A stretch of DNA of 64,000 nt. Origin: Blastocatellia bacterium (GTDB lineage: Bacteria; Acidobacteriota; Blastocatellia; Pyrinomonadales; Pyrinomonadaceae). Of this stretch, positions 1-64,000 are shown piece by piece. Where the stretch lies: the NCBI GenBank assembly GCA_003168335.1, contig PMSM01000013.1, positions 186,001 through 250,000 of the forward strand. Reading direction: 5' to 3'. A program made the position numbers and the translations under genes. The stretch's first letter is position 1. Every line of letters starts with the position of its first letter. The notes beneath the pieces were generated by a model. It was not told where the DNA came from and made no database searches. It saw nothing but the letters and a program-made list of their open reading frames with translations.

Positions 1-1658
1 TAGAACTTTATGGCCAGCGCTACCGCGATGTGGTGAGCGGAGTGGCGCGCGCTTTCGAGATCGCCGGCGGTCCTCGTTTCCTCAACGATGCTGGTTACGA
101 CGCTCGTTTACAACGAACTCTGCAGGATGATCCGAACCTGATCGCGCTGGCGATCTGTCCGGTCAAAGGCGAGGTCCATCGTGCATTTCAACCGGACTTG
201 ATCAAGCGAGCAGAAGTCGATCAGCGTGTAGGCGATGTATTGGCGCGCATGAGTGGACGCGGAGTTATCATTGGCCGGCCGCAAATCATCCGGTCCGGTC
301 AGGAGATGGCTATGACCATCGCTGCGCCCGTAATGAATGCTGACGAAATCGTTGCGGCGGTCGTGGCTGTCGTTTCCTTCCAGGAAGTTTTCAAAGCCGT
401 CCAGCAATCATCTGCAAAAAGCGCCCGCGAATTATTGGACGCGGGCTTGCCGGTTGTCTTCGTTGTCGATCAGAACGGCAAAGCCGTGGCGCATCCCGAC
501 GCGTCGATAGCGTTTTCAGAATGGCCGATGACTGACCTCAAGGTTGTCCAGGACTGGCTGGAGACCGGGGCCCAGGTGCAATCCGCGCTGGCGCCGTTCA
601 CTCTGGATCGTGACGGCCGGGCGACGCCCATGTTGGGTTCTTACGCCACGGTGGAGCTCGATAAGAACACGCTCCTGGGTGTAATCGCGATCCAGGACGA
701 AGCTGCGGCGTTGGTCTCAGTGAGCGAGATGCGAACTCAGACGTTGTTCATCAGCTTGCTCGCGGCCACCTTGGCATTGCTCATCGGATTTTATTTCGCT
801 GAGAAGCTCACGCGGCCGGTGCGCGAGTTAGCTGCCGGCGCGCAGCGCATTGCCGCTGGAGATTTCTCGCAGCGCGTGAAAGTGCCGGGCCGGACCGAGC
901 TCAGTGAATTGGGATCGTCATTCAATCAGATGACTGATCGGATTGAAAGTTTCGTAGGCGATCTGCAACGCTCTGCCGACGAAAATCACGAACTCTTTCT
1001 GGGCACGGTCAAAGCCCTGGCGGCGGCGATCGACGGAAAAGATCCCTACACTCGCGGCCACTCTGAACGCGTCTCTCGCTTTTCAGTCGCGGTGGCCGAA
1101 GGCCTGGGTTTGCCGGAGGTCGAGACTGAGAGAATCAGGATTAGCGCCTTGCTGCACGACGTGGGCAAGATTGGCATTGACGACCGTGTTTTGAAGAAGC
1201 CGTCGGCGCTGACTGATGAAGAGTTCGAGATCATGAAGACGCATCCGCAGAAGGGCTACAAAATCATGTCACAGATTCCGGCGATGCGCGACTTTCTCCC
1301 CGGCATGTACATGCATCACGAGATGATCAATGGAGAGGGCTACCCGCAGCGTCTGCAGGGCGACGAAATTCCGATGCAGGCGCGGATTGTCTCGGTCGCC
1401 GATACGTTTGACGCGATGACTACTGAGCGGCCGTACCAACGCGCGATGGATCTCGAAGCGGCCCTGACGCGGCTGAAGAGTTTTGTCGGCACGCGGTACG
1501 ATGCCCGTGTTGTAGCGGCCTTCATAGCCGCGTGCGAAGCCGGAAAAATCCGGCCGGGCGTGACCCGGGTCAACCGAAAACAATCCGATCCACGAAGTGA
1601 TTCTCTGCCGACTCTGCCCGCCACACCGACTCCTGATTCAGTTCTCGCGGTCAGCTAA
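1..1658 (+). CDS. HD-GYP domain signalling protein with HAMP, 5' end cut by the window
   Basis: The frame is open from the window edge, so the true start lies upstream. Visible order, numbering from a GTG at 30: an extracytoplasmic sensor-like region (1-232), one membrane segment (about 237-257), a HAMP linker (about 258-310) and a C-terminal HD-GYP domain (about 320-510). The HD pair is in LLHDVGKIGI (375-384) and the GYP signature in HHEMINGEGYP (429-439). HD-GYP domains of this class hydrolyse cyclic di-GMP at a dinuclear metal site, so this is probably a membrane-bound sensor that lowers c-di-GMP. The missing N-terminus probably carries the first membrane segment of a Cache-like sensor. 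The ligand cannot be read from sequence. A GC-rich hairpin follows at 1693. Confidence 0.9.
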   Translation, partial: ELYGQRYRDVVSGVARAFEIAGGPRFLNDAGYDARLQRTLQDDPNLIALAICPVKGEVHRAFQPDLIKRAEVDQRVGDVLARMSGRGVIIGRPQIIRSGQEMAMTIAAPVMNADEIVAAVVAVVSFQEVFKAVQQSSAKSARELLDAGLPVVFVVDQNGKAVAHPDASIAFSEWPMTDLKVVQDWLETGAQVQSALAPFTLDRDGRATPMLGSYATVELDKNTLLGVIAIQDEAAALVSVSEMRTQTLFISLLAATLALLIGFYFAEKLTRPVRELAAGAQRIAAGDFSQRVKVPGRTELSELGSSFNQMTDRIESFVGDLQRSADENHELFLGTVKALAAAIDGKDPYTRGHSERVSRFSVAVAEGLGLPEVETERIRISALLHDVGKIGIDDRVLKKPSALTDEEFEIMKTHPQKGYKIMSQIPAMRDFLPGMYMHHEMINGEGYPQRLQGDEIPMQARIVSVADTFDAMTTERPYQRAMDLEAALTRLKSFVGTRYDARVVAAFIAACEAGKIRPGVTRVNRKQSDPRSDSLPTLPATPTPDSVLAVS

Positions 1659-1692
1659 AAATTCATCACGCTGAAAGCGTGAAATGAAATAG

Positions 1693-1725
1693 CCTGGGGC
1701 AGAGCGCGAAGCGCGCCGCCCCAGG
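1693..1725. terminator. GC-rich hairpin after the HD-GYP gene
   Basis: The arms CCTGGGGC and GCCCCAGG flank a short GCGC-rich centre. It lies 35 bp after the HD-GYP stop codon and before the ftsY promoter. No clear T-run follows, so it may be a repeat element or a weak terminator. Confidence 0.4.
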
Positions 1726-1796
1726 ATCGACAACCAATTGTTGCCCCAAGCCCGCTGCAGCAGGCGACCGGGATCGATACGATCGGCGGGTCGCTT

Positions 1797-1826
1797 TTGT
1801 GGCGATGCGCCGGTTCTGCTTATAAT
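1797..1826 (+). promoter_or_regulatory. Candidate sigma70-type promoter of ftsY
   Basis: TTGTGG at 1797 and a perfect TATAAT at 1821 are 18 bp apart. They lie 43 bp upstream of the ftsY start, which has AGGACGGAG as ribosome-binding site. Confidence 0.5.
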
Positions 1827-1868
1827 CGAGGTCAAATCTTTGGAGTCATTCATTAGGACGGAGTTTCG

Positions 1869-3044
1869 ATGGCTTTTTGGCGCAGGAAGAAGGACGAATT
1901 TATCTCGCTTGGTTTGAGCCGTGCAGCCAGTGAGCGCGCCCCCGAAACTCAAACCGGAACTGAAACTGGGATTGAACCTCAACCGGCAATGGTGGCCCGG
2001 GTCGAGCCCGCCGAGGCTGCGCGCGAGGGCCCGGCACCCAGCCCCTGGCAGACTTCAGTCCTCGGTCTCGATCTTTCGATCGAGCAATTGCAGGCCCGGG
2101 AAGCAGCGCTGGAACAGGAACTCTCGGCGCGCTTTCGCCGGGCGGTAGCGGCGACGCGCGAGTCTCTGTCCGAAAAGATCGATACGGTCTTTGCCGGCGC
2201 CAAAAAGATTGATGCGGAGCTGCTGGATGAACTCGAGGAAGCTTTGATCGCCGCGGACATAGGAGTGCCGACCACGATGCACGTGCTGGAAACCGTGCGC
2301 CGGGGGATCAGCCGTAAAGAGATCGACGATGTCGAAAAGCTAAAAGCAGCAATCAAGGCTGAGTTACTTTCAATTCTCCACGCCTCAGAGCAGGGCGGCG
2401 TCGCCTCTGAAACCAGCGTGCCGGAAAACATTGCTCCGTACGTGATGATGATTGTGGGCGTTAACGGCGTGGGAAAAACGACCACAATTGGTAAGCTGGC
2501 CCAACGAATCAAAGCGGAAGGCAACGATGTTCTGATTTGCGCCGCCGATACTTTTCGCGCGGCCGCGAGTGATCAACTGGCGATCTGGGCTGAGCGCACC
2601 GGCGTTCCTTTGATTCAGCAGAAGCAGGGCACGGATCCTGCGGCCGTTTTGTTCGATTCGCTGAAGGCGGCGAAAGCTCGCGGCTCAGACGTGCTGATCG
2701 TGGATACGGCCGGACGGCTACACAACAAATCGAACCTGATGGCGGAATTGGAAAAGATGAAGCGGGTCGCCGGCCGCGAAGTTGAAGGCGCGCCACACGA
2801 AACCCTGCTGGTGGTCGACGCAGTAACTGGCCAGAACGGACTCGAGCAGGCGCGGCAGTTTCTGAAAGTCGCGGGGGTGACCGGCATCGTCTTGACTAAA
2901 CTCGACGGCACGGCCAAAGGCGGTATCGCGGTGGCGATTGCCAAAGAGTTGGGCCTGCCGATTCGCTACGCCGGCATTGGAGAGCAGGTCGACGATCTGG
3001 TTGTATTCGATCCTGAGCAGTACGTGAACAGTCTTTTCAATTAG
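1869..3044 (+). CDS. ftsY: Signal recognition particle receptor FtsY
   Basis: FtsY is the membrane-associated SRP receptor GTPase that docks ribosome-SRP complexes at the SecYEG translocon. The protein has 391 residues: a variable, partly acidic N-terminal region (1-95), the four-helix N domain (about 96-180) and the GTPase G domain. The G domain shows GVNGVGKTT (197-205), DTFRAAA (227-233), DTAGR (279-283) and [10 protein letters not shown] near the C-terminus. The ATG start follows AGGACGGAG. It is monocistronic with its own promoter candidate. The acidic A domain is shorter than in E. coli, as is common outside enterobacteria. Confidence 0.97.
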
Positions 3045-3095
3045 TTCTAATTGCAGTCGCGAGCGATCTGCGAGGACTCAGGACAAAGGCGTTGT

Positions 3096-3252
3096 CTCGT
3101 GCCGTAGTCACGAAATGTTTATAGCTCGCAACGCCCTTTAGTATTTTCTTCTTCGTATCAGCGGCTGGCGCCCCAGAATAATTGCGCTCCTACAGAGCGC
3201 TCTGACCTTTACGCTATCTGGTGCTATAAACATTTCGCCGCTCTGCGGCTGC
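3096..3252. repeat. Palindromic intergenic element, family III, copy 1 (ftsY-ribD gap)
   Basis: The gap 3045-3371 has no gene. It holds an inverted pair: CACGAAATGTTTATAG near 3109-3124 and CTATAAACATTTCG near 3224-3237, with about 100 bp between. The outer parts are GTGCCGTAG on the left and CGCTCTGCGGC on the right. The same arms recur at 21252-21393. A smaller hairpin, ACCCGC/GCGGGT, follows near 3290-3308. The 100-bp centre is unlike that of the other copy, so the arms rather than the core define the family. Confidence 0.7.
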
Positions 3253-3371
3253 AAGCAACTTGGCCTAACACGCGAGTTGACCAATGAACCCACCCGCTCA
3301 CGCGGGTGGTACTGACTCCATTACGCGGGTCGAACAATAAGCATTTGCCGCGCTGAGGCTGAGCATAAAAC

Positions 3372-4484
3372 GTGGAACAGTGGACAGACGTCGATCGCCA
3401 GATGATGACTCGTGCGCTTGAGTTGGCTGCGCGTGGCGTCGGACAGGTAAGTCCGGGCCCGTTGGTCGGCACGGTGATCGTGGACGCTAACGGAGAAATC
3501 GCCGGCGAAGGCTTCTACCTCTACGAGCGCGTGAAGCATGCCGAAACGACCGCGCTTGAACAGGCAGGCGCACGGGTGCGTGGAGGTACCGCGTACGTTT
3601 CCCTGGAACCGCACGCGCATCAGAGCCGTACCCAGCCTTGCACCGACGCGCTGATCGCGGCCGGAATCAAACGCGTTGTGGCGCCAACCGAAGATCCCAA
3701 TCCTAAAGTCTCGGGTCGTGGCTTTGCTCATCTGCAGGCAGCCGGCGTGGAAGTCGGCACCGGCTTGCTGGCTGACGAAGCCGCCGCGTTGAATGAAGCC
3801 TACATTCATTTCATGCGGACCGGCCGGCCGTTCGTTCATCTCAAGCTGGCCGTTTCGCTCGACGGCAAGGTGGCCACGCGCACGGGTGACTCGCGCTGGA
3901 TCGCCGGCCCGGAATCGCGGGCCCGCTCGCACGAATGGCGGCATCAATACGATTCGATCCTGGTGGGTTCGGAAACCGCTGTAACGGACAATCCGTTGCT
4001 GACTGATCGCTCAGGCAAGCCGCGTCGCCGGCCGCTGGTGCGAGTTGTGCTCGACGACCGATTGCGTTTGCCGACCTGTTCTCAGTTAGCGCAAACGGCG
4101 CGCGCAGCGCCGGTGTTACTGTTCACTTCGAATGACACCGGGCAACCGCTGGCGGAACTCGGCGTAGAAATAATTACGAGCGGTGGTGGAGCGCGAGATC
4201 TGGCGGCCGTGCTTGATGAACTGGGAAGGCGTGACCTGCAAACGATGCTCCTCGAAGGTGGGGGAACCGTGGCCGGGGCGTTTTTGGATGCGCGGTTGGT
4301 GAACAAGGTTACGTTTTTCGTCGCGCCGATGATCATCGGTGGTCGCGACGCGGCAATTGCGGTTGCCGGCACTGGCGCAGAAAAAATCGCTGACGCGTTG
4401 CAACTTGAAAATGTCGAGGTGATTCAGCGCGGGCGCGATGTCGAAATCACGGGCTATCCGCAAAGGACAAAGGATGAAGGGTGA
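3372..4484 (+). CDS. ribD: Bifunctional riboflavin biosynthesis protein RibD, with an altered zinc ligand
   Basis: RibD deaminates the pyrimidine product of GTP cyclohydrolase II and then reduces its ribose side chain. The 370 residues split into an N-terminal CDA-like deaminase (about 1-145) and a C-terminal DHFR-like reductase (about 150-365). The HAE motif is at 56-58 (H56, E58). The second zinc motif normally reads EPC...PPC; here it is [12 protein letters not shown], so the first Cys is His81 while Cys90 is kept. His could still bind zinc, or deamination may be impaired. The reductase part is intact, with [13 protein letters not shown] and LLEGGGT. The start codon is GTG or the ATG-equivalent at 3372 with no strong ribosome-binding site. 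The 3' end overlaps the next gene. Confidence 0.9.
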
Positions 4485-5361
4485 AGGCGGAAGGATGAAG
4501 AAAGAATCTCCACCGTTTGAGCCACGCCAGACTGATGCGTCCCGGCCACGCCTTCATCCTTCCAAGCGCCGTTTCGGTCAGAACTTCCTCGTCGATCGCG
4601 GCGTGGTCGATCGCATCATCACGGCGGTTTCTCCGCGCGCGGATGAGACGATCATAGAAATTGGCGCAGGGCGAGGGGCCCTCACTTCCCGGCTGGTGGA
4701 GAAAGCCGGCCGCGTTGTGGCCATCGAGTTCGACCGCGATCTCCTGCCGTCTTTGCGCGAAAAGTTTGCCGGCGCCTCGAACCTGATCCTGATAGAAAGC
4801 AATGCCTTGACCATCGATTTCTGCGCGGCGATTGAACCCGCAAATCGCGCACGCGTGGTTGCCAACCTTCCCTACAACATTGCCACCGCCGTGCTGCAAA
4901 GACTGATCGAACAAAGAGGCTGTCTCAGCGAGATGACGCTGATGCTGCAGCGCGAAGTCGTCGATCGCATCACCGCCGAAGCCGGCTCGACTGAGCGCGG
5001 CTATCTATCAGTTTTGGTGGAAGCCTATTGCGAAGCCGAACAACTCTTTGATGTGGCGCCGCAGGCGTTTCGGCCCGTGCCGAAGGTTTGGAGCACGGTC
5101 GTGAGCTTGCGCATCCGTCCAAAGATTGCCGCGGAAGTGAAGGACGAAAAACTGTTGTGGCAAGTCGTCAGCGCGGGCTTTGCGCAGCGTCGCAAGACGA
5201 TCCTCAATAACCTGCGCGACGCGCCAGCGAACATTCAGGAGTTATTAAAGAAACGAGGCGGAGCAAGCATCGTTCTGTGCGATGCGTGCCTGCCACCGTT
5301 GCGGCGGGCTGAGACGCTTACGCTGGAAGAATGGGCGATGCTGGTGAATGCGATTGCGTAA
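4474..5361 (+). CDS. rsmA: 16S rRNA dimethyladenosine transferase RsmA/KsgA
   Basis: RsmA transfers four methyl groups to two adjacent adenosines in the 3' helix of 16S rRNA during 30S maturation. Motifs: FGQNFLVD (34-41), the SAM-binding IEIGAGRG (61-68) and catalytic NLPY (131-134). The chosen ATG overlaps the ribD stop by 11 bases and has AAAGGA upstream; an ATG at 4438 lies deeper in ribD and an ATG at 4495 is also possible. The first 30 residues are not family-like: they are encoded by DNA with an inverted repeat (GGAAGGATGAAG at 4489, CTTCATCCTTCC at 4552) that looks like an intergenic element absorbed into the gene. Confidence 0.95.
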
Positions 5362-5398
5362 ACAAATATCTATCTTAGTTGGACCAAGTCAGCTTGTC

Positions 5399-5512
5399 GC
5401 TGGGAGCGCGGACGTCTCGTCCGCATTGAGCGCGCAGCGCGAAAATTAGTCAATCCAAGAAAAGCTGCGAGCGCCTGCGGCGCTGTGCGGACGGGACGTC
5501 CGCGCTCCCAGC
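5399..5512. repeat. Palindromic element, family I, copy A
   Basis: The left end reads GCTGGGAGCGCGGACG and the right end is its inverse, CGTCCGCGCTCCCAGC. Internal parts include AGCGCGCAGCGCG and GCGCCTGCGGCGC. It fills most of the 192-bp gap between rsmA and the convergent M14 peptidase gene. Related copies are at 5768, 9767 and 27081. Confidence 0.85.
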
Positions 5513-5553
5513 AATAAGTCACGCGTTCCTAAAAAGCGGCTAGCCCGCGATCA

Positions 5554-8013
5554 TTAATTGAGTGATATCGCGTTGAAGAAGAGTGGATAGGTTGCCAGCG
5601 ATTGGCCGCGGTACTGCGGGCGGAAGCCGAAGAGAATAATGCGGCCTTTGCCCATGCCGACTTCGACCAGGGCGGCTTTGCCTTTGATGAGATCGCCGCC
5701 CAGCAACCAGCCGGACAGCAGTGGGTCTTTGTCTTTCGGATACCAGGCGATGATCTTGACGCTTGATGCTGGGACCGCGGACGTCCCGTCCGCTGTTTTT
5801 TGTTCGCGCTTCGCGCTCAATGCGGACGAGTCGAGCACCCCAGCGGGGCTGCCCCGCTGGGGACCCCGCACGTCCGCGCTCCCAGCAGATAGAACCTCAA
5901 ACACCGGAGAGTTCTCAGCCCAGGCGATCGATTCTTTCGGCATTCCCTTCGCGATTGGATTTGAAGTGTCGAGTGCGATGCGCAGGATCGATCCCGGTAC
6001 ATAAAAATCCGTGCGCGGCAAACCATCTACAACGTCGCGGATGGGAAGCTTGAATTGCTCGATCGCAAAATCCGAAGCGCGATTGAGGCAGATGAGCGTC
6101 CCGCCCTGCTCGACAAACTCGCGCAGAGCCTTCACGCCTTCTGCTCCCAGACCGCCGGTGTATTCAGGCGGCATCGTGCCGGCGCGATAGCCGTTGAGGA
6201 TGGCGGCGCGTGGTTGATCGGGGATGATGATTGTGTCGTACTTCGGTAAAAAGGACGGCGAACGGATTTCCGCGTCTTCCACTGTCGAGTAGCGAAACAA
6301 GTGAGCGGGCACGGTGCGTTCCAATATCCATCTGGTCCATCCTTCGTCTATCGCTGGAACGTGAGACTTGTAGAGACCAATTAGTTTGTCGGATGGGCCA
6401 CCGCCAATGCATCCGGTCGAACCGCGTCCGGGAGGGACTCTGTATTGAAACGGCTGATAAACAAACTTCACCTCAACCCCCATCAATAATGACAGCGAGT
6501 GAGCGGTCACATCATATGGCGGTATCGGCCGACCCGAAGCGTCTCGTTGATCCGGGTAGTGCTGCAACTCAAGCACTGATTTGGCAAAACCGGCGTAGGG
6601 TTGCGCCAGCTTGATTACTGGCGTGCCGTCGGGGTAGCTAGTGCCTGCAACGGTGAACGGTTCCGGGTAATCGATCTGAACGCCAGCGCGATCCAGAATG
6701 GATAAGACATCGGGTCGATGTCTTGCTTCCGGAATGACAATTGCGAAAAGGTCGCCTGCCTTCCTTGGCCGCACCGCTTCCTTCTCGATCTCATAAAACC
6801 TTTGCAGCCAGTGTTCGCGATTTTGGGCCGCGTGCTTCAGTAAAAGAAACGCGACGGTGGTCATGGTGTTGGTGATGTCACGGATGTGCCACTCGCCGCC
6901 TTGCCACACCGGGCCGAAGTTCGCGGCTTCTTTGCGCGGATCGTAGCCTTCGCCGGGACGCAGCTGCTCGAACTTAACCGTGATCGGTGTCGCCAGCCGG
7001 CACGATGCGGTTTCCTGCAAGATGCGCACGCCGCCGTGATAATGCGAGTACGCGCGCGAAGGTGACCAGGCGTCGTAAGTCGAATCAGTCGTGATGCCCT
7101 TGAATCCGGCGCCGCGCATTTCTTTCGCGATGTAATTGCCAAGTTCGGTGTAGCCCTCGACGATCTGCTTCGGCACGTTTGGCTCGACAGGGTTCATGTA
7201 CGGCGGGAGGAACAGACGTGAGCCGAACGCGCCCTGCTGATGAATGTCGTGGACGATCTGCGGATGCCAGGCGTTGAGAATCTTGTCGACGACCAGTTGC
7301 GTCTCGACCTGCGTGAACGCGTACCAGTCGCGATTGTCATCGTGGCCGGTGTACTTGTGATAAAGCTCCGGCGGATCGGTGCCTTCATAAGGCGTGCCCA
7401 GTGTCTTCTGATACCAGTTGTTGACGATGTCCACACCGTCCGGATTCGTTGAAGGCACCAGCAGGATTATCGTGTTCTTCAGAATCTCCTGAATCTCAGG
7501 TTCGTTTGACGAAGCGAGGCGATAGGCGATCAGCATGCTGGAAAGATACGAGCCGACTTCGGTCGAATGAATGCCGCAGGTAATGGCGATGACGGTCTTG
7601 CCGCGGCCGATCAAATCTCGTGCTTTACGGTCGGCGAGCGCGGGATTTGTTGGCGAGCCGAGAGTGCGCGGGTCGGCAAGTTGGCGCTGAATCTCTTTGA
7701 ACTCATCAAGCCGCTTCAGATTCTCAGGCGCGCTGATGGTCGCATAGACAAACGGTGCGCCCATTGTTGACTTGCCAATCTCTTCAAACTTCACGCGATC
7801 GCCGGCAGCGGCGAGTTTTTGAAAGTACTCAACGACCTTGGCCCAACTGGCGAGCTTGCGATCGTCGCCGGGACGAAAGCCGAGTACATCCTCCGGTGCC
7901 GGGATCGACCTGTTTTCGGCGACCGCAATTGTTGGGCGGAGAATCGCGTCTGACTGAATCGAGAGCGCGATGAGCAAAAGCGCGGCGAGCGTTAACGACA
8001 GGCGTTTGTGCAT
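5554..8013 (-). CDS. Secreted M14-family metallocarboxypeptidase-like protein with an in-frame repeat
   Basis: The 819 residues start with a Sec signal peptide (about 1-23). A zinc carboxypeptidase fold follows, with HSTE (149-152) as the HxxE zinc motif, STNPDG at 188-193 and HDIHQQG (255-261) supplying the third zinc His. A long C-terminal region (about 420-819) resembles the glutamine-amidotransferase-like part found in large M14 proteins. Residues 710-749 are encoded by a family I palindromic element and are low-complexity, presumably a surface loop. The start has GAGGAAAACCTT upstream. It is probably exported to digest peptides. It stands alone, convergent with rsmA. Confidence 0.85.
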   Translation of the reverse strand: MHKRLSLTLAALLLIALSIQSDAILRPTIAVAENRSIPAPEDVLGFRPGDDRKLASWAKVVEYFQKLAAAGDRVKFEEIGKSTMGAPFVYATISAPENLKRLDEFKEIQRQLADPRTLGSPTNPALADRKARDLIGRGKTVIAITCGIHSTEVGSYLSSMLIAYRLASSNEPEIQEILKNTIILLVPSTNPDGVDIVNNWYQKTLGTPYEGTDPPELYHKYTGHDDNRDWYAFTQVETQLVVDKILNAWHPQIVHDIHQQGAFGSRLFLPPYMNPVEPNVPKQIVEGYTELGNYIAKEMRGAGFKGITTDSTYDAWSPSRAYSHYHGGVRILQETASCRLATPITVKFEQLRPGEGYDPRKEAANFGPVWQGGEWHIRDITNTMTTVAFLLLKHAAQNREHWLQRFYEIEKEAVRPRKAGDLFAIVIPEARHRPDVLSILDRAGVQIDYPEPFTVAGTSYPDGTPVIKLAQPYAGFAKSVLELQHYPDQRDASGRPIPPYDVTAHSLSLLMGVEVKFVYQPFQYRVPPGRGSTGCIGGGPSDKLIGLYKSHVPAIDEGWTRWILERTVPAHLFRYSTVEDAEIRSPSFLPKYDTIIIPDQPRAAILNGYRAGTMPPEYTGGLGAEGVKALREFVEQGGTLICLNRASDFAIEQFKLPIRDVVDGLPRTDFYVPGSILRIALDTSNPIAKGMPKESIAWAENSPVFEVLSAGSADVRGPQRGSPAGVLDSSALSAKREQKTADGTSAVPASSVKIIAWYPKDKDPLLSGWLLGGDLIKGKAALVEVGMGKGRIILFGFRPQYRGQSLATYPLFFNAISLN
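5768..5886. repeat. Palindromic element, family I, copy B, inside the M14 peptidase CDS
   Basis: Same ends as copy A: GCTGGGA...GCGGACGTCCCGTCCGC on the left and CACGTCCGCGCTCCCAGC on the right. A perfect 25-bp palindrome, arms CCCCAGCGGGGC and GCCCCGCTGGGG, sits inside at 5838-5862. The host reading frame stays open through the whole element. Confidence 0.85.
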
Positions 8014-8068
8014 AAGGTTTTCCTCAGGCGCGGTTGGAAAATCGAGCTAAAGATACCACGCAACGAAG

Positions 8069-8296
8069 CATCGAAGATGGCGACAGAGAGTAGCCCCGGG
8101 CGTAAGTCCGGGGTTAAGCGATTTCTACAATTAGGCAGAGCCCCGAAGGGGCGACAGATGATCTTGCGTTGGTTTCTATGGCGAGGTATTTCTGTCGCCC
8201 TCTTCGAGGGCTCACAGAATTTCATTATGTGCTCTTACCCCGGGCTCACGCCCGGGGCTTTACTCTGCCGCCTGCTTCGCAGGCTCGGTGAATGGC
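8069..8296. repeat. Composite palindromic element, family II, copy 1
   Basis: It fills most of the 314-bp gap 8014-8327. Order: CATCGAAGATGG start, hairpin CCCCGGGCGTAAGTCCGGGG, AGCCCCGAAGGGGC, TGTCGCCCTCTTCGAGGGC, CCCCGGGCTCACGCCCGGGG, GCCTGCTTCGCAGGC. Copy 2 at 10438 has the same order with changed stems. No coding evidence. Confidence 0.8.
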
Positions 8297-8327
8297 ACCG
8301 TCTTACGTCGATTTTAAAATCTCACCG

Positions 8328-9635
8328 CTAAATCCCGTGCAGGCGCACACGAAACTCATCATTGAAGGCGACGATCTCCGGCAACCGATTTGAAAACGAC
8401 CGCGCTTCGCGCAAGAGCGTTGGCAATCCGCCCGTGGGCAGCGTCAATCCGTACGCCGGGCTTGTGAACATGGCAGCAATCTGAGGATTCAGTCGTTGCG
8501 GCACCCCATAACGAATGGCTTTCAAGGCGGCAGGTGCAAATCCCGCGCTGCGACGCGGATTGGCGACTTCGATGGCCCGGTCAAAGATGTGAACCCGCGT
8601 GGCGACATCACGCAAAACAAGATCTCGATGCACCAGCGCGTTCGCGATTGCTTCCGAGACCGCGCCGTTATGGTAATTAGCGCGCGCCGGCACGGGCGCT
8701 TCCTCAGTCGAGGCACCATTGAGGCGCGCCGGTCGCGTGTCCAACAAATCTGCATAGCGCCGGATGAACCGCAAAGCTGATTCATAGATCGTCGCCAGAT
8801 TGCCCCGGAGTTCGACGCGCTCAATGACCGGCGCCTGGGCCGTGTCGCCGCCAAACCTGGTCGCGACAATTGTTGCTCGCGGCAGCAACTTCGCGACACT
8901 CTCATCGCGGCCAAACAGCAAGAGACTCGCAACAGTCGGCACAATGTCGTCGTGGTTATTCGTAGCCAGCATCAGGTATCGTTCGAGTATCTCGCCGGTG
9001 GGATAATCCTTGACGCTCGCTTCATCAAATGCTCCGCCTTCGAACCCACGCATAAAACTCCACAGATGCGCTTCGTCGATGTCGGCCAGGGTGGCCCGCA
9101 ATGCAGGTACACACTCGTAGAGCAGCGGCAGGGAATCGTCAAGCAGCGCCGACAATTCTTCCGGCGAGGCTTCGCGTTTGTCGGCCCCGATGCGAATGAA
9201 GTAGCGACCGTCGCGGGTTCGGTACGGACGGCGCCGGCCGTTCACATCAAGCGCGACAATGCGCCGCCCGTTATCAAAAGCGATGCGATCAATAAAAGGA
9301 ACGATCGATGGCACGATCTCGTCGCGGCAGATGCGCACCAGTTCATCCTGCACATTCTCGCCGTCTTCGATGCCTTCGACCCGCAACTGATCGTTGACGC
9401 CGAACACGATCACGCCGCCGCCGGTGTTCGCCAGGGCGACAATTTCCTGGGCTATGCGCTCGGGGTTCGAGAGCTTTACTTTGAGTTCGAGGAAGGTGTC
9501 TTCGCCGCCGCGCACCAGACGCATTAGCTCTGTGCGCGAGGTTTGGGGCGCAGCGGTCGAGTAGAGGTACTCCTGGAAAGAGCGTTCCGTGACCGGCTCG
9601 TGCCGTTGACTGCTGCGAAATCTTTTGCGAGCCAT
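8328..9635 (-). CDS. Schlafen-like AlbA_2 domain protein with C-terminal ATP-binding-like region
   Basis: The 435-residue protein has an AlbA_2 (Schlafen) domain at about 35-150, recognisable by FLELKVKLSN, EIVALANTGGGVIVFGVND and the following RRPYRTRDGRYFIRIG. The second half has the pattern of the HATPase_c_4 domain, with AVSEAIANALVHRD at about 340-353 and FDRAIEVANP further on. Such proteins are widespread bacterial nucleic-acid-linked regulators or defence-associated factors of uncertain activity; the exact role is unknown. The ATG has no clear ribosome-binding site. It is divergent from folK, with repeat copy C in between. No defence partner genes are adjacent. Confidence 0.75.
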   Translation of the reverse strand: MARKRFRSSQRHEPVTERSFQEYLYSTAAPQTSRTELMRLVRGGEDTFLELKVKLSNPERIAQEIVALANTGGGVIVFGVNDQLRVEGIEDGENVQDELVRICRDEIVPSIVPFIDRIAFDNGRRIVALDVNGRRRPYRTRDGRYFIRIGADKREASPEELSALLDDSLPLLYECVPALRATLADIDEAHLWSFMRGFEGGAFDEASVKDYPTGEILERYLMLATNNHDDIVPTVASLLLFGRDESVAKLLPRATIVATRFGGDTAQAPVIERVELRGNLATIYESALRFIRRYADLLDTRPARLNGASTEEAPVPARANYHNGAVSEAIANALVHRDLVLRDVATRVHIFDRAIEVANPRRSAGFAPAALKAIRYGVPQRLNPQIAAMFTSPAYGLTLPTGGLPTLLREARSFSNRLPEIVAFNDEFRVRLHGI

Positions 9636-9766
9636 TTGGGTAATGGCGGGGCCGGCGAACCCGCCCGGATGCGAGCCCGTGCGGCGCTGCGCATCGCTGG
9701 AATCAAGCAGAACTGGGGGACCCTTAACGGTTTACGGTTCTCAGTGTAGCATAGACGGGCGCTGAT

Positions 9767-9863
9767 GCTGGGAACGCGGACGTCCCGTCCGCACTGAGCG
9801 CGAAGCGCGAAACGTCTTAGCTTGCTGCGCAAGCTGTGCGGACGGGACGTCCGCGCTCCCAGC
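9767..9863. repeat. Palindromic element, family I, copy C, just upstream of folK
   Basis: The ends are GCTGGGAACGCGGACG and CGTCCGCGCTCCCAGC, with an internal GAGCGCGAAGCGCGAAA and a GCTTGCTGCGCAAGC hairpin. It ends 21 bp before the folK start. The folK frame is open back into the element, which could mislead gene callers. Confidence 0.85.
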
Positions 9864-9884
9864 AAGAGCGTGACCTTCAATCTT

Positions 9885-10391
9885 ATGTTCTCAAATCGTA
9901 ATCACGCCAAAGCTTACGTAAGTCTCGGTTCGAACCTGGGCGACCGAGCGGGGAACCTCGTGCTCGCCGTGCGCGGCATGATGGAAGCCGCGCTGTGCGT
10001 CACTCGTCTGTCTTCAATTTATGAGACCGAGGCGGTTAGTCAGGTCGAGCAAGGGCCTTTTCTCAACATGGTCGCCGAGATGGGAAATCCTTTGCCGTCG
10101 CCTGAGCAGGTGATGGCCCGGCTTCTGCGAATTGAATACCTGCTGGGCCGCACTCGCGATCTCAAGAACGGCCCGCGCACAATCGATCTCGATCTGCTGC
10201 TTTACGGAGATCTGGTAAACCTGACCGAATTCCTAATCGTGCCGCATCCGCAAATGCACAAACGCAGGTTTGTGCTGGAGCCGTTGGTGGAGATTGCGCC
10301 GCACGTTCTCCATCCCATATTAGAGTTCACGGCGGCAGAATTGCTCGAGAGTTTGGAAGATAAATCGACCGTGAAGCGTTGGGTTCCGTGA
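9885..10391 (+). CDS. folK: 2-amino-4-hydroxy-6-hydroxymethyldihydropteridine pyrophosphokinase
   Basis: FolK transfers pyrophosphate from ATP to the pterin in folate synthesis. The 168 residues show AYVSLGSNLGDR (about 9-20), GPFLNMVAEM, GPRTIDLDLLLYG (about 98-110) and PHPQMHKRRFVLEPL. The chosen ATG at 9885 gives the normal family length; the longer frame from 9822 would begin inside repeat copy C and is unlikely. No folP or folB neighbour is present. The Shine-Dalgarno site is weak. Confidence 0.93.
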   Translation: MFSNRNHAKAYVSLGSNLGDRAGNLVLAVRGMMEAALCVTRLSSIYETEAVSQVEQGPFLNMVAEMGNPLPSPEQVMARLLRIEYLLGRTRDLKNGPRTIDLDLLLYGDLVNLTEFLIVPHPQMHKRRFVLEPLVEIAPHVLHPILEFTAAELLESLEDKSTVKRWVP

Positions 10392-10437
10392 GCGTAGTGT
10401 TTGCGGATTAACTTCCTGGGGGAACCGCTCGACGAGC

Positions 10438-10662
10438 CATCGAAGATGGCGGCAGAATGTAGTCCCGGGCGTAAGCCCGGGGGATGACGTTCCCCTTAAG
10501 AAGCGAAAGCCCGCGAAGCGGGCGACAGCGACTTGCTTAGATCGCTAACCAGGTTCTTCTGCCACCCGCTTCGCGGGCTTAATGATTCTTTTGGGTCCTG
10601 ATCCACGGGCTCACGCCCGTGACTACTCATATGCCAGCCTGCTTCGCAGGCTGGTTAATAGC
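10438..10662. repeat. Composite palindromic element, family II, copy 2
   Basis: It occupies most of the 350-bp gap 10392-10741, which has no gene. The module order is the same as in copy 1: CATCGAAGATGG, CCCGGGCGTAAGCCCGGG, AGCCCGCGAAGCGGGC, CCACCCGCTTCGCGGGC, CACGGGCTCACGCCCGTG, CAGCCTGCTTCGCAGGCTG. Stem bases differ from copy 1 in paired positions on both arms, so pairing is kept. Confidence 0.8.
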
Positions 10663-10741
10663 TCGCTTTGCTGGAGTTTATCCCCGGTTCAGGAACCAAA
10701 ATCCCCGTCATGCTCCGTTCGCCACCGCACTCGAAACTTTC

Positions 10742-12370
10742 TCAACCCAACTTTGCAGTCGGCAAAAATTGCGGCGGGCGGCGAGCCTTAGTGGCTTGCT
10801 CAAACGCGTAAGCGAACTTGATGAGAGTTGGCTCACTCCAGGCGCGGCCAAAGAAGGAAATACCAATTGGCAGACCGAACACGTAACCTGCCGGCACGGT
10901 GATGTGCGGATAGCCCGCGACCGCGGAAGCAGTCGAGTAGCCACCCGTAAAGTGATCGCCGTTGACCCAATCCGTTGTCCAGGCAGGGCCACCCGTCGGC
11001 GCGATCAGCGCGTCGAGTTTGTTCTTGTCCATCACAAAGTCGATGCCTTCCTTGCGGGACATACGCTGATCCTTTGCCAGCGCATCGCGATAAGCCTTGT
11101 CGGTTAGCGGTCCTTTAGCCTGGGCCTTGATCATGATGTCCTGACCAAAGTAAGGCATTTCGCGATCGCGGTATTGTTCGTTAAAGTCGATGATCTCCTT
11201 CAATGATTTCACCGGAGCGCGGGGACCGAGCGATGCCAGATACGAATTCAGATCGGCTTTGAATTCGTAAAGCAGCACCTCCATTTCAGAGTCGTCAAAC
11301 TTTCCCTGGGTCGGAATGTCGGCCGGATCGACGATCGTGGCGCCACGTTTCTTCATGATGTCGATGCAATCGCCCATCAGCTTGTCGACGGCATCGTTGA
11401 ACCCAAATCCTTTTCGATGAACACCAATACGCGCGCCCTTCAATCCGTTCGCGTCAAGGAACTTCGTATAGTCAGCAAATGATTTGCCGGCACTTGCCCT
11501 GGTCGCATCGTCGCGCGCATCGATGCCGGCCAGCGCGCCCAGCAAGATCGCCGCGTCGGTTACCGTGCGGCACATGGGCCCGGCGGTGTCCTGGCTGTGC
11601 GAGATGGGAATAATGCCGGCGCGGCTGATCAATCCCACCGTTGGCTTGATGCCCGCGAGCGAGTTGGCATTCGACGGACAAACCACTGAGCCGTCGGTCT
11701 CGGTGCCGATGCCGATAGCCGAGAGGTTCGCAGCCACGGCCGCGCCGGTGCCGGAACTCGAGCCGCACGGATTGCGATCGAGCACGTAGGGATTCTTTGT
11801 TTGTCCGCCGCGGCCGCTCCAGCCGCTGCTCGAATGGCTGGAACGAAAGTTCGCCCACTCGCTGAGGTTGGTCTTGCCCAGAATCACCGCGCCCGCCTCG
11901 CGCAGCTTCCTGGCCACAAACGAATCCTGCAAAGGAATCGATCCGCCCAGCGCCAGCGATCCCGCGGTCGTCGTCATGCGATCCTGCGTACCGATGTTGT
12001 CTTTGATGAGCACCGGAATGCCGTGCAGCGGCCCGCGCGCTCCTTTCGCCCCGCGCTCTTTATCCAGAGCGGCCGCTATAGACAGCGCTTCGGGATTCAG
12101 CTCGATCACCGAATTGGTGGCCGGGCCGCGCTTGTCAATCTCATCAATCCGGTCGAGATACTTTTGGGTGAGAGACTGCGCCGTATATTTTCCCGAGGTC
12201 ATGCCGCTTTGCAGATCGGCGATGGTCACCTCGTCAAGTTCGAATGCCGGCGGCGGCGCGCTGGTGACGGATGAACCGGGCGATGTTTCTTTGCCCGCGG
12301 TGGTGATGCCGGCGCTGGCCAGGCCCACGCCGCCGGCAACGCTGTTACGTACAAACGTCCTTCGATTCAT
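10742..12370 (-). CDS. Amidase (amidase signature family) with Tat-type signal
   Basis: The ATG at 12370, preceded by GAGGGAAACC, gives 542 residues starting MNRRTFVRNS, a twin-arginine export signal; an in-frame ATG-like start at 12436 is less likely. The catalytic Lys is K123 in PVLIKDN, the cis-Ser lies in PCGSSSGTG (201-209), and the nucleophile S228 in TETDGS. This Ser-cisSer-Lys triad hydrolyses carbon-nitrogen bonds in amides. GatA is excluded by the signal peptide, the divergence after residue 300 and the lack of gatB/gatC nearby. The protein is probably periplasmic, substrate unknown. It follows the S41 protease on the same strand by 83 bp. Confidence 0.9.
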   Translation of the reverse strand: MNRRTFVRNSVAGGVGLASAGITTAGKETSPGSSVTSAPPPAFELDEVTIADLQSGMTSGKYTAQSLTQKYLDRIDEIDKRGPATNSVIELNPEALSIAAALDKERGAKGARGPLHGIPVLIKDNIGTQDRMTTTAGSLALGGSIPLQDSFVARKLREAGAVILGKTNLSEWANFRSSHSSSGWSGRGGQTKNPYVLDRNPCGSSSGTGAAVAANLSAIGIGTETDGSVVCPSNANSLAGIKPTVGLISRAGIIPISHSQDTAGPMCRTVTDAAILLGALAGIDARDDATRASAGKSFADYTKFLDANGLKGARIGVHRKGFGFNDAVDKLMGDCIDIMKKRGATIVDPADIPTQGKFDDSEMEVLLYEFKADLNSYLASLGPRAPVKSLKEIIDFNEQYRDREMPYFGQDIMIKAQAKGPLTDKAYRDALAKDQRMSRKEGIDFVMDKNKLDALIAPTGGPAWTTDWVNGDHFTGGYSTASAVAGYPHITVPAGYVFGLPIGISFFGRAWSEPTLIKFAYAFEQATKARRPPQFLPTAKLG

Positions 12371-12452
12371 GGTTTCCCTCGATAACCGCAATGATGGAAC
12401 GACGCCACTTCTATGACGAAGGGGCAGTAAAGTCAAATGGATTGTAAAGAAG

Positions 12453-14264
12453 TCAGATGAGAATTTCTTCCAGTTCTTCGATGCCGGGAAAGAAAGGAAG
12501 CCCTGAAAAGTGTTGCATGGACTTCAGGTTGAAACTGATCGGAGTTCCATTGCGAATGCTTTCAGCCAGTCTCTTCGCGTCCGGCAGTACGCCGATGGCG
12601 CGCAATGCCTGTGGATCGCTTTCCAGCAGAACGCGCTGACCTGCATCGGCGCCAAACGCCGCGGTAATAATTTCCTCGCGCAGCCGGAGCTTAACGAAAT
12701 CCAGGTCGGCGTCGATCTGGGGAATCAGCAGGTGTTGGGTCTGATCTTTGCGAACGTAATTGCGAAACGCCTCGAGGACCCGGTCGGTGATTACATAATC
12801 CGTGGCTTTTGGAGCATGGGCGTATTCGACCTTGTCGACGCGATACGATTCGAGTCCGGGAACCTTACCTCCGGCCAGTGCGCGGGTGAAATCGAAGGCG
12901 GCTTCAATCATGCGGCCACGCACCGGCGTCGCCGTTAGCGGCCGCGCTTCAATGTCGGGTGTGATGCCGCCGCCGCCGTAAAAAACTCGGCCCGCGGCTG
13001 TGCGAAAGGCGGGTGCGTTCGAGCTGCGTGGTGGCGCTGATTCATTGGGCGATGGCTGGCCCGGCTGAGTCGGTTGTTGGTTATCGTTCTGATCGTGCCG
13101 GACGTAATAATCATAAAGCGAGCCGCTGGAATAGTCGCGCTGCAACGAGCGACCGTAAGGCGTGTAGTAACGCGCGGTCGTCAGAGTCAATCCGGTATTA
13201 TACGGAAGTTGAAAAACATGCTGAACCAAACCTTTGCCAAAGCTCGTTTCGCCGACGACCAGGCCACGTCCATGGTCCTGAATCGCTCCCGCCACAATCT
13301 CTGAGGCCGAAGCAGTATTGCGATTGATCAGGACCACCAGCGGCAGTTCTTCGGGTTCGCTGCCGTTTGATTTGTAAACAGCAGGCTCGTGGTATTCGCT
13401 TCGTCCTTTGACCGAAACAATGACCTGGTCGCGCGGCAGGAACTCGCTGGAGACGTCAATCGCCTGATCCAGCAGGCCGCCGGGATTGTTGCGCAGGTCC
13501 AGAACCAACTGGCGCATGCCATCCTTCCCCTTCTTTAAAGCGGCGATCGCGTCGCGCAGCTCGTCATCCGTGGTGTGCTGGAATCCGCCGACCAATCCGA
13601 TGTAGCCGGTGGTTGAGTTGAGCATGAACACATTTCGAATCGAAGGTAGCGGCACTGCGTCGCGTACAATCTTGATGTTGACCGCGGCTTCCTCTCCGGC
13701 GCGCTCAACTTTCAGTTCCACAGCTTTGCTGCGCTCGCCGCGCACATGTTTCGAAACTTCATCACTGGACCAATCGCGGGCGTCTTTGCCGTCGACTTCC
13801 ACGATGCGGTCGCCATAGCGTAACCCCGCGCGCGCCGCGGGCGTGCCTTCGACGACCGATTGAATGTACACGCCGTCGTCGTGGCGCGAGATCTGGACTC
13901 CGATTCCGTAAAAGCTCGACGCCTGATCCTCTTTCAGCTTCCTGAATTCCGCGGTCGAGAAGTAAACCGAGTGCGGGTCAAGAGTAAAAAGCATTCCCTG
14001 AATCGCGGCCTGGGTGGCTTTTTCGTAATCGATTTCGCCGGCATACTTATCTTCCACCGTTGAGATCGCTTCGCGATAATCACTCTCAATTTTGTCCGCT
14101 TCGTATTTCTCAGGAGTCGTAACCTGATTTGAGTTGGCTGCGTTAGGGTTAGTAAGACGCCGGTGAGACGTGCTCGTGCGTACCCCCCCGGCAAGACTTG
14201 CCGTGACGATGATCAGCGCGGCGACGATTATGAAGTTCCGAGTCATAAAGAGGCGATCCTTCAT
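12453..14264 (-). CDS. S41-family C-terminal processing peptidase with PDZ domain
   Basis: The ATG at 14264 has AGGAACA just upstream; the frame extends to 14321 without a better site. The 603-residue protein starts with a membrane/signal segment (about 8-30). A PDZ domain follows (about 110-190, GVQISRHDDGVYIQSVVEG). The S41 catalytic core has TASASEIVAGAIQDHGRG (Ser) and VVGETSFGKGLVQ (Lys) at about 315-350. Such Ser/Lys proteases trim or degrade periplasmic proteins from the C-terminus. A C-terminal extension (about 430-600) has a Pro/Gln/Ser-rich linker. Likely role: envelope protein quality control; natural substrates unknown. Confidence 0.92.
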   Translation of the reverse strand: MKDRLFMTRNFIIVAALIIVTASLAGGVRTSTSHRRLTNPNAANSNQVTTPEKYEADKIESDYREAISTVEDKYAGEIDYEKATQAAIQGMLFTLDPHSVYFSTAEFRKLKEDQASSFYGIGVQISRHDDGVYIQSVVEGTPAARAGLRYGDRIVEVDGKDARDWSSDEVSKHVRGERSKAVELKVERAGEEAAVNIKIVRDAVPLPSIRNVFMLNSTTGYIGLVGGFQHTTDDELRDAIAALKKGKDGMRQLVLDLRNNPGGLLDQAIDVSSEFLPRDQVIVSVKGRSEYHEPAVYKSNGSEPEELPLVVLINRNTASASEIVAGAIQDHGRGLVVGETSFGKGLVQHVFQLPYNTGLTLTTARYYTPYGRSLQRDYSSGSLYDYYVRHDQNDNQQPTQPGQPSPNESAPPRSSNAPAFRTAAGRVFYGGGGITPDIEARPLTATPVRGRMIEAAFDFTRALAGGKVPGLESYRVDKVEYAHAPKATDYVITDRVLEAFRNYVRKDQTQHLLIPQIDADLDFVKLRLREEIITAAFGADAGQRVLLESDPQALRAIGVLPDAKRLAESIRNGTPISFNLKSMQHFSGLPFFPGIEELEEILI

Positions 14265-14382
14265 TGTTCCTGCGGATCGCGGGGTTGCGAACTCAAAATA
14301 TAACACAGTGGTCGGCGTCACTGAAACGGCAGGGTCGCCTTGTGCGACGCACCTGATTCATTGAGAATGTCTGCAATCAAAG

Positions 14383-15195
14383 ATGAGCCCGAAATTGTCC
14401 ATCGTAATTCCTGCTTACAATGAAGCTGCGCGGCTGGGAAGATCGCTGCGTTCCATTGTCGGCTATCTGAATGAAAGGCGCGCTGAGAGCGAACTGATCG
14501 TCGTCGACGATGGGTCCACAGACAACACAGCGGAGATTGCGGAACAGAACCTGGCGGACTCTGGTGCAGTGGTCACGCGGGTGATCCGTTACGAGCAGAA
14601 CCGCGGCAAAGGCCACGCCGCGCGCACGGGCCTGCTCGCGGCCCGCGCGAATATCGCCCTGTTCTCTGACGCCGACCTGTCGACGCCGATTACTGAGACG
14701 CCGAAGCTGGTCGATCCGATCAGGCGTGGCGAATGCGATCTCACGTTTGGATCACGCGCGCTCGATCGCCGCTTGATTGGCGTGCATCAGCCGTGGCGCC
14801 GCGAACAAGGCGGCCGGGTTTTCAATCTCATCGTTCGTCTGGCGACCGGGTTGCCGTTCTGGGACACGCAATGCGGGTTCAAAGTGTTTCGCATGAACGT
14901 CTGCCGGCCGCTGATCGAAGCCGCGCAGATAGATCGGTTTGGCTTTGACGTGGAATTGATTTACCTGGCGCATCTGGCGCGGCTGCGCTTGCGCGAGATC
15001 CCCGTACGTTGGAACGACGATCCCGCCAGCAAGGTCGCCGTCATGCGGGATAGCCTGCGGATGGTCGACGAAGTGCGCCGCATTCGTCGCGCCGCCGATG
15101 CCGGTGAGTACAGTGAAGCGATTAGCGCGGCGCGCACCGCGGCGATGGTAGAAGCGAAGCAAGGTCTTTCGGCGCCTTCGGTATCGCTTTCATGA
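14383..15195 (+). CDS. Family 2 glycosyltransferase, dolichyl/polyprenyl-phosphate sugar synthase type
   Basis: The 270-residue GT-A protein has LSIVIPAYNEAARL (5-18), IVVDDGSTDNT (39-49), GKGHAARTG and a DxD-like FSDADLSTP at about 94-102, followed by GSRAL and WDTQCGFKVF. The pattern fits enzymes that move a sugar from a nucleotide donor onto a polyprenyl phosphate. It has no membrane segments, so it acts at the cytoplasmic face. The start is an ATG without a clear Shine-Dalgarno site. It is divergent from the S41 gene; the palindrome at 15209 separates it from pdxJ. Confidence 0.85.
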   Translation: MSPKLSIVIPAYNEAARLGRSLRSIVGYLNERRAESELIVVDDGSTDNTAEIAEQNLADSGAVVTRVIRYEQNRGKGHAARTGLLAARANIALFSDADLSTPITETPKLVDPIRRGECDLTFGSRALDRRLIGVHQPWRREQGGRVFNLIVRLATGLPFWDTQCGFKVFRMNVCRPLIEAAQIDRFGFDVELIYLAHLARLRLREIPVRWNDDPASKVAVMRDSLRMVDEVRRIRRAADAGEYSEAISAARTAAMVEAKQGLSAPSVSLS

Positions 15196-15208
15196 AGTGT
15201 AAGATCAT

Positions 15209-15290
15209 TTACCACAGAGGACACAGAGAAACCGGGAAGAGATTAGCCTTGAACCCTTCTCTTAGTCTTCTCTGTGCCCGCTGTGGTTAT
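15209..15290. repeat. Imperfect long inverted repeat between glycosyltransferase and pdxJ
   Basis: The left arm TTACCACAGAGGACACAGAGAA and right arm TTCTCTGTGCCCGCTGTGGTTA are nearly complementary, with about 35 bp between. It may serve as a terminator or be a dispersed element. Confidence 0.7.
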
Positions 15291-15313
15291 TCCCAACTGA
15301 TTTGGAGCACCAG

Positions 15314-16078
15314 ATGACTGCACGACTCAACGTAAACATAGATCACGTAGCGACCATTCGTCAGGCGCGGCGCGCGCCCGAACCGAGCGTCGTCGCCGCC
15401 GCCATGATCTGCGAACAAGCCGGCGCCGACGGGATCACTATCCACCTGCGCGGCGATCGCCGGCACATTCAGGACACGGACGTCGTGCTGCTGCGGCAAG
15501 CCGTGACTACTTACTTGAACGTTGAAATGGCCGCCACCGAAGAGATGGTGAAGATTGCGATTGAGACGCGGCCCGATGCCGTCTCGCTGGTGCCGGAGAA
15601 TCCCAACGAGATTACCACTGAAGGCGGTCTGAACGTGCGGCCCAACATCGCCATCGTGCGCGCGGCGGTCAATCGTTTGCGCGAGGCGGGCATCATGACC
15701 AGTCTATTCATCGATCCCGACTCGCATCAGATCGAAGCCGCGCGCGAAGTCAACGCGCAACAGGTCGAGTTATGCACGGCCGCTTATGCCGAAGCGACGC
15801 TGGGCGCGCACGGAATCCATGGCGAGGGCGCCGTGCGGGCGAACCAGGAATTGCGACGCTTGAGCGAAGGCGCGGCCTTGGCGGCTCAGTATGGTCTGCA
15901 TGTGGCCGCGGGACATGGTCTCACGTTGCGAAACGTCGGGGCGGTGGCGGAGATTAGCGCGATTGAGGAATTCAATATCGGTCACAGCATCATCGCGAAT
16001 TCGGTGTTTATGGGCCTGGAGCGGGCCGTGCGAGAGATGCGCGAGGCGATCAGAGCGGGAACAGCATACGCCCGATGA
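15314..16078 (+). CDS. pdxJ: Pyridoxine 5'-phosphate synthase
   Basis: PdxJ condenses 1-deoxyxylulose 5-phosphate with 3-amino-2-oxopropyl phosphate to form pyridoxine 5'-phosphate (the DXP-dependent vitamin B6 route). The 254-residue TIM barrel has [16 protein letters not shown] near the N-terminus, [27 protein letters not shown]-like [11 protein letters not shown] and the C-terminal [10 protein letters not shown]. The ATG has GGAG six bases upstream; a TTG at 15302 is not needed. It nearly abuts the following amidohydrolase gene (33 bp), suggesting cotranscription. Confidence 0.97.
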
Positions 16079-16111
16079 TTGCTTCCAGCATCGAACGAAG
16101 GGAGAGCCATC

Positions 16112-17407
16112 ATGCGATCCGTGAAGATCATTCTATGCATCCTCATCACGAGCGTCTGCGCCCCGGCGCAATCGGTTTCTTCACCGGCACCTGCACAGTC
16201 GCCTATCCAGGCACTCGCAAAGGCCAAACGCATCGTGATTGCCGTCAGCACGGTGCTTGACGGCAAGGGCCACGTGCTGCACAACACTCGCATCGTGATC
16301 GAGGGCTCAAAGATTGTCGCCCTTGACCCAAAGGCTGGGCCAGTGGACTACGACCTGCGCGGCCTGACGGTTCTGCCGGGCTGGATTGACGCGCACGTGC
16401 ACATCACCTGGAGCTTCGGCAAGGATGGAAAAAACGCGGGCTCGGGAGAAACAACACCGGAGGCCGCCTATCGAGCGGCCTCAAATGCATGGTTGACGCT
16501 GATGGCCGGCTTCACGACGGTGCAAAGCGTGGGCTCACCCACCGACGTTCCCTTGCGCGAGGCCATCGCGAAAGGCACCCTCCCCGGCCCTCGCCTCCTG
16601 ACGGCCGTCGAGCCGCTCACGGGGCGAGGCGATCGGACCGGGACGCCGGATGAAATCCGCGCCTACGTGCGGAAACAAAAGGAAGCAGGCGCGGACCTGA
16701 TCAAAATCTTCGCGTCGCAGAGCATCCGTCAGGGCGGGGGGATGACGCTTTCACAAGAGCAATTGAACGCGGCCTGCGATGAAGCGAAGAAGCAGGGCCT
16801 ACGCACGCTGGTGCACGCTTATAAAGGAGCTGTCCGTGCTGCAACTCTTGCCGGATGCACTGAAATCGAGCACGGCACCATGGCGAGCGATGACGATCTA
16901 AAATTGATGGCTGAGAAGGGCACCTATCTGGATCCGCAGGCTGGCCTGGTGATCGAGAACTACTTGCTGAACAAGGAAAAGTATCTCGGCACACCCGGTT
17001 ACACGGCAGAAGGTTTTGCCGCGATGGAGAAGGTCCTATCGTTGAACCACGAGCTGGTGCAACGCGCGTCGAAGATTCCCGGGTTGAAGATCGTCTTTGG
17101 CACCGACGCCGTGGCAGGCGCTCACGGACGCAACGCCGAAGAGTTCATCGATCGCGTGCGTGACGGTGGCGTGGACCCAATGGCGGCGATGGTCTCTGCG
17201 AATTCGTCGGGCGCGGAAGCAATGGGCCTGGCCGATCAGATCGGTTCCGTCGCACCGGGCTTGCAGGCAGATATCATTGCGCTCGAGGGGGATCCTTTGA
17301 AAGACATCACGGCCGTGCGGCGCGTAGTATTTGTGATGAAGGGCGGCGTTGTTTACAAGAACGCCGCGCGCGGCGCGATTCCTGTTTATGCAGGCGTCCA
17401 GCCTTGA
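16112..17407 (+). CDS. Secreted amidohydrolase (imidazolonepropionase/prolidase-like)
   Basis: The ATG at 16112 follows GGGAGAG; the protein has 431 residues. A Sec signal ends near residue 20. Metal ligands fit the amidohydrolase superfamily: HVH (95-97), a Lys in DLIKIFAS, His in LVHAYKG, His in EIEHGTM and Asp in FGTDAV. The family hydrolyses amide or ester bonds at a mono- or dinuclear metal centre; in acidobacterial genomes many exported relatives act on peptides or remain untested. The gene lies 33 bp after pdxJ, and is convergent with atpC. Confidence 0.88.
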   Translation: MRSVKIILCILITSVCAPAQSVSSPAPAQSPIQALAKAKRIVIAVSTVLDGKGHVLHNTRIVIEGSKIVALDPKAGPVDYDLRGLTVLPGWIDAHVHITWSFGKDGKNAGSGETTPEAAYRAASNAWLTLMAGFTTVQSVGSPTDVPLREAIAKGTLPGPRLLTAVEPLTGRGDRTGTPDEIRAYVRKQKEAGADLIKIFASQSIRQGGGMTLSQEQLNAACDEAKKQGLRTLVHAYKGAVRAATLAGCTEIEHGTMASDDDLKLMAEKGTYLDPQAGLVIENYLLNKEKYLGTPGYTAEGFAAMEKVLSLNHELVQRASKIPGLKIVFGTDAVAGAHGRNAEEFIDRVRDGGVDPMAAMVSANSSGAEAMGLADQIGSVAPGLQADIIALEGDPLKDITAVRRVVFVMKGGVVYKNAARGAIPVYAGVQP

Positions 17408-17424
17408 TCCGGCCGTTCCCGTGA

Positions 17425-17841
17425 TTAGCGTTGCAGCGAGGATGTAGCGAGCTGCAGCCGCACCATGGACCGCTCGAGTTTCGCGCGCGCTTTTTCGAAA
17501 TCTTCTTCGGTGCCGTTCCATGAAGTCAGCTGCTTTTCGGTGTGCTCGCGGGACAGTCGCGCCCGCGCGGCATCGATCTCATCGGGACGTTCGGCAATTT
17601 CCGCCAGCACTGAGACGCGATCCCCGTTGACTTCAACAAACCCACCTGAAACGTGCAATTGAAAGGTAGTCCCGTCTTCGTTGTAAGAGAGCACGCCGGT
17701 CTGCAATTCGGAAATCAACGCCGCATGACCCGGCAAAATTCCGAGCTCACCACCGCGTCCCGGGACGGTAACTGAGTTGACTTGCTCTGACAGCAAGCGG
17801 CGCTCAGGAGTGACGACTTCCAGTTGAAGTTGATCGGCCAT
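17425..17841 (-). CDS. atpC: ATP synthase F1 epsilon subunit
   Basis: The 138-residue epsilon subunit has an N-terminal beta-sandwich starting LQLEVVTPERRLLSEQVNSV, a GRGGELGILPGHA motif (about 28-40) and two C-terminal helices. It couples the rotor to the F1 head and can inhibit ATP hydrolysis. It follows atpD by 76 bp, with a palindrome in the gap. The other F0F1 genes are not in this window. Confidence 0.96.
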   Translation of the reverse strand: MADQLQLEVVTPERRLLSEQVNSVTVPGRGGELGILPGHAALISELQTGVLSYNEDGTTFQLHVSGGFVEVNGDRVSVLAEIAERPDEIDAARARLSREHTEKQLTSWNGTEEDFEKARAKLERSMVRLQLATSSLQR

Positions 17842-17917
17842 AAAGTAGCACAGACTTTCGGTCTGTGATGATTCCTTGAACTGTTAAAAAAAAAGCACAG
17901 ACTAAAGTCTCTGCTAC

Positions 17918-17920
<3 letters not shown>
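17842..17920. repeat. Palindrome between atpD and atpC
   Basis: AGTAGCACAGACTTTCGGTCTGTG on the left and CAGACTAAAGTCTCTGCTAC on the right form related hairpins around an A-run. In the mRNA, read leftwards, it lies between the two ATP synthase genes and could set their relative expression. Confidence 0.6.
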
Positions 17921-19441
<1,521 letters not shown>

Positions 19442-19579
19442 TCAGTCAACTCCTTCGGATTAGTGCGAAGCCTTATCAGGCGAAGAACCTGGATGGATTG
19501 AAAGATTGAGAAGATAACATAGGGTCGCGAGCTTCACAAAGCGGGGTTGAATGCCGCGCGACCTGGTGAAGATACAAAA

Positions 19580-19770
19580 CTCCCTCTCCCTTTGGGAGAG
19601 GGCTGGGGAGAGGGACTAGACGTTCAGCCGACTGTACAGTCAAATGAGTTGCAAAGCTCAGGCTCAAACATCCAAGACTCCCGAATGGAGACGAACTGAG
19701 ACGACAGAAGTGTAATGAATGGTTGAGCGTTCACGCCCTCTCCCTAACCCTCTCCCAAAGGGAGAGGGAG
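19580..19770. repeat. Inverted pair of CCCTCTCCC repeats in the atpD-gntR gap
   Basis: The 419-bp gap 19436-19854 has no gene. The blocks 19580-19616 (CTCCCTCTCCCTTTGGGAG then AGGGCTGGGGAGAGGG) and 19736-19770 are inverted copies of each other; each also contains its own CTCTCCC/GGGAGAG hairpin. The 119 bp between them look unrelated to known features. A promoter candidate for the GntR gene follows. Confidence 0.75.
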
Positions 19771-19817
19771 AAAAAGATACTCGATTTGATCCCAACCAGG
19801 TTCACTTTCCCAGCAGC

Positions 19818-19845
19818 TTTACTTGTCCCAGTGTTGTAGTACAAT
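19818..19845 (+). promoter_or_regulatory. Candidate promoter and operator of the GntR gene
   Basis: TTTACT at 19818 and TACAAT at 19840 are 16 bp apart, and TTGTAGTACAA overlaps the -10 box as a near-palindrome suited to autoregulation. The -10 box ends only nine bases before the ATG, and no Shine-Dalgarno site is present, so the transcript may be leaderless or nearly so. Confidence 0.45.
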
Positions 19846-19854
19846 GGTGCAACG

Positions 19855-20226
19855 ATGTTTCAAGTCGACGCCAATCATCCGACTCCGCTTTACGCTCAAC
19901 TGGAAAGGTCCATTCGCTTTGCAATTGCGACCGGGCGGCTGCGGATCGGCGACCAGTTGCCGACAGTGCGGCAGTTGGCGGTGGACTTGCGGATCAACGC
20001 AAATACAGTGGCCAAAGTCTATGCCGAGCTGGAGCGCGCCAGCGTGGTAGAGACACGCAGAGGCGTCGGGACATTCGTTAGTGCGCGACCGAACGAGGCT
20101 GCGAGCCGCCGCGATCGCGACCGGCACCTGCGCGAGTTGACGGATCATTTCATTACGGAAACACACACGCGCGGCTTTTCGATTGACGATGTGATTGAGC
20201 AGCTGGAAAGCAGCCGCAAAAAGTAG
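19855..20226 (+). CDS. GntR-family regulator, YtrA subfamily
   Basis: The 123-residue protein has an N-terminal winged HTH (about 8-75): PLYAQLERSIRFAIATGRLR, GDQLPTVRQLAVDLRINANTV, LERASVVETRRGVGTFV. Its short C-terminal helical part of about 45 residues is typical of YtrA, which lacks a large ligand domain. YtrA regulators usually repress an adjacent transporter operon. Here the next gene, 90 bp on, is a slipin, and a palindrome lies between them. Confidence 0.92.
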   Translation: MFQVDANHPTPLYAQLERSIRFAIATGRLRIGDQLPTVRQLAVDLRINANTVAKVYAELERASVVETRRGVGTFVSARPNEAASRRDRDRHLRELTDHFITETHTRGFSIDDVIEQLESSRKK

Positions 20227-20286
20227 CGCAAGTCGTTAACTTGCGATCCGCTCATCAGGAAATCATCGCAAGTTAACAACTTGCGC
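20226..20286. repeat. Inverted repeat between gntR and the slipin gene
   Basis: GCGCAAGTCGTTAACTTGCGAT and ATCGCAAGTTAACAACTTGCGC form a long near-perfect stem with about 17 bases between. It could attenuate or protect the downstream part of the transcript. Confidence 0.75.
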
Positions 20287-20316
20287 GACAGGCACAAGAA
20301 GGAGATAGAGACGGTT

Positions 20317-21243
20317 ATGGCTAACATTCAAAATTTTGAAACCAGGAGCAACTTGCCGGTCAATTCGCCCCGGGTTAACTTTGTCCAGGCGGTTGCGTTT
20401 CTGGCGCCGGCAGCGCTCGGCGCGCTCGCGACGCTCCTGACCCTCAATCCGGGTGGGGCGATCGTCGGAGTGTTGTTGGGATTGCTATTGGCCCAGTCAC
20501 CGAAGATCGCGCGGCAATGGGAGCGCGCGGTAGTGCTGCGCCTGGGAAAGTTTGTCGGGCTGCGCGGTCCGGGCCTCTTCTGGATCATTCCGTTCGTCGA
20601 TAACATTTCCACCTGGATCGATCAGCGCGTGATCACAACTGCTTTCGCGGCGGAAGAAACGTTGACCAGCGACACCGTGCCGGTAAATGTCGATGCGGTG
20701 TTGTTCTGGGTCGTTTACGATCCGGAAAAAGCCGCGCTCGAGGTGCAAAACTACCCCGCGGCGGTGAGCTGGGCCGCACAGACGGCGCTGCGCGACATCA
20801 TCGGGCGCACTTCCTTGAGCGATCTGCTGCGCGGTCGCGAACGTATCGAAGAAGAATTGCAGAAGCTGATTGACGAACGCTCGAATCCGTGGGGCGTGAC
20901 CGTGCAATCGGTTGAGATGCGGGATGTGATCATCCCCGCGGCGTTGCAGGACGCCATGTCGCGCGAGGCCCAGGCCGCGCGTGAGAAGGCGGCGCGCGTG
21001 ATCCTGGCGCAAGCCGAAGTTGAAATCGCCGCGCAGTTCGACAAAGCATCAGAGTCGTATGTCAACAATCCTACCGCGATGCACCTGCGCGCGATGAACA
21101 TGCTGTACGAAGGCTTGAAAGAAAAAGGCGCGCTGATGATCGTCCCGAGCAGTGCGGTGGAAACAATGGGAATGGGCGGGTTCATCGGAGCAGCGGCGCT
21201 GCGCCAACAGAAACTTACTGGTGGTGATGAGACGCCGGAGTAG
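20317..21243 (+). CDS. Slipin/stomatin-like SPFH-domain membrane protein
   Basis: The ATG at 20317 has AAGGAGAT upstream; the 308-residue protein has a hydrophobic N-terminal hairpin (about 22-60), then an SPFH/Band 7 domain: ERAVVLRLGKFVGLRGPGL (about 69-87), FWIIPFVDNIS, TSDTVPVNVDAVLFWVV, and IIGRTSLSDLLRGRE. A helical, Ala/Glu-rich stretch follows (about 210-260). Slipins form oligomeric membrane scaffolds, often working with a NfeD-type protease; no NfeD gene is adjacent. It is likely controlled with or by the YtrA regulator upstream. Confidence 0.9.
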   Translation: MANIQNFETRSNLPVNSPRVNFVQAVAFLAPAALGALATLLTLNPGGAIVGVLLGLLLAQSPKIARQWERAVVLRLGKFVGLRGPGLFWIIPFVDNISTWIDQRVITTAFAAEETLTSDTVPVNVDAVLFWVVYDPEKAALEVQNYPAAVSWAAQTALRDIIGRTSLSDLLRGRERIEEELQKLIDERSNPWGVTVQSVEMRDVIIPAALQDAMSREAQAAREKAARVILAQAEVEIAAQFDKASESYVNNPTAMHLRAMNMLYEGLKEKGALMIVPSSAVETMGMGGFIGAAALRQQKLTGGDETPE

Positions 21244-21251
21244 CGAATGTC

Positions 21252-21393
21252 CTCGTGCCGTAGGCACGAAATATTTATAGCTTCGCGTATCACCTTGAAC
21301 ACCAAACCCGCCTGAGCGAAAGCCGCTTTCGCTCAGGCGGGTTAAGTCTTACTTGTTAGCACGGTTCTATAAACATTTCGCGCCTACGGCGCT
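21252..21393. repeat. Palindromic element, family III, copy 2
   Basis: Arms CGTGCCGTAGGCACGAAAT...TTTATAG and CTATAAACATTTCGCGCC match copy 1. The core carries a strong hairpin at 21304-21342 (AACCCGCCTGAGCGAAAGC and its inverse), which could end slipin transcription. Confidence 0.75.
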
Positions 21394-21421
21394 TTGGAAT
21401 CGCCCACTCTCGAAGGCTTCA

Positions 21422-21685
21422 CTACTCTTGCGGCTCAATCTTAATCTTCATCGATCGCAGGACTCGCAGGTCTTCCTCGGTCAAGTCCAACGAGCCCTCG
21501 GCCTCGCTTCCGGTCTCGTTATGACTTTGAGGTCTTAGCCCAATCTCGAGTTTCAGGGTCAGCTCCATCTCGAATCCCGCTTCACGCAGCCGCTCAATCG
21601 CCGCTGCCACGCTCGTCGATCGTTGCACTGACTCGTTGATTGCGGTGCCGACTTCTTCCGCCAGCTTTTTCGTTTGCTCATCCAT
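21422..21685 (-). CDS. Small conserved-looking acidic protein, function unknown
   Basis: The 87 residues begin MDEQTKKLAEEVGTAIN and end with a charged TEEDLRVLRSMKIKIEPQE. There is no signal peptide or membrane segment, and the composition is helical. Codon use resembles that of its neighbours. The start is the ATG at 21685, with a TTG two codons upstream as an alternative. I do not recognise the family. It is convergent with the slipin gene. Confidence 0.6.
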   Translation of the reverse strand: MDEQTKKLAEEVGTAINESVQRSTSVAAAIERLREAGFEMELTLKLEIGLRPQSHNETGSEAEGSLDLTEEDLRVLRSMKIKIEPQE

Positions 21686-21796
21686 TTCCAAGCCTTAGTC
21701 CTGATGCAGGTAATGGCTAATCGTGATGCTAAGTCACACGAGCAACGCGGTCAAACCGCGGAGCAGCAGTGCCTGAGGGCGCCCTCCCTCACGGTC

Positions 21797-21838
21797 GGGC
21801 TTCGGACACCGTTAGCCACGGAGGCGTGTCAGAAGCCC
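21797..21838. repeat. Hairpin upstream of the mutase gene
   Basis: GGGCTTCGGACAC and GTGTCAGAAGCCC are inverse with one mismatch. The 294-bp gap 21686-21979 holds no other clear feature. Confidence 0.6.
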
Positions 21839-21979
21839 GCGCGTCAGCAAGGGCGAGTTGCCACACCACTCTTAGGGAAATAAGAATCGCTGTGAGAGGC
21901 AAGAATTGCCGCGCTCGTATTCCGTGTGCTAGCCTTCGGGCGAATCGCCGGAGCGCGCCCGCAATGGCCGCACAATTCG

Positions 21980-23599
21980 ATGGCTACGAAAACCAAAGCC
22001 GCCAATACTGAGCGTCGCGAGCACTTCAGGACTTCTTCAGGCATCGAGTTGCCCGTCGATTTCAATCCTTCAAACACCGAACCGCTTGAATACGATCGCG
22101 ACCTCGGCGATCCGGGAGAGTTTCCGTATACCCGCGGCGTCAAGCGCAACCTGTACCGCGGGCGCCTTTGGACCATGCGCCAGTACGCGGGCTATGCCAG
22201 CGCCGCAGAATCAAACGCGCGTTACAAGTATCTGCTCTCGCAGGGCACGACCGGCTTATCGGTCGCGTTCGATCTGCCCACGCAAATTGGTCTGGACTCC
22301 GACGATCCATTGTCGGCCGGAGAAGTCGGCAAGGTCGGCGTGGCGATAGATTCGCTCGATGACATGCTCGCATTGTTCGAAGGAATTCCGCTCGGCGAAG
22401 TGTCGACTTCAATGACGATCAACGCGACGGCCGCGATTCTGCTCAGCCTGTATCTCGCGGTCGCGCGGAAGCAGGGCGTTGCCTTTGAAAAAGTCAGTGG
22501 CACGCTGCAGAACGATATTTTGAAAGAGTACATCGCGCGCGGCACCTATATTTTTCCACCCGCGCCATCGCTGCGTCTGATTACCGACACGTTTGCGTTC
22601 TGTGCGCGCGAAGTGCCGAACTGGAACACGATTTCGATCAGCGGCTATCACATTCGCGAAGCCGGATCGACCGCGGTGCAGGAAGTTGCGTTCACAATTG
22701 CCGACGCAATCGCCTATGTCGAAGCTGCGCTTAGTGCCGGCCTGGCGATCGACGACTTTGCGCCGCGCATCTCGTTCTTTTTCAATGCGCACAACAACCT
22801 GCTGGAAGAGATCGCGAAGTTTCGCGCGGCGCGACGTCTTTGGGCCCGCATCATGCGCGAGCGCTTTCACGCGCGCGACCCGCGCTCCTTGATGCTCCGC
22901 TTTCACACTCAGACAGCCGGATCGACCTTGACCGCTCAACAACCCGAAGTGAATGTGGTGCGCACCACAATTCAGGCGCTGGCGGCGGTGCTGGGCGGCA
23001 CGCAATCTCTACACACGAACGCGATGGATGAAGCGCTGGCTTTGCCAACCGAAGACGCGGCGCGCGTGGCGCTACGGACCCAACAGGTAATTGCCTTCGA
23101 GTCGGGCGTGGCTGATACGGTCGATCCGCTGGCTGGTTCTTACGCGATTGAAGAGTTGACCAGAGAGATCGAACAACGCGTGGTGGCTTACCTCGACAAG
23201 ATTGACGCGATTGGCGGCACCCTGCGCGCGATCGAGACAGGTTACATCCAGCGCGAGATCCAGAACGCAGCTTACGAGTATCAGCGCGCGATCGAGACTG
23301 ATGACGCGATCGTTGTCGGCATGAATCGCTTTCAAAGCGACGAAGGACCACCCGTCAAGACGCTGCGGGTGGATCCGACGATCGAGCGTACCCAGGTCGA
23401 GCGTTTACGCGCTCTGCGCGAGCGTCGTGATTCGATCGCCGCAGAGACAGAGCTGGTGAAACTGGAGGAAGCCGCGCGGGGCACCGAAAACGTTCTGCCG
23501 CGAATCCTCGATTGTGTCCAGGCGTATGCGACCGTGGGGGAAATCAGTAATCGCCTGCGGAGTGTCTGGGGTGAATATCGCGAGGCGGTAACCGTGTAA
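21980..23599 (+). CDS. Methylmalonyl-CoA mutase family large subunit
   Basis: The ATG at 21980 gives 539 residues without the cobalamin-binding domain, so a separate small subunit (not in this window) should supply B12. The catalytic TIM barrel shows [40 protein letters not shown], the [11 protein letters not shown] strand, and [21 protein letters not shown]. The family interconverts methylmalonyl-CoA and succinyl-CoA, but isobutyryl-CoA and 2-hydroxyisobutyryl-CoA mutases look alike, and substrate residues cannot be judged safely here. No Shine-Dalgarno site is visible. A weak hairpin at 23661 follows. Confidence 0.88.
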
Positions 23600-23660
23600 G
23601 AATTTGCCCGACCGGTCCCGGACCGGCAATGCTGAGCCGGCCTTGAGAAGTTTTTCAAAG

Positions 23661-23682
23661 AACGGCCAACTGCCGTTTTAGC
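23661..23682 (+). terminator. Short hairpin after the mutase gene
   Basis: AACGGC-CAACT-GCCGTT followed by TTA. The stem is short but it is well placed between two genes on the same strand. Confidence 0.4.
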
Positions 23683-23707
23683 TGAACGATAAGGAATGGG
23701 GTTTCAA

Positions 23708-24913
23708 ATGAATAAGATCACTGCTATTGCGCGATCCCTATTTGTGCCGGGCCTGGCGATCATTCTGTGCGGTTCGGCTATCGTCGTTAGTGCTCAACAC
23801 GATTCCGGCGCCGGTGGTGGTACCACTGGAAATGCCGGCGCGGTGATGAAACTGCCCGCGAAAAGGGTAACGCGAACATCGGGTCCTGCGAAGCCTCGAA
23901 CTGGAACGCGCCCGCCGCCCGCTAACAACTCCGGGCAGCTTGAAGACGCTCTGAGCCTCGCCGATGATGCACGCGGGGCCGGCCGTAACGAAGCGGCTGA
24001 GCGCGGCTATCTTTTGGCCGCTAAACTTGCCCCAACCGATCCGCGACCTTACCTTGGCCTGGGACATACCTACTACAACCAGAAGAAGTACTCCGAAGCC
24101 GAAAAATCGTATGCGCGTGCGGCGAGCCTAAGTAAAGGTGACAGCGAACCCTATGCGCGCCTGGCTTTTACTTATACCGAGTTGCAGCGCCTCGATGACG
24201 CCCTGGCGATGGCGCGGCGCGCGGTCGCGGCGCAACCTGATAACTATTACGGCTATCTCGCGGTGGGTTATGTTCTTTCCTTGCGTCACAACTATCCCGA
24301 AGCGGAGAGTGCGTACCGCAAGGCGGTGTCGCTCGCGCCGCAGCCACTCATCGTGCTGCAACAGGAGTTAGTGCGAATTCTGAGCGAGCAACGACGCTAT
24401 ACCGAGGCCACAACCGAAGCAAAGAAGGCGATCGACATTGATCCGAAAGATTTTTCCGCGCGGTTCAGCTATGCGGTCATGCTGCAAAAGCTAGGTCAAC
24501 TACTCCCATCGGCGCAACAGTACATCGAAGCCATCAAGTTGAATCCAAAAGATGGCGCGCCGCACTCGAACATAGGTTTGATCTATTACATGACTGAAGA
24601 CTTTAGCGCCGCGCGCGAGCACTGGAGCTCGGCGGTTACCCTTGGGTCGACCTATGACCCGGATCGGATCGGCTTGCTGATCCTCGACGGGCATTTCACC
24701 GAAGCCCGGGCCCAGCTTGAAGAGTACACGCGAAAAAGTGGAGACGATGAGGATGGCTGGTTAATGCTCGGCGACGTTTATCGTGTGCTCGGCGATGATT
24801 CTCGCGCGCGGGTAACTGACGCGCGGGCAGCTCAGATCGCTCCCGAGTACGTGGGATTGCGGCGTCCTGATCTTCACAAACTGAGCCAGAAAGGTTGGGG
24901 CTCGCGGCCCTGA
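23708..24913 (+). CDS. Secreted TPR-repeat protein
   Basis: The ATG at 23708 follows AAGGAATGGGG; an ATG four codons upstream is possible. The 401-residue protein has a Sec signal (about 1-28), a Gly/Pro/Thr-rich linker (about 29-75), and at least seven TPR repeats (about 80-385) such as PYLGLGHTYYNQKKYSEAEKS and PHSNIGLIYYMTEDFSAARE. It is probably a periplasmic scaffold. No enzymatic motif was found. The partner is unknown. Confidence 0.85.
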   Translation: MNKITAIARSLFVPGLAIILCGSAIVVSAQHDSGAGGGTTGNAGAVMKLPAKRVTRTSGPAKPRTGTRPPPANNSGQLEDALSLADDARGAGRNEAAERGYLLAAKLAPTDPRPYLGLGHTYYNQKKYSEAEKSYARAASLSKGDSEPYARLAFTYTELQRLDDALAMARRAVAAQPDNYYGYLAVGYVLSLRHNYPEAESAYRKAVSLAPQPLIVLQQELVRILSEQRRYTEATTEAKKAIDIDPKDFSARFSYAVMLQKLGQLLPSAQQYIEAIKLNPKDGAPHSNIGLIYYMTEDFSAAREHWSSAVTLGSTYDPDRIGLLILDGHFTEARAQLEEYTRKSGDDEDGWLMLGDVYRVLGDDSRARVTDARAAQIAPEYVGLRRPDLHKLSQKGWGSRP

Positions 24914-24928
24914 TCCGGCGCGGCAGGC

Positions 24929-25000
24929 AAACGATCCACTAAATCACACGAAGCAACGCTAAGCAGTCTTTGTGTAATTCGTGTTACTTCGTGGATCGTT
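24929..25000. repeat. Inverted repeat after the TPR gene
   Basis: AAACGATCCACTAAATCACACGAA and its near-inverse TTCGTGTTACTTCGTGGATCGTT bracket about 28 bp. A T-run follows on the + strand, so it may double as a terminator. Confidence 0.7.
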
Positions 25001-25058
25001 TTTCACCAACTGAACTGAACGCGTACTGTGTGTTAGGCGATCAAACGAGCAGTGAAAA

Positions 25059-25727
25059 ATGTGGGTCGTTCTTTTTCCTTTTGTCATCCTGACCGTAGTC
25101 ATTGGGCTATTCGTCGTCATCGGGGTCTACTCGTGGCAGAAAGAGAAGGAACGAACTCGGCAGTTACAACTCACGGCGTCTCAACTTGGCTGGAGCTTTG
25201 CGGCGAGCGCGCCGCTCGGCATGATCGCCGGGCTCGAACGCTTTGACCTCTTCAATAGCGGCCAGGGCAGACGAATCACGAACTTCATTTACGGCGAGGC
25301 GAGCGGCATCAAGGCGGCAGTCTTTGATTATGCCTACACCACGGGCTCCGGCAAGAATCGCCAGACGCATTACCAATCGGTCGTCTACCTGGAGCCTAAT
25401 TATTTGAGCTTGCCGTACTTTTCTTTGCGGCCGGAAGGCCTGCTCTACAAAATTTTCACTGCGTTTGGTTATCAGGACATCGACTTTGGACAGCGACCTG
25501 AGTTTTCAAAGCAATACATCCTGCGCGGGCCGGACGAGCCGGCGATTCGCCGGACATTCAATGACGGGCTGCTCTCTTTTTATGAAGCTTATCCGGGAAC
25601 GTGCACGGACGGGGGAGGGAACCAGCTCTTCGTCTACCGCAGTGGTTACCGTTTCCAGCCGCAGGAGATTCAGTCGTATGTTGGGTTGGGTTTGAAGGTG
25701 TTGAATTTGTTTCCGCGCTATTCGTAG
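25059..25727 (+). CDS. Membrane-anchored protein of unknown function
   Basis: The 222 residues begin with one membrane segment (about 4-24), then a short charged stretch and a soluble domain of about 180 residues rich in aromatic residues (YQSVVYLEPNYLSLPYF). I do not recognise the domain; the topology suggests a cytoplasmic body behind an N-terminal anchor, or an uncleaved exported protein. The next gene is a TonB-type protein 33 bp away in the same direction. Confidence 0.7.
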   Translation: MWVVLFPFVILTVVIGLFVVIGVYSWQKEKERTRQLQLTASQLGWSFAASAPLGMIAGLERFDLFNSGQGRRITNFIYGEASGIKAAVFDYAYTTGSGKNRQTHYQSVVYLEPNYLSLPYFSLRPEGLLYKIFTAFGYQDIDFGQRPEFSKQYILRGPDEPAIRRTFNDGLLSFYEAYPGTCTDGGGNQLFVYRSGYRFQPQEIQSYVGLGLKVLNLFPRYS

Positions 25728-25760
25728 TCCCTGAAGCGACAATTAGCTAAGGAGGTTCTA

Positions 25761-26648
25761 ATGCGGACGCCGACCTTATCGAAGCTGTCGATGACATTAG
25801 TCGTTGGCGTAATGTTTTGTGTTCAGAACCATGCGAACGCTCAGCCGAACTGGCAAAGATTCAGGGTCGTCAAAGAGGGTTTCTCGGTTCTGCTTCCCAA
25901 GTTGCCGACCGTGGTGTCCCGAGGGCAGTACGGCACGACTCCGGTTAGGGACGCGCGAATCTATGCCGCGTACCATGACGGAGTCGGCTACTTTGTGATC
26001 TATTTTGATAATCCGAAGAATGAACACCAGCTCGAATACTTCTTCGACGAGCAATTAGCCAAAAACGAGTTACGCAACACCGAGATAGTCACTAAGACCG
26101 GAACAATCGAAGCGCGCTTCCCGGGAGTTCAATATTCGTTCAAGAAATATGATTACCGGAAGACTTTTGACTACCCGGGTGTCGCCAGATTTTATGCCGC
26201 AAAGAATCGAACCCTGGCGCTACTGGCTATCGGCAAAGGCGAGAGCGATGCATCGGTGAGCGAGTTTCTGCGATCGCTCGAACTAAGCGACAAGCCGGCC
26301 GGGACTGACATCGGCAACGGCGGGAGCAATTCGTCCGACACTAAAGAGGATACTGACTTACCGGTTGTACCGGTGACCGAGGTTTCGCGCAAGGCAATGA
26401 TCTTGATCAAGCCCGCGCCTCACTACACCGAGGACGCGCGCCAAAAGAAACTACGCGGCAATGTTGTTTTGAGGGCAGTGCTGTCAGTATCAGGCAAGCT
26501 GACTAATATCCAGGTAGTCTCAGGTGTGCCAGAGCTAGCCCAGAGCAGCATCGACGCCGCCGGCAAGATGTTCTTTATCCCCGCCGTGAAAGATGGGCGC
26601 TTTGTGTCTACACCGGTTGAGCTTCAATACAACTTCAATATTTATTGA
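25761..26648 (+). CDS. TonB C-terminal domain protein with signal peptide
   Basis: The 295-residue protein starts with a Sec signal (1-28, ending ANA). The middle part (about 30-180) contains a domain resembling DUF-type exported regions, then a linker (about 185-215). The C-terminal TonB box-binding fold (about 215-295) shows PAPHYTEDARQKKLRGNVVL, VVSGVPELAQSSIDAAGK and a final VELQYNFNIY. Lacking a membrane-spanning helix besides the signal, it is not a classic TonB; many acidobacterial proteins of this type occur and their role is unclear. Confidence 0.8.
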   Translation: MRTPTLSKLSMTLVVGVMFCVQNHANAQPNWQRFRVVKEGFSVLLPKLPTVVSRGQYGTTPVRDARIYAAYHDGVGYFVIYFDNPKNEHQLEYFFDEQLAKNELRNTEIVTKTGTIEARFPGVQYSFKKYDYRKTFDYPGVARFYAAKNRTLALLAIGKGESDASVSEFLRSLELSDKPAGTDIGNGGSNSSDTKEDTDLPVVPVTEVSRKAMILIKPAPHYTEDARQKKLRGNVVLRAVLSVSGKLTNIQVVSGVPELAQSSIDAAGKMFFIPAVKDGRFVSTPVELQYNFNIY

Positions 26649-26670
26649 TATGGTTTCCGTCGCTGGCTAA

Positions 26671-26991
26671 CTATCGCCTTCCGCCGCGCAGCAGAAATCC
26701 CAAAACGACACCTGCAAATGCGGAAATCAAGATTGCGTGGCCCGGGTTCTTGCGGGCGTAGGCCTTTGCTTCATCGGCGATCTCGCCGATATCTTTGTTC
26801 TGCAAGTCTTTGATCTTTTCGCCCACGACGCCCATTCTGTCGCTCACAAAATCACCGGCTCGCGACGCGACGTCGACGATCTTTCGTCCATATTCCTGAG
26901 TAGTCTCTGCAAGTTCTGACATGTTTAATTCTCTCCCGTGGATAATCGGCGTATTCGACGCCTGCTGACCATTTCCAGTTGCTTCCGTCAT
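26671..26991 (-). CDS. Small DUF883/ElaB-like membrane protein
   Basis: The 106 residues have an amphipathic helical region (about 24-80) and a C-terminal membrane helix ending in LLRGGRR. That layout matches the ElaB/YqjD-DUF883 family of tail-anchored proteins, some of which bind ribosomes in stationary phase. The ATG at 26991 has GGGGGAG upstream; an ATG at 26922 with GGGAGAG is an alternative start. It is convergent with the TonB-type gene. Confidence 0.7.
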   Translation of the reverse strand: MTEATGNGQQASNTPIIHGRELNMSELAETTQEYGRKIVDVASRAGDFVSDRMGVVGEKIKDLQNKDIGEIADEAKAYARKNPGHAILISAFAGVVLGFLLRGGRR

Positions 26992-27080
26992 TTCTTTTAC
27001 TCCCCCGAGTTTCGGTTATTGACCAAACTCTTCATACGAGAAAGAGTCGCGTTCGGTTGCGGAAATAAAAGCCGGCTATT

Positions 27081-27265
27081 GCCGGGAGCGCGGACGTCTC
27101 CCGCCGGAGCGAGCGCAGCTCGGTCCGCTTGCTCCCCTTAACGTTTGGTGGAGCACCTGCCGCCCAACACCTGTTCGCGCTGCGCGCTCAGTGCGGACGG
27201 GACGTCCGCGCTCCCAGCACCAGGTGTCCGCGCTCCCAGCACCAGGTGTCCGCGCTCCCAGCACC
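27081..27265. repeat. Palindromic element, family I, copy D, with a tandem 22-bp end
   Basis: The gap 26992-27301 has no gene. The left end GCCGGGAGCGCGGACGTC matches family I. The right end has three direct copies of a 22-bp unit (27204, 27226, 27248, the last incomplete at 18 bp), built on GTCCGCGCTCCCAGCACC. Spacers do not vary, so this is not a CRISPR array. Confidence 0.8.
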
Positions 27266-27301
27266 GCGCTCACCGACTGGCTTGACTTTGTTCCCTGACT
27301 G

Positions 27302-28168
27302 ATGGTAAGTGAGTACTTACTTTGCACGAATCGAGACCAAAACAACCTGCGAATTGCAAATAAAAAACTTGTGACCAGCAACGGCGCCAGCGCTAACGGC
27401 GCGCGGATGGCCGGAGAGGAGCGCCGTCTGCAAATCGTGCGGGTGGCGATGCGACTGTTTTCGCAGCGCGGCTTTCGCGGTACGACCACGAAGGAAATTG
27501 CCGTCGCGGCCGCAGTCTCAGAGGCAATGGTATTTCGCCACTTCGCTACCAAAGAAGAACTGTATAGCGCGATCCTGGATTACAAGGCCTGTCTGCACGA
27601 CTCGCTGGATCCGCAGCAGATCGTGGCCGAAGCGATTGCCCGAAAAGATGACCGCGCCGTTTTCGAAGGGCTCGCGCTCGACGCTCTTACGCAACACGAC
27701 GGCGATCCGGAATTCCAACGGCTGCTGCTCTACTCAGCTTTGGAACAGCACGAACTGGCGCACATGTTCTGGGAAAAGTTCGTGCGCCGTGTCTATCGTT
27801 CGCTGGGGAATTATATCGGCGATCGGCAGCGCGAAGGAGCAATCATTAACATTGAGCCGGCCGTGGTGGTACGCGCCTTTATCGGTATGGTTATGCACCA
27901 TTCGTTGAACAACAATTTGTGGGACCGCAAGCGGAGCCTGCTGAAAATTTCGAATGAAGTTGCGGCGCGCGAGTTCGCCAACATCCTGCTGCACGGCGTG
28001 GCCACCGGTAGCAGACGACCGGCGGACGCGCCGCATACCAAATCAAGATCGGCCGGCAAAGGCGAAGCGGGAAAGCCGGCAAACGGGCGGCGCGACGGCC
28101 TCAAGATGAACACGATTGGCGGAAACATGATCAAACAGAATTCAAAGAGAAAGAGATCGGGTAAATGA
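27302..28168 (+). CDS. TetR-family regulator of the efflux operon
   Basis: The frame gives 288 residues from the ATG at 27302, but that ATG lies in the palindrome; GTG at 27371 or ATG at 27407 (MAGEERRLQIVRVAM) are likelier starts. The HTH is in GTTTKEIAVAAAVSEAMVFRHFATKEELY (about 60-88 of the long form). The C-terminal part is all helical and ends in a Lys/Arg-rich tail not typical of the family. Its stop overlaps the ATG of the membrane-fusion gene (ATGA), so it is the first gene of an efflux operon and probably represses it. Confidence 0.88.
   Translation: MVSEYLLCTNRDQNNLRIANKKLVTSNGASANGARMAGEERRLQIVRVAMRLFSQRGFRGTTTKEIAVAAAVSEAMVFRHFATKEELYSAILDYKACLHDSLDPQQIVAEAIARKDDRAVFEGLALDALTQHDGDPEFQRLLLYSALEQHELAHMFWEKFVRRVYRSLGNYIGDRQREGAIINIEPAVVVRAFIGMVMHHSLNNNLWDRKRSLLKISNEVAAREFANILLHGVATGSRRPADAPHTKSRSAGKGEAGKPANGRRDGLKMNTIGGNMIKQNSKRKRSGK
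27305..27322. promoter_or_regulatory. Candidate TetR operator
   Basis: AAGTGAGTACTTACTT is an almost perfect palindrome around GTAC, the form bound by many TetR dimers. It covers the first in-frame ATG, so translation probably starts downstream. Confidence 0.55.
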
Positions 28169-29424
28169 CTCTTCCAGGACCGCTCAAACTCGCCCTTTTG
28201 GTTTTATTGACCGCCACTGTGGGCACGGGCTTGATTGCCTGCAACCGTTCTAAAGGACAGAACAACAATACGAGTGCATCCGCCAGTCCGACGCCGGCAT
28301 CGATTACCGTCAGCACGGCGCCGGCCATCACGCGACAACTGCCCCGGTTCTTCGAAGCCAGCGGCAGCCTGGCCCCGAATGAGCAGAGTGACGTGGCCGC
28401 GGAAACGTCGGGCAAAGTCGCCGCAGTCGGCGTCGATATGGGCAGTTCAGTGCGGCGCGGACAGATGATCGTCAAGCTCGATGACGCGGACTTTCGAATC
28501 AAGATTCAGCAGGCGCAGGCCCAACTCGATCAGGCAAAGGCGACGCTGCGTCAGAACGAAGCAAAGATCGGTTTGCGGCCCGGGCAGAAGTTCAATCCGG
28601 AAAATGTTCCCGAGGTCGCCGGAGCGCGCGAGGCGCTTGATCTGGCCGAGAAGAATTTGCGGCGCTATGAAAAACTCGTTGAGACCGGCGACATTTCGCG
28701 GGCCGCTTATGACCAGCAGAAATCGCAGCGCGATCAGCTGGCTGAACAATATCAGGCGTTGATTCACCAGGCCCAGCAAAACTATGCCGCGGTCGCGAAC
28801 GCGCAAGCCGCGGTCGATGCCGCGGTAACCCAGGTGTCACTCGCGAAACGGAATCTCGGTTACACCGTCGTGGTTTCGCCGATGGCCGGATATGTCTCGG
28901 ATCGCCCGGCGGACGTTGGTGAATATGTTTCGCCGCAACAAAAGGTCGCCACCGTGGTCAATCTGAATCCGTTGCGCGTGCGCATAGACATTCCGGAGCA
29001 GGCAATTTCACAGATTCACGTGGGCGAAAGTGTTTCAGTGACCGTGGCGGCGTATCCGGATCGAAGTTTTTCCGGCCGCGTAGCGCGGGTTTCGCCCAGC
29101 GTCACCACCGCTTCGCGGACGCTGACCGTTGAAGCGGATGTCGAAAATCCCAAAGCCGAATTGAAGCCGGGACAGTTTGCCACGGTGCGCATCCTGCTGC
29201 CGCAGACCGAAGCAGCGGTGCTGGTCTCGCAGCGATCGCTGCGCGCGATTTCGGGCTCGACCTATGTGTTTGTGATCAAGAACGGCCATGCTGAGCAACG
29301 TTTAGTGCAGTCTGGTCAGACTGAGGGCGACCTGGTTGAACTTAAGAGCGGGGTCGCGGCCGATGAGGTGGTGGCTACCAGCAACGTGGATCAATTGAGT
29401 GATGGAGTAGCGGTGAAGCAATAG
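28165..29424 (+). CDS. RND efflux periplasmic adaptor lipoprotein (MFP)
   Basis: The 419 residues begin with a lipoprotein signal whose lipobox LIAC ends at C26. They continue with the biotinyl-lipoyl-like half motif, a coiled hairpin (about 105-220, rich in A, Q, N), a second lipoyl half with GYVSDRPADVGEYV, and beta-barrel/membrane-proximal domains with SQRSLRAISGSTYVFV. This adaptor links the pump to the outer-membrane factor; the downstream gene carries both of those. It overlaps the TetR gene by four bases. Confidence 0.92.
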   Translation: MTLPGPLKLALLVLLTATVGTGLIACNRSKGQNNNTSASASPTPASITVSTAPAITRQLPRFFEASGSLAPNEQSDVAAETSGKVAAVGVDMGSSVRRGQMIVKLDDADFRIKIQQAQAQLDQAKATLRQNEAKIGLRPGQKFNPENVPEVAGAREALDLAEKNLRRYEKLVETGDISRAAYDQQKSQRDQLAEQYQALIHQAQQNYAAVANAQAAVDAAVTQVSLAKRNLGYTVVVSPMAGYVSDRPADVGEYVSPQQKVATVVNLNPLRVRIDIPEQAISQIHVGESVSVTVAAYPDRSFSGRVARVSPSVTTASRTLTVEADVENPKAELKPGQFATVRILLPQTEAAVLVSQRSLRAISGSTYVFVIKNGHAEQRLVQSGQTEGDLVELKSGVAADEVVATSNVDQLSDGVAVKQ

Positions 29425-29523
29425 GGTACAACACCGCTCGCGGTACCGAGCGGGTAGGTAAAGAAGGGCTGGCAGGATGCCGGCAATCCGCAGGCAGGAT
29501 ACCTGCGTTCCCGGGGATCGATC

Positions 29524-32500
29524 ATGCAAAAACTTGCTGAAATCTGTGTTCGTCGTCCGGTGTTCGCGACCATGCTCATCCTGAGCATTACGGTTGTGGG
29601 CCTTTTTTCTTTTAGATCTCTCGGCGTCGATCTGTTTCCGAAGATCGATCTGCCGACGATCACGATCACGGTCGTCAATCCGGGCGCGTCGCCGCAGGAA
29701 ATCGAGACCGAGATTACCGACAAGATCGAGGGCGCGGTCAACACCATCAGCGGCATCGATGAGCTGCGCTCGACTTCGGTCGAAGGCGTCTCGCAGGTCT
29801 TCGTCAATTTCGTGCTCGAAAAGAACGCCGACGTGGCGGCGTCGGAGGTGCGCAACAAAGTTGACCTGATCGTCAACGATCTGCCCGAAACCGCGGAAGT
29901 TCCCGTGGTGCAAAAACTGGACACCGACGCGACGCCCGTCTTGCGCATAGCGGTCTCAGCCCCGCGCAGCTTGCGCGAGGTCACCGACATCGCCGACAAG
30001 CAGATCAAGCGCATGATCGAATCGATCGATGGAGTCGGCAACGTGGAAATCGTCGGCGGCCGGCTGCGTGAAGTGGAAGTCTGGGTCGATCCGGATAAGA
30101 TGCGCGCCTTCAATATTACGGCGGCTGACGTGGCCACTGCGGTAAAGCTGCAAAACATGGAATTGCCTGGCGGTCGGGTTGAAGCAGGCCAGCGCGAGTT
30201 CACCGTGCGCACGATGGGACGCATTCCTGATCCGGCGCAATTCAACAACCTGGTGGTCTCCACCAAGGGACCTTATGCGGTCAAGATCAGCGACATCGGG
30301 TATGTCGAAGACGGGGCGGAAGAGCAGCGCACCGAAGCGCGTTTGAATGGTCAGCCGGCGGTCACCCTGGTGGTTTCGAAGCAATCCGGACAAAACACTG
30401 TGGCGGTCGCTGACGCCGTCAAGGAGCGTCTGGAAGAACTGAAGCTGACGTTGCCGCCCGATGTGAAAACCCAAATTGTTGGGGACCAGACGATCTTTAT
30501 CAAAGCCGCGCTGCACGCGATTAACCTTCACCTGATTGAGGGCAGTATCCTCGCGGCCATCGTCGTCTTCGTCTTTCTCTGGAACTTCCGGGCGACGTTC
30601 ATCGCGGCCATCGCCATTCCTACTTCGATCGTTGCGACCTTTGGGCTGATGGCGGCGATGGGCTTTACGCTGAACCAAATCACGATGCTGGCGCTGACCT
30701 TGATGGTCGGCATCGTGATCGACGATGCCGTGGTAGTGCTCGAAAATATTTTCCGCTTCGTCGAAGAAAAAGGGATGCCGCCGTTTCAGGCGGCCATCGA
30801 AGGCACTCGCGAAATCGGAATGGCTGTCACGGCTACGACGCTATCGCTGCTGGCGGTGTTTCTGCCCGTCGGGTTCATGGCTGGTATCGTGGGCCGTTTC
30901 ATGTCGTCGTTTGGCTTCACTTCAGCGTTTGCAATCGCGGTCTCGCTGCTGGTGTCGTTTACGCTGACACCGATGCTGGCGGCGCGCATGATCAAGCGAA
31001 AGAATACCGGCGCCGCAAAAGGGCCGGGCAAAGAAACCAGCGCTTCGCCCGAGAGTGCCAAGCGCAGTTCACTCGCCGAGTTCAAGGACAAGTATGTTCA
31101 GGCGCAGTCAAAGGAGTCGCGCTTCTATCGTCCCATCGATCGCACCTACACCTGGATGCTCAGGTGGTCTATGGGTCATCGTTGGGCGATCGTTCTGTTG
31201 TCGGTGCTGGTGATTGTCAGCACCGTGCCGCTTTTCATGCTCGTGGGCAAGAACTTTCTGCCGGTTGACGATCAGGCGCAATTCGAAATCAACGTCCGCG
31301 CGCCCGAAGGCGCCACGCTGTCTTCGACTTCGGGCCTGGCCGAGCGGATGGCCGCGGACGTCCGAAAACTTCCCGGCGTTACCGATACGCTGGTAACAAT
31401 TGGCAGTGGCCAACAACAAATCGTCAATCTCGCGAACATCTACGTCAAGATGTCGCCGATTGAAGAGCGGAGCGTCTCGCAACAGGATCTGATGACTCGT
31501 GCGCGTAACGAGATTTTGGGTAAGTACCTGAAGGAGTATCCCAATCAGTTGCGCACCAGCGTTAATCCAGTGGCCGCGATTTCCGGCGGCGGACAGCGCA
31601 ATGCGGACATTAATTTTGTGGTTAGTGGACCGGATCTCGACAAGCTGACGAAGTATTCAGATAACCTGATCGGCAAGCTCAAGACGCTCCCCGATGTCGT
31701 GGACATTGATTCGACGCTGATCACCGGAAAGCCTGAGTTGCGCGTGGTTATCGATCGGGCGCGCGCGGCCGACCTGGGCGTGCGGGTGGGCGATGTGGCG
31801 CAGGCACTCAACACTCTGGTCGCCGGGCAAAAGGTCTCGACCTTCAATGCCGGCACCGATCAATACAACGTGCGCCTGCGCGCGATGGGAGAGTTTCGCG
31901 CCAACGCTGAGGGTTTGAAGCGAATGCTGGTAGCTTCGCAAAAGATCGGCTGGGTTAGTCTCGACAATCTGGTGCGGGTGGAGGAAGGCACTGGACCATC
32001 TTCGATCGATCGATACAACCGTCAGCGTCAGGTAATGCTGGTCGCAAACGTGAAGCCGGGCGGGTCGCAGGCGGCGGTAATTGCCAAGCTGACCGAATTT
32101 GCCAAAGCAGAGAACATGGACAGCTCTTATCGCATGTTCCTGGCGGGGCGCACTCGGGAACTGGCCCGCACCGGCCAGTACTTCCTGCTGGCGATCGTGC
32201 TATCGTTCGTCTTTATGTACATGGTTCTGGCGGCGCAGTTCGAATCTTTCATTCATCCAATCACGATCCTCCTGACCTTGCCGCTCGCGATTCCGTTCGG
32301 GATCCTGGCGTTGCTGGTGACGGGCCAGACCGTGAACATTTTCTCGGGCCTGGGCCTTTTGCTCTTGTTTGGCGTGGTGAAGAAGAACGCCATTCTGCAA
32401 ATCGATCACACCAACGGATTGCGCCGGCAAGGCATGGAGCGCGCCGACGCAATCGTTCAGGCGAATCGCGATCGCCTGCGGCCGATCTTGATGACCACCA

Positions 32501-34521
32501 TCGCGCTGGTGGCCGGGATGACGCCGCTGGTGCTGTCCAGTGGACCAGGCGCCGGGACCAACCGATCGATTGGCGTGCTGGTGATTGGTGGCCAGTCATT
32601 GTGCCTGCTGCTGACCCTGCTGGCGGTGCCCGTGTTCTATTCGCTGTTCGATGATCTGGCGCGCAGCCATATCTGGTCGCGCATAGGGCGATTGATTAAT
32701 GGAATCTTCGGGCGCGCGCGACGAGGCGCAGCGACTGCGGCTGCTTCTTTGTTAGGTCCCATGTTCAAGCTTCTCCTGGTTGCCGCAGCGGTGATTCTTC
32801 TGGTTCCGCATCGGACGCCGGCCCAGGATCCGACACCGTCTCCCAGTCCCTCGCCCATGGTATCTGCGCAAGAAAGTCTCAAGGTGCCTGCCGTGGCGAT
32901 AGACTATCGCGCGAATGCCAACGAACCTCTGCCCTCGCTCACCCGTGTGGGCGTGGACACGAACGAGCAACAGCCGATGACGCTGCGCGAAGCGATCGCG
33001 TTGGCCCTGACCAACAATAAGGACATCGAAGTCGCGCGCGACAACGTTAAGATCGCCGAATACGATCTACTATCGGCTCACGGCGCATATGACCCGAGGT
33101 TAAGCGCGCAGAGTTACTACGAAAGGATCATTACGCCGGCCACGAGTTTCCTCAGCGGCGCGGCCACGGTTGAGACCTCGGACTTTACCGGCACCGCCCG
33201 TTTGGAAGGACTGGCGCCAAGATGGGGGGGGAACTATCACATTGACTTCTCTTCGGTTCGGCAAACCAGCAATAGTCAGTTTTCGGTTCTCAACCCGCAG
33301 TATCCGACCGCACTTACGTTTAGTTTCAGTCAGCCGTTAGTGCGCGGCCTGCGATTTGACTTGCCGCGGCGGCAGATCGAAGTAGCAAAGAAAAATCTTT
33401 CGCTCACGGATGCCCAGTTTCGCCAGCGGGCGATTGAAGTAATTACGAGCGTCCAGCGATCTTACTGGGACCTGGTATTTGCGTTGCGCAATTTGCAGAT
33501 TCAGCGCGATTCGCTCAACGACTCGCGGACGCAACTCGCACACAACCGCCGCATGGTTGCCGAAGGGTCGCTGGCGCCAATCGACGTGGTGGCGGCAGAA
33601 ACGCAGGTAGCGAATTTCGAACAGGCTGAATTCAGCGCGCTCGAAGACGTGACCCGGGCTGAGAACAATCTCAAGAACATGATTGCCGAGAATCAGCGGG
33701 CGAAGCTGTGGAACGTGTCACTCATTCCAACGGATCAAGTTGATTTGAACCTGCCGCAAGTCTCTCTGCCGGACGCGATGAATGCCGCCCTGCAAAATCG
33801 GCAGGAGTTAAGACAATCGGATCTGGCGCGCGAGATTAATCTGCTGGATCAGAAACTTTATCGGGATCAAAAGAAGCCCGAGATAGATCTGGTAGGCAGT
33901 TACGGAATCGTAGGCAACGCCGGCACTTTGACTACGACGACCAATCCGTTGACTGCCAGCAGCGATCAGGTTCGGGCACGCGTTAATGAGTTGTCCGTGC
34001 TCGCGGGTTTGCAGTCGCTGCCACCGGTGGTGACGACGCCAATCAGCGGGGACCTGTTCGGCGGCTACGGGCAATCACTCTGGAATCTCGGCTCAAACCA
34101 GTTCAATAATTTCCGGGTGGGCGTGGCCATCAGCCTGCCGCTGCATAACCGCACCGCTGAAGGACAGCTTGGCCACTCGCTGGTCGAAGGAAAGCGGATC
34201 GCCACGCAACGCGAGCAACTCGAACAACTGATCCAGGTCGAAGTGCGCAACGCTCTCCAGGCGCTGGCGACTGCCGCCGCGCGTTTGCGCTCAGCGGCAA
34301 TCGGCCGCTCGACCGCCGAGCAACAGTACGATAGCGAGAAACGGAAGCTGGACGTAGGCCAGTCAACCGTTTTCCTGGTGCTCGAACGGCAGACGGCGTT
34401 GGCCACGGCGCGGGGAAGCGAGCTGCGCGCGCAGACCGACCTCAACAAAGCAATTGCTGAATTGCAGCGAGCGACGGGGAATTCGCTCTCCGCGAATAAT
34501 GTCAGCGTGAGCGTGCGTTGA
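29524..34521 (+). CDS. Single-frame fusion of RND (HAE1-type) efflux pump and TolC-like outer-membrane factor
   Basis: The open frame encodes 1665 residues. Part one (about 1-1070) is a full-length AcrB-like transporter: 12 membrane segments, two large periplasmic loops, and the proton-relay Asp pair D400-D401 in GIVIDDAVVVLEN. Part two (about 1080-1665) is an outer-membrane factor: a signal-like MFKLLLVAAAVILLVPHRTP at 1080, then a tandem TolC fold (MTLREAIALALTNNKDIEVA, SLPDAMNAALQNRQELRQSD). There is no stop codon between. Topologically the extra hydrophobic segment would carry the OMF to the periplasm; cleavage after TPAQ could free it. Alternatively translation could restart at the ATG at 32761. 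A run of eight G near 33225 is the only obvious error-prone site and lies far inside part two. Confidence 0.9.
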   Translation: MQKLAEICVRRPVFATMLILSITVVGLFSFRSLGVDLFPKIDLPTITITVVNPGASPQEIETEITDKIEGAVNTISGIDELRSTSVEGVSQVFVNFVLEKNADVAASEVRNKVDLIVNDLPETAEVPVVQKLDTDATPVLRIAVSAPRSLREVTDIADKQIKRMIESIDGVGNVEIVGGRLREVEVWVDPDKMRAFNITAADVATAVKLQNMELPGGRVEAGQREFTVRTMGRIPDPAQFNNLVVSTKGPYAVKISDIGYVEDGAEEQRTEARLNGQPAVTLVVSKQSGQNTVAVADAVKERLEELKLTLPPDVKTQIVGDQTIFIKAALHAINLHLIEGSILAAIVVFVFLWNFRATFIAAIAIPTSIVATFGLMAAMGFTLNQITMLALTLMVGIVIDDAVVVLENIFRFVEEKGMPPFQAAIEGTREIGMAVTATTLSLLAVFLPVGFMAGIVGRFMSSFGFTSAFAIAVSLLVSFTLTPMLAARMIKRKNTGAAKGPGKETSASPESAKRSSLAEFKDKYVQAQSKESRFYRPIDRTYTWMLRWSMGHRWAIVLLSVLVIVSTVPLFMLVGKNFLPVDDQAQFEINVRAPEGATLSSTSGLAERMAADVRKLPGVTDTLVTIGSGQQQIVNLANIYVKMSPIEERSVSQQDLMTRARNEILGKYLKEYPNQLRTSVNPVAAISGGGQRNADINFVVSGPDLDKLTKYSDNLIGKLKTLPDVVDIDSTLITGKPELRVVIDRARAADLGVRVGDVAQALNTLVAGQKVSTFNAGTDQYNVRLRAMGEFRANAEGLKRMLVASQKIGWVSLDNLVRVEEGTGPSSIDRYNRQRQVMLVANVKPGGSQAAVIAKLTEFAKAENMDSSYRMFLAGRTRELARTGQYFLLAIVLSFVFMYMVLAAQFESFIHPITILLTLPLAIPFGILALLVTGQTVNIFSGLGLLLLFGVVKKNAILQIDHTNGLRRQGMERADAIVQANRDRLRPILMTTIALVAGMTPLVLSSGPGAGTNRSIGVLVIGGQSLCLLLTLLAVPVFYSLFDDLARSHIWSRIGRLINGIFGRARRGAATAAASLLGPMFKLLLVAAAVILLVPHRTPAQDPTPSPSPSPMVSAQESLKVPAVAIDYRANANEPLPSLTRVGVDTNEQQPMTLREAIALALTNNKDIEVARDNVKIAEYDLLSAHGAYDPRLSAQSYYERIITPATSFLSGAATVETSDFTGTARLEGLAPRWGGNYHIDFSSVRQTSNSQFSVLNPQYPTALTFSFSQPLVRGLRFDLPRRQIEVAKKNLSLTDAQFRQRAIEVITSVQRSYWDLVFALRNLQIQRDSLNDSRTQLAHNRRMVAEGSLAPIDVVAAETQVANFEQAEFSALEDVTRAENNLKNMIAENQRAKLWNVSLIPTDQVDLNLPQVSLPDAMNAALQNRQELRQSDLAREINLLDQKLYRDQKKPEIDLVGSYGIVGNAGTLTTTTNPLTASSDQVRARVNELSVLAGLQSLPPVVTTPISGDLFGGYGQSLWNLGSNQFNNFRVGVAISLPLHNRTAEGQLGHSLVEGKRIATQREQLEQLIQVEVRNALQALATAAARLRSAAIGRSTAEQQYDSEKRKLDVGQSTVFLVLERQTALATARGSELRAQTDLNKAIAELQRATGNSLSANNVSVSVR

Positions 34522-34595
34522 ATCTGGCGCGCTCCAATCTCGGAAATCACACTGTGACAGTCAAAGCAGATCAAATTTTTTCGCGAGGTTTGTAG

Positions 34596-35162
34596 ATGTC
34601 TATCAAGTCCGATAAGTGGATTCGGCGCATGGCGCAAGAGCACGCCATGATTGAGCCCTTTGAGCCGCATCAGGTCAAAGAGGTTGATGGCCGGCGGGTC
34701 GTATCGTACGGCACTTCGAGCTACGGCTACGATGTGCGTTGCGCTGATGAATTCAAGTTATTCACAAACGTGTACAGCGCCATCGTCGATCCCAAGAAGT
34801 TTGATGATAAAAGTTTTGTCGACATCAAGGGCGATCACGTCATCATTCCACCCAACAGCTTTGCCCTCGCGCGCACGGTGGAATACTTCCGCATACCGCG
34901 GAATGTCATGACGATTTGTTTGGGAAAAAGCACGTACGCGAGATGCGGAATAATCGTCAACGTCACCCCATTCGAACCCGAGTGGGAAGGATATGTGACG
35001 CTTGAATTCTCTAACACCACGCCGATGCCGGCCAAGATTTATGCGAACGAAGGAGTGGCCCAGGTTCTGTTCTTTGAAGCCGACGAGGTCTGCGAAGTCT
35101 CATATAAAGATCGCGGCGGGAAATACCAGGGTCAGCAGGGGGTCACGCCTCCAAAGTTGTAA
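34596..35162 (+). CDS. dcd: dCTP deaminase
   Basis: Dcd converts dCTP to dUTP. The 188 residues include the conserved [12 protein letters not shown] region, [10 protein letters not shown] with S112 and R116, and VTLEFSN with the catalytic Glu137. The C-terminal [12 protein letters not shown] is the usual flexible tail. Whether it is mono-functional or also cleaves dUTP cannot be told; the dut gene next door favours a simple deaminase. The start follows GAGG. Together with dut it supplies dUMP for thymidylate. Confidence 0.95.
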
Positions 35163-35179
35163 CTTCAGTTTGTCGAACA

Positions 35180-35234
35180 GTTTAGAAGCGGGCTACCGCC
35201 CGCTCGGTCGGGCATTAGCCCGACTCTAAACAAA
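35180..35234. repeat. Inverted repeat between dcd and dut
   Basis: GTTTAGA at the left and TCTAAAC at the right enclose two inner hairpins, AGCGGGCTACCGCCCGCT and GTCGGGCATTAGCCCGAC. The whole lies between two genes that act in sequence. Confidence 0.75.
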
Positions 35235-35246
35235 CTCGCAGGACCG

Positions 35247-35687
35247 ATGCCAATGGAACCAGAGATCGAACTCCTCAACTTCAAGCAGTTGGACCCGCGC
35301 GCAACGTTGCCAACGCGCGGCAGTTCGGCGGCGGCGGGATTGGATCTCTATTCGATCGAGGCCGTTAGTTTAGAGCCGGGACAGCGGGCGATAGCCCGAA
35401 CCGGTTTAGCGGTCGCTATCCCCGCAGGCTGCTACGGACGGCTGGCGCCGCGATCCGGTCTGGCCACAAAGAAGGGTCTTGACGTACTCGCTGGGGTGAT
35501 CGATGCCGATTATCGTGGCGAGATCGGATGTCTCCTGCACAACACCGGCGAAGAGAAAATTGAGCTGGCAGAGAACAGCAAGATCTGCCAATTGATAATC
35601 GAGAGAATAGTCACCCCGCAGGCTGTCTGGGCCGATGATCTTGGTGATACGGAACGCGGCCCGGGAGGCTTTGGCTCGACTGGATAG
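35247..35687 (+). CDS. dut: Deoxyuridine 5'-triphosphate nucleotidohydrolase
   Basis: Trimeric dUTPase with all five motifs: SSAAAGLDLYS (about 31-41), PRSGLATKKGLDV (about 69-81), GVIDADYRGEIG (about 84-95), ENSKICQLII (about 109-118) and GPGGFGSTG at the C-terminus. It hydrolyses dUTP to dUMP and pyrophosphate. 146 residues is a normal length. ATG at 35253 (MEPEIE) has the better distance from AGGA; the two starts differ by two codons. Confidence 0.95.
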   Translation: MPMEPEIELLNFKQLDPRATLPTRGSSAAAGLDLYSIEAVSLEPGQRAIARTGLAVAIPAGCYGRLAPRSGLATKKGLDVLAGVIDADYRGEIGCLLHNTGEEKIELAENSKICQLIIERIVTPQAVWADDLGDTERGPGGFGSTG

Positions 35688-35730
35688 ATTGGCTCGACTG
35701 GATAGAAAAGAGTAGCCGCGAGTTTGAACA

Positions 35731-36507
35731 CTACTCGTTTTGCATCGCCCGTCGCAGCGCGGCCGGAATGCCGGCTCCGCCTTCGCTCCAGGTCTTGAAC
35801 CCCCCGCGAAAATCTTCCGACTTAATCGCAACGTGAATCTTGTCAGCGCCGAGATCGAGCGCCAGTATTGATTCTTCGATGGTGCACTCATGCGCCATGC
35901 AACCGTGGATGATCAGAAATCCGCCATCATTCACGATCGCCATCTCTGTTTGCAGGCGATCGAAAAAGAGTTTGTAATTCGCGCCGAGCAGTCTGTGGAG
36001 ACGCGTCTTCAAACCTGGTTCGCGGCGAAACATCTCGCTTGGATATTTGCCGGCATACCGAGCCAGGCCGCTATTGTTGTCATCGCTTCGTGGGCTGTCT
36101 GAACCCTCCGACACCACGTTAATAATCACGGTGAAGCTGCCGCTCCAGGCATTGGCCATGCTGCTTTCGGTAACCCTGATGCGATAGTCGCCGGCGACGG
36201 GCAGAATTCCATCGAAGACCACGCCGCCAGGCGCGCCATCCTGCTGGCCGTTTGGGAACATCACCGTGCCTCGAGTCGCGCCGCGACCGCGAATGTCGAC
36301 GCGCATGTGTTGGCCGGCCTTCGCGCGCAGCACAAAAACTGCTTCATCACGAATACCCCGAAGATATCCAGTCACGCGCGCCTCGGTGGCGCCGCGCGCA
36401 AAGTAAATTCGCTGGGGCGCCTTCTGGGCCGAGGCTGATGAAATAAGAAAGACGGCCGTGATAATCGCCGCCGAAGACCAGTTGAGCATTCTCGTTTTGT
36501 GGTTCAT
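35731..36507 (-). CDS. Secreted protein with PPC-like domain and Ivy-like lysozyme-inhibitor domain
   Basis: The 258-residue protein has a Sec signal (1-28), then an all-beta domain similar in pattern to the bacterial PPC fold (about 33-130), a Ser/Asp-rich linker, and a C-terminal domain (about 148-255). That last part carries HGCMAHECTIEES (201-213), which matches in spacing the CxxHxC loop by which Ivy-type inhibitors block lysozyme. I infer an envelope inhibitor or a relative with another role; function is unproven. It is the third gene of a presumed operon with the phosphatase and methyltransferase. Start chosen at 36507, preceded by AAGGAAG. Confidence 0.6.
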   Translation of the reverse strand: MNHKTRMLNWSSAAIITAVFLISSASAQKAPQRIYFARGATEARVTGYLRGIRDEAVFVLRAKAGQHMRVDIRGRGATRGTVMFPNGQQDGAPGGVVFDGILPVAGDYRIRVTESSMANAWSGSFTVIINVVSEGSDSPRSDDNNSGLARYAGKYPSEMFRREPGLKTRLHRLLGANYKLFFDRLQTEMAIVNDGGFLIIHGCMAHECTIEESILALDLGADKIHVAIKSEDFRGGFKTWSEGGAGIPAALRRAMQNE

Positions 36508-36537
36508 GAATCGCTTCCTTGAGGCACTGGAACTTTC

Positions 36538-37098
36538 TTATTCGCGTTGTCCAGTCGCCGGTTTCTGCCGTTGTTTGTAAAACTTATCGATGTATCTTTT
36601 CATTCCCACCTGCGTCCAGCTCAGGCCGCAGCTCTCGGCTTCCTTCTTCGCCCGGGCCGCGGTCCAGCCATCGTGCGTGATGCGATAGCAGGCGATGATT
36701 GTGCCGGTGCGATCTTCGCCATGCCGGCAGTGAACAAAGACCGGTTGATTATCAGGGGCATTGATGATGTCGAGCACCTGCTGAACGTCTTTATCTTTCG
36801 GTGCCGAGAAGCCAGGCAAAGGGACACTGTAATAGCGCAGTCCCAGCGCTCGAGCTGCTTCGCCCTCCGCTCGCGTTCGAGCGTCCTCGCGGCGCAGGTT
36901 CACGATCGTTTTGATCCCGATCGCTTTCAGTCTTTGCAGACCGCCCGCTATTGGTTGCGCGCCACGATCAAGCTGAGAGTTGACCTGATGGAAGTTTGGT
37001 AGCTCGGCGTAGCGAACTTCCTGGGCGAGAGCGTTTAGGGTAAGCGCGAGCACCAGCACGCTCGCCGTCAATCCGCATCTGGCCTTGAGGTTTCTCAT
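36538..37098 (-). CDS. Secreted dual-specificity/tyrosine-phosphatase-like protein
   Basis: The 186 residues from ATG 37098 have a Sec signal (about 1-25, LNALAQ). The catalytic loop HCRHGEDRTG fits the CX5R signature of cysteine phosphatases (VHCxxGxxRTG, DSP/PTP type). An upstream Asp candidate is in the RREDART region. Export of such enzymes suggests dephosphorylation of an envelope or outside target, but also phospholipid or inositol phosphate substrates are known in the family. The gene is 30 bp before the Ivy-like gene. Confidence 0.85.
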   Translation of the reverse strand: MRNLKARCGLTASVLVLALTLNALAQEVRYAELPNFHQVNSQLDRGAQPIAGGLQRLKAIGIKTIVNLRREDARTRAEGEAARALGLRYYSVPLPGFSAPKDKDVQQVLDIINAPDNQPVFVHCRHGEDRTGTIIACYRITHDGWTAARAKKEAESCGLSWTQVGMKRYIDKFYKQRQKPATGQRE

Positions 37099-37131
37099 AA
37101 TGCGGCGCAATAGGCCGTGATTCGTTAGGGG

Positions 37132-38154
37132 CTACTTCTTACTTATCACGACTCGCTGAATCGTCGGGGGCAGCTCGTGCCATTCGCTATGCGCAAAGCC
37201 GGCGTGGCGAAGCATTGCCTCGAGCTCGGCAAAAGTGTACGCATCGCCGGCGGGCGTGCCCCCAAGCATCGTGAGACTGAAAGCCGCGGCTTGTGGCGGC
37301 GACACTCGATCAGGATTAGGAATGAACTCGAGCGTTACGGCTCGGCCGCCGTCGGCCAGCGCGCCGTGGACTTTCCGCAACAGGCCTTCGCAAGTTTGCG
37401 GATCGAAGTGATGAAGGAAATTCGTCAACAGGACCAGGTCATAGCCGGCGCCGTAATCAACGTCAAAAGCGCTGCCGGGAATGGTGTGATAACGGTCCGA
37501 GACGCCGGCGGCTTGAGCATTTTCTTTCGCGACCTCCAGCACCTTGGACCAATCGACGGCGGTCACTTCCGCCCTGGGGTTCCGCTGCGCGAACGCCAGG
37601 CCGTACAAGCCATGGCCGGCAGCGATGTCCAGGATTCTGAGCTTTTCATTTGCGTTCGGATCCACGAGCGGAGCCAGCAGTTGCGACGGCAGTGCCATCA
37701 TTGGCGCCATGGCGCGCGCGAACTTTACCCAGACCGGATGGTCGGGAGCAACTGTAGCTTCTTCGGAAATTGAACCACCCTTCTTCACTACGGCGGTCAA
37801 ATCCTTGAAATTATCAGTCAGCATCGGCGACAACATGAATTCGATCACCATGCCCATATACGCCGGCGAATTCTGATCGAGAAACATCGCAGAGTCAGGC
37901 GTCAAGCCGTAGTTGCCATCCTGCTTAGTCAGAAAACCGATGATGACCAGATAGTCGCAAAGAATTCGCGTGCCTCGCTCAGATGCGCCGGCGGCGCCAG
38001 CGATCTCTTTGGCTGATGTGTTTCCTCGCGCAATCGCGGTGAACAAGCTGAGTTCGATTGCGGCTTTGATGGCCTCAGTTCGTTGGTGCGCGTTGATGGT
38101 GTCGAATAAAAGCGCGGGTGTCGGTTGACTTGCAGTTTGTGTCTCCGGATTCAT
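37132..38154 (-). CDS. SAM-dependent methyltransferase, O-methyltransferase type
   Basis: The 340-residue protein has an N-terminal winged-helix dimerisation domain (about 20-110: ALLFDTINAHQRTEAIKAAIELSLF) as found in small-molecule O-methyltransferases. The Rossmann core follows, with SAM motif ILDIAAGHGLYGLAFA (about 173-188) and LTNFLHHF (about 238-245) in the region where those enzymes place the catalytic His. The substrate is unknown. It leads a probable three-gene unit with the phosphatase (33 bp downstream). Confidence 0.85.
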   Translation of the reverse strand: MNPETQTASQPTPALLFDTINAHQRTEAIKAAIELSLFTAIARGNTSAKEIAGAAGASERGTRILCDYLVIIGFLTKQDGNYGLTPDSAMFLDQNSPAYMGMVIEFMLSPMLTDNFKDLTAVVKKGGSISEEATVAPDHPVWVKFARAMAPMMALPSQLLAPLVDPNANEKLRILDIAAGHGLYGLAFAQRNPRAEVTAVDWSKVLEVAKENAQAAGVSDRYHTIPGSAFDVDYGAGYDLVLLTNFLHHFDPQTCEGLLRKVHGALADGGRAVTLEFIPNPDRVSPPQAAAFSLTMLGGTPAGDAYTFAELEAMLRHAGFAHSEWHELPPTIQRVVISKK

Positions 38155-38294
38155 TTCTCGCTTGCTTCCCTTTACAAAGAATTATTCTGCTGTCTGCAAA
38201 AACATGGTCTTTCGTGTTGTGTGGGCAAGAAGCCTACGCAAGACGGAAGGAAAAGTCTAACTACACATTTTCCCAGCCTGACCCGAAAAGATAA

Positions 38295-38936
38295 TTAGTT
38301 AAGTTTCAATGCCGCCGGTTTTGAGAGGCCTTCGATTGTCAATACCAAACCTCGGGGAGGGGACACCGGCACCTTCTCGGGTGCGAGAAAAATGATGAAG
38401 CCCTGTCGCCGGCCTTCGCTATGCGTCAGCGGGGTTTTCAAATCCAGTTCGTAAGCGCTAAATTCCTGCTCGAAGGTTTTGCGAGAGGTCGGGTTGTAAA
38501 CGAATACGCCGTTAGCTTTCAAGATACGAGCGATCGCTTGCTTTGCGGGGACTGCTTTCCATTTAGTGCCCGTGGTGTCAGTCAGGTGAAAACGAACCTT
38601 CTTCATTTCGATTGCATCGCCGCTGTTGTGGTCAATCTCGACGCGCACCGGCAGGAGTCCAGCCAACTGCAGGTTTGCCTCAAATAATTCCTCACTCTCT
38701 TCGTCGGTAAGGAGGGGAGCCGCACGGAAGGAGAGCGAACCCAAGTTGACAGAGGCCGCTGTAGCCGGCATCAGCGGGAGTTCTGCCACCGGCTTCACCT
38801 TGAAAAGGGGGCCACTGCACGAACTCACGAACACGAGAGTAAGAGCAAACGCACATTTCACGATCCAGGCGGACCGAGCCGGAAAATGACCCGGTACTGG
38901 ATTTCGCCTTGCTTTGCTTATCACCATCGCGCGCAT
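38295..38936 (-). CDS. Putative lipoprotein, function unknown
   Basis: The 213 residues carry a hydrophobic segment (about 28-40) with a lipobox-like VSSC ending at C40. The mature part of about 170 residues is mostly beta by composition. The n-region before the signal is unusually long (27 residues), so the real start may be ATG at 38927 or later. I do not recognise the family. There is no clear operon partner. Confidence 0.6.
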   Translation of the reverse strand: MRAMVISKARRNPVPGHFPARSAWIVKCAFALTLVFVSSCSGPLFKVKPVAELPLMPATAASVNLGSLSFRAAPLLTDEESEELFEANLQLAGLLPVRVEIDHNSGDAIEMKKVRFHLTDTTGTKWKAVPAKQAIARILKANGVFVYNPTSRKTFEQEFSAYELDLKTPLTHSEGRRQGFIIFLAPEKVPVSPPRGLVLTIEGLSKPAALKLN

Positions 38937-39133
38937 CTTGCACGTCCGGCTGGTTGTCTGTCAATCAGGATTAGGATTCAAAAGGCGATTATCGCGCGGA
39001 TGCGGAGACGGCCCGTTTCCCTGCGGCGGAAATGCGTGGATGGCTGCTTCAGTGTTGGAGTAGCACAAATCCCCGATCCCCGCACAGTACGAGTTGGGCG
39101 CACGTTACTCATGACGGTTTACGGGGTCCAGCT

Positions 39134-40588
39134 TTATCGCTTCTTGATGATTGATTTGCGACGAATTCTGATCGGCGCCCTGGCCCCAAGTAGCTGCTGG
39201 TGTCGATGGTTGATAATGTAACAGAGTCCTTGATGGGTCAGTCCCAACGTTCTCGCCGCCCGGGTAACACTTCCGCTTGCCTCATCGAGCGCGGCCTTGA
39301 TCAACTCGCTCTCGCGATTGTGCACCTCTTGCTCAAACGACCCGCGCCTGACTCCATTCTCAGTCTTGCTGGTAGCCGTATTTGCGGTAGCTAAGCGAGC
39401 ACATGAGCGAAGACGAGTCATGCTTTCCGCACTTAACTCGTTCCCCAGCCGACGGTCCGCTTCCTGGTACATGCTGCCGATTTCAGGCGGCGAGAGGAAG
39501 CTCTTCAACTCTTCGAGGATCGTGAGAAAAACCGCCCCGGAAAGTTGTACGTCGCCGGCCGTTTCCGCAATATGCGCCGCACGCTTCAAGGTACCGAGTG
39601 CCGACGGATAACGGCCCATGCGGGCTTGAGCTACGCCTTGTGTTTCCAGAGCATCCGCGAGCAGCGATTGCTCGTCGCCGTTTTCAAGCGCCGACGCGGA
39701 TACGAAGGCGAGCTTTTCGGCGTCGATATAGCGCTGCTGGTCAATGAAGACGCGCGCCCGCGTGTCATTAACCTGAGCGGCGGTGCCAACGTCGCCCAAC
39801 TCAGTGAAAGTACGACGGGCTCGCTCCAGATGGTCGAGCGCTGCGTCATAACGACCGAGATCGCGAAGAATGTTTCCGATATTGTTTTCGACGCGGGCGA
39901 AGTAGCGCTGGTGATTTGCCTGCTCAAAATGGACGCTTGCCGCGGTGTTCTCGATTAGGGCGCGATCCAGGTTGTCGGCCCCGCCCATCCTCCTGAGGAT
40001 AAGTGCTCGTTGCATGTGATAGCAGCCATGGGCCGCGTCATCATCAACCTGATCCAATAGAGGCGCTGCCTGATCGAGAAGGGCGAGAGCGTCGCCGAAG
40101 CGATTCGAGGAGCACTCGACAGTAGTGCTGCGCGCCAGGATGCGAACCTTGTTCGCGGGGTCGGCGGCTTTCACGATAGCTTCGCGGAACCAAACGCGCG
40201 CCTCGTCCATGGCGCCTTCACGCCAGTAACAGAGGGCGAGATCGGACTGGGCTTCGGCGATCTTCTCTTGATCGCCGAGCGACTCAAAGGCACGGATGCT
40301 TTCGCTAATGAGGTCCTTGGCAAATCCCTGGGCGCCCGGAACCTGGCTCGAACTGCCCAGCCAACCTGAGAGCGCGCCCGCGCGCAATAACACCTCTGCC
40401 TGCTCCGTGGCTGGCAAGCCTTCGATCTCCGGACGGTTGCCGACACCACCCCATAATTCACCAAGAGCTTCGCGCGCGGCTTCATAGTTTCCCGCGCTCA
40501 TTAGTTTCTTCGCTACCGCGCATCGTTGAGCCACGTCAGCGTTAACCCGGACCGGCTCTGGCAGTTTGGTTAAAGTTTTTGTCTCCAT
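39134..40588 (-). CDS. TPR-repeat cytoplasmic protein with C-terminal Fis-type HTH
   Basis: The 484 residues have no signal peptide. About 400 N-terminal residues form a solenoid of TPR-like helical pairs (for example AEAQSDLALCYWREGAMDEARVW and ARVENNIGNILRDLGRYDAA). The C-terminus (about 425-465) is a Fis-family HTH: IKAALDEASGSVTRAARTLG, LTHQGLCYIINHRH, followed by a basic tail (RIRRKSIIKKR). The arrangement suits a regulator that senses a peptide or protein with the TPR part and binds DNA with the HTH. The start follows GAGGAAGG. It is divergent from the small secreted peptide (155 bp). Confidence 0.85.
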   Translation of the reverse strand: METKTLTKLPEPVRVNADVAQRCAVAKKLMSAGNYEAAREALGELWGGVGNRPEIEGLPATEQAEVLLRAGALSGWLGSSSQVPGAQGFAKDLISESIRAFESLGDQEKIAEAQSDLALCYWREGAMDEARVWFREAIVKAADPANKVRILARSTTVECSSNRFGDALALLDQAAPLLDQVDDDAAHGCYHMQRALILRRMGGADNLDRALIENTAASVHFEQANHQRYFARVENNIGNILRDLGRYDAALDHLERARRTFTELGDVGTAAQVNDTRARVFIDQQRYIDAEKLAFVSASALENGDEQSLLADALETQGVAQARMGRYPSALGTLKRAAHIAETAGDVQLSGAVFLTILEELKSFLSPPEIGSMYQEADRRLGNELSAESMTRLRSCARLATANTATSKTENGVRRGSFEQEVHNRESELIKAALDEASGSVTRAARTLGLTHQGLCYIINHRHQQLLGARAPIRIRRKSIIKKR

Positions 40589-40645
40589 TTGACCTTCCTC
40601 AACTTAGAGTACCCCGCGAGTCAAGCAACCCGCTTTGCGCCCAGA

Positions 40646-40717
40646 ACTGCTAGCAGTGCTATTATGCGCGCGCTCAATAACATCTGTCGGTCGCTGGGCG
40701 CCGTTAGGTCAGCGACC
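40646..40717 (+). promoter_or_regulatory. Palindromes and -10 box between TPR/Fis regulator and peptide gene
   Basis: ACTGCTAGCAGT (40646-40657) is a perfect 12-bp palindrome. TGCTATTAT at 40657-40665 is an extended -10 box. The palindrome thus lies in the spacer, where a bound regulator would act. GGTCGCTG (40689) and CAGCGACC (40710) form an 8-bp stem in the predicted leader, ahead of the peptide start. Confidence 0.5.
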
Positions 40718-40743
40718 TTTCAATGAAAAGGACGAAAAACACA

Positions 40744-40980
40744 ATGAAAGAACTTAGACGATTGGTCGCGATCTCCATTCTCATGGTCTCCCTGTCAGGC
40801 GTTGCCCTGGCGGACGGAGGAGACACCCAAGGTCCACCGCTCCCGCCACCGCCGCCGGCAGCGGAATGCACTGCGGACTGCTCGAACTCCGCCGTAACCT
40901 CCACGACACCAACGTCGGATGTGACCACCGACCTGGCAAACAACGTCATTACCTGGCTCGTGGAAGCCATCCTCTACTAG
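40744..40980 (+). CDS. Small secreted Pro-rich peptide, function unknown
   Basis: The 78-residue product begins MKELRRLVAISILMVSLSGV and has a signal peptide ending ALA; cleavage leaves a mature part of about 54 residues. It contains a GPPLPPPPPAA stretch, the pair CTADC, a Thr/Ser-rich part and a hydrophobic end (LANNVITWLVEAILY). The start at 40744 has AAGGA 11 bases upstream; ATG at 40723 has no ribosome-binding site. It is divergent from the TPR/Fis gene. I infer a signalling or toxic peptide, or a tiny envelope structural protein; no family is recognised. Confidence 0.65.
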   Translation: MKELRRLVAISILMVSLSGVALADGGDTQGPPLPPPPPAAECTADCSNSAVTSTTPTSDVTTDLANNVITWLVEAILY

Positions 40981-41319
40981 CCCAGGGCAAAGCCTGTCCT
41001 GGTAACCAATCGTCCCGATCTATCCGCCTCCAGCGCGGATCGCTATAGGTGTCTGAACGAACTTTTTCAGATCGGATCGAGTCCCTGAGCTTTCACCGGC
41101 GCGCATCGTACAACTAGTAGAGTTAGCAAAGCAATAGGGACATTTGCCACATCCCTTTGCAGGCCTTGATTTGAACTCCAGGAATCGCCACGCTTTTTGG
41201 TGCAGGCCTGAGGTAAGTATTGTTACTTCTAGAGTGCACACCCACAATGACTGTTATTTGTAAAAGGCAAATCGGGGAGATATTCCACCAAACAAATGGC
41301 GAATCCAAGAAAAGCCATG
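40981..41319. other. Gene-free stretch between peptide gene and radical SAM gene
   Basis: The convergent gap starts with a small hairpin (CAGGGCAAAGCCTG, 40983) just after the peptide stop. The short frames on the minus strand (41020-41247 and 41123-41308) lack good starts and ribosome-binding sites. I see no other feature. Confidence 0.6.
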
Positions 41320-43065
41320 TCAGGTAGTTGCCGCCGGGATTCCGTCAGGGGCGATGTCGATGGCGGCGCCGATATGATGCAACTGACTAGCGTCGATCAT
41401 ATTCAACCCTCTTTCTTCGCGCACGGTCTTGAAGCCCGGCAGAATCTCGTCTACCGGTGCATTCATTACACCCTTGCTCCTCTTGTACCCGGTGAAATCG
41501 AGGTAGAGATGCTTGCGCATGAAACGATCAGGAACGCCGGCAAACCGGTATAGCGGGTATTTGATACCGTTGCCGAAAAGCTTGCGCCCAAGCAAGTAGT
41601 AATAGAGCGGCACCCCGAGCGAGAATTTCATCGATGCATTCGATTTCCCATGCCAGAAATGCAGGTTGTATTTCCAGCAGGTGTAGAAGAACTCCCACTG
41701 CAGGTCGGTCATCTCGATGAGCTTCGCGCTGTCCTTCTGCTGCATCCGCGTATTCTCGAGCGGAACGAAGAACGTTGGGACGAAGGTACCCTTGGCATCG
41801 CGCAGATCGTAAAGCAGGTTGAGCGACTCCCTGGTATCTGCATCAGTTTCTCCCGGCAGTCCGATGATGAAAGTGCAGAATGGGAACCAGTTGTGCTTGT
41901 TCAGGGTTTCCATGCCCTTGAGCACCACGTCGCGCCACTGATGGGCCTTATAAGGATACGCTTTGCCCTTCATGAAAATATCGAAGAGGCGCGCGCTGCC
42001 GGTTTCCAGTCCGATGATTGGATCCGTCATGCGGTGATCGGGATCCGTCGACTCTTTATGCTGCACATGCGAATAAGGCACAATCAAAGGGGTAAGTCGC
42101 TCGATGATAGTTGGATCCTTGACGACCGGCGCCATCGTGATATGCGACGTCTGCAGGGTTTCAATTCCGGGAACGCTCTTGACGCTCTTCAGCATAGTTT
42201 CGAGCGCTGGAATATTTGTTTCGAAGTTCGCTCCCTGCTCATAGAGGAACATGTCTTCGGTAGCGAGCAGGATCTCCGTGGCACCTTCACGCGCGTTGAC
42301 GTGTACGCTTTCCATGATGTGCTCTAGCGGGAACGACCGTCCCACTTTTGTTGCCGGACCGCAGAACTGGCAACCGCGCCCGCACCCGCGAGTAATTTCG
42401 ACCACACCAAATGTCGACCGATGCCGGACCACGGGGATTTCTTCCACGGTCGGCTGCATACTCTTTGGTACTTTGATGATGCGCTCGAGTGTGGGATCTC
42501 CGGCCATCATTCGCTTGAACATATCACTGAAGACTCGTTCAATCTCGCCGTCGATCAGGTAATCGACGTTGAATTCGTCCAGACGGTTTGCACGTTCCAG
42601 TTGCCACGCTCCCGGACCGCCGATGACTATTTTCGGTTGGAACTTCTTGATAACTGGATGCGTGACGATCTTTAGAAACTCAGCAGCATTTATAGGAATC
42701 AGGTTCTTACCGGCGATTTTTGAATAAACATCGGTGGCGTATGAGATGCCCAGCGGATTATGAGCGTGGATAGCGATTACTTTGGTCTCAGGCCCGACAA
42801 ACTTCTCGAGGTTGTCCAGATAACAAACAACCACGTCTTCTTCCGAGTACTCGCGGAGCAGCAACGTCTCAACCATGCGCAGTCCATTGGGCACGTACTT
42901 GGCGCGCCCATCAGGCCATGATTCATTGATCAATGAGGTGGGATTTATCCACTTATGGCCGTACTTCGCCGGAATAGTTGCGGACAACATCTGTTGCCAG
43001 ATGCTGTGCTTCCATTCACTCGCCTCACTTTGTGACGCGGTCAAAACGATTTTAGGTGAACCCAA
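41320..43065 (-). CDS. B12-binding-type radical SAM enzyme, substrate unknown
   Basis: The 581-residue protein has a Rossmann-like N-terminal region (about 1-200) with KIVIGGPGAW near 145-154, the usual end of a cobalamin-binding fold; the classical DxHxxG is not evident. The radical SAM cluster motif is RGCGRGCQFC, with C228, C232 and C235. A TIM-barrel core (about 215-430) and a long C-terminal region follow. Relatives methylate or rearrange lipids, pigments and peptides. Its family is not recognised more closely. It is divergent from the second radical SAM gene over 371 bp. Confidence 0.85.
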   Translation of the reverse strand: MGSPKIVLTASQSEASEWKHSIWQQMLSATIPAKYGHKWINPTSLINESWPDGRAKYVPNGLRMVETLLLREYSEEDVVVCYLDNLEKFVGPETKVIAIHAHNPLGISYATDVYSKIAGKNLIPINAAEFLKIVTHPVIKKFQPKIVIGGPGAWQLERANRLDEFNVDYLIDGEIERVFSDMFKRMMAGDPTLERIIKVPKSMQPTVEEIPVVRHRSTFGVVEITRGCGRGCQFCGPATKVGRSFPLEHIMESVHVNAREGATEILLATEDMFLYEQGANFETNIPALETMLKSVKSVPGIETLQTSHITMAPVVKDPTIIERLTPLIVPYSHVQHKESTDPDHRMTDPIIGLETGSARLFDIFMKGKAYPYKAHQWRDVVLKGMETLNKHNWFPFCTFIIGLPGETDADTRESLNLLYDLRDAKGTFVPTFFVPLENTRMQQKDSAKLIEMTDLQWEFFYTCWKYNLHFWHGKSNASMKFSLGVPLYYYLLGRKLFGNGIKYPLYRFAGVPDRFMRKHLYLDFTGYKRSKGVMNAPVDEILPGFKTVREERGLNMIDASQLHHIGAAIDIAPDGIPAATT

Positions 43066-43436
43066 AAGAGAGCCTCCTACTAAGCCGGTGAAGGAAAAGT
43101 CCTATCAAAAAGAGAGTCAGGCAAACTCGCAAACGGTGCTAACGGGGCGGATTCTAGCATCTGTGGCTCTGGCTGCCAAGCGTAATATCCAGTCTTTGGG
43201 TCTCTATTTTGCGCGGGAGTGAAATGTTTTGCATAAGAAGATTTGAGCCTTCCTTCGCGCGACGGATATGTACGCTCCCACACACCTGTGGTATAGTCCG
43301 CAAGAATCGACGAGCAGACTTGATATTTTGGATGGCTTTCTGGTAACTGCATCGCCCTATCCCGTCGCTTTAAGTGGCTTTATGAATTTGGTTTGAGCGA
43401 TCAATCGGCCCACGTTCAGGGTCAGGAAACCGAAAA
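43066..43436. other. Divergent intergenic region between two radical SAM genes
   Basis: The 371-bp region holds no convincing gene. A TATAGT at 43292 is a -10 candidate for the rightward gene, but its -35 region (TGTACG) is weak. No cobalamin-riboswitch features (B12 box) were recognised. The rightward gene has GTCAGGAAACC as ribosome-binding site. Confidence 0.5.
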
Positions 43437-44981
43437 ATGAAGATTCTATTGTACAACCCGGATAATGGCGTCACGAAAAACTTCATGCCGCACCTGTGGA
43501 TGTTTCTGCTCAGGGCCCTCACGCCCCCAGGCCACGAAGTCGTACTGATTGACGGCAATGCGAAGCCACTGAGCGATCAGGAGCTGGTTCGCTTTATCCA
43601 GGAGCAGGAAATCGGGCTGGTGGGCATCGGGGCGATGACCCGCATGGTGCAGAAGGCCTACCGAGTGGCCGACGCGGTTCGCGCCGCGGGTGTGCCGGTC
43701 GTAATGGGCGGTCCGCATGTGACCGAACTCCCGGATGAAGCGCTGGGGCGAGACGGTGGACCAAAGCATGCAGATGCTGTCGCGCTCGGCGAGGCAGATG
43801 AGACTTGGCCGAAGATCGTCGAGGACGCCGCGCGCGGCCAGCTCAAAGAGATCTATGAGCCCGTCGACGAGTTGGGCAAGGAACAAAAACCGAGTCTGCA
43901 GCCTTATCCGGTTATCCCCTGGGACACTATCGACCTTGAACAGTTCAATTTCGTTCCCAAGATCGTTCGCCGCTTTACCCAGCGGTATGGAACCGGGGTC
44001 AGCTATTTCAATACCATTCCGATGGAATCGGGGCGTGGCTGTCCCTACGGCTGCGAGTTCTGCACCGTAACCGGATTCTTTGGTGATCAGATTCGTTTTC
44101 GCTCAAACGAAAGCGTAGTGAACGAATTGCTGCTGCTCAAAAAACGGGCTCAGAAAGATCGCGGCAAGATTTCAATCTTCTTCATTGATGACAACTTTGC
44201 GATCAATATCAAACGCACAAAGTCGCTGCTGCGCGATATCATCGCCGCCGATGCACAGTTGCCGTGGATAGCCCAGATCAGCGCTAACCTTCTTCGTGAT
44301 GAAGAGCTGGTCGATCTCATGGCAGACTCTGGCTGTAAATGGGTCTTCATCGGCATGGAATCAATCGATCCGTTGAATCTCGCCGGTGTGAATAAGAGCT
44401 TCAATAAGCCCGCCGAGTACGCCCCGGTGCTCAATCGGCTGGCGCAGCGTAACATCTATGCGATCACGTCATTCATCTTCGGCCTGGACAACGATACCCC
44501 GGGCGTGGCTGACCGCACGCTGGAACAGATCGCAGATTGGCCGCCGGGAATGCCGGTCTTCAGCCCGCTCGTTCCACTTCCAGGCACGCCGACGTACAAG
44601 AAACTCGGAGCCGAAGGACGCCTGACGCGACCAAAACACTGGATGAGTTTTGCTCACAACCAAATGGCCCACACGCCACTTAAGATGAGTATTCCCGAGG
44701 CCCAGATCGAGCTGGACAGGGCATGGATGAAGTCCTACAGCCCGAAGAATAACGAGCGCGCCATCGATTGGTTCAAGGGGCAGTCGATCAATGATCAGAT
44801 CATGCACATGATCATGCGCATGTTTTTCCGCGGCATTTATTTCCCGCAGCGGAATGCGCGTGTCTGGACCAAACTACTTGCCCAAAACCACCGGCCCATC
44901 CTGCGACTGGTTAAAGAGGGTTACGGAAAATACCGCGAACAGCGACGCGGCGCGTCTACGGTGCCGGCTGAGATTAGTTAG
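43437..44981 (+). CDS. B12-binding-domain radical SAM protein, BchE/HpnR-like layout
   Basis: The 514-residue protein has a cobalamin-binding N-terminal domain (about 1-140, GIGAMTRMVQKA and VVMGGPHVTELPDEA), then RGCPYGCEFC with C202, C206 and C209, and FFIDDNFAINIKR in the barrel. A C-terminal region of about 150 residues is rich in aromatic and basic residues. The domain order is that of enzymes that alter hopanoids, carotenoids, Mg-porphyrins or peptides. Substrate not readable. It may work with the divergent relative. The start follows AGGAAACC. Confidence 0.88.
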   Translation: MKILLYNPDNGVTKNFMPHLWMFLLRALTPPGHEVVLIDGNAKPLSDQELVRFIQEQEIGLVGIGAMTRMVQKAYRVADAVRAAGVPVVMGGPHVTELPDEALGRDGGPKHADAVALGEADETWPKIVEDAARGQLKEIYEPVDELGKEQKPSLQPYPVIPWDTIDLEQFNFVPKIVRRFTQRYGTGVSYFNTIPMESGRGCPYGCEFCTVTGFFGDQIRFRSNESVVNELLLLKKRAQKDRGKISIFFIDDNFAINIKRTKSLLRDIIAADAQLPWIAQISANLLRDEELVDLMADSGCKWVFIGMESIDPLNLAGVNKSFNKPAEYAPVLNRLAQRNIYAITSFIFGLDNDTPGVADRTLEQIADWPPGMPVFSPLVPLPGTPTYKKLGAEGRLTRPKHWMSFAHNQMAHTPLKMSIPEAQIELDRAWMKSYSPKNNERAIDWFKGQSINDQIMHMIMRMFFRGIYFPQRNARVWTKLLAQNHRPILRLVKEGYGKYREQRRGASTVPAEIS

Positions 44982-45014
44982 CGAAAACTTCCGGCGTTCG
45001 CCAGCTTCGATCTA

Positions 45015-45866
45015 CTACTTTCCCTGCAGGACAAACGTGCGAGGTATTCTCTGTAGGTCCGTGCGTATCTCGAGCAGTTTCCAAACGCGCCGATCAATCA
45101 GGTGTTCCACCGCTGCGCTCTGTCCGAATCCGACTTCAAAAACAAGATGACCGCCTGAGCGCAGGAACGGCCGCGCCTCGCGCAGCAACCGGCGGATGAC
45201 TGAGAGACCGTCTGAGCCGGCGGCGAGTGCCGCGCGTGGCTCATGGCTCACTTCGCGCTGGACGCTTTTTAATTCGTCGTCGGAAACGTAAGGTGGGTTA
45301 GACGCAATCAGGCCAAACGATCCGCTTGCCTCCAGGGCCGAGAAACAATCCGACTCGCGCAGTTCTAAACGATCTACGACGCCGTGGCGTTCGGCATTTC
45401 GTTGGGCGACCCGCAGGGCTGTTGGTGACAGGTCCGCGGCAATGGCGCGCGCCGCCGGCAGTTCGTGCAGCATTGAGATCGCTATGCAGCCGGAGCCGGT
45501 GCCGATGTCGGCGAAGTAGGGCTCCGGGTCATTATGCAGAAGTCCCAGGGATGCCTCAACAATCAATTCGGTTTCAGGTCGCGGGATCAGCACATCGGGG
45601 GTGACTTCAAAGTCGAGCTTGAAGAATTCCTGATGCCCGGTGATGTACTGCAAAGGCTCGCCACTGGCGCGGCGCTCAATCAAAGATCGGAAGGCTGCGC
45701 GCCCTTCAACAGTCAGCGAGTCGTCAGCATGCGCGATGACGAAGCTTCGATCGCGACCGACTACATGGGCCAGGAGCGAGCCCGCTTCCCGCCGCGGTTC
45801 CGCGACTGCGGCGTTTTGCAATCGTTGCGCACCCTCCAGAACGGCTCTTCCAATCGAAGTACTCAT
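45015..45866 (-). CDS. prmC: Peptide chain release factor N5-glutamine methyltransferase
   Basis: PrmC methylates the Gln in the GGQ motif of RF1 and RF2, which helps peptide release. The 283 residues include an N-terminal helical domain, SAM motif ADIGTGSGCIAIS (119-131) and catalytic NPPY (190-193). The GHQEFF and LIPRPETE segments are typical. ATG at 45866 is chosen; a GTG five codons upstream is an alternative. prfA is not next to it. Confidence 0.95.
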   Translation of the reverse strand: MSTSIGRAVLEGAQRLQNAAVAEPRREAGSLLAHVVGRDRSFVIAHADDSLTVEGRAAFRSLIERRASGEPLQYITGHQEFFKLDFEVTPDVLIPRPETELIVEASLGLLHNDPEPYFADIGTGSGCIAISMLHELPAARAIAADLSPTALRVAQRNAERHGVVDRLELRESDCFSALEASGSFGLIASNPPYVSDDELKSVQREVSHEPRAALAAGSDGLSVIRRLLREARPFLRSGGHLVFEVGFGQSAAVEHLIDRRVWKLLEIRTDLQRIPRTFVLQGK

Positions 45867-46062
45867 CTGCTTCTTGATCACTGGTCTTATTCTATATTAC
45901 GCTTTGCTTCGAATCGTAGAATCAGGTTAGCGCGAGTTGTCGACTTGCGCGGGTTTGTGGGTGGAAATTTGCATGCCCGCGCGCCGTTCGCCGGAAGAAG
46001 ACCGCGATTGAGACTTTACTTTGGTCAGCACGAAGCGAGTCTCGTTTCTTCCCGTACGGACG

Positions 46063-46098
46063 GCGGAACCTCCGGGCCCAAGGGTTCGGAGGTTCCGC
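46063..46098. repeat. Hairpin upstream of the DUF5658-like gene
   Basis: GCGGAACCTCCG (46063-46074) and CGGAGGTTCCGC (46087-46098) are exact inverses around a 12-base loop; it may be a leader structure or element. Confidence 0.6.
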
Positions 46099-46156
46099 AG
46101 TTCCGAAGGGCCGAGGTTTAACAATTTTTGACGCAAAGGAGAAGCACTCCTAAAAC

Positions 46157-46525
46157 ATGAGCGCACTCGCGAAAAGTCTTCTTCTCTTTGTGCTGAATTG
46201 GATCGATGCGCAACTGACGCTCTTCTGGGTCCGTTCAAACATCGCCAGCGAAGGCAATGATTTGATGAACCAACTGCTCAAGATTGGTGATGGTCCTTTC
46301 CTCCTGGTCAAACTGGCCATCGGGGGCTTTGCCGCGTATACCCTCTACCGCTGTGCGCATCTCCCGCTGGCTCGCCGCGGAATGCAACTGGTGCTGACCA
46401 TCTACGTGGCGCTGATGGTGGTGCACGCCGCCACCGGCATGTCGGTCCTTGGCTGGTCTGAACCGCTGGCAATGGTGACCTACGTCACCAACATGCCCTA
46501 CACACTGATCACCCTGTTCTCGTGA
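46157..46525 (+). CDS. Small four-helix membrane protein, DUF5658-like
   Basis: The 122 residues have an N-terminal LLLFVLNWIDAQLTLFWV, then three further membrane segments. The NWxDAxLT beginning is the hallmark of the DUF5658 family of unknown function. Its AGGAG (46137) lies 15 bases from the ATG and can pair with CTCCT (46147) in a 5-base-loop hairpin, so ribosome access may be regulated. Confidence 0.7.
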   Translation: MSALAKSLLLFVLNWIDAQLTLFWVRSNIASEGNDLMNQLLKIGDGPFLLVKLAIGGFAAYTLYRCAHLPLARRGMQLVLTIYVALMVVHAATGMSVLGWSEPLAMVTYVTNMPYTLITLFS

Positions 46526-46603
46526 ACGACCGCTCGTATTTGGAAAAGCACTCCGCCCCGTCATCTTTCAGTTTCAAATCAAGGTATTTTATCCTGGGTT
46601 CCG

Positions 46604-46659
46604 GGAACTTGGCCTACCCATCGCGCGTTTTGCAAATGCGGTTAACGCAACCGTAGACT
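46604..46659 (+). promoter_or_regulatory. Possible promoters of htrA
   Basis: GGAACTT at 46604 matches the -35 consensus of ECF/sigmaE-type promoters, but the -10 motif is not clear. TTGCAA (46630) with TAGACT (46654), spaced 18 bp, is a sigma70-type alternative. Envelope-stress control of htrA would fit the first. Confidence 0.3.
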
Positions 46660-46708
46660 AAGGCCGGTGCATCTCAGTCAGCACTTTTTGAAGGAGAATT
46701 TAATAAGC

Positions 46709-47869
46709 ATGTACAGACTTTCAGGACGCCAGATTCTGGTTATCGCTCTAGGGTCGGCACTCTTCGCCGCTATTAGCGTCGCGGGATTTCAGGGATTGTG
46801 GGGACATTTCCAGCCCTTTGGTTCCGCCTCGATCTCGACGCCGGGTAATATTACCGAGCCTTCGCTGGCTTCGGACGAGCAGAACAACATAGAGGTTTAT
46901 AAGGCGGCCTCGCCGGGGGTCGTTTATATCCAATCCACCGCGATGGTGCGTGATTTCTTTGGCATGTTCTCCCGGCCGGTAGAAGGCGCGGGCTCGGGTT
47001 CGATTATTGACGATCAGGGCGACATTCTGACCAATTTTCATGTGATCGCGGATGCCGAAAAGCTTACGGTCAGTTTCGGTAGCGGGAAGAACTATCCAGC
47101 TAAAGTCATCGGCAAAGATCCCGACACGGATCTCGCGGTGATTAGATTGTTGGAAACACCAAAGGAAGCTTTGACGATCGTGCCCATGGGGGATTCCGAC
47201 AAATTGATCGTGGGACAGAAAGTCCTGGCGATCGGAAATCCGTTCGGCCTGGATCGCACACTTACGACCGGAGTCATCAGCGGTCTGCAGCGACCGATAC
47301 GCGCGGAGAACGGAAGGCTGATCGAAGGCGCAATTCAAACCGATGCTTCGATCAATCCGGGCAACTCAGGCGGGCCCCTGCTCGATTCTCATGGCCGCAT
47401 GATCGGGATCAACTCACAGATCGAATCGCCCTCTGGTGCGTCGGCGGGCGTAGGATTTGCGATTCCGATAAGTATCGCCAAACGAATTGTCCCCCAGCTT
47501 ATTCGTGACGGCGAAATAAAACGGCCCAAGCTGGGAATTGTGCCCCGTGATGTCGAGTCCCTGGGCAATCAAGTGCAGTTGCCGGTTTCGTATGGTGTGT
47601 TGATTTGGAACGTCCAACCGGGTAGCGCCGCGGCCAACGCAGGTCTGCGCGGTTTGGTTCAGACTGAAAATGGAGACGTTGAACTGGGCGATATTATCGT
47701 CGCAGTGGACGGCGAAAAGGTCAGCAACAACGACGAGCTCTTTCGGATCCTGGACAAGCATCAACTTGGGGATACCGTGAACGTGGAGGTTTTTCGGAAG
47801 GGTCGCCGCACGAGTGTGCCGGTGCGACTGACCGAGCCGCCGCCAACTCGTCGCAACACGCGGGAATAG
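46709..47869 (+). CDS. HtrA/DegP-type serine protease with PDZ domain
   Basis: The ATG at 46709 is preceded by AAGGAG; 386 residues. An N-terminal signal-anchor (about 8-28) is followed by a trypsin-like domain with catalytic H111 (TNFHVIA), D141 (DTDLAVI) and S220 (NPGNSGGPL). One PDZ domain (about 275-375) follows. It is a periplasmic stress protease of the DegS/HhoA size class. A bidirectional terminator ends the transcript at 47899. Confidence 0.93.
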   Translation: MYRLSGRQILVIALGSALFAAISVAGFQGLWGHFQPFGSASISTPGNITEPSLASDEQNNIEVYKAASPGVVYIQSTAMVRDFFGMFSRPVEGAGSGSIIDDQGDILTNFHVIADAEKLTVSFGSGKNYPAKVIGKDPDTDLAVIRLLETPKEALTIVPMGDSDKLIVGQKVLAIGNPFGLDRTLTTGVISGLQRPIRAENGRLIEGAIQTDASINPGNSGGPLLDSHGRMIGINSQIESPSGASAGVGFAIPISIAKRIVPQLIRDGEIKRPKLGIVPRDVESLGNQVQLPVSYGVLIWNVQPGSAAANAGLRGLVQTENGDVELGDIIVAVDGEKVSNNDELFRILDKHQLGDTVNVEVFRKGRRTSVPVRLTEPPPTRRNTRE

Positions 47870-47898
47870 TTGTTGGAGTTGAGTTTTAAGAGAAAGCA

Positions 47899-47938
47899 AA
47901 AGCGCGCGTCGGCGAAAGTCGGCGCGCGTTTTCGTTTG
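47899..47938. terminator. Bidirectional intrinsic terminator between htrA and HIT gene
   Basis: CGCGCGTCGGC and GTCGGCGCGCG form a strong GC-rich stem (one G:T pair or bulge) around GAAA, with A-run before and T-run after. This fits the two convergent genes it separates. Confidence 0.85.
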
Positions 47939-47967
47939 GCAGTGCAATGCTTTGTGCCTTGCCAGAG

Positions 47968-48321
47968 TCAGCCCGGGGGCCAGGTCATCTCGCGGCCGCC
48001 CAGCACGTGCACGTGAAGGTGGAGAACGGACTGGCCCGCACCGCTCCCGGTGTTAATGACGGCGCGATAGCCCCCGCTCTCAGACAGTCCGTGTTCGTAG
48101 GCTACCCGAGCCGAAATGCGCAGCAGGTGACCGAGCAGAGATTCGTCTTTCGGTGACGCATCGTCGAGGGATTCCATGTGTTCGCGGGGAACGACGAGCA
48201 GGTGCGTGGGCGCTTGCGGATTAATGTCGCGAATGACGACGCAACGATTGTCTTGATAAATCACGTCGGCCGCAGCGCTGCCCGCTAGAATCTTACAAAA
48301 AAGGCAATCGGTCTCATTCAT
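47968..48321 (-). CDS. HIT-family nucleotide hydrolase
   Basis: The 117-residue protein shows CLFCKI near the N-terminus and the histidine triad HLHVHVLGG near the end. It belongs to the HINT branch, which cleaves phosphoramidates such as AMP-lysine or aminoacyl-AMP; the natural substrate is often unknown. The ATG at 48321 has no Shine-Dalgarno site, and TATTAT on the same strand ends six bases upstream, so the mRNA may be leaderless. A TTG two codons upstream is unlikely. Confidence 0.9.
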   Translation of the reverse strand: MNETDCLFCKILAGSAAADVIYQDNRCVVIRDINPQAPTHLLVVPREHMESLDDASPKDESLLGHLLRISARVAYEHGLSESGGYRAVINTGSGAGQSVLHLHVHVLGGREMTWPPG

Positions 48322-48373
48322 GGGCAAATAATACCACAGACCTCATCATCGTCTCAGTCACGTGAACCTAGTC

Positions 48374-48433
48374 TAGAGTTCAAGCTCCAGCTGGCCCTCT
48401 GGTCACCGCAACCTAAAGGTTGAACTCTAAACT
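48374..48433. repeat. Inverted repeat upstream of HIT and downstream of murA
   Basis: TAGAGTTCAAGC and GGTTGAACTCTAA are near-inverse over about 60 bp. It lies between murA (end) and HIT (start), both on the minus strand, and could terminate murA. Confidence 0.6.
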
Positions 48434-48449
48434 AAATTTGTGTCTGCCT

Positions 48450-49769
48450 TCACGCGTCGTCTTCTTCTTCTTCTTCCTGAGACGGCAGCGGTGAAGTGAC
48501 CGATTCACGCACGCGTTCAATGTCCGCGCCAACTTCCTTCAGCTTGGTTTCAATTTTTTCGTAGCCGCGATCGATGTGATAGACGCGATCGATTAAGGTC
48601 TCGCCTTCCGCTACCAGGCCGGCCAGCACCAGCGAAGCGGATGCCCGCAAGTCGGAAGCCTGCACGCGCGCGCCGATAAGTCGGCTCGGGCCGTCGACGG
48701 TCGCTGTGTCGTGGCTGATCTGAATTCGCGCACCCATTCGCTGCAGTTCCGAAGCGTGCATAAACCGGTTCTCGAAAATGGTCTCGGTAATTACGGATCG
48801 CCCGTTGGCTTGAGTCATCAGAGCCATGTATTGCGCCTGCATGTCTGTCGGAAAGCGCGGATAGGGTTCCGTGATCAAGTCGCCGGCTTTCAATCCACGC
48901 GGGCCACAGCGCACGTGCAAAGTGCTCTGGTTGATCTCTTCGATCTCGACCCCAACTTCGCGCAGCTTGGCGATGACGCGGTTACAGTGCTCGGGATTAC
49001 AGTCTCTGATTTCCAGTTCACCTTTCGTAATTGCGGCCGCCACAATGAAGGTCCCGGTTTCTATCCGATCAGGAATGATTGTGTGCTCGGCGCCGCCGAG
49101 TTCCGTAACTCCTTCGATCTGGATGGTCGGAGTGCCGGCCCCGCGCACGCGCGCGCCCATCTTGTTGAGCAGCTCAGCCAGATCCTTCACCTCCGGCTCG
49201 CGCGCCGCGTTGTGAATCGTCGTGGTGCCGTGCGCCAGCGTGGCCGCCATCATTAAATTTTCCGTGCCGGTGACTGAGACCTTCTCGAATTGAATTTCAG
49301 CGCCGACTAAACCGTCTTGCGGCGCGCGCGCCACGACGTCGCCGGCTTCGAGAAAAACTTCCGCGCCGAGCTTGGTAAAACCCGCGAGATGAAGATCAAT
49401 CGGACGCGCGCCAATGGCGCACCCGCCCGGAAGCGAAACGCGCGCCCTGCCGAAACGCGCGAGCAGCGGTCCCAGCGCCAGCACCGAAGCCCGCATTGTC
49501 TTTACCAGTTCGTAGGGCGCCGCCATGATCTCGATATGAGCGGCTGAGATTTTGTGCGTGCGCAGTTCGGGCGTCAGCACGTGCGCGCCGATGTCCTCCA
49601 GCAAACGCCGCTGGGTAATGATGTCTCGAACGTAAGGAATGTTGTGGAGAGTGATTGTTCCCGGCGTGAGAATAGCCGCGGCCATGCAGGGCAAGGCAGA
49701 GTTCTTCGCGCCGCTGATCGAAACGCGGCCTTTGATGGCGTGGCCGCCGCGAATACGAAATTTGTCCAC
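48450..49769 (-). CDS. murA: UDP-N-acetylglucosamine 1-carboxyvinyltransferase
   Basis: MurA transfers enolpyruvate from PEP to UDP-GlcNAc, the first committed step of peptidoglycan synthesis. The 439 residues form the usual two-domain inside-out barrel, with SGAKNSALP near the N-terminus, active-site Cys117 in PGGCAIG (the fosfomycin target) and RAGAALV-like [16 protein letters not shown] near the end. It starts with GTG. A Glu/Asp-rich tail (EEEEEDDA) is unusual and probably disordered. It follows aroK on the same strand by 54 bp. Confidence 0.97.
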
Positions 49770-49823
49770 GGGGAAAGATTAAAGGAAAAGACACGGAACC
49801 GCGAGTGGGGCGAGCGGGAAATC

Positions 49824-50351
49824 TTATGGAATAGCTCTCCGGCGCTTGATCGTCTCAGCTATCTGCGCGGCCACGTCATCTGCGCTCATCTTGTCGGTCA
49901 CCTCTACGCGAAGGTTGGCCAGCGCGTACTGGGGATGTCGCTCGCGATAAAGTTTTTCGGCACTGGGCGCATCGAGGGCTAACGGACGGGGCACCAGATG
50001 ATCTGTGATTCTTTGCCAACAGAGGTCGTACGGAGCATCGAGAAAAACTGTAACGCAGTCATGCTTATTTATTAGATCGCGATTTCTTTCAAGCGTCCAC
50101 GCACCGCCACCGAGCGCAATTATGCGCGGTTGTAACCGATCGAGAACTACCTGAAGGGCGGAGGTCTCAGCATCTCGGAAGGCGGACTCACCTCGCTCGC
50201 TGATTAATTCAGGAACGCTCATATTCTGTTGCGCGGAAATGATGGCGTCCAAATCGAGCATGCCGCAGTCAAGACGAGCCGCGAGAGCTTTAGCGACGGT
50301 CGTCTTTCCGCAGCCCATGAAGCCGACGATAATGATGCGAAGATCCTTCAT
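49824..50351 (-). CDS. aroK: Shikimate kinase
   Basis: AroK phosphorylates shikimate, the fifth step of chorismate synthesis. The 175 residues from ATG 50351 begin MKDLRIIIVGFMGCGKTT with the Walker A loop. Then come DLDAII for shikimate binding, IALGGGAW (Walker B-like), and DHLVPRPLAL in the lid. The upstream in-frame TTG at 50399 is unlikely. It lies between aroA (126 bp upstream) and murA, in one direction. Confidence 0.93.
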   Translation of the reverse strand: MKDLRIIIVGFMGCGKTTVAKALAARLDCGMLDLDAIISAQQNMSVPELISERGESAFRDAETSALQVVLDRLQPRIIALGGGAWTLERNRDLINKHDCVTVFLDAPYDLCWQRITDHLVPRPLALDAPSAEKLYRERHPQYALANLRVEVTDKMSADDVAAQIAETIKRRRAIP

Positions 50352-50477
50352 CCTGGGAACGCGAGCGCCCCCGCGCGCAACGGCTAGGCGTAGCTTCAAA
50401 TCCTAACTAAGCCCCTGTCGGAAAGGCAATGCCTTTCCGCGCTTCGGGCGGCGCAGCCGCAAACAAAATCCACGGAC

Positions 50478-51803
50478 TTATCTCTCAACCACCGATTCCA
50501 GCAACTCAAAAAATTCCGGAAAGGAAACAGCCACGCACTCCGAGTCTGTGATTTCGGTTTCGCCTTCGGCAAGCAAAGCCGCGACGGTGAACGCCATCGC
50601 GATGCGATGATCGCCGCGCGGGTCAACCTTCGCGCCGCGCAACCGTGCTTCACCGCCGACCCGCAAACCATCATCGAACTCCACGACTTCCGCGCCCAGC
50701 GCTCTGAGGTTCTGCGCCGTCGCGGCAATGCGATCAGATTCCTTTACTCGCAACTCCGCGGCGTTGCGAATTTCGATGCCGCCCTTGATTTGCGAGCCCA
50801 CCACCGCCAGCAGCGGCAGTTCATCAATCAACTGCGGGATTATCAAACCGCGGATCATCAACGGCGAGTCAGACGGTGAGGATGAATTGTGCCCTGCCGA
50901 GCCACGAACGCGAATTTCTCCCACAGGTTCATTGCTATCCTCCTGCATTTTGGTGATTTCGACATCCAGACCAAGCGCGCGCAATTGTTCCAGGAAGAGT
51001 ACGCGGGTTGGATTCACGCCAACGTCGCTCACCTCCAGAGACGATCCGGGAAGCAGTGCCGCAGCGGCGATGAAGTATGCGGCCGAGGAGATGTCGCCGG
51101 GAATCGAAACGTTGTGGGAGCTGAGACGCGCCGGACCTGTGACGGCCGCAAAGCGCGCATTTTTGCCTTTATGTTCCGCGTCGCCGGTTTCGATCTGAAC
51201 GCCAAAGCTGCGTAATATTCGTTCAGTGTGATCGCGCGTGATTTCGTTCTCTATGACTTCAGTCCGCCCCGTGGTGCTCAGACCGGCTAAGAGAATGCAT
51301 GATTTTACCTGCGCGCTGGCAACCAGCAATTCATAGCTGATCGCATTCAATTTCCTGTGACCGTGAATAACCAGCGGCGCCCGTCCATCGCGCGACGAAA
51401 TCCTTGCGCCCATCATCTGGAGCGGTTCAATGATTCGCCCCATCGGACGCGAAGACAATGACTCGTCACCGGTCAACGTTGATTTGAAATCCTGTCCAGC
51501 GAGAATTCCCGCGAGCAAGCGCATCGTGGTGCCGCTGTTGCCGCAATCGAGCGGCCCCGACGACTCACGCAGTCCGTCGATACCGGCGCCGTTTATCGCG
51601 AGGGCGGTGTTGTCACCTTCAATAGCGACGCCCAGCGCTGCCAAGCACGAAAGCGTGGCGGTGCAGTCCGCGCTGGTGGAGAAATTCCTGATTGACGAAG
51701 TGCCATCCGCCAGCGCCGCTGTCAGTGCGGCCCGATGCGAGATGGATTTGTCGCCGGGCATCGCCATCCGCCCGCGAATTGTTTTTGCCCCACGAATGAT
51801 CAC
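50478..51803 (-). CDS. aroA: 3-phosphoshikimate 1-carboxyvinyltransferase (EPSP synthase)
   Basis: AroA joins PEP to shikimate 3-phosphate, directly after aroK in the pathway. The 441 residues show PGDKSISHRAALTAALADG (about 16-34), LDCGNSGTTMRLLAGIL (about 83-99) and the C-terminal DHRIAMAFTVAAL. The start is GTG. AroA and MurA are homologous enolpyruvyl transferases, both encoded within this 3.3-kb block. A short palindromic segment lies after its 3' end at about 50420-50440. Confidence 0.96.
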   Translation of the reverse strand: MIIRGAKTIRGRMAMPGDKSISHRAALTAALADGTSSIRNFSTSADCTATLSCLAALGVAIEGDNTALAINGAGIDGLRESSGPLDCGNSGTTMRLLAGILAGQDFKSTLTGDESLSSRPMGRIIEPLQMMGARISSRDGRAPLVIHGHRKLNAISYELLVASAQVKSCILLAGLSTTGRTEVIENEITRDHTERILRSFGVQIETGDAEHKGKNARFAAVTGPARLSSHNVSIPGDISSAAYFIAAAALLPGSSLEVSDVGVNPTRVLFLEQLRALGLDVEITKMQEDSNEPVGEIRVRGSAGHNSSSPSDSPLMIRGLIIPQLIDELPLLAVVGSQIKGGIEIRNAAELRVKESDRIAATAQNLRALGAEVVEFDDGLRVGGEARLRGAKVDPRGDHRIAMAFTVAALLAEGETEITDSECVAVSFPEFFELLESVVER

Positions 51804-51878
51804 CAGCGAATCTTAACCTGATGATGCGCTGAAAGCGTAGTTTGACAAACTTCCGCGTGCCGGACGCAAGGCAACTTC

Positions 51879-51907
51879 TTGACAGGCGGCTAGCCGCCAT
51901 GTTAAAC
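51879..51907 (+). promoter_or_regulatory. Candidate promoter with palindromic spacer, RsbW-like operon
   Basis: TTGACA at 51879 and TTAAAC at 51902 are 17 bp apart. The spacer contains the perfect palindrome GGCGGCTAGCCGCC (51885-51898), an operator position. A second palindrome, TGCTATTGGATAGCA, lies at 51922. Confidence 0.5.
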
Positions 51908-51978
51908 GTCCGTCTTCCGTTTGCTATTGGATAGCAGCAGCCAAACCGCGAATCCCGGCGAGAAAGGTCGCGCCTTTT

Positions 51979-52392
51979 GTGACCGAACAAACGACTCGAC
52001 TCGTTTTGCCCAGCCACATTGAGGCGGTTGCTGACGCTGCCGCCGCCGCCACGGATTTTGTCAAGAGTTGCGGTCTCGATGAACAGGCCGCATTCACAAT
52101 CGACATGGCCGTGCGGGAAGCTGTTACCAATGCGATGGTGCATGGCAACCAGGAAGACGAAACAAAGTCGGTTGAGGTAATCTTTAACTGCCTGGGGAAT
52201 GCGCTGGAGATCGAAATCAGGGATCAAGGCGAAGGATTCGATCCGACGGGCGTGCCCGATCCGACCAAACCGGCGAACATCTTGAAGACCTCGGGACGCG
52301 GCATTTTCCTAATGCGCAGTTTTATGGACGAGGTCGAATGGTTCGCGCGACCCGAAGGCGGCACCACGGTGCGAATGGTGAAACGATTCTAA
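51979..52392 (+). CDS. RsbW/SpoIIAB-like anti-sigma serine kinase
   Basis: The 137-residue HATPase_c protein has the N box [11 protein letters not shown] (48-58, N51 and H55), G1 box RDQGEGFDP (81-89) and G2 box TSGRGIFLM. Such kinases phosphorylate a STAS-domain antagonist on Ser and release or hold a partner, in the classic case a sigma factor. No sigma gene is adjacent. Two STAS genes follow directly. The start is GTG. Confidence 0.9.
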
Positions 52393-52417
52393 AATTCCAA
52401 TAGGAGAACCCTCGATC

Positions 52418-52765
52418 ATGGCAGAACTTAATATCCGCGAGCGACAGGCCGGCGAAGTAACCGTTCTCGACATGGATGGCCGCATCACGATCGGCGAAGG
52501 CAGCGTAGCTTTGCGGAGCGCTGTTCGTCGCTTGCTGGAAGAAGGAAAGAAAAACATTCTGCTGAATCTGGCAGGCGTGGGCTATATCGATTCGAGCGGC
52601 ATCGGCGAGTTGGTGTCCAGCTACACCGCGATCAAGAATCAGGAAGGTCAGCTCAAGCTTCTCAGCCTGACAGAAAAGTTGCGAGACCTGCTCACGATCA
52701 CAAAGTTGTTGACCGTCTTTGACGCTTACGAAACCGAAAGTGACGCCCTCAGCAATTTCAAATAG
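52418..52765 (+). CDS. STAS-domain anti-sigma factor antagonist, copy 1
   Basis: The 115-residue protein is a complete STAS domain with [10 protein letters not shown] (56-65); S59 is the expected phosphorylation site. It lies 25 bp after the RsbW-like gene and is preceded by AGGAG. It shares most of its sequence with the next gene. Confidence 0.93.
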
Positions 52766-52842
52766 TCAGGCCGGTGATGTTAAGCCGAACTTAGTACCAA
52801 CGGTATCCGTATTCTTGACTGAGTATAAACCCAGGAGGTTTC

Positions 52843-53190
52843 ATGGCTGAGCTAAAAATCAAACAGCGCCAGGCCGGTGATGTGGCGATTTTGGATCTCG
52901 ACGGAGAAATTCGCATCGGCGACAGCGCTACGGCATTGCGCGGCGCGATTAGAGGTTTGATTGCCGGCGGCAACCAAAAGATCCTTCTGAATCTGGCGGG
53001 AGTCAGATACATCGATTCCAGCGGCATCGGCGAACTAATCGCCAACTACACCACAGTAGGTCGCGGTGGTGGCCAGCTGAAACTTCTAAACCTAACCGAT
53101 AAGGTTCAGGATCTGCTCGTAATCACTAAACTGCTTACCGTCTTCGACGTTTACGAGGAAGAGTCAGAGGCCTTGAGCAGTTTCAAATAG
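52843..53190 (+). CDS. STAS-domain anti-sigma factor antagonist, copy 2
   Basis: A tandem relative of the gene before, same length (115) and same [10 protein letters not shown] site. They differ mainly in residues 5-45 and around 68-78, the surface usually facing the kinase. It may respond to a different phosphatase or bind the same kinase with other affinity. It is preceded by AGGAGG. A terminator follows. Confidence 0.93.
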   Translation: MAELKIKQRQAGDVAILDLDGEIRIGDSATALRGAIRGLIAGGNQKILLNLAGVRYIDSSGIGELIANYTTVGRGGGQLKLLNLTDKVQDLLVITKLLTVFDVYEEESEALSSFK

Positions 53191-53237
53191 CCGGCGCTGC
53201 TGAAACCTTCAGGCAGGTCCGAGTATTTCGTATGGCA

Positions 53238-53267
53238 ACGGCCCAGTAAATCAGCTGGGCCGTTTTT
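53238..53267 (+). terminator. Intrinsic terminator after the STAS genes
   Basis: ACGGCCCAG and CTGGGCCGT form a 9-bp stem with a short loop, followed by TTTTT. It ends the RsbW-like/STAS unit. Confidence 0.85.
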
Positions 53268-53305
53268 GCGTGTCTCGGAGCCGGGCAACTGATATCATTT
53301 CAAAC

Positions 53306-53935
53306 GTGAGCCGCATAAAATTCGATCAGGCCGCCGGCGAGGCGCTGGCACAAGCCGTTCGCGATATCGAAAAAGACTCCGATGCCGAGATCGTCATCGT
53401 GGTACGCGGACGCTCGGGAACATACCGTCACGCGGATTATCTGTGCGGAGCGATCGTCGCCTTTGCCGGTCTCGTCTTTGTGCTGCTCTCTCCCTTTGAA
53501 TTTCATACCTACTGGGTCCCAATTGATGTGCTGGCGTTGTTTATTGCCGGGGCCTTCGTATCCTCGCGCACCGATTTTATCAGACGAACACTCACCTCGA
53601 AAGACTTTCGAGCGAAGGCCGCACGCACCGGCGCCGCCGCCATGTTTTACGAAGCCGGCATCGCCAATACTTCGGCTGAGAACGGCCTGCTGATCTATCT
53701 TTCGCTGCTCGAACGGCGCCTGGAAGTGATCGCCGATCGCGGCATTCTCAAAGCCGTACCGGCTTTAAAGTGGAACAACTCGGTGTTCGAACTGAAGCGG
53801 GTTGGGAGAAACCCCGCGCCTGAAAACCTGGTTAAGGCCGTGCGCGATATTGGCTTCCTGCTCGCCGAGCACATGCCCGCCACCGGCGAGAATCCGAACG
53901 AGTTGCCGGACGGCCCGCGCATTGAACTGAAATGA
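53306..53935 (+). CDS. TPM-domain protein with membrane segments
   Basis: The 209-residue protein (start GTG 53306) has an N-terminal stretch with IEKDSDAEIVIVVRGRSG, two membrane segments (about 45-85) and a TPM-like domain part with YLSLLERRLEVIADRGI. The TPM (DUF477) family is membrane-linked and found in photosystem assembly and other roles; activity is unsettled. No Shine-Dalgarno site is seen; TATCAT ends seven bases before the GTG. The stop overlaps the next start (ATGA). Confidence 0.75.
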   Translation: MSRIKFDQAAGEALAQAVRDIEKDSDAEIVIVVRGRSGTYRHADYLCGAIVAFAGLVFVLLSPFEFHTYWVPIDVLALFIAGAFVSSRTDFIRRTLTSKDFRAKAARTGAAAMFYEAGIANTSAENGLLIYLSLLERRLEVIADRGILKAVPALKWNNSVFELKRVGRNPAPENLVKAVRDIGFLLAEHMPATGENPNELPDGPRIELK

Positions 53936-55476
53936 ACTTCAATCGTGTCAATCCGACGTTGCGTAAAGCCGCGCTGATAAGTGGAGTAGCCCTCGCTGCC
54001 CTCTTGTTCACGTCGGACGTGCTCGCCCGCGTCGGTGGTGGGGGATCTTATGGCGGTGGAGGTGGTGGCGGCGGTGGCGGTGGAGGTGGCGGTGGAGCGC
54101 TCGTCTATCTGGTGATCAGATTACTGCTTTGGTTGACGATCGAACATCCCGTTATTGGTATTCCCGTCGATATCATAGTCATCGCGGCGGTGATTTATTG
54201 GTTCGCGCGGCCGTCGCGAAAGTCGGTTGATAGCGCGTCGTCCTCTATTTTCAGCCCTGACCCGGTTGCCGGCGCGGTCCAGCAGCAGGACTTCCAGCGC
54301 GCGTTCAATCAACTGCGACGATTCGATCCTAATTTCTCTGAAATAATTTTTGTTGATTTTTGTTACGCCCTTTACGGACGAGCTCATGAATCGCGCGGCC
54401 GCGGTCCGCAGGCCCTGGATGAGATCTCTCCATACTTGAGCGAGCCGGCGCGGGCTTCACTCCTGCAACTAAACCCGCCTAACCTGAAAGCGGTGGAGGG
54501 AATCATCGTCGGCGCGATGCAAGTCGCGGACGTCCGCGGGCTTGATACTCCCACCGTGGCAATCAGCGTTGAGTTCGACGCGAACTACACAGAGTTCACT
54601 CCTCGAGCAGGGGATCCGCGAGGTGAAATGAGCTATTACGTCCGCGAGCGCTGGGAGCTGGAACGTAAGCGCGACGTGCTTTCGCCCACCCCCGAGCAGG
54701 CGACGGCGTTGCACTGCCCACGTTGCGGCGCGGCTTTGCAGAAAGACACTGTCGGAGCCTGCGCGTTCTGCGGCACGAAGGTCGAAAGCGGTGAGTTTCA
54801 ATGGTATGTCAGCGGCATTACTACGCTTGAGCGCGAAGCGAAAGGTCCGCTGTTGACCGGCGATGTGCCGGAAGTGGGCACGAATTATCCGACGATCACA
54901 CAGCCCAACTTCCCCGCGGTGCGGGCGGCTTTTGAACAGAATAATCCGTCATTCTCATGGGCCGATTTTCAGGCGCGCGCGCGGCTGATCTTCAACGAGC
55001 TGCAAGATGCCTGGTCGACCTTGAATTGGGAACGCGCGCGGCCGCACGAAACCGACAATATCTTCCAGATGCATCGCTACTGGATCGACGCCTATCAACG
55101 GCAAGGGCTGCGCAACGCGCTCGACTCTCACCAGATCACCGCGATGCAGCCGGTAAAAATAAAGATGGACGCGTTCTACCACGCGATCACGCTTCGGATC
55201 TTTGCCGAAGGGTACGATTACACCGTGGACACAACCGGCCGCGTGGTGGCGGGCTCGAATAAGAACCTGCGCCGTTGGAGTGAATACTGGACTTTCATTC
55301 GCAACAGCAAGGCTAAGCCCGGGCCCGCGCGGGCCGACTTGAACTGCCCGAATTGCGGTGCTCCCTTGAAAGTAAATGCCACGGGTATTTGCGAATTTTG
55401 CGGCGGCAAGATCACTTCCGGTGAATTTGATTGGGTGCTCTCAAAGATCGAACAGGATGAAAGTTACAGCGGTTAG
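53932..55476 (+). CDS. Tim44-like-domain membrane protein with two zinc ribbons
   Basis: The 514 residues: signal-like N-terminus (about 12-33), a glycine run with 15 consecutive Gly (about 41-55), two membrane segments (about 57-90), a Tim44-like region (about 115-235), a zinc ribbon with CPRCG...CAFCG (about 263-282), a second alpha/beta part, and another ribbon CPNCG...CEFCG (about 465-485). It is translationally coupled to the TPM gene. Function unknown; the pair probably works together at the inner membrane. Confidence 0.75.
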   Translation: MNFNRVNPTLRKAALISGVALAALLFTSDVLARVGGGGSYGGGGGGGGGGGGGGGALVYLVIRLLLWLTIEHPVIGIPVDIIVIAAVIYWFARPSRKSVDSASSSIFSPDPVAGAVQQQDFQRAFNQLRRFDPNFSEIIFVDFCYALYGRAHESRGRGPQALDEISPYLSEPARASLLQLNPPNLKAVEGIIVGAMQVADVRGLDTPTVAISVEFDANYTEFTPRAGDPRGEMSYYVRERWELERKRDVLSPTPEQATALHCPRCGAALQKDTVGACAFCGTKVESGEFQWYVSGITTLEREAKGPLLTGDVPEVGTNYPTITQPNFPAVRAAFEQNNPSFSWADFQARARLIFNELQDAWSTLNWERARPHETDNIFQMHRYWIDAYQRQGLRNALDSHQITAMQPVKIKMDAFYHAITLRIFAEGYDYTVDTTGRVVAGSNKNLRRWSEYWTFIRNSKAKPGPARADLNCPNCGAPLKVNATGICEFCGGKITSGEFDWVLSKIEQDESYSG

Positions 55477-55611
55477 ATCGCAAGTCCTTAGTCAATTGCC
55501 TTCGATTGACCGTTGGTTTGCCGACTCAGGCCTCCGGGCACAGATTGTCTGAGGTAGCGAGGGGCCTTGTGGCCCAAAGTTTGCTGCATGCGACCGCCGC
55601 GCTCAGAAAGC

Positions 55612-55640
55612 TTGACGCTCGCGAGCCCGCTTGCTAGACT
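55612..55640 (+). promoter_or_regulatory. sigma70-type promoter of carD
   Basis: TTGACG at 55612 and TAGACT at 55635 with an optimal 17-bp spacer. The distance to the carD ATG is 107 bp. Confidence 0.65.
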
Positions 55641-55746
55641 CGATTCAGATCAAGGGACAAACCCGAACACAATCTCGCGTAATTTTTTTTCAATAAGCCG
55701 CAGCATGCGACTTGCCAGGTGCTCGTAAAACTAGTCGGAGGGGATT

Positions 55747-56298
55747 ATGGTAGGCTTCAAGGTCGGCCAGAAAGTTGTTTATCCAAACCACGGTATCGGC
55801 ACAATCGAACAGATCGAACAGAAGCAAATCGGCGCCGTAGCGCTGCCGTTTTACACTCTTCGACTGGCCGCAACCAATTCGTTGGTCCTGGTTCCGGTTT
55901 CAAATGCTGCTGAAGTTGGTTTGCGTCGTCCGATTTCTTCGGCCGAATGCGACACACTTTTTACGGCCCTGTCCGGGGACTTCGTCACACCTGCCAACGA
56001 TTGGAAGGATCGCTTCAAGGATTTTTCCGACAGGATGCGCACCGGCAATATTTTTGAGGTGGCTGAAGTGCTCAAGCATCTGCATTATCTCAGCCAGGTC
56101 AAACCTCTTTCATTTCGCGAGCAGCGGATGCTGGAGCGCTCTCGGTACCTTGTAGTGTCGGAACTCGCATCGGTTTGCCGCCAGGCTGAGTGCCACATCG
56201 AACCCCGCGTCGATCACGCATTAGAGCAAGCTCGCGCCCGGCACGAACGTCGGGCCAACGGCCCCGCTCGCGCCGCCGCCGCCGCCGGCAGTAACTGA
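55747..56298 (+). CDS. carD: CarD-family RNA polymerase-binding regulator
   Basis: CarD binds the RNA polymerase beta subunit and stabilises the open complex at many promoters, notably for rRNA. The 183 residues start with the RID domain (FKVGQKVVYPNHGIGTIEQIE, 4-24). The helical DNA-binding domain follows (about 65-160). An Ala/Gly/Arg-rich tail ends the protein. The start has GGAGGGGATT upstream. It occurs in Acidobacteriota as well as actinobacteria and spirochaetes. Confidence 0.93.
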   Translation: MVGFKVGQKVVYPNHGIGTIEQIEQKQIGAVALPFYTLRLAATNSLVLVPVSNAAEVGLRRPISSAECDTLFTALSGDFVTPANDWKDRFKDFSDRMRTGNIFEVAEVLKHLHYLSQVKPLSFREQRMLERSRYLVVSELASVCRQAECHIEPRVDHALEQARARHERRANGPARAAAAAGSN

Positions 56299-56424
56299 AA
56301 CCAACTAAAATCAATTATTCGCGCCCAATGATGCCGCGTTGACACCGCCCGCTTAATGAGGCGGGCCGGTAGACGTGATAAGATATGGGCAAATTTGCTC
56401 CCGCTTTATTTGTTCAAATACACG

Positions 56425-57849
56425 ATGGATGACCCTGCTAGTTATTTCCTGGCCTCGTTGATTGATGGCGCCCAGCACTCGAATACTCTGCTGAAAATCC
56501 TGGCGAAGCTTTGCGCGGTCCTTTTTTTTGTCGTCGCTAATGCGTTTTTTGTCGGCGCTGAATTCGCACTTGTGTCCGTGCGCCGACCGCGGCTCGAAGC
56601 CCGCGCAGCTGCAGGCAGCCGCCGCGCGCAAGCGGCAATGCGCCTGCTGGCGAATCCGACCTCTTTCATTTCGGCGACGCAACTCGGGATCACAATTGCC
56701 TCGCTGGCGCTCGGTTGGATTGGAGAACCTACGATTGCTTCGATGCTGGAGCCGATTGCTTCAAGTATTGCCTCGGCGGGAAGAGCAGGATACATCGCCC
56801 ACTTGTTGGCGATCATCATCGCTTTTACGGCGATTACTTTTCTGCACATTGTGCTGGGCGAGTTGATGCCGAAGATGTTCGCGCTGGAGCGCGCCGAAGG
56901 TCTGGCGTTGTTTGCGGCGCGACCGCTGGAGTTGTTCGCCAAAGTCTTTCAATGGCCGCTCTGGATCTTCAATCGGACCGGAGCTGCCCTGGGCCGCCTG
57001 ATCGGACTGAAGTCGTCGCTGCAACACGCGGCGGTGTATAGCGAGGCCGAGCTGCGCCAGTTGGTGGATATCTCTCGCGAGAGCGGCCACCTGCGCGCTG
57101 AAGAACGCCGCCTGATTCATCGGGTCTTTGAATTCTCTGACACTCTGGTGCGCGAGGCGATGGTGCCCCGCCCGGCGATTGCCGCGATCTCGGCTGCCTG
57201 CTCGTTGGCGGAGATCACCCAGGCGTTCCAGCAGCATCGTTATTCACGCCTGCCGGTCTATCAGGGATCGTTGGATAACGTCGTCGGGTTCATTCACAGC
57301 AAGGACTTGACCCCTTATCTTTTGCGACCCCAGGACTTCAGGCTCGAATATGTGCTGCAACCACCAATGTATGTGGTGGACACGGCGCGGCTGGAAGACG
57401 TGCTGCGTCAGATGCAGAAAGCAAAAACTCACTTCGGATTTGTAGTTGATGAGCACGGCGGCGTCGAAGGAATTATCACCCTCGAAGACTTGCTCGAAGA
57501 GATTGTGGGAGACATCTCAGACGAACACGACGAAGAAGTAAACGAGCAGATTAATCCGGTGGACGAGCGCACCTATCTGCTGGATGGATCGCTGGCGGTG
57601 CGCGATCTAAATCGTCGTCTGAAAACTTCGATTTCTGAGTCTGAAGCCTACACGACCATCGGTGGGTTCCTGATGACGGTAGCCGGCCATGTCCTGCAGC
57701 CGGGCGAAGTCATTGAACACGACGGACTACGCTTTCATATTGAGAAAGTTGAGCGCCGGCGCTTGCTGCGGGTGCGGCTGGAATTACCGGAAAGGAAAGT
57801 GGCGGAAACATCAGAGACCGTAACGAGCGCCGCTAACGCTTCGCGTTAA
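56425..57849 (+). CDS. CNNM-type membrane transporter with CBS pair and CorC-like C-terminus
   Basis: The 474 residues (ATG 56425; an ATG at 56356 in the same frame is possible) form a CNNM domain with four membrane helices (about 20-185: NAFFVGAEFALVSVRRPRLE), two CBS domains (about 200-330, YSRLPVYQGSLDNVVGFIHSKDL), and a CorC/HlyC-type domain (about 345-470). The family exports Mg2+ or takes part in cobalt resistance; older annotations as hemolysin are misleading. A hairpin (GCCCGC/GCGGGC) lies close upstream. It ends three bases before the convergent egtD-like gene. Confidence 0.9.
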   Translation: MDDPASYFLASLIDGAQHSNTLLKILAKLCAVLFFVVANAFFVGAEFALVSVRRPRLEARAAAGSRRAQAAMRLLANPTSFISATQLGITIASLALGWIGEPTIASMLEPIASSIASAGRAGYIAHLLAIIIAFTAITFLHIVLGELMPKMFALERAEGLALFAARPLELFAKVFQWPLWIFNRTGAALGRLIGLKSSLQHAAVYSEAELRQLVDISRESGHLRAEERRLIHRVFEFSDTLVREAMVPRPAIAAISAACSLAEITQAFQQHRYSRLPVYQGSLDNVVGFIHSKDLTPYLLRPQDFRLEYVLQPPMYVVDTARLEDVLRQMQKAKTHFGFVVDEHGGVEGIITLEDLLEEIVGDISDEHDEEVNEQINPVDERTYLLDGSLAVRDLNRRLKTSISESEAYTTIGGFLMTVAGHVLQPGEVIEHDGLRFHIEKVERRRLLRVRLELPERKVAETSETVTSAANASR

Positions 57850-57852
57850 CCA

Positions 57853-58866
57853 TCACGAATCCGCGGCGCGGAAAAGATTGCTGCTGAAACGTTGCCGCTC
57901 GTCCAGCCACGTGCGCTCCAGCCGAAATCCACTCTGTAGACCAAGTGCTGAGAGCCCGTCGACGTCAAATTTGTAGCAGTGTTCCATGTGTATCAACTCA
58001 CCGGCCTGGAAAGTAATCGACAGCTTCAGGCCGCTAATAGTAACCAACTGCGATCGCAAGCTTTCCAGAAAGACTTCGACGCAGCCGGCTGATTCGTTAT
58101 ATACCGATCTTAATCCGAACGCCCACAGATCGAAGTTCCCGCCAAGTTCCCGGTTTATTCGCGCCAGTTCATTTACGATGAACGCTCGAGTTACTCCCAG
58201 GGCATCGTTGTAAGCTGCCTCGAGCGTCGCGCGATCTTTCTTTAAATCGGCCCCTAAGAGTAGCGCGTCGCCCGGGCGCAGCATGCGGCGAATCGCCCGA
58301 AGAAAAGTGAGCGCTTCGGCCTTTTCAAAATTTCCGATGTTCGAACCCAGAAACAACATCAACGCCGGGCCGGGAGCCAGTGGCTGCATGGCCGCCAGAC
58401 CTTCCAGATAGTCGGCGGCATAGGCTTCGATCCGCAGCGCTGGATAAGCCGCGAGCAGGGTCCGCGAGCTCTTCTCCAGTGCGGATGCCGAAATGTCGAC
58501 CGGAATGAAGAGCAGTTCGGTTTGATGGAGCAACAACGCTTCGATAATGCTGCGGGTCTTTTCCGCGCTGCCGCTGCCTAGTTCGATCAATGTCCGACAG
58601 TCCGGAATACCCGCAACCATTTCCTCCGCGTGCCGGGTAAGGATCTCGTTCTCAGCCCGAGTCGGGTAATACTCGTCGACATGGCAAATGGCATCAAATA
58701 ATCGCGAGCCCAGGGAGTCGTAAAGATACTTTGGAAAGAGTTGTTTAGGATTAGACGAGAGTCCGCGGCGAACGTCAGCCGCAAATTCGGCTGGTCCATT
58801 CCGGTGCGCCAGATCGTGAATGACTAATCGCGCGAGCGGCCCTTCGGTTTTTGTTTGCGCCACCAC
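57853..58866 (-). CDS. egtD: L-histidine N(alpha)-methyltransferase-like protein
   Basis: EgtD converts His to trimethylhistidine (hercynine), the first step to ergothioneine. The 337 residues fit Methyltransf_33: ELGSGSAEKTRSII (about 94-107), the LFLGSNIGNFEKAEA motif (about 171-185), and a C-terminal domain with FDLWAFGLRSVYNESAG. The start is GTG. No egtB or egtC lies nearby, so ergothioneine cannot be asserted; homologs may methylate other amino acids. Confidence 0.8.
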   Translation of the reverse strand: MVAQTKTEGPLARLVIHDLAHRNGPAEFAADVRRGLSSNPKQLFPKYLYDSLGSRLFDAICHVDEYYPTRAENEILTRHAEEMVAGIPDCRTLIELGSGSAEKTRSIIEALLLHQTELLFIPVDISASALEKSSRTLLAAYPALRIEAYAADYLEGLAAMQPLAPGPALMLFLGSNIGNFEKAEALTFLRAIRRMLRPGDALLLGADLKKDRATLEAAYNDALGVTRAFIVNELARINRELGGNFDLWAFGLRSVYNESAGCVEVFLESLRSQLVTISGLKLSITFQAGELIHMEHCYKFDVDGLSALGLQSGFRLERTWLDERQRFSSNLFRAADS

Positions 58867-58935
58867 GTCTTCCTTTACAGTTCGGCTTCTTACGGGAGCA
58901 AGGAACGAAATCCCCTTGAGTTAATTAGGTGGCGC

Positions 58936-58964
58936 ATTATACGCGGGCGCAACCGAGAACAGAA
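58936..58964 (-). promoter_or_regulatory. Candidate promoter of the egtD-like gene
   Basis: On the minus strand TATAAT lies at 58941-58936 with TTCTGT 17 bp upstream. The start codon is 70 bp further on. Confidence 0.4.
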
Positions 58965-58994
58965 AGGGCAGTCGAGCGTTAACTCGACTGCCCT
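58965..58994 (-). terminator. Perfect 12-bp hairpin terminator of the PDZ gene
   Basis: AGGGCAGTCGAG and CTCGACTGCCCT around CGTTAA. On the minus strand a T-rich stretch follows. It lies between the PDZ gene (stop at 59037) and the egtD-like start. Confidence 0.8.
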
Positions 58995-59036
58995 GGTTCG
59001 GGGCTGCTATTTCGGCGCGTTGGTCGCGCGGAAGGA

Positions 59037-60077
59037 TCAGATGATAATCACCCGCGCTCCGGTGCGCGCGCGCGGCGCCCCGCGGGGCACGGTTACGTCG
59101 ATCTTAGGAGTTGCCGGAACTACAATCCGCGGAATCTGAATGTTCATTTCCGGAATTGCCGGCGCCTGGATCGAGGGAATTACTATGGTTCGCGCACCGA
59201 TGGTCCCGGGACGCAAGACCGCCGGCTCCGGGTTTTTTTCAGGAGTCAGGGTAACGGTTCGCGTATTACGATCGCGCAGGATCGTGAGCGACACGTCACC
59301 GTCCTGTTTCTTGTTTATGGCGCGCGAGACATCGCCGGGTGAGCTGACCTTTTCACCATCAACCGCGGTGATTACGTCGCCGGCCTTCAATCCGGCTTTG
59401 GCGGCGGGACTGTTGTCGTTCACGGATGTGATCAGCGTGCCGCCGTCCTTAGCTCCAAAGTAATCCGCGAGCTGTTTGGTCAACGGCTGTGTGCTAATCC
59501 CAATGCGCCGGTTGCCGCCAAACGAAAAGACAAAGTTTCCATCACCCGAATTGATCTGTGGAAAGCCTTTCCCAATGCCGCGCAGCACTTCATCGCGAAT
59601 GCCGGCGCCCAGAAGGTTCGACAGGTTGTGCTTCGAAAGCGTGGCGCTGACTTCCTGCTCAGCTCCGCCACGGCTAATCGTAATTCGCACAGTTTGATCG
59701 GCGGCCGATTCACCGACCAACCGGCTGAGCTTGCGGACGCTGGTTACTGATTCTCCGTCAAAGCGAAGAATGACATCATCTTTCTTCAAGCCGGCTTTTT
59801 CGGCCGGGCTGTCTTTGACGACCTGAGTCACGCCGACGCCGCGAACTTCGCGCATGCCATAGCGGCCCATGTTCTCTTTAGTTATATCTTCGGTGCCGAC
59901 CCCCAAAAAAGCTTCGCCGCCAAGGAGAATTGAAAACGACCGGTCCGTCGTCGCGGGTTCCTGATCGTCAAGCAGAGCCATGGGGGCGGCGGACTCCTGG
60001 GCATACACAATTCCGCCGGCAATCACGCCGACGCCAAGAATCAAAGCTATTACTAAGGCCAGTTTGTTACGGGTCAT
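59037..60077 (-). CDS. Exported protein with two PDZ domains
   Basis: The 346 residues from ATG 60077 (preceded by GGAGGATTTGG) start with a signal-anchor (about 6-25). PDZ one (about 50-130: GVGTEDITKENMGRYGMRE, VVKDSPAEKAGLKKDDVI), then a linker with GGNRRIGISTQPL, PDZ two (about 200-270: NSPAAKAGLKAGDVITAVDGEK), and a Pro/Ile-rich C-terminus. There is no protease domain, so it is an adaptor or regulator in the envelope rather than an HtrA enzyme. It does not seem to be in an operon. Confidence 0.85.
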   Translation of the reverse strand: MTRNKLALVIALILGVGVIAGGIVYAQESAAPMALLDDQEPATTDRSFSILLGGEAFLGVGTEDITKENMGRYGMREVRGVGVTQVVKDSPAEKAGLKKDDVILRFDGESVTSVRKLSRLVGESAADQTVRITISRGGAEQEVSATLSKHNLSNLLGAGIRDEVLRGIGKGFPQINSGDGNFVFSFGGNRRIGISTQPLTKQLADYFGAKDGGTLITSVNDNSPAAKAGLKAGDVITAVDGEKVSSPGDVSRAINKKQDGDVSLTILRDRNTRTVTLTPEKNPEPAVLRPGTIGARTIVIPSIQAPAIPEMNIQIPRIVVPATPKIDVTVPRGAPRARTGARVIII

Positions 60078-60284
60078 ATCCAAATCCTCCGGAAAGATTT
60101 TAGTGTTTCCACGCCGGCGGGATTCGGCGGTTCCAAATTCTCCCATCGCAAGATTGGTTTAGCGCGGACGGACCATAGATACGTTTAGAGGCGGGACTTG
60201 TCCCGCCAGCCAATCGGGGACAAGTCTGCCTGGCTGGACACTGCCGTCAGACATGACTTGTTTTCCATCGGGAGCGATGGGGGC

Positions 60285-60385
60285 GAGGTCAGTACCGGGA
60301 GCGGCAGCGACCGGGTCCGCCTCGCGCTCCCGAATCGTGTGGACAGTTGGGACGCCCGGTCGCTACCGCTCCCGGTACTGACCTC
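60285..60385. repeat. Long inverted repeat between PDZ gene and MBL gene
   Basis: Arms of 31 bp (60285-60315 and 60355-60385) match in inverse with one mismatch: GAGGTCAGTACCGGGAGCGG is the left end. About 39 bp lie between. A further small palindrome, GGCGGGACTTGTCCCGCC, sits at 60190-60207. The gap 60147-60437 has no gene. Confidence 0.85.
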
Positions 60386-60437
60386 ATCGCTTAAATGAGT
60401 CGAAGGTGATGGGGGCTAATGGATCCTGGGATGGAGC

Positions 60438-61397
60438 TTACTCGGAAAGCTTTCGATAGACCTCGCGTCCATCGCTGATTTCCACGGCCAGCTTGCCCTC
60501 GGAGTGAGCGTAGTCAAGGTGGGCCACGGCTTCGGACACACCGAGAAAGCGATGGACATCGTCGGTGCCGGGAAACATCGCGCGTGATACTTCCCAGGCG
60601 CTGGCGCCGCCGGCGGGAACCAGTTGAATGATTTGCGTCTGGCGGTCGCCAATCGCGCGCAGGTATCGATGAAAGAGTTCTTCGTAATCATGCACCGGGT
60701 CGCCATGACCACCCAGCACCAGCGTCGGCGCCAGACTGCGCACCCGCGCCAGGCTGACGAGATACTCTGCGAGCGAGCGAAAACGTCGCGACCGATCCAC
60801 CGGGTCAGGAGAGAGAATTGGATTTGGAGTAATTCGCTTCAGCACACAGTCGCCCGCGATGACGGTGCGGTCGGCCTGGCGCACAAACGAGCACGAACCC
60901 GGCGTGTGCCCGGGCGTGTGCACAACCTGCAAGGCGCCTGATTCAAACTCGAGCTCGGCCTCGTCAGTAAGCTCCCCGCAGTGATCGTCATCGAGGGTAT
61001 CAGCGTACTGGCGCACTCCTTCGTACATCCTGCGCATGACGTCCACTTCATCGCGAGGCACGCCCGCCCGCCCCAGGAGCTGGCGGGTCTCTTCGTACTC
61101 GAGCCGGCCGGCCCGGTGACCCGTCTCCCACCCGTGCACCAGAACTGCGGCATCCTTCGCTTCATCGCGCAGCGACCGCGCCAACCCGCAATGATCTTCG
61201 TGCGCGTGCGTGAGCACGATCCGACGAATATCAGAGACCGCCAGGCCTTCTTTTCGCAAAGCGGCGCGCAGAGCATCGACCGCTTCTTTCGTCTTGGGCC
61301 CGGTGTCGATCAGCGTGATGGGATCTTCCGGGATCAAATAGACGTTGACCGGCCCGATATAGAAAGGGGTTGGCAACGAGATGGGGACGATCTTCAT
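60438..61397 (-). CDS. Metallo-beta-lactamase-fold hydrolase
   Basis: The 319-residue protein has the zinc motif THAHEDHCG (63-71), a His in VVHTPGHTPGS, Asp in VIAGDCVL, and His in LGGHGDPVHDY. A C-terminal winged-helix-like region (about 225-319) is similar to that of RNase Z/LACTB2-type proteins. The family includes thioesterases, glyoxalase II and nucleases; substrate not clear. Start ATG without strong Shine-Dalgarno. It lies downstream of the acyl-CoA dehydrogenase (148 bp). Confidence 0.85.
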   Translation of the reverse strand: MKIVPISLPTPFYIGPVNVYLIPEDPITLIDTGPKTKEAVDALRAALRKEGLAVSDIRRIVLTHAHEDHCGLARSLRDEAKDAAVLVHGWETGHRAGRLEYEETRQLLGRAGVPRDEVDVMRRMYEGVRQYADTLDDDHCGELTDEAELEFESGALQVVHTPGHTPGSCSFVRQADRTVIAGDCVLKRITPNPILSPDPVDRSRRFRSLAEYLVSLARVRSLAPTLVLGGHGDPVHDYEELFHRYLRAIGDRQTQIIQLVPAGGASAWEVSRAMFPGTDDVHRFLGVSEAVAHLDYAHSEGKLAVEISDGREVYRKLSE

Positions 61398-61545
61398 TTT
61401 GTCATTACCGATTAAATCTGATTATTAGTGCTGCTTCTCTCTGGTGCCGAAAGGTCATGAGCTATTAGAAAGAGAGAACCATGATTGCAAAGACCACAGC
61501 TCTCTCTTCTAATTGGAAATCGGCAATCGCCAATCGGCAATGCTC

Positions 61546-63333
61546 TTAATAAACGTACCGGTTCGCTGCAATCATCGCATTCGCGATTCGTTGGCGCGCG
61601 GCCACGGTGTTCATTGGTGTCATCTTGGTAAAGCGACGTAGCGCCGCCAGCAACGTGCGTAGCTCATCGCCTTCAGCCATCGCCGCCAGCGTATTCTTTG
61701 CGTCTCCTTCGATTCGCTCGACGGCATCATTACAAAAGACGCGCGTCATATCGAGTTGAAGGGCCACGGCTGCTTCGCCCTGCACCGCCGCCATTTTCCT
61801 GGCGCGCAGAACCGCTGACTCCATTGCGAAAGTATCCATGATGATGTCGGCCACGCTCATCAGGATCTCCTGCTGATCAGAGAGTCCCATCATGTACTTC
61901 TGCGCCGCTGTCCCCAGAGTCATCAAGGCGACTTTCTTGGCGTTCTGCGCCAGCTTTTGCTCGGTAGCCAGCAGGCTTTCGTCCAGATCGAAACTGGCCA
62001 TTGAAGGCGAAAGAATTTCGTCCATCAACGCCTGAGCAGCGGGCAGCAGAGCCAGGCGCCCACTCAGCGCGGCCTTCATCAGGCGGCCGGGAATCAACAT
62101 GCGATTGATTTCATTCGTGCCCTCGAAGATCCGATTGATACGCGTATCGCGATACGCGCGTTCGGCCGGATAGTCGGCTGAGTAGCCATAACCGCCAAAA
62201 ATCTGGACCATCTCATCGGTCACGTAGTCGCAGTATTCGGACAGCGCCACCTTGATGATCGAGCACTCGGCTGCGTACTCCTCAATCGCTTTCAAGCGCG
62301 CGTCCATGTCTTTGGAATCCGCGACGGCGCCGAGCCCTTCTTCAATCATTCCCAGCGTCCGGTAGATCATAGCTTCGCCGACCCAGGTGCGGATCGCCAT
62401 TTCGCCGAGCTTTGATTTGATCGCGCCAAACGACGAGATCGACTTGCCGAACTGCTGGCGCTCGTTCGCGTAACGCACGGACTCATGCATGGCGAGTTTC
62501 ATTCCGCCCAAACACATCGCTCCCAACTTAAAGCGACCGATGTTGAGGATGTTGAAGGCGATCTTGTGTCCCTTGCCGACCTCGCCGAGCAGGTTCTCGA
62601 CCGGAGTCCTGGCGTCGGCCAGAATCAGCGGTGTGGTGCTCGAGCCTTTGATGCCCATCTTGTGTTCTTCCGCGCCGCTCTGGCAGCCTTCCTGCCGCTC
62701 GACGATAAAGGCGGAAAACTTATCACCGTCAACCTTCGCGAAAACGATAAAGATGTCGGCAAAGCCGCCGTTGGTGATGAACATCTTCTCGCCGTTGAGA
62801 ATGTAGTCCTTGCCGTCATCGCTCAGCCTGGCGGTCGCCTTCGCGGCCATCGCGTCCGAGCCCGAACTCGCTTCAGTCAAGGCGTAGGCCGTGACCAAAT
62901 CACCGGCGGCAATCGGCGGCAGATACTTTTGCTTCGCGGCTTCCGTGCCGAAATAGATGATCGGGAGCAGGCCGATGCCGCTCTGCGCCCCGAGCGTGGC
63001 GGCAAACGAAGCGGACCGTCCAAGGTTCTCAGCAATGATCGCGCCGCTGGTCTGATCAAGTCCCAGACCTCCGTACTCTTCCGGGATGTTTGCGCCCACC
63101 AGCCCGAGGTCGGCGGCGCTCTTCACCAATGCGCGCGCCAGCTTCCAGTCTTTGTTTTCGAGTTCACCGATGCGTGGTTGCACCTCCGCGTCCATGAATT
63201 GCCGCGTGGTATCGGCGATCATGCGATGCTCTTCGTTGAAATCACCGGGGGTGAAGATTTCTTCCGGAGTGCGCTCTTCAATTAGAAAGCTTCCACCCTG
63301 GACAATCTTTTTCGCTTCGATTGCGGCTGCCAT
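61546..63333 (-). CDS. Acyl-CoA dehydrogenase, long VLCAD-like type
   Basis: This flavoprotein makes 2-enoyl-CoA in beta-oxidation. The 595 residues exceed the usual 380, having an extra C-terminal domain (about 440-595) as in VLCAD/ACAD9-type enzymes. Motifs: YALTEASSGSDA (about 151-162), FITNGGFADIFIVFAKV, and RIFEGTNEINRMLIPG, whose Glu is the candidate catalytic base. Downstream of the thiolase gene by about 100 bp, in the same direction; the palindrome at 63352 lies in between. Confidence 0.93.
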   Translation of the reverse strand: MAAAIEAKKIVQGGSFLIEERTPEEIFTPGDFNEEHRMIADTTRQFMDAEVQPRIGELENKDWKLARALVKSAADLGLVGANIPEEYGGLGLDQTSGAIIAENLGRSASFAATLGAQSGIGLLPIIYFGTEAAKQKYLPPIAAGDLVTAYALTEASSGSDAMAAKATARLSDDGKDYILNGEKMFITNGGFADIFIVFAKVDGDKFSAFIVERQEGCQSGAEEHKMGIKGSSTTPLILADARTPVENLLGEVGKGHKIAFNILNIGRFKLGAMCLGGMKLAMHESVRYANERQQFGKSISSFGAIKSKLGEMAIRTWVGEAMIYRTLGMIEEGLGAVADSKDMDARLKAIEEYAAECSIIKVALSEYCDYVTDEMVQIFGGYGYSADYPAERAYRDTRINRIFEGTNEINRMLIPGRLMKAALSGRLALLPAAQALMDEILSPSMASFDLDESLLATEQKLAQNAKKVALMTLGTAAQKYMMGLSDQQEILMSVADIIMDTFAMESAVLRARKMAAVQGEAAVALQLDMTRVFCNDAVERIEGDAKNTLAAMAEGDELRTLLAALRRFTKMTPMNTVAARQRIANAMIAANRYVY

Positions 63334-63351
63334 AAGATTTCCTTTCAGTTT

Positions 63352-63430
63352 ATGGAGTGCGGCGACCTGTCGCCGCTTTCTCTTTTACGAACTCTCAAGA
63401 CCAAAGCGGTGACAAGTCACCGCACTCCAA
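63352..63430. repeat. Inverted repeat between thiolase and acyl-CoA dehydrogenase
   Basis: ATGGAGTGCGGCGACCTG and its near-inverse around GTGACAAGTCACCGCACTCC, with about 25 bp between. Compensating changes (GCGAC/GTGAC, GTCGC/GTCAC) keep the pairing within each half. Confidence 0.75.
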
Positions 63431-63433
63431 AAT

Positions 63434-64000
63434 TCAATTCATTCTCTCGAAAATCCCCGCGGCGCCCATGCCGCCGCCCACGCACATCGTCACCATTCCA
63501 TAGCGGCCATTGCGCCGCTCCAGCTCTCGGAGAATTGAAGCGGTCAGCTTAGCTCCGGTGCAACCCAGCGGGTGACCCAGCGCAATTGCACCGCCATTAA
63601 CATTGACCTTGTCGATATCGAGCCCGAGGGTCTTGATCACCGCGAGCGACTGTGCGGCAAAAGCTTCGTTCAACTCGATTACATCAATTTGATCCAGCGT
63701 CAGCCCGGCGAGTTTCAGAACTTTTGGAATCGCGAAGACTGGGCCAATGCCCATCTCTTCCGGCGGACAGCCGGCCGTGGCGTAGGCGACAAAGCGAGCC
63801 AAAGGCTTGGCGCCCAGTTCCTTCGCGCGTGCCTCTGACATCACGACCGCGACGGCCGCGCCGTCCGACATCTGTGAAGAATTGCCCGCCGTGATTGTCC
63901 CTTTGACGTGAAATGCCGGCTTCAGTTTTCCGAGGGCTGCGGCCGACGTGTCACGCCGCGGACCTTCGTCCTTGTCGAACACCACTTCGCGATGCCGCTT
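63434..64000 (-). CDS. Thiolase (acetyl-CoA acyltransferase), 3' part only
   Basis: The frame runs past the window edge, so the N-terminus with the nucleophilic Cys is missing. The 189 residues visible hold [42 protein letters not shown] with the catalytic His, and CVGGGMGAA with the second Cys. It probably cleaves 3-ketoacyl-CoA together with the acyl-CoA dehydrogenase downstream. Degradative and biosynthetic forms cannot be separated from this part. Confidence 0.93.

Follow-up and report, generated by a model that had tools for sequence, protein, structure and literature searches.

A secreted precursor and a divergently encoded TPR-Fis regulator as a candidate peptide-signalling pair in Pyrinomonadaceae

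Two divergent genes in a stretch of 64,000 nucleotides from a Blastocatellia bacterium (contig PMSM01000013.1, positions 186,001 to 250,000; hereafter the window) quite probably represent a peptide signal and its cytoplasmic TPR receptor, which would operate in a manner similar to the RRNPP systems, here in diderm bacteria, with binding, export and import being inferred from sequence comparisons. The large family to which they belong suggests that double-membraned bacteria use a peptide language. The features of the locus are as follows, with coordinates given for the window and the basis of each assignment in brackets.

39134..40588, minus strand: TPR-Fis regulator of 484 aa, proposed intracellular peptide receptor (ORF; Pfam TPR_12 and HTH_8; AF2 model)
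39182..39346, minus strand: C-terminal Fis-type HTH, residues 415-469, putative DNA-binding output (PF02954 at 426-455; AF2 helices)
39371..40411, minus strand: TPR superhelix, residues 60-406, proposed ligand-binding sensor (AF2 helices; VIA-align matches)
39989..40015, minus strand: residues 192-200 (M192, Q193, L196, R199, R200), covarying with unit positions 2, 4 and 5
40109..40123, minus strand: residues 156-160 (T156, C159, S160), covarying with unit position 4, residue 159 being the best backed
40232..40234, minus strand: residue L119, covarying with unit position 6
40589..40743, no strand: divergent intergenic region of 155 nt, common to both genes (sequence)
40625..40638, no strand: dyad GCAA-N6-TTGC, candidate Fis operator (family-wide intergenic motif count)
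40744..40980, plus strand: secreted precursor of 78 aa, proposed signal precursor (ORF; starts of relatives; family pairing)
40744..40812, plus strand: signal peptide, residues 1-23, cleavage between ALA and DGG judged by eye (sequence; pN/pS in relatives)
40819..40836, plus strand: signal unit GDTQGP, the sole copy in the window precursor (anchor scan)
40936..40977, plus strand: hydrophobic C-terminal segment ANNVITWLVEAILY, role unassigned, possibly anchor or processing (sequence)

In regard to the parts of the locus, a preliminary description of this DNA had read it as a TPR protein ending in a Fis HTH, facing a 78-residue precursor with a signal peptide, a Pro-rich part, two Cys and a hydrophobic C-terminus, with start codons 155 bp apart, and all of this was recovered. 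The ORF at 39134-40588 on the minus strand holds several TPRs and an HTH_8 match (PF02954) at residues 426-455, whose 27.7 bits (E 2.2e-6) pass the curated cut-off of 22, so that the criterion for a Fis-type HTH protein is met. No N-terminal Xre-type HTH was found by Pfam or in the AF2 model, and the AAA+ sigma54 interaction domain was likewise not found by Pfam. The start of the precursor is best placed at 40744, since relatives open with MKxLxRL and an AAAAGGA sequence lies 11 nt upstream. From there the frame runs through a signal peptide up to about residue 23 (judged by eye), a Pro-rich stretch and two Cys to the hydrophobic C-terminus, and the gap between the two ORF starts measures 155 nt. 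None of the six precursors scanned, that of the window and five others, reached a Pfam or NCBIfam cut-off.

The pairing of regulator and peptide is real and family-wide. The set used to establish it comprised 143 distinct TPR genes with their N-terminus, 140 of them with at least 400 nt of upstream sequence, and a precursor was accepted if an ORF of 35-130 aa started divergently within 330 nt and had both a signal peptide and a hydrophobic C-terminus; signal peptides were called from a simple rule on hydrophobicity and by visual reading. By this filter 125 of the 140 genes have a precursor, at a median distance of 151 nt, against 11/140 in a same-strand control with a similar filter and 7 of 114 other ORFs of at least 250 aa in the longer loci and the window. 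Five further precursors lie at 337-502 nt (first gene of L183, L182, and L184-L186, that of L184 extending beyond the 700 nt examined), which raises the total to 130/140, and two genes with shorter upstream sequence (L083, L166) show a precursor cut by the contig end, giving 132/143; the upstream sequence of L044 was too short and it stands outside the 140. No precursor was found for the remaining ten of the 140 (L029, L098, L103, L120, L131, L141, L146, L163, L180 and the second gene of L183), four of which (L120, L131, L141, L146) carry a similar HTH. Across nine close pairs, some with members in common, pN/pS of the precursor was 0.26 in the signal peptide (residues 2-22) and 0.39 in the mature part. 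Conserved pairing in relatives and purifying selection on the precursor frame were the checks proposed with the preliminary description, and both came out in its favour.

The likely signal is a short unit, in many precursors repeated, that lies close to the N-terminus of the mature peptide. Typically it reads G-x-[IM]-x-[TS]-[GP] and follows directly after the signal peptide. Repeated units at this place include four copies of GDMGTG (L133) or GDIGVG (L135) and five copies of GNITSR[TA] (L184) or GTISTT[KR][AT] (L185). A 7-mer repeated at 6/7 identity or better is present in 49 of 125 precursors, against 0.1 in shuffled sequences. Between the 7-mer copies, 150 of 343 codons differ synonymously and 22 nonsynonymously, the latter count being limited by the choice of similar copies. 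As read from these codons, the 150 synonymous differences show that the repeat copies are old, and recent DNA slippage was ruled out as their origin on the same count. With a loose anchor, G-x-[IMLVT], a unit is found in 130 of 132 precursors and at least two anchors in 112. By itself this anchor is weak, being present also in three of the seven control ORFs that passed the precursor filter, and in its simple form it misplaces some first units (e.g., L005, L170, L186). The first unit is preceded by Ala in 86/130, and its commonest residues are, in order, G, D/E, I/M, H/G/Q/P, T/S and P/G.

Copies within a precursor agree with each other beyond the anchor. Their agreement at non-anchor positions is 0.448, whereas permutation gave a mean of 0.161 and a maximum of 0.209 (2000 permutations); towards the nearest related precursor the value is 0.361, and of 112 cases the own precursor is ahead in 54 and behind in 40. 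Where two first units differ, both later copies keep the residue of their own precursor in 836 of 1723 position-pairs, and one of them has that of the other precursor in 157. In this comparison the later copies were picked without regard to the tested position but were required to match at the others, and the position-pairs overlap, so that they are not independent. Furthermore, after 89 regulator-precursor pairs had been mapped to genomes, not one of the 146 paralogue pairs in the 13 genomes to which three or more had been assigned had its first unit in common.

Residue-level evidence for the proposed interaction comes from covariation, calculated as corrected mutual information over 126 of the 132 pairs. 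The top-ranked pairs of unit position and TPR residue are 2-199, 4-159, 5-192, 2-200 and 6-119. Where unit position 2 is acidic (D/E), residue 199 is R or K in 63 of 65 cases, compared with 13 of 61 where it is not; seven of these 13 are accounted for by the neutral N, which also pairs with K199 (7/10), and Q at the same position goes with E199 in 5/6. Likewise, H4 occurs with E193 (20/23), D4 with R159 (5/5), T5 with N192 (39/51), P6 with L, I or V at residue 119 (51/54) and G6 with Y or W there (22/40); G4 is found with R159 too (12/21). As patterns in aligned residues, these tables make sense chemically. A Pagel-type, tree-aware test of position 2 against residue 199 gave a likelihood ratio (LR) of 74.1 (p 3e-15), on a tree from which residues 180-205 were excluded and in which residues 159 and 119 were kept, and 85 control columns for position 2, fitted with fewer starts, reached at most 20.5 (median 6.8). 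Four more residue pairs, each without controls of its own, gave LR 40.7, 31.2, 26.7 and 30.1; all five tested pairs were chosen from the ranked list. By parsimony, acidity at position 2 changed 24 times and basicity at residue 199 changed 22 times.

Positions 2, 5, 9, 12 and 13 of helix A are the usual concave ligand positions of TPRs. The five columns that covary best with the unit all fall on these positions (0.46 expected, p 5e-6), as do 8 of the top 15, the groove register having been fixed, by means of conserved anchors, when the ranking was already known. For the hydrophobic tail, none of its 20 best columns is at a groove position of helix A, and its best position scores 0.186 compared with 0.393 for the best unit position. 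The interaction of the two products, which had been inferred in the preliminary description, thereby gains support at the level of single residues, whereas the C-terminal fragments, named there beside the mature peptide for a binding test, are not favoured as ligand by the lower scores and the location of the top columns; the tail may have another role. We regard this as strong evolutionary evidence, with no binding data, for binding of the short unit in the TPR groove, and peptide and receptor seem to have co-evolved.

Both the covariation and the pairing could also be explained without any importer or protease, if the TPR protein bound the precursor before export and served as a monitor of secretion, so that slowed export would fill the groove and neither release nor re-import would be needed. 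The absence of a signal peptide from the receptor and the position of the units close behind the signal peptide of the precursor are compatible with such a monitor. However, it leaves the multiple copies of the unit unexplained, as well as the lack of a common unit in all 146 paralogue pairs, since monitoring of export requires no private code, and we consider it unlikely, while still the best placed of the alternatives.

The same TPR sensor is combined with different outputs. Pfam identified Fis, Fis with a receiver, sigma54 AAA+ with Fis, GGDEF-EAL, and histidine kinase with a receiver, and an S24-like C-terminus was recognized by sequence reading where Pfam finds TPRs alone. Sorted by phmmer labels, a precursor accompanies 56/62 Fis, 37/39 Fis-REC and 21/22 AAA-Fis genes, 2/2 AAA genes in which Fis was not seen, 5/5 S24-like, 3/3 HK, 1/1 HK-REC and 1/1 GGDEF-EAL genes, and 6/8 of those with no output or a truncated one. 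Some labels are doubtful: the unpaired L163 is labelled AAA-Fis and Pfam gives TPR and HTH_8 only, and for the three kinase genes labelled HK Pfam finds a receiver in both of those scanned (L184, L185). Judged by predicted domains, the constant part is the sensor together with the peptide, and the output varies. The Fis HTH proposed earlier as output thus holds for the window regulator and not as a general rule, being one of several outputs.

In the intergenic regions, the strongest common signal besides ribosome-binding sites is the dyad GCAA-N6-TTGC, often in the form GCAAG-N4-CTTGC. Among the Fis intergenic regions it was counted in 16 of 56 (0.2 in shuffles), among those of Fis-REC genes in 2 of 37 (0.1) and among those of AAA-Fis genes in 7 of 21 (0.02), and it was present in none of the seven examined without Fis (one HK-REC, five S24-like and one GGDEF-EAL; three HK were left out). 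Sigma54 promoters before the precursors, which TTGCA boxes had prompted as a candidate, are unsupported: TGGC-N-TTGC is not above shuffles, such a promoter was found in none of 16 AAA-type intergenic regions, and the TTGCA boxes resolve into the dyad.

A candidate operator between the two genes, and the fact that divergent pairs of a regulator and its target are common, would also fit an exported effector (surface, antimicrobial or envelope) whose gene is controlled by a TPR regulator that senses something else. We see little chance for this explanation, given the residue-level covariation of unit and groove (tree-aware LR 74) and the pairing with outputs that do not bind DNA, such as HK and GGDEF-EAL. 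A toxin-antitoxin-like pair, in which a harmful hydrophobic tail is neutralized by binding to the TPR protein, is scarcely credible in spite of the hydrophobic C-terminus and the tight pairing, as the groove covaries with the unit and not with the tail, and the outputs include transcription and second-messenger domains.

According to the preferred reading, in which the secreted peptide is the ligand of the neighbouring TPR protein, the precursor would leave the cytoplasm via Sec and be processed by signal peptidase, as its sequence implies. Cleavage would leave the unit G-x-[IM]-x-[TS]-[GP] at or near the new N-terminus, with more copies behind it in many relatives, and proteases would then release the unit, a step that is inferred and for which no enzyme has been identified. 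The unit would re-enter the cell, probably through an oligopeptide permease; two OppA-like proteins, encoded by two SBP_bac_5 genes in the genome from which the window derives, make this merely possible. Pyrinomonas methylaliphatogenes is described as having a Gram-negative wall, Bam and oppABCDF (PMC4644332). Inside the cell, the unit would bind the concave groove of the neighbouring TPRs, with position 2 near residue 199, position 5 near 192, position 4 near 159 and 193, and position 6 near 119; these contacts are backed by covariation and by no structure. Binding would switch the C-terminal output, in the window a Fis HTH, which by inference probably acts on the dyad in the common promoter region and elsewhere. 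Paralogues would form separate channels because their units differ. Covariation furthermore yields explicit swap predictions, for example an acidic unit position 2 with R or K at 199, so that receptor specificity is directly testable.

Among known systems, RRNPP(A) of Firmicutes (Rap-Phr, NprR-NprX, PlcR-PapR, Rgg-SHP) is the obvious comparison, as there too a TPR protein adjoins the gene of a short Sec precursor, a criterion that the window pair and its relatives meet. RRNPP(A) receptors have an N-terminal Xre-type HTH, absent in Rap. In contrast, the family described here belongs to a diderm phylum, has an exchangeable C-terminal output (Fis, REC, sigma54 AAA+, HK, GGDEF-EAL) and has its likely signal close to the N-terminus of the mature peptide, ahead of a spacer and the hydrophobic tail. 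RRNPP-like parts in another order and in a diderm were what the preliminary description had reported, and the C-terminal Fis HTH without a detectable N-terminal one agrees with it. Most RRNPP propeptides have the mature pheromone at the C-terminus, as stated in PMC9765709, a criterion not met by a repeated, covarying unit near the predicted mature N-terminus. The receptor length criterion of 250-500 aa, taken from PMC10075063, includes the window regulator with its 484 aa, and many relatives measure 620-883 aa. The criterion of a host among Firmicutes or their mobile elements fails, the relatives being assigned by record titles to Acidobacteriota. Because several of these criteria fail, the family, RRNPP-like in its working, would be classified as a variant and not as a member.

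The AF2 model of the window regulator, built with 20 sequences (mean pLDDT 86.9), consists of a domain of helical repeats with a helical HTH region at its C-terminal end. Its best VIA-align match is LGN (4wnd; Z 29.0, rmsd 3.9 over 317), and among the matches listed the best bacterial entry is Rap-CSF (4gyo; Z 23.1, 6.4 A over 347), with RapI and NprR (4i1a, 5dbk) at Z 22.7 each; the RRNPP matches cover approximately residues 56-450. LGN also ranks first in Foldseek, where no RRNPP entry is present among the best 50 matches. The profile A3 matched RapI at E 4.4e-6, last of 22 and amid generic TPR proteins. Kinship does not follow from a common TPR fold.

Repetition of the signal within one precursor has parallels. 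The yeast alpha-factor precursor, also secreted, contains several copies of a short signal, and its receptor is a GPCR; the likeness lies in the multi-copy signal and, with the system being eukaryotic and GPCR-based, it is an analogy only. Closer are the duplicated autoinducers of Rap-Phr, for which Even-Tov 2016 (PMC5199041) reports that some Phr precursors repeat the autoinducer as several identical or near-identical short peptides, that such repeats occur in multiple phr genes beside single-copy ones, and that receptor and peptide diversify together, as seems to be the case here. In our family, by comparison, a 7-mer repeat was found in 49/125 precursors, with up to five copies, right after the signal peptide. 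On the output side, NtrC-type sigma54 activators and Fis-HTH proteins share HTH_8 with the window protein, and some relatives, L023 among them, combine Sigma54_activat with HTH_8; in contrast to the NtrC-type activators, the window protein has no AAA+ domain and its input is the TPR superhelix. Intracellular TPR sensing of secreted linear peptides has been described for Gram-positive bacteria, as far as abstracts indicate. The open-licence literature matches listed include none on peptide signalling via TPR receptors in Acidobacteriota, and term searches of the main texts of PMC10075063 and PMC9765709 did not return the word Acidobacteria.

In the genome containing the window, five TPR-Fis genes were found at E 0 to 6e-101; after them, the best match of the genome search has an E of only 3e-4. 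Each of the five faces, at 123-159 nt, a short divergent reading frame in which a signal peptide and a hydrophobic C-terminus are present, and in three of the five regulators a receiver domain follows the HTH (by alignment; Pfam Response_reg in the one scanned, L002). In a phylum-wide sample with three candidates scored per genome, 9 of 396 genomes match at E <= 1e-40, this genome among them, all in the family of the window. Within that family, Pyrinomonadaceae, 63 of 119 genomes have a match at E <= 1e-25, as do 27 of 29 genera, and copy numbers are lower bounds as at most ten candidates were scored per genome. The 24 named loci are from MAGs titled Pyrinomonadaceae, Blastocatellia, uncultured Pyrinomonas, Acidobacteria or Acidobacteriota, and it is on such record titles that the family membership of the relatives rests. 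In eight more loci from distant genera of the family, left out of the counts of 140 and 143, the filter found a precursor in five (L220, L221, L222, L223, L235) and none in three (L219, L236, L237). Other families of the class yield TPR matches no stronger than E 3e-32, most of them in proteins of roughly 1000 aa upwards. No repeat-bearing precursor-like ORF was found in 22 loci from these families, four of which hold a short ORF that meets the loose anchor alone; as each of these loci covers 2-4 kb that include the TPR match and could lack the gene start, this is weak evidence of absence.

On balance, we lean, with less assurance than for the pair itself, towards a phylogenetically separate peptide-signalling superfamily of diderms, with precursors of one to five copies, divergent TPR receptors, interchangeable outputs (transcription, phosphorelay, c-di-GMP), at least five private co-evolving channels in a single genome and a readable code between ligand and receptor. 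If true, a major soil phylum with two membranes would use the same principle as Gram-positive TPR peptide sensing, its outputs would extend to two-component and c-di-GMP signalling, and the social biology of Acidobacteriota would be opened up.

The window precursor, with its single copy of the unit, is among the least typical of the family. The closest relative found for the window regulator is a syntenic orthologue in the genome G025 (58.8% identity), beside which no precursor was found in the upstream gap of about 600 nt examined; its residues 192, 193, 199 and 200 are those of the window regulator. Two radical SAM genes come after the window precursor, and as the first of them is also missing in G025, a larger loss or gain around that locus is possible. 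Another TPR-Fis gene of G025 (L253) does have a precursor. The window pair, for its part, agrees with the residue tables, GDTQGP standing alongside R199, Q193 and L119.

Receptor-peptide pairs appear to have been amplified locally in genome G478, where four genes of the TPR-Fis family are found on the same strand of contig C53, spanning about 25 kb (approximately 3.8-29 kb; loci L038, L138 and L139). A possible step in signal duplication is represented by two similar precursors, both containing CGEMNSGN, which adjoin a single TPR gene in a distant genus:

L223:2563-2784, first tandem precursor
L223:2837-3046, second tandem precursor

Precursors were not found within the 700 nt examined at the TPR-Fis genes of L120, L131, L141 and L146, which share a similar HTH, GF[KR]HHQTFVALLNNRHK; they could have been lost, moved or missed. 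Likewise, none was found adjoining the following fusion gene, whose product could possibly be an orphan receptor:

L103:1471-3516, (-), TPR sensor behind an N-terminal Trans_reg_C winged helix (Pfam)

In the window, the precursor is followed by two radical SAM genes, of which only the second was found beside the orthologous regulator in G025:

41320-43065, (-), first radical SAM gene
43437-44981, (+), second radical SAM gene, with a B12-binding domain (Pfam)

Gaps are longer, at 376-502 nt, for the TPR genes whose output is of kinase type (L183-L186), and the precursors at these loci hold 4-5 units, their tandem repeats being among the most regular.
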